Shown here: piece by piece, positions 1 to 20,263 of the stretch
Numbering within the stretch: the first letter of the stretch is position 1
Layout of the letters: each line of letters begins with the position of its first letter
DNA from: a virus
Virus record (IMG/VR): IMGVR_UViG_3300050138_000380
Span: 1-20,263 of that record
Direction: 5' to 3' (one strand)
Length of the DNA stretch: 20,263 bases
The notes under the pieces: model-generated
Database searches by the model: none
Seen by the model: only the letters and a program-made list of their open reading frames with translations
What the model was told of the DNA's origin: nothing
Translations under genes and position numbers: made by a program

Positions 1-113
1 TCGTTCTCGTCAATTTTCAAAATGAAATCACAATAGGCCGTTTTGAAGTTGCCCTTCAATTTGTCCTCGGGCGTTCTATATTTCGGTGTGAGCTTGACTA
101 ATTTAACTTCCAT
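1..113 (-). CDS. Hypothetical protein, N-terminal part only
   Basis: The ATG is at 111-113 on the minus strand and the frame stays open to the window edge, giving about 37 residues that begin MEVKLVKLTPKYRTPEDK. The start overlaps the end of the preceding minus-strand gene by 11 bases, the compact arrangement used throughout this region, which supports it being real. I do not recognise the family. The visible part is basic and hydrophilic with no membrane segment. It would be the next gene of the minus-strand run downstream of recT. Confidence 0.5.
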   Translation of the reverse strand, partial: MEVKLVKLTPKYRTPEDKLKGNFKTAYCDFILKIDEN

Positions 114-333
114 TTAGATCTGATTCCTTTAAGATTATGCTTTCACCAGCTTTGATATGCAATTCGCCATCAGAGGTATTGAATCGGATGCCAACAGCAG
201 ATCCGAATTCAGAAAAGATTTCTTTAGGTTTTTCATGTTCAAAAAAAGCAATGATAAAGTCTTTTATAAGTTCATTGTCGCTTCCATTCGTCCACCAATT
301 ATTTTCCAAAAAATCTAGCATTTTATCTTTCAT
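103..333 (-). CDS. Small acidic hypothetical protein (76 aa)
   Basis: A 76-residue frame starts at the ATG at 331-333, with a weak AGGG a few bases upstream, and ends at TAA 103-105. It is acidic, with aromatic residues near the N-terminus (FLENNWW). No catalytic motif, signal peptide or membrane segment is visible, and I do not recognise it. It lies just downstream of the terminator that follows recT, so it is either expressed by read-through or from its own promoter. Its 3' end overlaps the next gene by 11 bases. Confidence 0.6.
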   Translation of the reverse strand: MKDKMLDFLENNWWTNGSDNELIKDFIIAFFEHEKPKEIFSEFGSAVGIRFNTSDGELHIKAGESIILKESDLNGS

Positions 334-343
334 ATATCCCTAT

Positions 344-370
344 TAAAAAAGCCGTCCTTGGTGAACGGCT
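344..370 (-). terminator. Rho-independent terminator after recT
   Basis: On the minus strand, AGCCGT (365-370) pairs with ACGGCT (350-355) around a 9-base loop and is followed at once by a run of six T. It sits 39 bases past the recT stop and ends the recombination operon, at least in part, before the gene at 103-333. Confidence 0.85.
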
Positions 371-408
371 ATTGCATAAAATGAAAAGGATTTTCAAATG
401 TGTTTCCC

Positions 409-1281
409 TTAATCTAGCTTATCGGCCATTTCAAGCTCAAGACTCATTTGATCCGGTATCCCTTGCGCTTTCATTGCGTTTAACACTTCGACTTTCGTTT
501 TTTCAGCTTGTTTCTTGTCTTTTTCTTTTTGAAGCATTTTAGGAATTTCAGGAATGAACTTCTCAAATTGTTCTGGACTGCTTAAAGCCTTGCGCATTGA
601 ATCATATGGATCGGGACGAGTATTAAGGAACTCACCTAATGCCCCTTTTTCTGTTTCTAGCGAGCCAAAACGCGCATAGAAGTCATTCTTAATGTCTTCG
701 TTGCTTTTAACCTTATCAGTCAAAATTTCGGCGTTAGGAAGGGTTTTTCTAATAGCCGCTTTTGCTTCACGTTCTACTTCCTCTTCATGCGATAATTCTC
801 CCTCAACATAAGCCATGCCTAATACATCAGCAAAATGCCATCTAGCTAAGTTAGCCAAAGCTCGTACATAAAGCATATTACGACCGTACGTTTCCCATGC
901 TCCACCTTGCTTGATAATTTTGGCTTTCTTAGCATCTTCCATAGTAAAAGATGAATCTAAGGATTTGCCTGTATCCTTTCTTGTTCCGCGGATCGTGCAT
1001 TTATCATAATTGTGTTCGATCACTTCAACCGTATGACCAGCGCGCAAAATCATCGCATTCATCATTTGAGGGGCAATTTCCACCTTGCCTAATACAGGTC
1101 TAATGCCGCCGAAAAGAGAGGCCATAAGAGGCAGCCCCATTTCTCGAGCGTACATGGCAATACTAAATGCACCAGCGACACCGCCAATCTTATCGAAATA
1201 TTTGCTGTCAACAGCATGTTTTACCACTAGTTCAAGTAGTTTCATTTCATCGGGATTTGGCAAAGCCATTGCGGTTTCCAT
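409..1281 (-). CDS. recT: RecT-like single-strand annealing protein
   Basis: This 290-residue protein looks like a phage RecT-family recombinase. Such proteins coat single-stranded DNA made by a partner exonuclease and anneal it to a complementary strand. The core spans roughly residues 10-165: a helical start, the MNAMILRAGHTVEV segment, a TxxDAKKAKI segment, then GGAWETYGRNMLYVRALANLARW leading into DVLGMAYVEGE. These resemble the RecT pattern of a W..YP..M...RA...R segment followed by PD...G.Y..EE. The C-terminal 100 residues are charged and variable, usual for the family. ATG at 1279-1281 has AAGGAG six bases upstream and overlaps the preceding stop by one base (TAATG). A PD-(D/E)XK nuclease lies in the same operon, the usual partner. 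The family is inferred from pattern, so a divergent related annealase remains possible. Confidence 0.82.
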   Translation of the reverse strand: METAMALPNPDEMKLLELVVKHAVDSKYFDKIGGVAGAFSIAMYAREMGLPLMASLFGGIRPVLGKVEIAPQMMNAMILRAGHTVEVIEHNYDKCTIRGTRKDTGKSLDSSFTMEDAKKAKIIKQGGAWETYGRNMLYVRALANLARWHFADVLGMAYVEGELSHEEEVEREAKAAIRKTLPNAEILTDKVKSNEDIKNDFYARFGSLETEKGALGEFLNTRPDPYDSMRKALSSPEQFEKFIPEIPKMLQKEKDKKQAEKTKVEVLNAMKAQGIPDQMSLELEMADKLD

Positions 1282-1862
1282 TATTTTCTCCTTAGTGTCA
1301 AATCGTTAATTTTATTGATTTTAAGTCCTGGTATTATACGGATTCCGGCCTTAATTAGCATGTGTATTTTGTCTCCGTCTACCATTAAATATTCTCTTGG
1401 TATCAAGTCAAAATCAACCATTTCAAAGTTGTAAATCTCTTTTACCTTGATAGAACATTTCTCAGTCACAAATGACTTAAACTTGTCTTCACCCTCTTGC
1501 TTATCGCAATAGACTTGTAAGCTATGCTTACAGGTTTGTAAGAGATCGTCGAGCCTGGATGTCAACTCTTTGGCTTTAGCATTGGTTTCGTTAACCTCGC
1601 GGCGAAACGGCTCTATCAACTTTTTGCGATAGGATTCTATGCGGTCATCTAGCGTCTTCAAATATGCGTGCAGGTTTAGCAGGTCTTTAAATTGGGCCTC
1701 AGACGTTATTTCAGACCATTTTGTAGACATAAACAAAAAGGTGGCTTTGTCTATCTGCCGGTCGTAGTCTTTGAAGTCAAGTGTTTCGGGCATCCATTGA
1801 GCAATGGAAGTGTCTGGTTGATTTGAATCAATCAATTCTATATCGTTCTTGTCGAGTAACAT
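1281..1862 (-). CDS. Coiled-coil protein of the recombination operon
   Basis: This 193-residue protein is translationally coupled to recT by a TAATG overlap. Residues 60-130 are charged and helical with heptad-like spacing (LDDRIESYRKKLIEPFRREVNE and onward) and should form a coiled coil. The C-terminus carries a segment PREYLMVDGDKIHMLIKAGIRIIPGLKI. Similar short segments (PxEYL..D..KI...IKxG..IPG) are common in phage proteins encoded next to RecT-type annealases. The role is unknown, but position suggests an accessory or host-nuclease-inhibiting factor; that is inference only. The start at 1860-1862 has only a modest AGG upstream. Confidence 0.75.
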   Translation of the reverse strand: MLLDKNDIELIDSNQPDTSIAQWMPETLDFKDYDRQIDKATFLFMSTKWSEITSEAQFKDLLNLHAYLKTLDDRIESYRKKLIEPFRREVNETNAKAKELTSRLDDLLQTCKHSLQVYCDKQEGEDKFKSFVTEKCSIKVKEIYNFEMVDFDLIPREYLMVDGDKIHMLIKAGIRIIPGLKINKINDLTLRRK

Positions 1863-1912
1863 ATATCAGTACCTAGTTAAGTAAAGTTAAAGAAAAAATA
1901 CGAAAGTTGTTT

Positions 1913-1933
1913 AGCCCCTCTAGTAAAGGGGCT
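1913..1933 (+). terminator. Strong hairpin, terminator-like on the plus strand
   Basis: AGCCCCT (1913-1919) and AGGGGCT (1927-1933) form a perfect 7-bp stem with a 7-base loop. On the plus strand it is followed by GTTTTATTT, terminator-like, although no plus-strand gene lies upstream. On the minus strand the following bases are not T-rich. It may block antisense transcription into the operon, or act as a processing hairpin between the small membrane genes and the coiled-coil gene. Confidence 0.5.
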
Positions 1934-1936
1934 GTT

Positions 1937-2086
1937 TTATTTAATCTGTATTTGGATGGGGTAATCCCATCGTTGCTCTATTTTATGCGTTATGTGTATC
2001 GATAAATTATTTTTCATTATTTTAAAAGCAATAATGCAAATGAGTATCTTCACCGCAAAAAAGCCTATTTTTTTCGAAGGGTTCAT
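1937..2086 (-). CDS. Very small membrane protein (49 aa)
   Basis: A 49-residue frame begins MNPSKKIGFF at 2084-2086, preceded by AAGGAGACAAA, one of the best ribosome binding sites in the window. It overlaps the stop of the preceding gene as ATGA. It has a positive N-terminus, one hydrophobic helix (about residues 8-24, FFAVKILICIIAF) and a polar tail with WDYP. One membrane segment with a cytoplasmic positive end is likely. It is the last of three coupled small membrane genes. No family is recognised; a role in lysis or membrane association of the recombination proteins is speculation. Confidence 0.7.
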   Translation of the reverse strand: MNPSKKIGFFAVKILICIIAFKIMKNNLSIHITHKIEQRWDYPIQIQIK

Positions 2087-2277
2087 TTTGTCTCCTTTTT
2101 AGTCTTTTTACTTTCACTAACAGCTAACCTCGCATGAAAATCCTTCATTTCCGAGTAAACCGAAAGCGTCAAATTATCAATCTTACTTGCTAGATAAATA
2201 AATAAAACAAGCATGACCGCTATAGTGGCTACTGATGAGCCTATTATCGTGTAAAGTAAACCTGGATCCATTGTCAT
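2083..2277 (-). CDS. Small single-span membrane protein (64 aa)
   Basis: The 64-residue protein starts at 2275-2277 with AAAGGA six bases upstream, and overlaps the previous gene by four bases (ATGA). Residues 8-29 (YTIIGSSVATIAVMLVLFIYLA) form a clear membrane helix. The rest (KIDNLTLSVYSEMKDFHARLAVSESKK) is charged and helical, ending in a Lys-rich tail. This layout, an N-terminal membrane anchor followed by an EMKDFHxRL helix, resembles small hypothetical proteins I associate with environmental chlamydiae and their mobile elements, but that is recollection, not a search. The function is unknown. Confidence 0.75.
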   Translation of the reverse strand: MTMDPGLLYTIIGSSVATIAVMLVLFIYLASKIDNLTLSVYSEMKDFHARLAVSESKKTKKETK

Positions 2278-2453
2278 TTTGAGTCCTTTGTTAGTAGTTC
2301 TGGGGGCATAATACCCTTAATCACCAAAACCGTTTTTATTATCTCGATATCTTTTTTGCATGTGCAACTAGGAAATAAAAATAAATTAAGCACTATCGGC
2401 GTTAAAAAAATAGTGATCATTATCCATAAAAAAGCTTTGTCGTGAGATTCCAT
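2274..2453 (-). CDS. Small membrane protein, first of the cassette (59 aa)
   Basis: The frame could open at 2480, but GGAGG lies just upstream of the ATG at 2451-2453 (MESHDKAFLW), so the shorter start is preferred. A membrane helix (about residues 7-24, FLWIMITIFLTPIVLNLFLF) is followed by PSCTCKKD, two cysteines right after the membrane segment, then a soluble tail of about 30 residues. No lipobox fits well. It heads a set of three genes joined by ATGA overlaps, likely made together in the membrane. Function unknown. Confidence 0.7.
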   Translation of the reverse strand: MESHDKAFLWIMITIFLTPIVLNLFLFPSCTCKKDIEIIKTVLVIKGIMPPELLTKDSK

Positions 2454-2493
2454 ATATCCTCCATTTGGTATACTTACCATAGTAACGAATAGG

Positions 2494-3078
2494 CTACTTT
2501 TTCGTCAACCATTTATATAAATTTATCGCGGCTATCCATGAGGTTTGTACTACAGGATCAATTTTATACTCGAAGACTTTAGGCATACCGCCATCTTTAT
2601 CAAGTTTGACAAATAGGGGAGACATATCTATGGCGTAAAGCTTATGTCTCAACAAATCCCAATAGGCGCAAGCTTGCAGAGGCCACTTTTTCGCATCCTC
2701 ACAAACCGTACATTTAAAGTCAAATAGCCGCCAAACTTTAGAATCCATCGTTTGCCCGATCATATCTATTTTTCCGGTTATCATTTGGTGTTCATCAAAA
2801 AGGCGCATCTCGGATTCAATAGGAACGAGCTTCACTAAGTCAGCCCATAACAAAAAGCTATCGAAATAGCCCTTGCAATCGTCAGGAAGGGGGTAAAAAT
2901 CGTTCTTAGCCCACGCATCAATACAGTTATGAACCTCTGTACCGATACGCGCTTTATTAGCCAGCATTTCGGGATCTATTTTAGCAAACCCCATTTCCCA
3001 CCCATCTTTTGTTTTTGAGGGGATCATTGATAGTATTGTGCTTACTCGTGTATACCCATATGGGATTTCGTCTTGCAT
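2494..3078 (-). CDS. PD-(D/E)XK family nuclease, RecT partner
   Basis: This 194-residue protein is probably the phage exonuclease that resects DNA ends for the RecT-like protein of the same operon. Visible motifs match the RecB/Cas4-type PD-(D/E)XK fold: a GYTRVSTIL opening, RIGTEVHNCIDAW (G..VH), MITGKIDMIG with the metal-binding Asp, LFDFKCT with the D-x-K pair, and QACAYWDLLR (Q...Y) behind it. The longer start at 3111 is possible, but AAGGAGAG six bases before the ATG at 3076-3078 decides for MQDEIPYGY. Transcription comes from the divergent promoter region at 3103-3131. Exonuclease activity is inferred from family and neighbours; a Cas4-like or structure-specific nuclease is the alternative. 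Confidence 0.8.
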   Translation of the reverse strand: MQDEIPYGYTRVSTILSMIPSKTKDGWEMGFAKIDPEMLANKARIGTEVHNCIDAWAKNDFYPLPDDCKGYFDSFLLWADLVKLVPIESEMRLFDEHQMITGKIDMIGQTMDSKVWRLFDFKCTVCEDAKKWPLQACAYWDLLRHKLYAIDMSPLFVKLDKDGGMPKVFEYKIDPVVQTSWIAAINLYKWLTKK

Positions 3079-3097
3079 ATCTCTCCTTTTTTTTATG

Positions 3098-3126
3098 TTG
3101 ACAATATGCAAAAGATACCGTATTTT
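3098..3126 (+). promoter_or_regulatory. Sigma-70 promoter for the Cro-like regulator
   Basis: TTGACA (3098-3103), a 17-base spacer and TATTTT (3121-3126) form a near-consensus promoter, giving a leader of only about 15 bases before the ATG at 3149. It overlaps the divergent promoter of the recombination operon. Confidence 0.75.
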
Positions 3127-3129
3127 GTC
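3100..3129. promoter_or_regulatory. Palindromic operator between divergent promoters
   Basis: GACAATATGC (3100-3109) and GTATTTTGTC (3120-3129) are inverted copies matching at 8 of 10 positions, with a 10-base spacer. The repeat covers the -35 and -10 elements of both divergent promoters, the expected place for an operator of the adjacent Cro-like protein. The first half-site recurs exactly at 14848-14857. Confidence 0.6.
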
Positions 3130-3131
3130 TA
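3103..3131 (-). promoter_or_regulatory. Promoter of the recombination operon
   Basis: On the minus strand, TAGACA (3126-3131) and CATATT (3103-3108) are separated by exactly 17 bases. They lie 25 bases upstream of the nuclease start. The promoter overlaps the plus-strand promoter, so one bound repressor could block both. Confidence 0.55.
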
Positions 3132-3148
3132 GTAAAAGTGAACTAATA

Positions 3149-3355
3149 ATGAAATTAAAAGAATACCTAGAGATGACAGGTTTAACGACCTATAGATTTT
3201 GGCAATTGCTATGTACAAAACAAGAATTTTCCAAACGCCTGATTTATGAATACGCCTCTGAAAAAGCAAGACCTAGCCTAAAAACTGCTAGAATTATTGA
3301 GAAATTCACAGGTGGGAAAATAACAATTAAGGATCTGAGGCCGGATGACATTTAA
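3149..3355 (+). CDS. Cro-like helix-turn-helix regulator (68 aa)
   Basis: The 68-residue protein starts at the ATG at 3149, placed by the promoter just upstream; earlier in-frame ATGs lie upstream of the predicted transcription start. It has the Cro/CI-type layout: KEYLEMTGLTTYRFWQLL (helices 1-2), a turn and recognition helix FSKRLIYEYASEKARPSLKTARIIEKFTG, and the ending GGKITIKDLRP, a common terminal pattern in small Cro-like regulators (RPSL.TA..IE..TGG.I...DL). It probably binds the palindrome at 3100-3129 and represses itself and the recombination operon. Its stop overlaps the RusA start by 11 bases. The ribosome binding site is weak, perhaps to keep its level low. Confidence 0.75.
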   Translation: MKLKEYLEMTGLTTYRFWQLLCTKQEFSKRLIYEYASEKARPSLKTARIIEKFTGGKITIKDLRPDDI

Positions 3356-3902
3356 ATTTCTGATACCAGGCAATCCAGTTCCTTGGAAAGCACCTTCGTT
3401 CTCGCGTAAGGGAACATATGATCTAAAATTCAAAGACAAGATAGCGGCAGTTTGGCATATCAAACGCCAGTATTCGGGAAAAGCCCTATCAGGTGCTATA
3501 TGCGTTGATTTCGTATTTCATATGCCAATACAAGCATCGGCTTCTAAGAAGCAAAAAGAACTCATGGCAGCAGGATTTATCTATCATACCAAGAAGTGTG
3601 ACCGCTCTAACCTCGTCAAAATGTACGAAGATATTTTAGAGCGCGCTGGGGTTATTCATAATGATTCTCAGATAGTTAGAGGATTTTCAGAGAAAAAATA
3701 TTCACTAAACCCAAGGATAGAAATTACTTTAACAATTTTAGAGGATCTTATGCCCTTAGACAAATCGAAATCAAAATCGGCAGTGGGCCGTAATATCAAA
3801 ACAGAAATCGCGGCTGGCAAGCCGTTGAAGCAAGCGCAAGCAATTGCTCTTAATGTAGCTCGCAAAGCCGGGGCTAAGATTAAAAAGCCTAAGAAGAAAT
3901 AG
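3345..3902 (+). CDS. rusA: RusA-type Holliday junction resolvase with extra C-terminal domain
   Basis: Residues 1-134 resemble RusA, a homodimeric phage endonuclease that cuts Holliday junctions. The start IPGNPVPWKAPSF is typical, and the active-site region CDRSNLVKMYEDILERAGVIHNDSQIV matches the D.DNL.K...D.L....I.DD.QI pattern. Relative to E. coli RusA, the second Asp of the DxD pair appears as Ser and the late DD as ND, so catalysis may differ. Residues 136-185 form a separate Lys-rich segment (MPLDKSKSKSAVGRNIKTEI, then KQAQAIALNVARKAGAKIKKPKKK) resembling short standalone phage proteins of the DUF6496 type. RusA proteins are usually 120-140 residues, so this is a fusion or a nested gene. 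GAGG precedes the ATG at 3345. The 3' end overlaps the convergent gene by 14 bases. Confidence 0.78.
   Translation: MTFKFLIPGNPVPWKAPSFSRKGTYDLKFKDKIAAVWHIKRQYSGKALSGAICVDFVFHMPIQASASKKQKELMAAGFIYHTKKCDRSNLVKMYEDILERAGVIHNDSQIVRGFSEKKYSLNPRIEITLTILEDLMPLDKSKSKSAVGRNIKTEIAAGKPLKQAQAIALNVARKAGAKIKKPKKK
3750..3902 (+). CDS. Possible nested gene: 50-aa basic protein inside the RusA frame
   Basis: The ATG at 3750-3752 is in frame with RusA (its residue 136) and has GAGG six bases upstream, so the C-terminal domain could also be made alone. The product is 50 residues with a MPLxKSKSKxxVGRNIKTExxxGKPxKQAxAIA pattern and a Lys-rich end, like small basic phage proteins of the DUF6496 type. Whether it is made separately, only as a fusion, or both cannot be told from the sequence. 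Confidence 0.4.
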   Translation: MPLDKSKSKSAVGRNIKTEIAAGKPLKQAQAIALNVARKAGAKIKKPKKK

Positions 3903-4287
3903 GTTCCTTGGTCAAAACATCCATCACTTTTTCGCCTATATCACGGTGAAAATCCTCTATTGATTTCATCAATGCTTCGTGCGCGTTAACTAGAATATGG
4001 TCATAGTCATCACAATCTTGCATCTTTTCGTATATGGCTACGGCTTCTTTGTAGCAGATCAGCTCATCGGAGATCAGAATGTTTAACTCGCTTAAGATAG
4101 CTTCAAAGGAGTTATCGCATCCAACACATGCAGGACGTGGGTTTTTGACCAACTTTACATGGTAAGGATCGTATTTAGGTTGTGGATTTTCATAATGTTT
4201 AGGTTTCAACCAATTGCAAGTCGGACAGCAAGTAGGATCAGAAAGAATCGAACCGCATTTGAAGCATTTGTATATTGGGTCAGTCAT
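3889..4287 (-). CDS. Zinc-ribbon hypothetical protein (132 aa)
   Basis: The protein starts at 4285-4287. Residues 8-24 hold YKCFKCGSILSDPTCCPTC, a CxxC followed by CCxxC, a small zinc ribbon; another CVGC lies near residue 54. The remaining 75 residues look alpha-helical and acidic (LSELNILISDELICYKEAV and onward). No enzyme motif is visible; nucleic-acid or protein binding through the ribbon is a guess. It is the last gene of a three-gene minus-strand run with overlapping ends and meets rusA tail to tail with a 14-base overlap. Confidence 0.7.
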   Translation of the reverse strand: MTDPIYKCFKCGSILSDPTCCPTCNWLKPKHYENPQPKYDPYHVKLVKNPRPACVGCDNSFEAILSELNILISDELICYKEAVAIYEKMQDCDDYDHILVNAHEALMKSIEDFHRDIGEKVMDVLTKEPISS

Positions 4288-4459
4288 TCTTATACTCTAT
4301 TTTCGTTTCGTTGACTTTGCAATATAATTTTTTCAATGCTCGGATTAGCTTAAGCGCAGCCTGTCGTTCTTCTTCTTCAACTTGAGCTATTAATTTTTTC
4401 TCTTCATCTGTAAGATGGACTTTTATGTTTAAAGCATCAATTTGTTTTTCAAACCTCAT
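4280..4459 (-). CDS. Small charged helical protein (59 aa)
   Basis: A 59-residue frame starts at 4457-4459 (MRFEKQIDALNIKVHLTDEE) and ends at TGA 4280-4282, overlapping the zinc-ribbon gene by 8 bases. It is nearly all charged helix (EEKKLIAQVEEEERQAALKLIRALKKLY), likely a short coiled coil. Its start overlaps the end of the preceding 58-residue gene by 11 bases; this chain of overlaps is the main support. Function unknown. Confidence 0.6.
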   Translation of the reverse strand: MRFEKQIDALNIKVHLTDEEKKLIAQVEEEERQAALKLIRALKKLYCKVNETKIEYKND

Positions 4460-4625
4460 CTTCTAAAATCCTGATAACCTTTTGTGCCATATCAAAGTTA
4501 AATTTAAATTTCCTTTGGATCAATGCTTGCGATATTTGGGGCATCGCTTCAACCTCTAATAATAATTTTAAAGTAAACTCATCGTTTTTCAAAAGATTTA
4601 TCAACATGTCAATTTTTGAAGTCAT
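4449..4625 (-). CDS. Small hypothetical protein (58 aa)
   Basis: This frame runs from ATG 4623-4625 to TGA 4449-4451 and encodes MTSKIDMLINLLKNDEFTLK followed by LLLEVEAMPQISQALIQRKF and a helical end. It is helical and leucine-rich, with a SQALIQRKFKF stretch that could be part of a small DNA-binding fold, though I cannot assign one. It is first in a run of three overlapping minus-strand genes. The 130 bases upstream (4626-4755) are very AT-rich and hold no gene; they should contain its promoter, but no convincing -35/-10 pair stands out. Confidence 0.5.
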   Translation of the reverse strand: MTSKIDMLINLLKNDEFTLKLLLEVEAMPQISQALIQRKFKFNFDMAQKVIRILEDEV

Positions 4626-4755
4626 TATTTACCAAAAGTAAAGTCATTTATTTATCAAGTTTGTTTTAAATCGACGTCTGATAATTATTATTATGTTTCA
4701 AATTAACTTTTGTCGGCATAAATCTTAATAACTAGTAATAGATATTTTACTAATT

Positions 4756-5310
4756 TTAACCATTTTCGATTTGTCTTTTTTCGAGGTTTTCAAAAAATTC
4801 ATTTAATTTCTGTAGTTCTTCAAAATGTCGATTTTCATTTAGGTTATGCCGATTCAAGATCTTTTCTTCAATTCTTAACACACAATGAGGAAATTCAAGA
4901 GGGTCATGTAAAATATAATTATTTTTTGCTCTGTTTATAAATGCCTTCAAATATTGCATATTTGACAGACAGTGCGCGCCTCCTTTTGATAAAGGATAAA
5001 TATGATCTACATCGTATCCTTTAGGACATTCGTCATAAAATTTCTGGATCATTTCTTTCATTTTTATATCGTTGGAATCTTTTTTAAAAATATGTATTCT
5101 TTTTTTTAATACTTTTTTACGATTTAAACGACCTTTTTCTGATACCAAATATTTTTTTTGTAGTTCTGCATATTTTTTCGGGTTCTCTTTTGCCCATTTT
5201 CCTTTTGATTTACTCTCTGTTTTTCTCAAATGCTCCGCAAATGGCTTGCAAATTTCATTCAATTGTTGTATCTGCTCTAAGGAAAAGCCGCCATATTCGG
5301 GTAGATTCAT
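4756..5310 (-). CDS. HNH endonuclease
   Basis: The 184-residue protein carries an HNH motif at about residues 99-131: YDVDHIYPLSKGG (metal-binding DH at 102-103), then LSNMQYLKAFINRAKNN with the central Asn. The first 80 residues are basic and helical and probably bind DNA. Such lone HNH proteins in phages act as homing-type nicking enzymes or as packaging or restriction helpers; here it sits at the end of an eight-gene accessory run, far from the terminase, so a mobile HNH gene is more likely. The start at 5308-5310 lies beside the DUF551 stop (5311-5313) with GGA upstream. It is AT-rich even for this window. Confidence 0.8.
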   Translation of the reverse strand: MNLPEYGGFSLEQIQQLNEICKPFAEHLRKTESKSKGKWAKENPKKYAELQKKYLVSEKGRLNRKKVLKKRIHIFKKDSNDIKMKEMIQKFYDECPKGYDVDHIYPLSKGGAHCLSNMQYLKAFINRAKNNYILHDPLEFPHCVLRIEEKILNRHNLNENRHFEELQKLNEFFENLEKRQIENG

Positions 5311-5787
5311 TCATATTCCATCCTTTGGCGGTTCTGGTAAAGGCATCCAATGCGTGACGGTTCCTAAATTTATAAAATGCGGGCTATTCTCAAAAACATC
5401 TAAATCATCGTTATCTTCGTCAATGGAATAATTTTCATCTAACTTACTTTTAATAAAATGACAAGAGCATATATATTTATCTTTAAAATCTTCTTCTAAT
5501 TCTGAGATAGTGTCTTCTTCATATTTCCAAAACCAACATACCCCAACGCCATAAATTGTATGATAAGCAATTACAAATTCATCTCTTTCATTTCTTATCC
5601 AAGGAGGTAGTTTTTCCTTAACTGAAATCCATTCGCTTAAATCCTCTTCTTTATATGGGATAGAAAATTGATCTAACACATATTTGGTGACAAAAATATC
5701 TGTAGAGAATTTAAAATTAACTTTCGCATTTTGACATGGTTCATTCGAAAATGTGGGTTTGTATACAAAATTGGAAGATTCATTCAT
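5311..5787 (-). CDS. DUF551 domain protein
   Basis: The DUF551 signature is clear: SEWISVKEKLPP near residue 54, a middle with VIAYHTIYGVGVCWFW, and the closing THWMPLPEPP. This domain is common in phage and prophage proteins and has no established function. The first 50 residues are an extra N-terminal part. An ATG exists at 5799, but the one at 5785-5787 gives an ATGA overlap with the preceding gene and has a GGGGTTTGGA region upstream, so MNESSNF is chosen. It is one of four DUF551-type genes in the window. Confidence 0.78.
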   Translation of the reverse strand: MNESSNFVYKPTFSNEPCQNAKVNFKFSTDIFVTKYVLDQFSIPYKEEDLSEWISVKEKLPPWIRNERDEFVIAYHTIYGVGVCWFWKYEEDTISELEEDFKDKYICSCHFIKSKLDENYSIDEDNDDLDVFENSPHFINLGTVTHWMPLPEPPKDGI

Positions 5788-6098
5788 TCCAAACCCCATT
5801 TTGCGGTAAATGCGACAGGCAACTCGAGTTCATAATATTCTTTAGCCCAAGGATATGTTTCGAGGAATTCTTTATAAACTTCTTCCGTTATGTCTTTGAG
5901 ATCGTCATGGTCATAATAGCAAACACTCTTGGTATCATTTTCAATCACAAAATTTGAGCCTCGCAAATTCTTCATGATAACAATATTGCTAAATGGATTT
6001 CTAGGATGATAAATACCAGGATTTTTGCAAGAAAATGGCTCAGGCACTTCTATTAATTCTTTCGCATCCCAGTCGACGGCTGCATAATATATTCCCAT
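5784..6098 (-). CDS. Hypothetical protein (104 aa)
   Basis: The frame is open back to 6419, but that part lies wholly inside the preceding gene, so the start is placed at ATG 6096-6098 (MGIYYAAVDWDAKELIEVPE). That is two bases after the preceding stop, with AGGA about 13 bases upstream. The protein is acidic with many aromatic residues (NPGIYHPRNPFSNIVIMKNL, CYYDHDD, ending WAKEYYELELPVAFTAKWGLE). No known motif is seen. It is coupled to the DUF551 gene by an ATGA overlap and probably belongs to the same accessory group. Confidence 0.65.
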   Translation of the reverse strand: MGIYYAAVDWDAKELIEVPEPFSCKNPGIYHPRNPFSNIVIMKNLRGSNFVIENDTKSVCYYDHDDLKDITEEVYKEFLETYPWAKEYYELELPVAFTAKWGLE

Positions 6099-6099
6099 A

Positions 6100-6468
6100 T
6101 CATTCAAACGTCCTGCAATAGCTTTCATACCATTCTTTATCATTATTGCCCCAAAGCCTCGAGTACTTGAACATCCAAAGCCTATTAAGTAGTCTCGCTT
6201 CCTCTTCTGGCCGTCTAGAAAAATTATCCCTAACATAACGCTCGGCTCTTTCATAATCGGATGGCGAAGTCGATTCACCCCTAATAGTCGCTTCAAAGGA
6301 TTCTCTATTGCGATCATTTTCTTGAGCGTCAGATATTGATGAGTCATGCACAGATATATCGATTGGCTCAGATAAGGCAAAAATTTTGCAAATGCCAAAA
6401 AAGGCAGCGGCGATGGCAACTATCCGGACAAACCGGATAGTTGAGTCAAAAACTTGTGTGTGTGTCAT
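6100..6468 (-). CDS. Membrane-anchored or secreted hypothetical protein (122 aa)
   Basis: AAGGA six bases before ATG 6466-6468 and an ATGA overlap with the previous gene fix the start at MTHTQVFDSTIRFVR. Residues 12-33 (FVRIVAIAAAFFGICKIFAL) form a hydrophobic segment after an Arg, so the protein is membrane-anchored or exported; no clear signal-peptidase site is visible. The remainder is very charged (RESFEATIRGESTSPSDYERAERY) and helical. I do not recognise it. Being membrane-associated among small accessory genes, it might alter the cell surface, but this is only a guess. Confidence 0.7.
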   Translation of the reverse strand: MTHTQVFDSTIRFVRIVAIAAAFFGICKIFALSEPIDISVHDSSISDAQENDRNRESFEATIRGESTSPSDYERAERYVRDNFSRRPEEEARLLNRLWMFKYSRLWGNNDKEWYESYCRTFE

Positions 6469-6773
6469 AATTTTTCCTTTTCGTTTTTTTTCTTGTGGTT
6501 CTCCCACATCATTTCCATATTCTTATATATACCTAAAGCAGTAGATTCGCGCGCGTTTTTTTGTGCCTCATCTGTATCCATGACAATTGAGCATACAAAA
6601 GCCCCATGAGCAAAGCTTAACGCCGCCATAACGATATTCTTATCTGAACCTGTATCAATACATACTTTAGCAATCGCTTTGATTAGCTCTTCCTTAACGC
6701 GATCCATTTCTTCGACAATATGATCCGGAGTGTCATTGACAGCATACATTTTTAACACGCGAAATTTAGTCAT
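6465..6773 (-). CDS. Helical hypothetical protein (102 aa)
   Basis: The ATG at 6771-6773 (MTKFRVLKMYAV) has AAGGA five bases upstream and is preferred to the one at 6794, which lies inside the preceding gene. The protein is helical and charged, with a conserved-looking centre (IVMAALSFAHGAFVCSIVMD) and a Lys/Glu-rich tail. No catalytic motif is seen. Both ends are coupled to neighbours, so it is expressed with them. Confidence 0.65.
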   Translation of the reverse strand: MTKFRVLKMYAVNDTPDHIVEEMDRVKEELIKAIAKVCIDTGSDKNIVMAALSFAHGAFVCSIVMDTDEAQKNARESTALGIYKNMEMMWENHKKKNEKEKL

Positions 6774-6774
6774 C

Positions 6775-7236
6775 TCAATCCTTCTTTGTCTCACATTTTT
6801 CAGCGGCTAAAATCTGATCTGCCAGTTTTTCACATTCTTTTTTTGTATATGCAAAATCTCTGTATATTTCATCTCTTGGAAAAGTAGTAGAAAAAATTTT
6901 TGTATAATTTCTGCTATGAATATAAGGTGATAAATCTCCCGAATTAGCGCAATCAAATCCTATAAAATCACCTTGCGCGCCTTCTTCTCTTGTGCCAGAA
7001 AAAGTTAAACCTCCATGAACTTCAACATCTAATTCCATATATTGTTTTCCATGCCAAGGATGATTATTAGGAACCTGAGCATATCCGCAAAGATTCCCAA
7101 ATCTAGTTCTCATTATCAAACAAGCTATTCCTTTGTATTCCCATTTTAAGAAGTCGGGTTCCAGCATCCAGGGGCCATCTCCAAAAAGTAATTCTTTCAT
7201 TTCTAAATATAAGCTAGGAAACATTCCTTCTTTCAT
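6775..7236 (-). CDS. Phage protein with VHGGLTF / GFDC motifs (153 aa)
   Basis: The start is set at ATG 7234-7236 (MKEGMFPSLYLEMKEL), which has GGGA upstream and lies two bases after the preceding stop; the frame further upstream overlaps that gene. The pattern is one I recognise from many phage and plasmid hypothetical proteins: KWEYKGIACLIMR, LCGYAQVPNNHPWHGK, DVEVHGGLTFSG, GFDCANSGD, then a Tyr-rich part and KKECEKLADQI at the end. The conserved His, Asp and Cys residues suggest metal or nucleotide binding, but no reaction is established for this family to my knowledge. Confidence 0.72.
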   Translation of the reverse strand: MKEGMFPSLYLEMKELLFGDGPWMLEPDFLKWEYKGIACLIMRTRFGNLCGYAQVPNNHPWHGKQYMELDVEVHGGLTFSGTREEGAQGDFIGFDCANSGDLSPYIHSRNYTKIFSTTFPRDEIYRDFAYTKKECEKLADQILAAEKCETKKD

Positions 7237-7237
7237 C

Positions 7238-7504
7238 TCAATCCCATTTGTTAAACGCGTTAGCCTGCCAGGAAGGGTCAAAGGCTTTGTGCCACTCTTC
7301 ACATATAAGGCACTCAATTTCGCCCTTAGAAATGCCAAATTCGCCCTGTTTATATGACATCAGGTTAAGCACATCCTCAACAAACGAGTCGATGTCTTGC
7401 GAAGCTCTCTCTTCGATAATCCATTCGATCATTTTGCGTGATTGCAGTTTTATCCAAAACTCTTCAAATGCTTTTGGCCGCTGCTCAAATCTAAAATTTT
7501 CCAT
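7238..7504 (-). CDS. Small hypothetical protein (88 aa)
   Basis: An 88-residue acidic, helical protein beginning MENFRFEQRPKAFEEFWIKL. It holds a CLICEEW pair of cysteines near residue 67, not enough for a complete zinc site. Start and stop overlap or abut neighbouring genes (14 bases upstream, 2-base gap downstream). Function unknown. Confidence 0.6.
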   Translation of the reverse strand: MENFRFEQRPKAFEEFWIKLQSRKMIEWIIEERASQDIDSFVEDVLNLMSYKQGEFGISKGEIECLICEEWHKAFDPSWQANAFNKWD

Positions 7505-7706
7505 CTGGGTTAAACCGTATTCCTACTTCCATTAATAATTTCTCGGCATATTTACAGCTACAACCAAATTGCCGCATCAAAAAGCCTTCTGGCACAAAGC
7601 CATAAGCCTCTTGATATTTGCGAGTCTGTTCTAAATGCCATTCCCATGCCCAATCCACCTCGTGATATTCCAAAAACTTGCGTTTACGAGTCAGCTTAGG
7701 CTTCAT
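7491..7706 (-). CDS. Small basic HTH-like protein (71 aa)
   Basis: This is the first gene of the eight-gene minus-strand run, starting at 7704-7706. The N-terminus is very basic (MKPKLTRKRKFLEYHEVDW), and residues 38-60 (VPEGFLMRQFGCSCKYAEKLLMEVG) have helix-turn-helix spacing, so DNA binding is plausible. A TATACT-like -10 element lies on the minus strand at 7720-7725, just upstream, but its -35 is poor. It may regulate the run or be one more accessory protein. Confidence 0.6.
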   Translation of the reverse strand: MKPKLTRKRKFLEYHEVDWAWEWHLEQTRKYQEAYGFVPEGFLMRQFGCSCKYAEKLLMEVGIRFNPDGKF

Positions 7707-7759
7707 GGTTTATGATTTTAGTATACTTTGTGTAGGGGGATTTAGTCCAGATATAAAAT

Positions 7760-7789
7760 AGCCCAGGAAAATTTCGTTAAACCCGGGCT
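7760..7789 (-). repeat. Inverted repeat, weak terminator-like
   Basis: AGCCCAGG (7760-7767) and CCCGGGCT (7782-7789) pair with one mismatch around a 14-base loop. On the minus strand it is followed by ATTTTATAT, so it could stop minus-strand transcription or shape the leader of the minus-strand run. Confidence 0.35.
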
Positions 7790-7859
7790 TGTGATATACG
7801 AAATACTAACTGTCTATCTTGTGAGATTATACGAAGGTGAGGATATAGGAGGGGGAAAT

Positions 7860-7922
7860 ATGTATAAAGTGTTTTTTAGTTTCAAAAATCGCGGAAAGAG
7901 GACTAAAATAAAAAAGCCCTAA
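7860..7922 (+). CDS. Possible 20-aa basic peptide
   Basis: ATG at 7860 follows AGGAGGGGG, one of the strongest ribosome binding sites in the window, yet encodes only 20 residues (MYKVFFSFKNRGKRTKIKKP) before a TAA that lies inside the stem of the hairpin at 7917-7939. The placement is like a leader peptide upstream of a structured RNA. It may be chance; no promoter is obvious. Confidence 0.25.
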   Translation: MYKVFFSFKNRGKRTKIKKP

Positions 7923-7939
7923 GATTTTGGGTCTTAGGG
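7910..7939 (-). terminator. Rho-independent terminator on the minus strand
   Basis: On the minus strand CCCTAAGA (7932-7939) pairs perfectly with TCTTAGGG (7917-7924) and is followed by CTTTTTTATTTT. No minus-strand gene lies immediately upstream, so it implies either a non-coding minus-strand transcript from 7940-8368 or a block on read-through from far upstream. Confidence 0.7.
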
Positions 7940-8207
7940 TCTAAAAAATGGAGTACATTTTTTAACTTTCAATAATTGCGATACCTGCAAAAGCGCACAA
8001 TTACCTTCTAATAATGCTAAGATCTTACAATAACACTTCCTCTTTTTTCAATCTAAAAGAAAAGCTTGTCGCATTAAAATTATTTTTACACACCGAAACA
8101 TTCTTTCACCTTCACAAAATCAATGACTTAAGGCTAGTATTTAGCCTTTCCCACTTTTTAATATTTAACACTCTGACAATTTGTTGGGGGGGTATTCAAA
8201 AAGGAAT

Positions 8208-8236
8208 GGCATCGTGCCCTGAAAAATCACGATGCC
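8208..8236. repeat. Perfect 9-bp inverted repeat
   Basis: GGCATCGTG (8208-8216) and CACGATGCC (8228-8236) are perfect complements with an 11-base loop. On the minus strand a CCTTTTT follows a few bases later. It could be a weak minus-strand terminator, a protein-binding site or part of an origin. Confidence 0.5.
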
Positions 8237-8368
8237 GTAGAATTATAATTACGTTACAAATTCTGCTCATGAATATACAAAAGTTCACCTTTGATTACAA
8301 TACTAAATCAAAATTTGAACAAAATAAAATATTCTCTACAGGGTTTGTACCGGTAATAGGTATGACTC

Positions 8369-9136
8369 ATGTCAAATATCAAAGCTCCTAAATCAAAACT
8401 CGAAGTGTTAACAATCCTCAAAGGTATGTCCAAGAAGCATCGGGCTATCACTAAGGCGCTCGTCGATGCACATATGCAAATGAAAAGAGGGGAATTGAAG
8501 GAAATCTTTTATTCTTCTACAAAGCTGGCTCGCATCGCCAAATGCCACAGGTCTACATTTTTCAGATACCTAATAAAATATGAGGATTGCGTAGTCATCC
8601 GGAAAAAGAGATACAAGCCGGGGACGGTTGTTTTAAGCTCCAACACCTATCAAGTAAATAATTTAATATCAACAGTAGTGTGCGACTTGCAAGGGATTAG
8701 GCAATGGGATGACCTGAAAGGAAAAGGAGAAGAATTCCTACAAAAGTTATCAACAAATGAACATTACTTTTCTGATAGACAAAAGGCACATACTTATAGA
8801 CAAACAGAGAAAAAAATGCGACTACCCCCCCCTCAAAAATGCGACTGTATTAATACCCTTCTTATTAATACCCAATTAGAAGAATGTACTGAAGTACGTT
8901 CAAATAAAAAATTGACAGAAAGACCGGGATGGTTTGACCGAATTTCTATACCGGAGGCCAAGAAACTGGAATTGTTGCAACTTTATGAAAAAGGGCCACT
9001 TGATCGGGCTTATGAAAATATGAAGTTTTTGATGTATAAGAAAAAGGAAACAATCCTCTATCCTTTCCAGTTTTTGGATAAGAAGGCCAAATTGCATACT
9101 AAAGATCCTTGGCATTGGAAGAGATTTAGGAGTTAA
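8369..9136 (+). CDS. HTH protein, probable phage replication initiator
   Basis: This is a 255-residue basic protein. Residues 48-75 (YSSTKLARIAKCHRSTFFRYL) form a helix-turn-helix: the phrase 'KLAxxAxCHRSTFFRYL' is typical of proteins choosing a specific DNA site through a winged helix, and the next segment VVIRKKRYKPGTVVLSSNTYQV fits the wing. The middle (150-190) is low in structure. The C-terminus (IPEAKKLELLQLYEKGPLDR to HWKRFRS) is a second small helical domain. Phage O-type initiators share this arrangement, and it lies directly downstream of a long non-coding region, but no motif proves replication. A transcription regulator is the alternative. AGG lies about 9 bases before the ATG. 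Confidence 0.55.
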   Translation: MSNIKAPKSKLEVLTILKGMSKKHRAITKALVDAHMQMKRGELKEIFYSSTKLARIAKCHRSTFFRYLIKYEDCVVIRKKRYKPGTVVLSSNTYQVNNLISTVVCDLQGIRQWDDLKGKGEEFLQKLSTNEHYFSDRQKAHTYRQTEKKMRLPPPQKCDCINTLLINTQLEECTEVRSNKKLTERPGWFDRISIPEAKKLELLQLYEKGPLDRAYENMKFLMYKKKETILYPFQFLDKKAKLHTKDPWHWKRFRS

Positions 9137-9145
9137 AAAAGGAAA

Positions 9146-9175
9146 ATGATAAATGGCTTGGATTTATTTAGCGGA
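9146..9175 (+). pseudogene. Remnant 5' end of a cytosine methyltransferase
   Basis: Nine bases after the preceding stop, AAGGAAA and an ATG open a frame reading [11 protein letters not shown]. This is the classic start of a cytosine-5 methyltransferase (motif I, LDLFSGxGG) and closely parallels INGLSLFSG of the intact frame 600 bases downstream. The match ends exactly where the antisense HNH gene begins its 3' end. It suggests that an HNH cassette landed in the methyltransferase gene, or that two methyltransferase ends recombined. The match is short, so chance is possible. Confidence 0.45.
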
Positions 9176-9707
9176 GATTCAATTCTTCAGGTGTGTAATT
9201 CATTCTGTCAAGAAGGGCATGGCATGTTGGACATAAAATCCAAACTTTATCTAAAGTGGAATTTGATAAAGACCGCCATTGTCCATTTCTACGAAATTCG
9301 GGTTTATGAGCAATATCCAAAACTCTTTTTTCGCCACAAGATTGACAAGATTTTGGGGCAGATGGATAACGTCTATAGAAACGTTTTTGATTTCCATCTG
9401 GTTCAATTTTTTGTTGATTCAAATAATATTGTTTCATTTTTTCAGGATTTTTTTCATAAAATTTGCAACGACTTTCGTTTGCACTTTTTTTCGAGCATTC
9501 AATTGAACAATGACGTCGAGCGGCATCATCACGAGAATTTAACTGAAATTCTTTACCACATTGACGACAAAATCTCGAATTTATATAACCTGCACGTTTT
9601 TGATTCCAATAAAATTTATCTCTACATTTTGAAGTGCAAAATCTTGCTGTGGCTCTATCGCAATCATATAATACACCACATGTTTCACAATGTTTTGGAC
9701 GTTTCAT
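9168..9707 (-). CDS. HNH endonuclease with Cys-rich zinc fingers
   Basis: The 179-residue protein starts at ATG 9705-9707 ([10 protein letters not shown]). Residues 7-60 carry three CxxC-type clusters ([32 protein letters not shown]), which should form zinc ribbons. The C-terminal half is an HNH domain: [20 protein letters not shown] with the catalytic His, and [20 protein letters not shown]. It is antisense to the genes on both sides and lies between two methyltransferase starts, fitting a mobile homing-type nuclease. Its ATG directly abuts the plus-strand methyltransferase ATG (CATATG). No good ribosome binding site is visible. Confidence 0.75.
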
Positions 9708-10457
9708 ATGAATAATAGTATAGATCAAGACCATTTAGCAAACAAGGGAAAGATTAATGGATTATCACTTTTTTCTGGTATTGGGGGTATAGATGTGGCT
9801 TTATCTGAATGGGTTAGACCCATCGCCTATTGCGAAATCGACCCCTATTGTCAAGGAGTCTTGCTCAGTAGAATGGAGGATGGCGAGATAGATGAAGCGC
9901 CCATTTGGCCTGATATTAAATGCCTTGACAAGACGTGTCTAGATGATATAATTGCTCTTAAAAATGAGAGCGATTCTATGGTTGGAAAATTAAAAAAATG
10001 GACAGACGAACAAGTCCAAGAAGCAATAAAAGGTTACGAAGATGGGATGTCTGTTGCTGATTTAGCCCATATTTATGGAATGACAAGGCAGGCAATATGG
10101 GAAGTCCTAAAAAAAAGGACTATTCTTAGACCACAATTAAGATATGGAAAAGACAATCACTTTTATAGAGGCGGAGCAAGAGCTGATGCAAGAGCAAATG
10201 ATATCCTCGACAATGCCCTTCGTTATGGAAAATTGCATAATCCTGAAAAATGTTCTGTTTGTGGCGATGAAGGAAGATTCTCGGATGGAAGAACATCAAT
10301 CCAAGGACATCATGATGATTATAACAAGCCACTCGATGTGCGATGGCTTTGTCAAAGATGCCATCACGAATGGCATAAACATAATAGACCAATCCCTTAT
10401 ACAGGAGAACCCGAACCCACCAAAGATATCGACATTATCTTTGGCGGGTTCCCGTGA
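9708..10457 (+). CDS. Cytosine-5 DNA methyltransferase, N-terminal part with inserted HNH domain
   Basis: From ATG 9708 the frame gives [20 protein letters not shown], then motif I ([14 protein letters not shown]), motif II region ([12 protein letters not shown]) and the linker [15 protein letters not shown]. It then runs in frame into an HNH domain of about 155 residues, returns to methyltransferase sequence ([10 protein letters not shown]) and stops at TGA 10455-10457. Normal enzymes read GGFPCQDIS, so the stop falls right before the catalytic Cys. Alone, this half could bind AdoMet but not methylate; it could still be an HNH nuclease. The ATG at 9690 is an alternative start but would overlap the HNH gene on the other strand. 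Ribosome binding is weak (GGA ten bases away). Confidence 0.75.
9951..10424 (+). mobile_element. In-frame HNH endonuclease insertion inside the methyltransferase
   Basis: Boundaries are judged from protein families and are approximate. The inserted segment reads like a free-standing phage HNH protein: [20 protein letters not shown], a helix-turn-helix ([20 protein letters not shown]), a [13 protein letters not shown] linker, then the HNH core with [24 protein letters not shown] and QRCHHEWHK. It even has its own possible start, ATG 9978, with GAGAG upstream. It separates the linker after motif II-III from motif IV of the methyltransferase. No intein ends (Cys/Ser at the start, HN plus Cys/Ser/Thr at the end) are visible, so protein splicing is unlikely. 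Confidence 0.65.
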
Positions 10458-11061
10458 ACATGCCAGGATATCAGCGTTGCAGGACTTGGAAAAGGCTTGG
10501 AAGGAGAGCGAAGCGGCTTATTTTTCGAGATCGTGCGCTTGGCCAAAGAAATCAAGCCCACCTTTATATTTCTTGAAAACGTGCCAGCAATCACCACAAG
10601 AGGAGGACTTCGAGTCGTTAGAGAAATTGCCGATTTGGGGTATGATTGTCGATGGTGCATTATATCCGCTTCAAGCATTGGAGCCAGACACACAAGAAAA
10701 CGATGGTTCTTACTGGCCAACGCCAACGGCAAGAGACGCGACGAGGAACAAAGGAGGATCACCGAGCGATTGCAGACGAAACACTCCGAATCTTCCAACG
10801 GCTATATTGAAGATGGTAGCAACGCCAACAGCATCGCAAGCGAACAAACCAATACGATATCCGAGTCCTACGCGTCAAACGAACCAACACGGAGAGGATC
10901 TTCAAGACTCTATTGGCCGTTTGAATCCAGAGAGCATTGGCAAGAGGCTGTCAGTGGAGTTTGTAGAACTTCTGATGGGATACCGTTCCATGTGGACAGG
11001 CTTAGATCATTGGGCAATTCCGTTTGTCCTCAGCAAGCGAAAGAAGCGTTCAAAATCTTAA
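10336..11061 (+). CDS. Overlapping +1-frame protein across the methyltransferase C-terminal half
   Basis: A +1 frame is open from at least 10144 to 11061; an ATG at 10336 (MCDGFVKD) is one start choice, with no good ribosome binding site. From about 10411 its product looks like a recurrent phage hypothetical: [65 protein letters not shown], and [20 protein letters not shown] near the end, closing in a basic tail. Each of these is the +1 reading of a conserved methyltransferase block (for example [14 protein letters not shown] against [15 protein letters not shown]). So it is either a truly overprinted protein or a database family built from shifted methyltransferase frames. CCG-TGA at 10452 could also allow a +1 shift from the methyltransferase N-terminal half into this frame. 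I cannot decide. Confidence 0.4.
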
Positions 11062-11075
11062 TGGGGTTAAAATGA
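10458..11075 (+). CDS. Cytosine-5 DNA methyltransferase, C-terminal part (after an in-frame TGA)
   Basis: Directly after the TGA, in the same frame, the sequence continues [20 protein letters not shown] with the catalytic Cys (motif IV), then [13 protein letters not shown] (motif VI), [27 protein letters not shown] (motif VIII region) and [20 protein letters not shown] (motifs IX-X). All are intact, so the frame has been under selection until recently or still is. No good start lies before the Cys; TTG 10497 would omit it. Read-through, a two-part enzyme or a recent knockout by the 6-base insertion are the options. The stop overlaps the next gene as ATGA, suggesting this is the original coding frame. 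The middle (Asn/Ser-rich, 10740-10900) is the variable target-recognition part. Confidence 0.65.
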   Translation, partial: TCQDISVAGLGKGLEGERSGLFFEIVRLAKEIKPTFIFLENVPAITTRGGLRVVREIADLGYDCRWCIISASSIGARHTRKRWFLLANANGKRRDEEQRRITERLQTKHSESSNGYIEDGSNANSIASEQTNTISESYASNEPTRRGSSRLYWPFESREHWQEAVSGVCRTSDGIPFHVDRLRSLGNSVCPQQAKEAFKILMGLK

Positions 11076-11404
11076 ATCTCGAAGAAATCGACCCATTCGA
11101 TATCCCTGTTTGGGCAGACTACCTAGAAAAGTGCATCGCGGCTAAGAACCTACCACTTTTCTATAAAAAGTTTTGGCCCTGGTTTATCTTGACTCAAAAA
11201 ATAGTCGCAAACGATCTTCAAAAGCACGTTTTGGGCATAGAAGGCGATATAATAGGCCAAAAACAGCGTGAAATCTGGAAAAGGTGTAAAGAGACCGAAA
11301 TGGCTAACGAGGCCAAAAAAAGGGCATTAGAACGCGAAAAGGATGAGGCCGAAAGAAAGAAGCTTAAAAATTCAAACGTTCCGGTTTGGAAACAGAGGTT
11401 ATAA
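11072..11404 (+). CDS. Hypothetical protein with helical tail (110 aa)
   Basis: ATG 11072 overlaps the methyltransferase stop (ATGA) and has GGGG just upstream. The product begins MNLEEIDPFDIPVWADYLEK. Residues 15-60 are rich in aromatics (LPLFYKKFWPWFILTQKIV). Residues 75-105 form a charged coiled-coil-like helix (RCKETEMANEAKKRALEREK). No family is recognised. It is expressed with the methyltransferase, but a link in function is not shown. Confidence 0.7.
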   Translation: MNLEEIDPFDIPVWADYLEKCIAAKNLPLFYKKFWPWFILTQKIVANDLQKHVLGIEGDIIGQKQREIWKRCKETEMANEAKKRALEREKDEAERKKLKNSNVPVWKQRL

Positions 11405-11405
11405 A

Positions 11406-11690
11406 ATGGAAGAAGAGAAAAAAGAAAAAGTATGGATTCCAGCTTCTGGGTTGGAAATGATGATTTTTAACGAACAATTAATTCAAATGGAAAATGAGAA
11501 AATGGAAGAAACAGAAAATTCTAAATATGAAATAACAGTAGAAATACCCACAGGTGGCCGGCCTCCTAAATTTCAATGCGATGATGCACAAATAAGTGAT
11601 GGAATGTTGCTAATTTTAAAAGAATGCAAAATTATAGCAGCTTTTAAAGTCTGGGATTCATTTTCTTTGGAAGAAAACACTTGCGAGTAA
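11406..11690 (+). CDS. Hypothetical protein (94 aa)
   Basis: The start ATG 11406 (MEEEKKEKVWIPASG) lies one base after the previous stop, with AGAGG seven bases upstream; the longer in-frame start at 11343 sits inside the preceding gene. The protein is acidic, Met/Glu-rich at the start, with a later beta-rich part (YEITVEIPTGGRPPKFQCDD, then ISDGMLLILKECKIIAAFKV). No motif is recognised. Confidence 0.65.
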   Translation: MEEEKKEKVWIPASGLEMMIFNEQLIQMENEKMEETENSKYEITVEIPTGGRPPKFQCDDAQISDGMLLILKECKIIAAFKVWDSFSLEENTCE

Positions 11691-11737
11691 AAAAATGAAT
11701 ACGACACTATGTTATTTTAACCAAAACTCGAGGAAAT

Positions 11738-11863
11738 ATGGATAAATTAATCAAAAAAGATGCTAAAAAAATGTCTGGCATGATGAAAGATCTCGAAAAG
11801 AAAGACAAAGTGCAAGACAAGAAAATGTCTAAATGCGACATGAAGATGAAAAAGAAAAAGTAG
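11738..11863 (+). CDS. Lys/Met-rich small protein (41 aa)
   Basis: GAGGAAAT directly precedes ATG 11738. The 41 residues (MDKLIKKDAKKMSGMMKDLE, continuing to KKKK) hold nearly 40% Lys and many Met, with one Cys. It is strongly basic and may bind nucleic acid, as do many small phage proteins. The ribosome binding site and the close fit between neighbouring genes support it being real. Confidence 0.6.
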   Translation: MDKLIKKDAKKMSGMMKDLEKKDKVQDKKMSKCDMKMKKKK

Positions 11864-11869
11864 GTCATT

Positions 11870-12100
11870 ATGGCCAATCCTATTGGGGGGTCAAGTAGTA
11901 AGCAATACTTACAGGTTCCCTCATTTGATAAGCTAGGAAGCAATAGGGACTTGTTTAAACGATTTCCGGAAGCCATACCCCCTAATGCGCCTGATATGCC
12001 TCATACAGAGTTAAAGAAGGCCGAAGAACCCACACCTCCGATTCAGGTTAAAGTGATCGACATTATGGATGAATATTTAGAACATAAAGGAATTAAATGA
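11870..12100 (+). CDS. Small Pro-rich hypothetical protein (76 aa)
   Basis: The 76-residue protein starts at ATG 11870, six bases after the previous stop, with AGG upstream. It opens with MANPIGGSSSKQYLQVPSFD, is rich in Pro in the middle (FPEAIPPNAPDMP, EEPTPPIQVKV) and ends in a short helix (DIMDEYLEHKGIK). It looks disordered with a possible binding helix at the end. Function unknown. Its stop overlaps the next short gene as ATGA. Confidence 0.6.
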   Translation: MANPIGGSSSKQYLQVPSFDKLGSNRDLFKRFPEAIPPNAPDMPHTELKKAEEPTPPIQVKVIDIMDEYLEHKGIK

Positions 12101-12174
12101 GCGCACCATCACACAAACCAGGCCAAAAGCCACCGTTTCCAAAACCGCCAGTGAAAGTACCGCCTAAGAAATAA
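12097..12174 (+). CDS. Pro/Lys-rich peptide (25 aa)
   Basis: ATG 12097 overlaps the previous stop (ATGA). The product, beginning MSAPSHKPGQKPPFPKPPVK, is 25 residues of mostly Pro and Lys. It is too short for a fold. It could be a small DNA- or protein-binding peptide, or a chance frame kept open by coupling. Confidence 0.4.
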   Translation: MSAPSHKPGQKPPFPKPPVKVPPKK

Positions 12175-12179
12175 ATTTT

Positions 12180-12291
12180 AGAGATGACCCGAAGATTCGA
12201 GGGAACCCGACAGGGGGACGAACGCAAAATAACCAAAAACGCTAACGCGGATAGAATATGCGTCATAAGCAGGTGTAAGTCCTGCATCTCT
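12180..12291 (+). ncRNA. Structured tRNA/tmRNA-like RNA candidate
   Basis: AGAGATG (12180-12186) is complementary to CATCTCT (12285-12291), like a 7-bp acceptor stem. Directly inside the 3' side, GCAGG (12269-12273) and CCTGC (12281-12285) enclose a 7-base loop TGTAAGT, like a T arm stacked on the acceptor, sharing one base. Upstream, the loop GTCATAA (12262-12268) has the form of a CAT-anticodon loop with a 3-bp stem, and GATTCGAGGG near 12194 recalls the conserved GATTCGACGGG of tmRNA. The T loop lacks the usual TTC, and the variable and D regions do not fit a tRNA, so it is not a normal tRNA. TTTAGTCTTTTTT follows, so the end could also act as a terminator of the plus-strand run. Confidence 0.45.
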
Positions 12292-12516
12292 TTAGTCTTT
12301 TTTGATCTTGCCATAGCGTTTATGCGTTTGTGGTATATGCATCCAATATCTTGGTTGTCTATAAACATTATCAAGGATGAATCCTATTCCATCATAATCT
12401 AAAGCAAAAAAATCTGATTTTGAATACATATGCGCGGTTTCAGGATTGTTACAGACATAATATGTCCCATCACACGGCGGCAATTCGTCTTCGACTGAGA
12501 TCCATTCGTTAATCAT
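12292..12516 (-). CDS. DUF551-type protein (74 aa)
   Basis: The protein begins MINEWISVEDELPPCDGTYY, the DUF551 opening (EWISVxDxLPP), and has a typical single-domain length. The end (QPRYWMHIPQTHKRYGKIKKD) corresponds to the usual 'THWMPLPxPP' but is altered. The start overlaps the preceding gene as ATGA and has GAGG six to seven bases upstream. The stop lies right next to the structured RNA candidate on the other strand. No function is established for the domain. Confidence 0.75.
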   Translation of the reverse strand: MINEWISVEDELPPCDGTYYVCNNPETAHMYSKSDFFALDYDGIGFILDNVYRQPRYWMHIPQTHKRYGKIKKD

Positions 12517-12755
12517 TCCTTTGCCTCTGAAAATTTAGGAAATGGAAAGTCTTTCGCATAGCACCAGAAGAAATTAGGATTTGGCATTTCATATTGCTTA
12601 TTGAAATTTAAAAATTCTTCCCATGAACAAGTTTGGTAATATTTGCGCTTTCCCATCGGCTGAATATCATGATAGGGTTCATCAACTTGAATTATATAGG
12701 CATCATGTTCCGGTTGGGCATCCATGATATGTGTCCATTTAATTTGGTTTTTCAT
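12513..12755 (-). CDS. Divergent DUF551-like protein (80 aa)
   Basis: It begins MKNQIKWTHIMDAQPEHDAY: KWTHIMDAQPEHDAYIIQV is a degenerate version of the DUF551 start, and the aromatic middle (YYQTCSWEEFLNF) and end (FFWCYAKDFPFPKF) match the expected length of one domain. The coding end FSEAKE also provides the ribosome binding site and ATGA overlap for the next gene. The start at 12753-12755 has GAGGCTAAGGA upstream, in the same way as its downstream neighbour. Family membership is tentative. Confidence 0.65.
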   Translation of the reverse strand: MKNQIKWTHIMDAQPEHDAYIIQVDEPYHDIQPMGKRKYYQTCSWEEFLNFNKQYEMPNPNFFWCYAKDFPFPKFSEAKE

Positions 12756-12901
12756 TCCTTAGCCTCGCTTAAAAAACACCGTATGAAATCATACATGACT
12801 TTTGACATGGGTATTCCATAGCTCACGCACAGGGTCTTAAACCTCAAATGATCCTCTTCATTGATCCACAACATAATCGTCTTTTGCTTTAACTTTTTCA
12901 T
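12752..12901 (-). CDS. Ribbon-helix-helix protein (49 aa)
   Basis: The 49-residue frame begins MKKLKQKTIMLWINEEDHLR at 12899-12901, with AAGGA nine bases upstream, and ends in SEAKE at a TGA that overlaps the next ATG. Its layout is that of Arc/CopG/MetJ-type regulators: a basic beta strand (KTIMLWI), then helix A (EEDHLRFKTLCVSYG) and helix B (MSKVMYDFIRCFLSEA). Such proteins bind operators as dimers. It probably autoregulates the promoter at 12928-12956 and perhaps the divergent DUF551 gene. A good consensus promoter lies just upstream. Confidence 0.65.
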   Translation of the reverse strand: MKKLKQKTIMLWINEEDHLRFKTLCVSYGIPMSKVMYDFIRCFLSEAKE

Positions 12902-12927
12902 TGTGAACATTCCTTATGATTTTATAA

Positions 12928-12956
12928 AATATAGGCTTATCGGGGATTGTTGACAA
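12928..12956 (-). promoter_or_regulatory. Promoter for the RHH/DUF551 minus-strand genes
   Basis: On the minus strand TTGTCA (12951-12956), a 17-base spacer and TATATT (12928-12933) give a near-consensus promoter about 27 bases before the ATG at 12901. A plus-strand pair TTGTGA (12901-12906) and TATAAA (12923-12928) with 16 bases between lies next to it and could serve the divergent DUF551 gene. Confidence 0.7.
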
Positions 12957-12966
12957 GGGGTAGGGG

Positions 12967-13146
12967 ATGGAATGGTTAAGTGTAAAAGATATATTGCCAG
13001 AAAGTTTCTCTAAAGTTTTGGTAACAGATGGTAATAGAGTTGGAATAGGATATTATGATATCTGCGATTGGGTAGGCTCTGATGAACCAAATATGCTGCC
13101 TATTTTTTGGATGCAATTACCAAACCCCCCGAATATAGGTAAATAG
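12967..13146 (+). CDS. DUF551 protein, short form (59 aa)
   Basis: A 59-residue frame starts at ATG 12967 with AAGGGG about six bases upstream. It reads MEWLSVKDILPESFSKVLVT at the start and ends PIFWMQLPNPPNIGK, an intact DUF551 pattern ((E)W(I/L)SVxDxLP ... WMxLPxPP) in nearly the shortest possible form. It is divergent to two other DUF551-type genes a few hundred bases away, so these are probably related by duplication or share a pool of acquired cassettes. Function unknown. Confidence 0.75.
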   Translation: MEWLSVKDILPESFSKVLVTDGNRVGIGYYDICDWVGSDEPNMLPIFWMQLPNPPNIGK

Positions 13147-13161
13147 ATGGAATGGTTTTAC

Positions 13162-13191
13162 TTGACAGCGGCGAAGTTTTCAGATCATATA
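13162..13191 (+). promoter_or_regulatory. Possible promoter for the lipoprotein-phosphoesterase operon
   Basis: TTGACA (13162-13167) is a perfect -35. CATATA (13186-13191) at 18 bases, or TATAAA (13188-13193) at 20, could be the -10. The next genes (13232-14276) form a coupled set with no other promoter in view. Confidence 0.5.
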
Positions 13192-13231
13192 AATGAAGCG
13201 ATATTATTTTGGTTTACCTAAAGGAGAACTT

Positions 13232-13375
13232 ATGAAATTTATACTTTTAACACTGTTTTTATGCGCCTGTATGCCTAAATCAGAGGATGAGATGGAATTG
13301 CTCGGTAAAGACGTCCTTAAATCCAAGAGAGGCTTAATTTTCGATATTGAGCCAGGGGATGCGGAGGAGAAGTGA
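13232..13375 (+). CDS. Small lipoprotein (47 aa)
   Basis: AAGGAG six bases before ATG 13232 sets the start at MKFILLTLFLCACMPKSEDE rather than an in-frame ATG at 13193. The N-terminus is a short lipoprotein signal: one Lys, a hydrophobic run, and LCAC, with Cys13 as the best lipidation site. The mature part is only about 35 residues and acidic (DEMELLGKDVLKSKRGLIFD). Small phage lipoproteins include outer-membrane spanins and surface-exclusion proteins; it is not Pro-rich like Rz1 and no inner spanin is next to it, so the role is open. The stop overlaps the GTG of the next gene. Confidence 0.65.
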   Translation: MKFILLTLFLCACMPKSEDEMELLGKDVLKSKRGLIFDIEPGDAEEK

Positions 13376-13560
13376 CATATCTTGATTATTTACTTAAAAT
13401 CCCTCCCGAGGATTTAGCCACAGTAGAGGTTACCCAAGATGAAATTATCGTCACTTTTACAGATGGTGATATCCATATAGCGACAGCGCCCAACGAATTG
13501 CGAGGGAACAGATTTAGGAATCAAATGATTAAGAAATTCGGAGCCGGAAAAGTTAAATGA
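13372..13560 (+). CDS. Small hypothetical protein, GTG start (62 aa)
   Basis: The GTG at 13372 overlaps the previous stop as GTGA, with GGAGGA directly upstream, so the rare start is well supported. The product (MTYLDYLLKIPPEDLATVEV, then beta-rich TQDEIIVTFTDGDIHIATAP, and a basic end) looks like a small alpha/beta protein. No family is recognised. Its stop overlaps the phosphoesterase start by four bases. Confidence 0.7.
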   Translation: MTYLDYLLKIPPEDLATVEVTQDEIIVTFTDGDIHIATAPNELRGNRFRNQMIKKFGAGKVK

Positions 13561-14276
13561 TTATTGACTGTATAAGCGACCTACACGGATACGAACCAGC
13601 CTTACCCGGGGGCGATATACTTATAATAGCCGGGGATATGACTGCCACTGACAGCGTGCCCCATTGGGTTGATTTCTTCGGGTGGTTAGCAAAACAGAGG
13701 TATAAAAAAGTCATTTTCATCGGTGGAAACCATGATAATTTTTTGGCCCAGTGTATTTCGGGAAATGCAGCTAGAGACTTAAATCTATCCGAGGATTTCC
13801 CGGAAATCATGGAATATCTCTATGATTCATCGTTTGAATGCGAAGGCTTGAAATTCTATGGTACGCCATACCAGCCGTCATTTGTTGGTCAAAATCCCAT
13901 TTGCGCAGCCTTTAGCCTAGACACCGAGGAAGAGTTAGCCGAGAAGTTTAATAAAATCGATGATGATACCGATATTCTCATTACTCACGGCCCTATGTTT
14001 GGGTGCCTAGATCAATGCTCAAGAAGAAGAGTAGGTAGCATGGCTTTAAAACATAGAATTTCAGAATTGCCTAATCTAAAATTTCATGTATTCGGGCATA
14101 TCCACGAGGATGGGATGAATTTTCGTAAGAGAGAAGCGGTTCATATTAACGCGGCTTATGTCACTGAGGTTTATGAAGAACGGCATAAGATAATGCGAGT
14201 TGTGATGGAAATGGTTGAAGGGAAGTGGGAGATGATTCATGTTTATCCATTGCCTTTACCCAAAAAAGAATCATAA
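13557..14276 (+). CDS. Calcineurin-like metallophosphoesterase
   Basis: This 239-residue protein has all the metal-binding motifs of the family in order: SDLHG (D8, H10), AGDM (D27), GGNHD (N58, H59), ITHGP (H144) and FGHIH (H181, H183). Such enzymes hydrolyse phosphomono- or diesters using two metal ions; phage members are proposed to act on nucleotides, RNA ends or protein phosphates, and the substrate cannot be read from sequence. The length fits a single-domain enzyme like the MPPED group. The start overlaps the previous gene by ATGA. It closes the operon at the hairpin 14275-14301. Confidence 0.88.
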   Translation: MIIDCISDLHGYEPALPGGDILIIAGDMTATDSVPHWVDFFGWLAKQRYKKVIFIGGNHDNFLAQCISGNAARDLNLSEDFPEIMEYLYDSSFECEGLKFYGTPYQPSFVGQNPICAAFSLDTEEELAEKFNKIDDDTDILITHGPMFGCLDQCSRRRVGSMALKHRISELPNLKFHVFGHIHEDGMNFRKREAVHINAAYVTEVYEERHKIMRVVMEMVEGKWEMIHVYPLPLPKKES

Positions 14277-14301
14277 AAAAGAGAGGGCTATTCGCCCTCT
14301 T
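14275..14301 (-). terminator. Terminator between convergent genes
   Basis: GAGAGGGC (14281-14288) pairs with GCCCTCTT (14294-14301) around a 5-base loop. On the minus strand the stem is followed by a run of six T, a full intrinsic terminator; on the plus strand the tail TCTCCT is weaker. The stop codon of the minus-strand gene (14288-14290) lies in the stem and loop. Confidence 0.75.
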
Positions 14302-14443
14302 CTCCTAGAAATTTAAGCAAAGCTTCTCTGATTATCAAAGAAAGGTTCCATTTTGATTTCTCTTCATAGGCACGGAGCCGGCTATAAAGCGACTCCGTTA
14401 AGACTATGTGAACCGTTTTTATTGGGTCTTTAGATTTTCTCAT
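14288..14443 (-). CDS. Ribbon-helix-helix (CopG-like) protein (51 aa)
   Basis: The 51-residue frame begins MRKSKDPIKTVHIVLTESLY at 14441-14443, overlapping the previous stop by one base (TAATG) with GAGG seven bases upstream. The strand KTVHIVL, helix TESLYSRLRAYEEKSK and helix NLSLIIREALLKFLGEE match the RHH fold, as in CopG/Arc regulators or antitoxins. The gene before it is not a recognisable toxin. Binding to the promoter at 14824-14852 is the simplest proposal. The terminator hairpin covers its last codons. Confidence 0.7.
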   Translation of the reverse strand: MRKSKDPIKTVHIVLTESLYSRLRAYEEKSKWNLSLIIREALLKFLGEEGE

Positions 14444-14778
14444 TAAAATTCCTCTATTTCAAAAGCTTCTCCCATAAAATCAATTAGTAATTCTTTATCG
14501 ATAAACCCATTTTCATCGCATTTTTCAGTGACTCTATCTTGCCATTCAGTTTCATTTGACATACCTGTTCTTGAACGGTGAAATTCCCCATTATGATCTG
14601 GTTCATTAAAAAGAACTCTATCGCCGTTAACCGTCCAAAAACATTTGATCAAAGCTTCACAATTTTCATAAATGTATTCATTGGCTTCTTCTTTGGTATC
14701 GAAATATTCAGGGCAAGGATCGCCAAAGATTTCGAATGTATTGCTAACTTCAAATTGTGTCTCTCTTTTTGTTTTCAT
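14443..14778 (-). CDS. Acidic hypothetical protein (111 aa)
   Basis: ATG 14776-14778 follows GAGGAATAG. The protein (MKTKRETQFEVSNTFEIFGD onward) is acidic with a FEIFGDPCPEYFDTKEEANE segment and a beta-strand-like middle (CFWTVNGDRVLFNEPDH); the DTKEEAxEY pattern is often seen in small phage proteins with an alpha/beta fold. No enzyme motif. Its partner downstream is the RHH protein, so a toxin-antitoxin pair in reversed order is a possibility, but nothing in the sequence marks it as a toxin. Confidence 0.65.
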   Translation of the reverse strand: MKTKRETQFEVSNTFEIFGDPCPEYFDTKEEANEYIYENCEALIKCFWTVNGDRVLFNEPDHNGEFHRSRTGMSNETEWQDRVTEKCDENGFIDKELLIDFMGEAFEIEEF

Positions 14779-14823
14779 CTATTCCTCTTGTGTTAAGCTC
14801 GCTCTTTTTGGCGAGATGCCATC

Positions 14824-14852
14824 ATCTTAGCATTATGGCCTATATTAGACAA
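14824..14852 (-). promoter_or_regulatory. Promoter of the 14778-14288 gene pair
   Basis: On the minus strand TTGTCT (14847-14852), 17 bases, then TAAGAT (14824-14829), about 45 bases before the start codon. The -35 lies in the repeated word GACAATATGC (14848-14857). Confidence 0.55.
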
Positions 14853-14871
14853 TATGCGATCTTTATTTTGT
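14848..14871. promoter_or_regulatory. Operator-like site shared with 3100-3129
   Basis: GACAATATGC (14848-14857) is identical to the left half of the operator at 3100, and TATTTTGT (14864-14871) matches most of its right half, in the same order but about five bases closer. It lies between the minus-strand pair and the start of the packaging genes, a likely control point. Confidence 0.4.
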
Positions 14872-14915
14872 TTTAAATATCTAATTTGATAGGCTGACTT
14901 TTTACTGGAGGCTCT

Positions 14916-15035
14916 ATGTCACCCATTCTTATCGTCATCTTCACAGTCGCTATGACAATTGTCGTTGGGCTATTCGCGCACCTTATCTATCACATGCTGA
15001 AGAATAAAAATTCTCCAGACAAAAAGGGTGAGTAA
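14916..15035 (+). CDS. Small membrane protein before the terminase (39 aa)
   Basis: GGAGG precedes ATG 14916; the frame ends in TAATG with the TerS gene. The product is one membrane helix (ILIVIFTVAMTIVVGLFAHL) followed by a short basic tail (YHMLKNKNSPDKKGE). It resembles a tiny single-span holin or anchor in shape only. It heads the packaging operon. Confidence 0.65.
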   Translation: MSPILIVIFTVAMTIVVGLFAHLIYHMLKNKNSPDKKGE

Positions 15036-15613
15036 TGGCTCCTGCAAAGGGTAATCAACATGCAGTCGGTCATGGTAGACCTCCTAATCCTGGATTTGAA
15101 GACGAAGATCTTGTTGCTTTAGGAGAAGAGTTTGTAGCATGGATGGATAAAGTTGATAGTGAAAATGACTATAAGGTTGTTCATTTATCCCAATGGTTTT
15201 CTAAAATTAAAAACATTCCAATTTCTCAATGGGATTCAATTATCCGTAGAGAATGTTTTATCGGTTATTACAAGAAAGCAATATTATGGATGGGAACAAG
15301 AACCTTAATAAACAAAGAATTGCCTACTGCTTATGGTTCTAGGTTTATTAACATTTATTTCAAAGATGTTAAAGCAGAAGAACGTGAGGAAGTCGAGCAC
15401 AAAATCGACCATGAAATCAAGAAAAAGATGGAACATGAAGCCACTCGTGGAACTGTTCCAAATGACTTAAGTCTTACTGGCCTTCTCAATGGCCTACACT
15501 CAATCAAAGAGAACGACGATCTCAAAGCTAAAATAGCAATACTAGAAGCGAAATTAGATGCCTCTCAGCCAAAAACAGATCCTATCATTCAACCAGGCGA
15601 CCAAACGGTTTAA
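15035..15613 (+). CDS. terS: Probable terminase small subunit
   Basis: The 192-residue protein lies directly before the terminase large subunit and overlaps it by 56 bases, the usual place of the DNA-recognition subunit. It opens MAPAKGNQHAVGHGRPPNPG, a GNxxAxGxGRPP-type start seen in many phage small terminases. The middle is helical with an HTH-like part (LSQWFSKIKNIPISQWDSII), and the C-terminus has a charged helix likely for oligomer formation (LKAKIAILEAKLDA). It should bind the packaging site and pass DNA to TerL. The assignment rests mostly on position and the N-terminal pattern. Confidence 0.72.
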   Translation: MAPAKGNQHAVGHGRPPNPGFEDEDLVALGEEFVAWMDKVDSENDYKVVHLSQWFSKIKNIPISQWDSIIRRECFIGYYKKAILWMGTRTLINKELPTAYGSRFINIYFKDVKAEEREEVEHKIDHEIKKKMEHEATRGTVPNDLSLTGLLNGLHSIKENDDLKAKIAILEAKLDASQPKTDPIIQPGDQTV

Positions 15614-16847
15614 TATCTGGGTTGGAGCCGTACGCTCTGGAAAGACCTATTCTTCTATCCTAAAACTTATAGATCACCTTAAGCATGGGCCTCAAGGCGA
15701 TGTGATGATCATAGGCGTTAACCGCGAGTCAATTCAAAGGAACATTCTTGGACAACTTTATCAGTTTCTTGGCCTTCCACCCCCATCAACTAAGACTAAT
15801 GAATCTAATCTATATGGCAGGCGTATTTATTTTGTGGGCGCGCATGACGAGGGGGCGGTAAGGAGAATTCAAGGCAGCACGCTTTCAGCGGCTTATGTCG
15901 ACGAATGTACGTGCGTACCTGAACCGTTCTTCAAGATGTTAGAGACAAGGTTAAGCATAAAAGGAGCGCAGTTATTTGCCACTGCTAACCCTGAACATCC
16001 TGGGCATTGGCTTAAGAAATCCTACATTGATAGAAGCGATGAAATAGATATAGCCCATTGGCATTTTAACCTTGATGACAACCCTATCTTAGATGAGAAA
16101 TACAAAGAACAAATACGAAAGAGTTTGACAGGGGCTTTTTATAAACGTTTTGTGTTGGGTGAATGGGCTGCAAGCTCAGGCTTGATTTACGACGCATACG
16201 ATACGGAACTGAATGAATATACCAATCTTCCTATGCACCCCAACTGGCGAGCTGTAGGGATAGATTACGGAACATCTGATGCTACCGCAGCGGTAATGAT
16301 AGGTGTTTCACCAAAAATCTGGCCACAAATTAGAGTGGAGAAAGAATATTATTGGGACTCTCGCAAAGAGGGGCGTTCAAAGACAGACGCAGAATTAGCC
16401 GACGATATTCAGCAATGGATATCTTATAATTCCGTTCAGGCAATTTATGTAGATCCATCCGCGGCCAGCTTGAAATTAGAATTGAGACGCAGAGATTTGC
16501 CTGTTATTGATGCCAACAACGATGTGTTATTCGGTATACGAATCGTCTCCAAGTTCATCACTGAACGGAGCATGGTTATTCACAAAAGCTGTAAAATTCT
16601 AAGGGAACATATTCAGGGTTATCTTTGGGATCCAAAAGCTACCGATAAGGGCAAAGATAAGCCACTGCATGAAGTTTCGCACATAAACGATGCACTTCGA
16701 TACGTCATTGCATCTAGTTTCAAAAATGGGGATATCAATAACCCCGATGAGAATCTTTCTATAGCTCAGATACGCGCTCAAGTGTACGGTGAGCAATATG
16801 ATCCTTTGGGATTAGCAGGAGGATTTGGAGCTGGCGGCTACATGTAA
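15558..16847 (+). CDS. terL: Terminase large subunit (PBSX-like, Terminase_3 type)
   Basis: This 429-residue motor and nuclease packages DNA into proheads. The ATPase part has a Walker A-like motif GAVRSGKT (23-30), Walker B with catalytic Glu YVDE (113-116) and motif III ATANP (141-145). The RNase H-like nuclease has the acidic set IDYGTSD (D236), YVDPSA (D299) and HINDALRY (D378). The opening LSQKQ...ATKRFNIWVGAVRSGKT is characteristic of PBSX-type terminases. Length is normal (about 430). It starts inside terS at ATG 15558, with no strong ribosome binding site, implying coupling. Confidence 0.93.
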   Translation: MPLSQKQILSFNQATKRFNIWVGAVRSGKTYSSILKLIDHLKHGPQGDVMIIGVNRESIQRNILGQLYQFLGLPPPSTKTNESNLYGRRIYFVGAHDEGAVRRIQGSTLSAAYVDECTCVPEPFFKMLETRLSIKGAQLFATANPEHPGHWLKKSYIDRSDEIDIAHWHFNLDDNPILDEKYKEQIRKSLTGAFYKRFVLGEWAASSGLIYDAYDTELNEYTNLPMHPNWRAVGIDYGTSDATAAVMIGVSPKIWPQIRVEKEYYWDSRKEGRSKTDAELADDIQQWISYNSVQAIYVDPSAASLKLELRRRDLPVIDANNDVLFGIRIVSKFITERSMVIHKSCKILREHIQGYLWDPKATDKGKDKPLHEVSHINDALRYVIASSFKNGDINNPDENLSIAQIRAQVYGEQYDPLGLAGGFGAGGYM

Positions 16848-16868
16848 GAATATTTCTACCTATTAAAA

Positions 16869-16916
16869 TATTTAATGGTCTATAAATAAAGTTTTAAAAC
16901 CATCGGTATTTAATGG
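16869..16916 (+). repeat. Direct repeat TATTTAATGG around the portal start
   Basis: TATTTAATGG occurs at 16869-16878 and again at 16907-16916, where its ATG is the portal start. ATGGT (16874-16878 plus the next base) and ACCAT nearby can pair, so the leader may fold over the start. No clear ribosome binding site is seen, which is unusual for a major head gene. Confidence 0.35.
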
Positions 16917-18955
16917 GCAGTTATGAAGTTGGCGGCTTTAGCCTCGGCGATAGTTATATCGACGGTTCAGACGTAGGCGCGCATCACCTCAAACAACGCA
17001 AAGACCATTTCTATTTAACCCACTATCCTCAAAATGCTAGTTATTGGCAGCAAGCCGCTATTGACTCGCGCTTCAAAGTAGGCGATCAAACTCTTAACTC
17101 CATGATCTATGGGGACAACAACTTTTACCAGTCACGCCGCTTCTTCTTCAACCTCATTATGCGTCATATCAACATGATATGCGGAAGGCAGCGACAGAAT
17201 CGTAAATCAACGATAACGATGCCTGTTAATCAAGATGACACTCTTGCCGATGACTACAACAAAGTATTGAAATACACAGAAGAACGCGATGGCTTTCAAG
17301 AATATTTATCTCAAGCATTTGAAGGGGCATGTGACACAGGACTTAATTTGCTTAATCTTTATATGGATTATACCAATGACCCTATATCGGGCGACTTGTG
17401 CAGCGACAAAGTCGCTAGTGTCAATTTTCTAATAGATAGTCACTGGCGCAAGCAGGATTTTTCCGATTGTAACGGCGTATGGCGAAGACGCTGGGTCACT
17501 AAAAATATGGCTAAACGCCTAATGCCTGGTAGATCCAAAGAGATTGATAAGCTTAGAGCTGGCGGCATTAAAGACGGCAGATTCCCTCTACAAGCTGAAC
17601 TTCTCAATATGAGTACAAGCGGCCTATTAGCTTATGATGAATTCCATTATAGAGACATGCGCGAAGCTATCATTATCCTAGATCCGAAGAGCGGCGAGGC
17701 AATGGAGTGGGAGAAAGATGAAGGCGATGAAGATGACTTAATGGAGCGGACATTAGCCCAGCAACCTTGGCTAATAGTCAAAAAGACTCAAGTACCCACA
17801 GTTAAACTATGTATCTCTATTAATGATAGAACCATGTATGACGGCCCAAATCTTCTGAATATCGACTCTTATCCAATGGTTCCAGTGGTGTGTTATCATA
17901 ACCCAGATATGCAGTCGTTTTCGTGGAGGAATTTCGGTATCACAAGGAATTTACGCGATGCTCAGTATCTTTATAATATGCGCAAAGTTATTGAATTGGA
18001 TATTTTGCAGTCTCAAATTAATTCTGGTTGGATTTATCCGATTGATGCTGTGGTTGATCCTAAAGCCTTTAGGCAAACTGGCCAGGGCTTCTTGGTTCCT
18101 CTTAAAGCAGGGCATTTACCGACTGAAATACAAAAAATAGAGCCGCCAGGCATACCTCAATCAATGATGGAATTATCAAGAAGTTTATCAGAAGACATAA
18201 CCAGAATTTCGGGGGTCAATGAAGAATTACTCGGTTCCGCTACAGATGACAAGTCAGGAATATTGTCTATGCTCCGACAAGGTGCAGGACTTACAACTCT
18301 ACAAACGATTTTTGACAAACTGGACTATTCACAACGTCTTTACGGCAAGATTCGATTGCAAGCTATCAGGAAGAATTTCTCTAAAGGAAAGATTACGCAG
18401 ATCCTTGGCCACGAGCCGGATCAACGTTTCTTTACGTCACACTCACTCAAGTATAGTGTCGCTGTAGAAGAAGGCAATTACTCTACGACTCAAAGACAAA
18501 TGGAATTGCAGCAGCTATTGCACTTCAAAGAGCTTGGTATCCCTATTGCTGATAAGAGCATCTTGCAAGCCGCGTTTATCACTAATAAGGCTCAAGTCAT
18601 TAAGGACATGGAAGAGCAAACCCAGCAGCAACAACAGCAGCAACAAGCGCAAGCTCAATCTGAAGAGAAGAAAATTAATGCCGATGTTATGCTAAAATAT
18701 GCCAATTCACGCAAGGCGTTAGCCTCAGAGAAAGAGTCTCTCGCTAAGATTGATGAGATAGAAGCATCAGCCGAACACAAGAAAGCGGAAGCGGATTTAG
18801 CCCTAGTTAAAGAAATGATTACGCTTGAGGACATGGATTTGGCCAATTTTCGCGCCAGCCTCGAGATGGCAGAGATTATAAAAATGAATAGTGGTGGCGT
18901 AAGTAAACACCCAGACTTTAGAATAGAAGAGAAACAAGTTAAACAACCAGCCTAG
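16913..18955 (+). CDS. P22-like portal protein
   Basis: A 680-residue protein that should form the dodecameric portal ring through which DNA enters the head; P22 gp1 is similar in length (about 725). The core includes RRFFFNLIMRHINMICGRQRQNRKS (a typical early segment), a long mid region with SVNFLIDSHWRKQDFSD, and the strongly diagnostic part DITRISGVNEELLGSATDDK followed by SGILSMLRQGAGLTTLQTIFDKLDYSQRLYGK. Near residue 571 is a run of Gln (CAG/CAA repeat) leading into a charged helical C-terminal tail. Such a tail often forms the barrel that senses full heads. The gene stands alone after a 65-base gap from terL. Confidence 0.9.
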   Translation: MGSYEVGGFSLGDSYIDGSDVGAHHLKQRKDHFYLTHYPQNASYWQQAAIDSRFKVGDQTLNSMIYGDNNFYQSRRFFFNLIMRHINMICGRQRQNRKSTITMPVNQDDTLADDYNKVLKYTEERDGFQEYLSQAFEGACDTGLNLLNLYMDYTNDPISGDLCSDKVASVNFLIDSHWRKQDFSDCNGVWRRRWVTKNMAKRLMPGRSKEIDKLRAGGIKDGRFPLQAELLNMSTSGLLAYDEFHYRDMREAIIILDPKSGEAMEWEKDEGDEDDLMERTLAQQPWLIVKKTQVPTVKLCISINDRTMYDGPNLLNIDSYPMVPVVCYHNPDMQSFSWRNFGITRNLRDAQYLYNMRKVIELDILQSQINSGWIYPIDAVVDPKAFRQTGQGFLVPLKAGHLPTEIQKIEPPGIPQSMMELSRSLSEDITRISGVNEELLGSATDDKSGILSMLRQGAGLTTLQTIFDKLDYSQRLYGKIRLQAIRKNFSKGKITQILGHEPDQRFFTSHSLKYSVAVEEGNYSTTQRQMELQQLLHFKELGIPIADKSILQAAFITNKAQVIKDMEEQTQQQQQQQQAQAQSEEKKINADVMLKYANSRKALASEKESLAKIDEIEASAEHKKAEADLALVKEMITLEDMDLANFRASLEMAEIIKMNSGGVSKHPDFRIEEKQVKQPA

Positions 18956-18963
18956 GAGGCTAT

Positions 18964-19170
18964 ATGGCACGCGAAAAAAATGATAGTTCAGCAAACCACG
19001 GCGGCATGAGAAATGCTAAGATGCCTAGTGAGAAATTTGAACACAGCGAAGGACAATTAAACCCAACTTGCAGAGAGAAATATGCGACAGAGTTCGGTAA
19101 TCCAAAAGATTTAGATAAATCAACCGCAGGTTTGGCGAATTTCGTTAGATCACACAAAATGAAGTATTAA
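18964..19170 (+). CDS. Small hydrophilic head-region protein (68 aa)
   Basis: CTAGGAGGCTAT gives a strong ribosome binding site before ATG 18964. The product (MAREKNDSSANHGGMRNAKM ... LDKSTAGLANFVRSHKMKY) is basic, Asn/Ser/Lys-rich and probably partly disordered. It follows the portal, so a scaffold or head-accessory role is possible. No family is recognised. Confidence 0.65.
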   Translation: MAREKNDSSANHGGMRNAKMPSEKFEHSEGQLNPTCREKYATEFGNPKDLDKSTAGLANFVRSHKMKY

Positions 19171-19171
19171 T

Positions 19172-19447
19172 ATGTCAAAGAAATCCCCGGGCAAAGCACC
19201 TCTTGGACATTCTCCGTTTGGTAAAGAGAAGCTTGAAGGGCCAAAAGTACACCACGACGATCACGGTATGAACGCGTCAGTACCAGCGCACGGCACTAAA
19301 AAGGCTGTACCTGGCGAACATTGGGAGCGCGTCTATCACGATACAGTTCATAAGGACGGAACTAATACGCGTGGTGTAGAGTTTAGCCCGATACAAGGCC
19401 GTAAGCGCATGACTACATATGAAAAGATCAATGAGTGCGATCATTAA
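19172..19447 (+). CDS. His/Gly/Lys-rich hypothetical protein (91 aa)
   Basis: The start ATG 19172 lies one base after the previous stop. The protein is rich in Pro, Lys, Gly and His (MSKKSPGKAPLGHSPFGKEK, KVHHDDHGMNASVPAHGTKK), with a later segment GEHWERVYHDTVHKDGTNTR. No membrane segment or known motif. Its TAA overlaps the ATG of the next gene by one base. Expression with the head genes suggests a virion or assembly role. Confidence 0.65.
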   Translation: MSKKSPGKAPLGHSPFGKEKLEGPKVHHDDHGMNASVPAHGTKKAVPGEHWERVYHDTVHKDGTNTRGVEFSPIQGRKRMTTYEKINECDH

Positions 19448-20049
19448 TGGTTAGACGAAAAACCGCAGGAGAGCAAAGCTTAAAAGCTCTTAGCGATAAT
19501 TCTCATTATGACCCATTAGAGGTAGGCGAAGCATTATGTAAAGATGTCATCGCTCAAGCTTTCATATGCGCGCGTACGCATGAAAAGATATTCGATGAAC
19601 CGGAGTTTTTCGTTTGTCTTTTCATTGCAGGTGATCCCTTGTTGCATAATCTGAAACGGCATAAATATGCTGCTTTTCTTTATTTGCCTAGTCCGCGTCC
19701 TGAACAAGTGTGCTTCCTATATAATAAGACGACACAAAAACTAAAACGTCTTTGGTCATTGCCTAACGCTAAAGTAATGGCTTGTATATCTGAAGCTGGG
19801 TATGTAAATAGTAAATGGCGAAATACGAAGGTGTGGTGTGATGCTTTCTATGCAGGTCAGTTTTGGGAAACGATTAGGTCACAGAATAACTTTAATCATC
19901 TTTCTGAAATTGAATACATAAGGCTACATCGAGAGGAACTCATCAAGTCGGGAGCGAAGGATGTTGATCCTAGTCTTACCGATGCCTTTGATTTTGATAA
20001 AATCGCCATTAAGCAGATCGTAGACACGCAGATAGCCCCCAGCGATTAG
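19447..20049 (+). CDS. Hypothetical head-module protein (200 aa)
   Basis: ATG 19447 overlaps the previous stop as TAATG and is preferred to an in-frame GTG at 19435. The 200-residue protein begins MVRRKTAGEQSLKALSDNSH and has a well-ordered centre (ALCKDVIAQAFICARTHEKI, HKYAAFLYLPSPRPEQVCFL, KLKRLWSLPNAKVMACISEA, NTKVWCDAFYAGQFWETIRS). I do not recognise it; position after the portal suggests a head, connector or DNA-stabilising role. The last 126 bases overlap the antisense alpha-CTD-like gene. Confidence 0.7.
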   Translation: MVRRKTAGEQSLKALSDNSHYDPLEVGEALCKDVIAQAFICARTHEKIFDEPEFFVCLFIAGDPLLHNLKRHKYAAFLYLPSPRPEQVCFLYNKTTQKLKRLWSLPNAKVMACISEAGYVNSKWRNTKVWCDAFYAGQFWETIRSQNNFNHLSEIEYIRLHREELIKSGAKDVDPSLTDAFDFDKIAIKQIVDTQIAPSD

Positions 20050-20208
20050 AACCTTTTCTATAGCTGGTGGCAAACACAGAACGCCGATAGGAACATTACA
20101 CCCTAGAAAATGCAAAGACTTTCTATAATGCGCCAAATCTTCTTTCAATCTTTCAGTAATTTCTTTATTTTGATCGTCAGTAATATTAACTTTATCCATA
20201 GGAAACAT
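19924..20208 (-). CDS. RNA polymerase alpha-CTD-like (helix-hairpin-helix) protein
   Basis: This is a 94-residue minus-strand frame among plus-strand head genes. Residues 45-92 (LCLPPAIEKVLIAGGYLRVYDL, then KIKGIGKTRINILRSRLDEFL) match the alpha-CTD pattern L...A...L..AGI.TV.DLL...DL.KI.GIG.K....I...L. This domain of the RNA polymerase alpha subunit contacts upstream promoter DNA and activators. A free copy could bind DNA or compete in transcription. The first 40 residues are charged helix. ATG 20206-20208 and 20197-20199 are both possible and neither has a good ribosome binding site. The 3' third overlaps the 200-residue gene on the plus strand, so the gene is less certain than its motif. 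Confidence 0.55.
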   Translation of the reverse strand: MFPMDKVNITDDQNKEITERLKEDLAHYRKSLHFLGCNVPIGVLCLPPAIEKVLIAGGYLRVYDLLNGDFIKIKGIGKTRINILRSRLDEFLSM

Positions 20209-20209
20209 T

Positions 20210-20263
20210 ATGTCTATTAGCCCAGAAAATAGTCAAATTGAAACACCAAAAGCAGAAAAACTA
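20210..20263 (+). CDS. Start of the next plus-strand gene (partial)
   Basis: ATG 20210 has AGGAAA five to six bases upstream and reads MSISPENSQIETPKAEKL up to the window end. The hydrophilic, Glu/Lys/Pro start would fit a scaffold or coat-region protein, expected after the portal, but 18 residues are too few to say. Its start faces that of the antisense gene with one base between. Confidence 0.6.
   Translation, partial: MSISPENSQIETPKAEKL

Follow-up and report, generated by a model that had tools for sequence, protein, structure and literature searches.

A candidate mobile bypass cassette in the catalytic motif of a putative two-polypeptide phage cytosine-5 methyltransferase

Layout of the methyltransferase locus

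We analysed a 20,263-nt viral fragment from IMG/VR (IMGVR_UViG_3300050138_000380, hereafter the window), in which a Dcm-type methyltransferase was read directly in frame 0. Direct reading of the window places its N-terminal part at 9690-10457 and its C-terminal part at 10458-11075, with a TGA between the two. The features of the locus, all on the plus strand, are as follows.

9690..10454, +, 5' part of the putative methyltransferase alpha subunit (frame 0), with motifs I-III, the HNH insert and the first half of motif IV (IIFGGFP)
9978..10409 (approximate), +, HTH-HNH homing-endonuclease-like insert, in frame between motifs III and IV, Met at 9978 conserved
10403..10407, +, Shine-Dalgarno-like AGGAG, 5 nt 5' of the hairpin
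10413..10451, +, 5' hairpin of 15 bp, its 3' arm formed by motif IV codons, abutting the putative take-off codon
10452..10454, +, putative take-off codon CCG (motif IV Pro)
10455..10460, +, 6-nt insert, stop TGA and putative landing codon ACA
10461..11075, +, 3' part of alpha (frame 0), from motif IV CQDIS to motif X (PF00145, phrog_363)
10642..11061, +, putative beta subunit (+1 frame, 139 aa), with the WPTPTARD region and motif IX (phrog_1008, E = 3.5e-10), conserved ATG

The 5' open reading frame of alpha terminates at the TGA at 10455-10457 and its product matches phrog_363 (E = 2e-8), while frame 0 downstream of the stop is a genuine C5-methyltransferase C-terminal half, matching PF00145 (E = 3.5e-25) and phrog_363 (E = 2e-43). 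Motif X (LGNSVCPQQ) is present in frame 0 of the window and the motif-IX pattern is absent from it. The HNH insert matches phrog_2340 (E = 9e-23) and is missing from uninterrupted relatives such as L008. Two more HNH/zinc-finger-like open reading frames lie on the minus strand of the window (4756-5310 and 9168-9734). No match was obtained in Rfam, and neither the window nor the loci scanned yielded a phage tRNA-Pro. Among the related contigs that carry the interruption, one has a predicted tmRNA gene (L167:3181-3527) approximately 1.8 kb from the methyltransferase insert.

The overprinted +1-frame protein

The first-pass annotation had described the +1 frame as open from 10144 to 11061 and as reading like a recurrent phage protein whose motifs align pairwise with those of frame 0. 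Direct reading agrees on the open frame, and the pairwise alignment is as described, but the protein-like character belongs to the part from 10642 onwards, which is conserved. Upstream of approximately 10642 the openness is incidental, and mycobacteriophage relatives have stops there. The start is the ATG of GMIVDG at position 10642 of the window, which is an ATG in 51 of 55 loci.

We find that the double coding is real and that 10642-11061 in the +1 frame is a conserved protein (PHROG_1008) carrying motif IX. Of 124 phage dcm loci, 49 have an open +1 frame across the TRD region, where synonymous-codon shuffles predict approximately 5, and 2 have an open +2 frame. The motif-IX-like pattern LNPxWVEWLMGxPxGWT occurs in the +1 frame of 66 of these 124 loci and in frame 0 of a single one, motif IX being assigned by this pattern and by relatives that have IX and X in one chain. 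Furthermore, the ratio of substitutions at codon position 3 to those at position 1 falls among 26 relatives from 1.83 outside the overlap (motifs I-III, plus CQ to codon 55) to 1.01 inside it, and in one pair of loci (L161/L164) dS drops from 2.6 upstream to 0.27 downstream. Depressed synonymous change together with the shifted codon-position pattern is what selection on a second frame would produce. The annotation had left two options, a real overprinted protein conserved along with many phage methyltransferases or a database family of shifted frames. The former stands, and the latter does so in part, since PHROG_1008 does gather the +1 proteins (35 of 35 collected match it), which are real and not artefacts.

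When the +1 protein was used as a tblastn query, mycobacteriophages with two overlapping annotated 'DNA methylase' genes were recovered, as well as Salmonella, Acinetobacter and Paenibacillus phages in which the second frame is unannotated. The deposited records of three mycobacteriophages (L001, L002, L006) annotate paired, AquI-like DNA methylase genes, and in phage Lily (L252, 1148-1639) the overlapping second frame is annotated as 'g62 internal gene'. Overprinted putative methyltransferase subunits are common in phages. On the minus strand of another locus (L164), frame 0 beyond the insert contains motif IX (LNPEWVEWLMGYPIGWT) and the +1 frame has another motif-IX-like copy, possibly a re-fusion or a frame swap between alpha and beta.

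As judged from their motifs, the two frames encode a phage cytosine-5 methyltransferase made of two polypeptides, with motifs I-VIII and X in alpha (frame 0) and motif IX in beta. Beta would act as a methyltransferase subunit and probably carries the target-recognition region. Its fold prediction is of low confidence (mean pLDDT 68) with no PDB or BFVD match, and its sequence profile matched nothing in PDB or Pfam. The precedent of M.EcoHK31I, which the annotation had invoked, is apt. M.EcoHK31I and M.AquI are two-polypeptide C5 methyltransferases, and in M.EcoHK31I motif IX resides in the second polypeptide (PMC3404938). The present alpha likewise lacks motif IX, which beta would supply from an overlapping frame, whereas in L105, L162, L165 and the mycobacteriophage pairs both IX and X are in beta, as in M.AquI. 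Unlike the window, neither system has been described with an interrupted motif IV.

A recurrent stop in motif IV and its surroundings

Frame 0 had been annotated as holding intact motifs IV to X. Instead, the in-frame TGA at 10455-10457 divides the catalytic motif IV between its Pro and its catalytic Cys (GGFP / TGA ACA / CQDIS), so that the contiguous Pro-Cys of PF00145-type enzymes is broken at the DNA level and restored only if the insert is bypassed. The segment 'AGSREHAR' is the +1 reading of the 6-nt insert TGAACA. This stop, the 5' hairpin, the Shine-Dalgarno-like element and the HNH insert, all overlooked at first pass, are the more unusual features of the locus.

Upon scanning IMG/VR with patterns that left the length and sequence of the insert free, we obtained 24 genuine dcm cases, and combination with fixed-length scans yielded 46 distinct interrupted phage dcm genes, to be compared with 96 uninterrupted ones. 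The insert falls exactly between the motif IV Pro and Cys, in both the CQDIS and the CQPFS families. Among the free-pattern cases its length is 6 nt in 18, 9 nt in two, and 15, 7, 8 and 10 nt in one each, a multiple of three in 21 of 24, and a stop directly follows the Pro codon (CCN) in 22 of 24. A generic scan for a hairpin, a stop and matching codons in the other genes of these loci returned 34 dcm matches, the rest being background. A search of 84,980 bacterial and archaeal genomes with the CQDI pattern gave five matches, all outside dcm and none a genuine case, and no stop inserts were seen in GPPCQ-type dcm genes of viral contigs. Motif IV was uninterrupted wherever readable in the isolates Llama, Lily, P12024L, SOVA965, phPA-G, BS-TP4 and others, and none of the cultured phages checked carries the element. 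We found no earlier report of it in the open-access literature searched, subscription papers being beyond reach.

Next, we examined the composition of the insert. Its first codon is TGA in 19 of the 46 genes, TAA in 19, TAG in 6 and another codon in 2, and it is never TGG, although the fixed-length pattern permitted TGG. The last codon is of the form YYN (CCN, CTN, TCN, TTA) in 43 of 46 (p = 8e-23 against an expectation of 0.25, uncorrected for relatedness), which is exactly the set that can pair with the anticodon NGG of tRNA-Pro by G-C or G-U. The window and L019 have ACA instead, with a first-position mismatch to tRNA-Pro, the weakest kind in the set, and L119 has GCG. The third base of this codon is C in 2 of 46, and the preceding Pro codon is CCC in 0 of 46 interrupted genes compared with 33 of 96 uninterrupted ones. 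Both observations are expected if one tRNA-Pro isoacceptor, reading A, G and U, serves take-off and landing, as we infer.

The region 5' of the stop is equally distinctive. We folded the 48 nt up to and including the Pro codon and compared them with shuffles. In interrupted genes a hairpin lies directly 5' of this codon (median z -4.96; 87% below -2.5), compared with a median z of 0.1 (2% below -2.5) in the same region of the 96 uninterrupted genes (p = 1.5e-20), and a Shine-Dalgarno element precedes the hairpin in 35 of 46 interrupted versus 11 of 95 uninterrupted genes (p = 3e-14), p-values that overstate certainty because related loci were counted separately in the comparisons of the 46 and the 96. 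The hairpin of the window (10413-10451) has a folding energy of -22.9 kcal/mol (z -6.5); its 5' arm sits in an otherwise variable linker and its 3' arm consists of motif IV codons. Two-sided covariation is observed at 8 of 17 pairs, exceeding 500 of 500 shuffles and every slid control, and in a larger set at most positions. Additionally, a covariance model that was built on ten of the sequences detects most of those left out. Hairpins are weak in 6 of the 46 loci (L146, L147, L151, L161, L164, L173), and in the L149/L150 clade the arms are invariant although upstream dS is about 0.5-1.5. In most interrupted genes, 3-6 nt separate the Shine-Dalgarno element from the hairpin downstream of it, and the element's distance from the last codon of the insert is 9.5 +/- 2.5 nt when the hairpin is left out (raw, 50 +/- 7.7). 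An uninterrupted dcm gene also matches the hairpin model (L117:2360-2395, E = 3e-4), the sole uninterrupted exception at low E; this may reflect loss of the insert or chance.

Finally, the interruption is associated with the homing endonuclease. An HNH domain lies within 1.5 kb of 19 of 46 interrupted versus 1 of 96 uninterrupted dcm genes, nearly always directly upstream of the interruption and in frame. All relatives with an HNH between motifs III and IV have a stop-containing Pro/Cys insert, whereas those without it are usually uninterrupted. Members bearing the HNH also have basic residues approximately 25 codons upstream, to be set beside the stimulatory nascent peptide (KKYK) of T4 gene 60. 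Two loci (L091:1801, L121:1371) are homing scars in which the HNH has been lost and the tail 'TGEPELTEDVD', the hairpin and a TGACCT insert are kept, and in L150 the whole hairpin-bearing segment differs from that of uninterrupted sister genes. On the dcm tree, which is poorly resolved owing to its few columns, the interruption is scattered, with 29 parsimony changes, of which at least 4 are forced by well-supported branches. A group I or II intron was rejected as the source of the interruption, with an insert of 6-15 nt and only approximately 20 nt from the HNH end to motif IV.

Bypassing as the probable means of passing the stop

We consider it probable that the window holds a mobile programmed-bypass cassette in the phage methyltransferase alpha gene, resembling T4 gene 60 and MobA, with a 6-nt 'stop-hop'. 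The cassette would combine an HNH homing endonuclease, in frame, with a bypass signal that follows it in the motif IV codons, namely the Shine-Dalgarno-like AGGAG, the 15-bp hairpin, the take-off CCG, the stop TGA and the landing codon. A ribosome with peptidyl-tRNA-Pro on CCG would meet the stop, the hairpin would refold behind it and, together with the Shine-Dalgarno element, bias it forward, and the tRNA would re-pair 6 nt downstream, with translation restarting at TGC to give a continuous GGFPCQDIS and, presumably, an active HNH-bearing alpha. Ribosomes that terminate would release the N-terminal part with the HNH. The insert may also destroy the HNH recognition site and so, as with T4 gene 60 and MobA, keep the nuclease from cutting the phage that encodes it.

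The strongest rival, which we regard as unlikely, is a split gene, in which the stop ends an N-terminal piece with motifs I-III and the HNH, and the Shine-Dalgarno element and hairpin direct a fresh start after it, leaving alpha in two pieces. These signals would indeed position a ribosome as for initiation, with 8-9 nt to the landing codon, and the third base of that codon forms with the Cys codon an NTG (ATG in 25 genes, GTG in 13, TTG in 6). This NTG, however, belongs to the -1 frame, whose open reading frame is short (median 15 codons versus 14 in synonymous shuffles), and few of the frame-0 landing codons (CCA, CTG, CTA, TCA and similar) are start codons. Initiation farther downstream would omit the catalytic Cys, and the YYN codons and the lengths in multiples of three would be left unexplained.

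That the gene died upon HNH insertion seems more doubtful still, even if a catalytic motif split by a stop and the large size of the HNH insert would suit a pseudogene. Frame 0 shows no further stops or frameshifts, and interrupted clades show purifying selection in both halves of the gene, the upstream halves, HNH included, with dN/dS of 0.06-0.2 and the downstream halves despite the overlap with beta, which accounts for part of the downstream constraint but not all of it. A six-member clade keeps the insert together with conserved hairpin arms, and a covarying hairpin would be out of place in a pseudogene. We conclude that the interrupted gene is maintained and is not decaying.

Readthrough or reassignment of the stop, with an added amino acid, is very improbable. 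The preservation of frame by most inserts fits it, but TAA, TAG and TGA are all in use, extra residues would be placed within the PC dipeptide, and the YYN codons, the hairpin and the Shine-Dalgarno element would go unexplained. Moreover, readthrough cannot account for the two inserts with a second stop (L024, L229) or for the three whose length shifts the frame (L119, 7 nt; L129, 10 nt; L130, 8 nt). The out-of-frame inserts are the best candidates for a frame-changing bypass; those of L129 and L130 end in the Pro codons CCG and CCC, respectively. In L129 (CCG AGTTCAA CCG), the take-off codon is not directly followed by a stop. Least probable of all is a +1 frameshift at CCG-UGA joining the alpha N-terminal part to the beta frame: Listeria phage PSA has a known +1 shift site at CCC-UGA and the +1 frame of the window is open through the insert, but the take-off codon is never CCC, beta is separated from the insert by a +1 stop in 8 of 46 loci, motifs IV-VIII would be missing from the product, and the hairpin, the Shine-Dalgarno element and YYN would again be unexplained.

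The proposed bypass cassette shares several properties with T4 gene 60 and MobA (Bonocora et al., cited in PMC5009743; also PMC3014915, PMC11194080). In both, an HNH homing endonuclease adjoins or lies inside the target gene, the insert is retained within an enzyme gene, a stop directly follows the take-off codon (TGA at 10455 here, and a stop in 44 of 46 relatives), a 5' stem-loop lies behind the ribosome at take-off, and a Shine-Dalgarno-like element is tied to landing, where the tRNA re-pairs, or here would re-pair, downstream. Unlike in T4, the hop would span 6 nt, or 7-15 nt in a few genes, as against 50 nt, and usually stay in frame, the tRNA would be Pro instead of Gly, the landing codon is often just G-U compatible, and the single hairpin is 5' of take-off with none in the gap; the gene differs, and many lineages are involved instead of a single phage. 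No natural in-frame stop-hop was known to a 2016 review (PMC5009743). The synthetic 'stop-hops' (ref 54 in PMC5009743) have the same 9-nt geometry of take-off, stop and matching landing codon with one amino acid coded, but are known from constructs, and Shine-Dalgarno and hairpin signals are added here. The byps of Magnusiomyces capitatus mitochondria (Lang et al. 2014, cited in PMC5009743) are likewise many inserted blocks bypassed in translation, as we infer for the phage inserts, with imperfect take-off/landing matches. Unlike the phage elements, they are mitochondrial, occupy 81 sites in many genes and are context-independent (PMC5009743).

Extending beyond the window, the 46 genes likely represent a widespread phage family of mobile recoding cassettes, natural in-frame stop-hops with a Shine-Dalgarno element and a 5' hairpin that HNH endonucleases have spread to the catalytic motif of methyltransferases, a reading we hold with somewhat less confidence than that of the locus itself. 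Gene callers split or miss such enzymes, which would be active. To our knowledge, bypassing in bacteria and phages comprises essentially one firmly established case, T4 gene 60. If our reading is true, this long-solitary example would be generalised, dozens of compact, independent-looking elements would open the release and regaining of the message by ribosomes to comparative and mechanistic study, and bypassing would be tied to homing endonucleases as a general strategy of self-protection.
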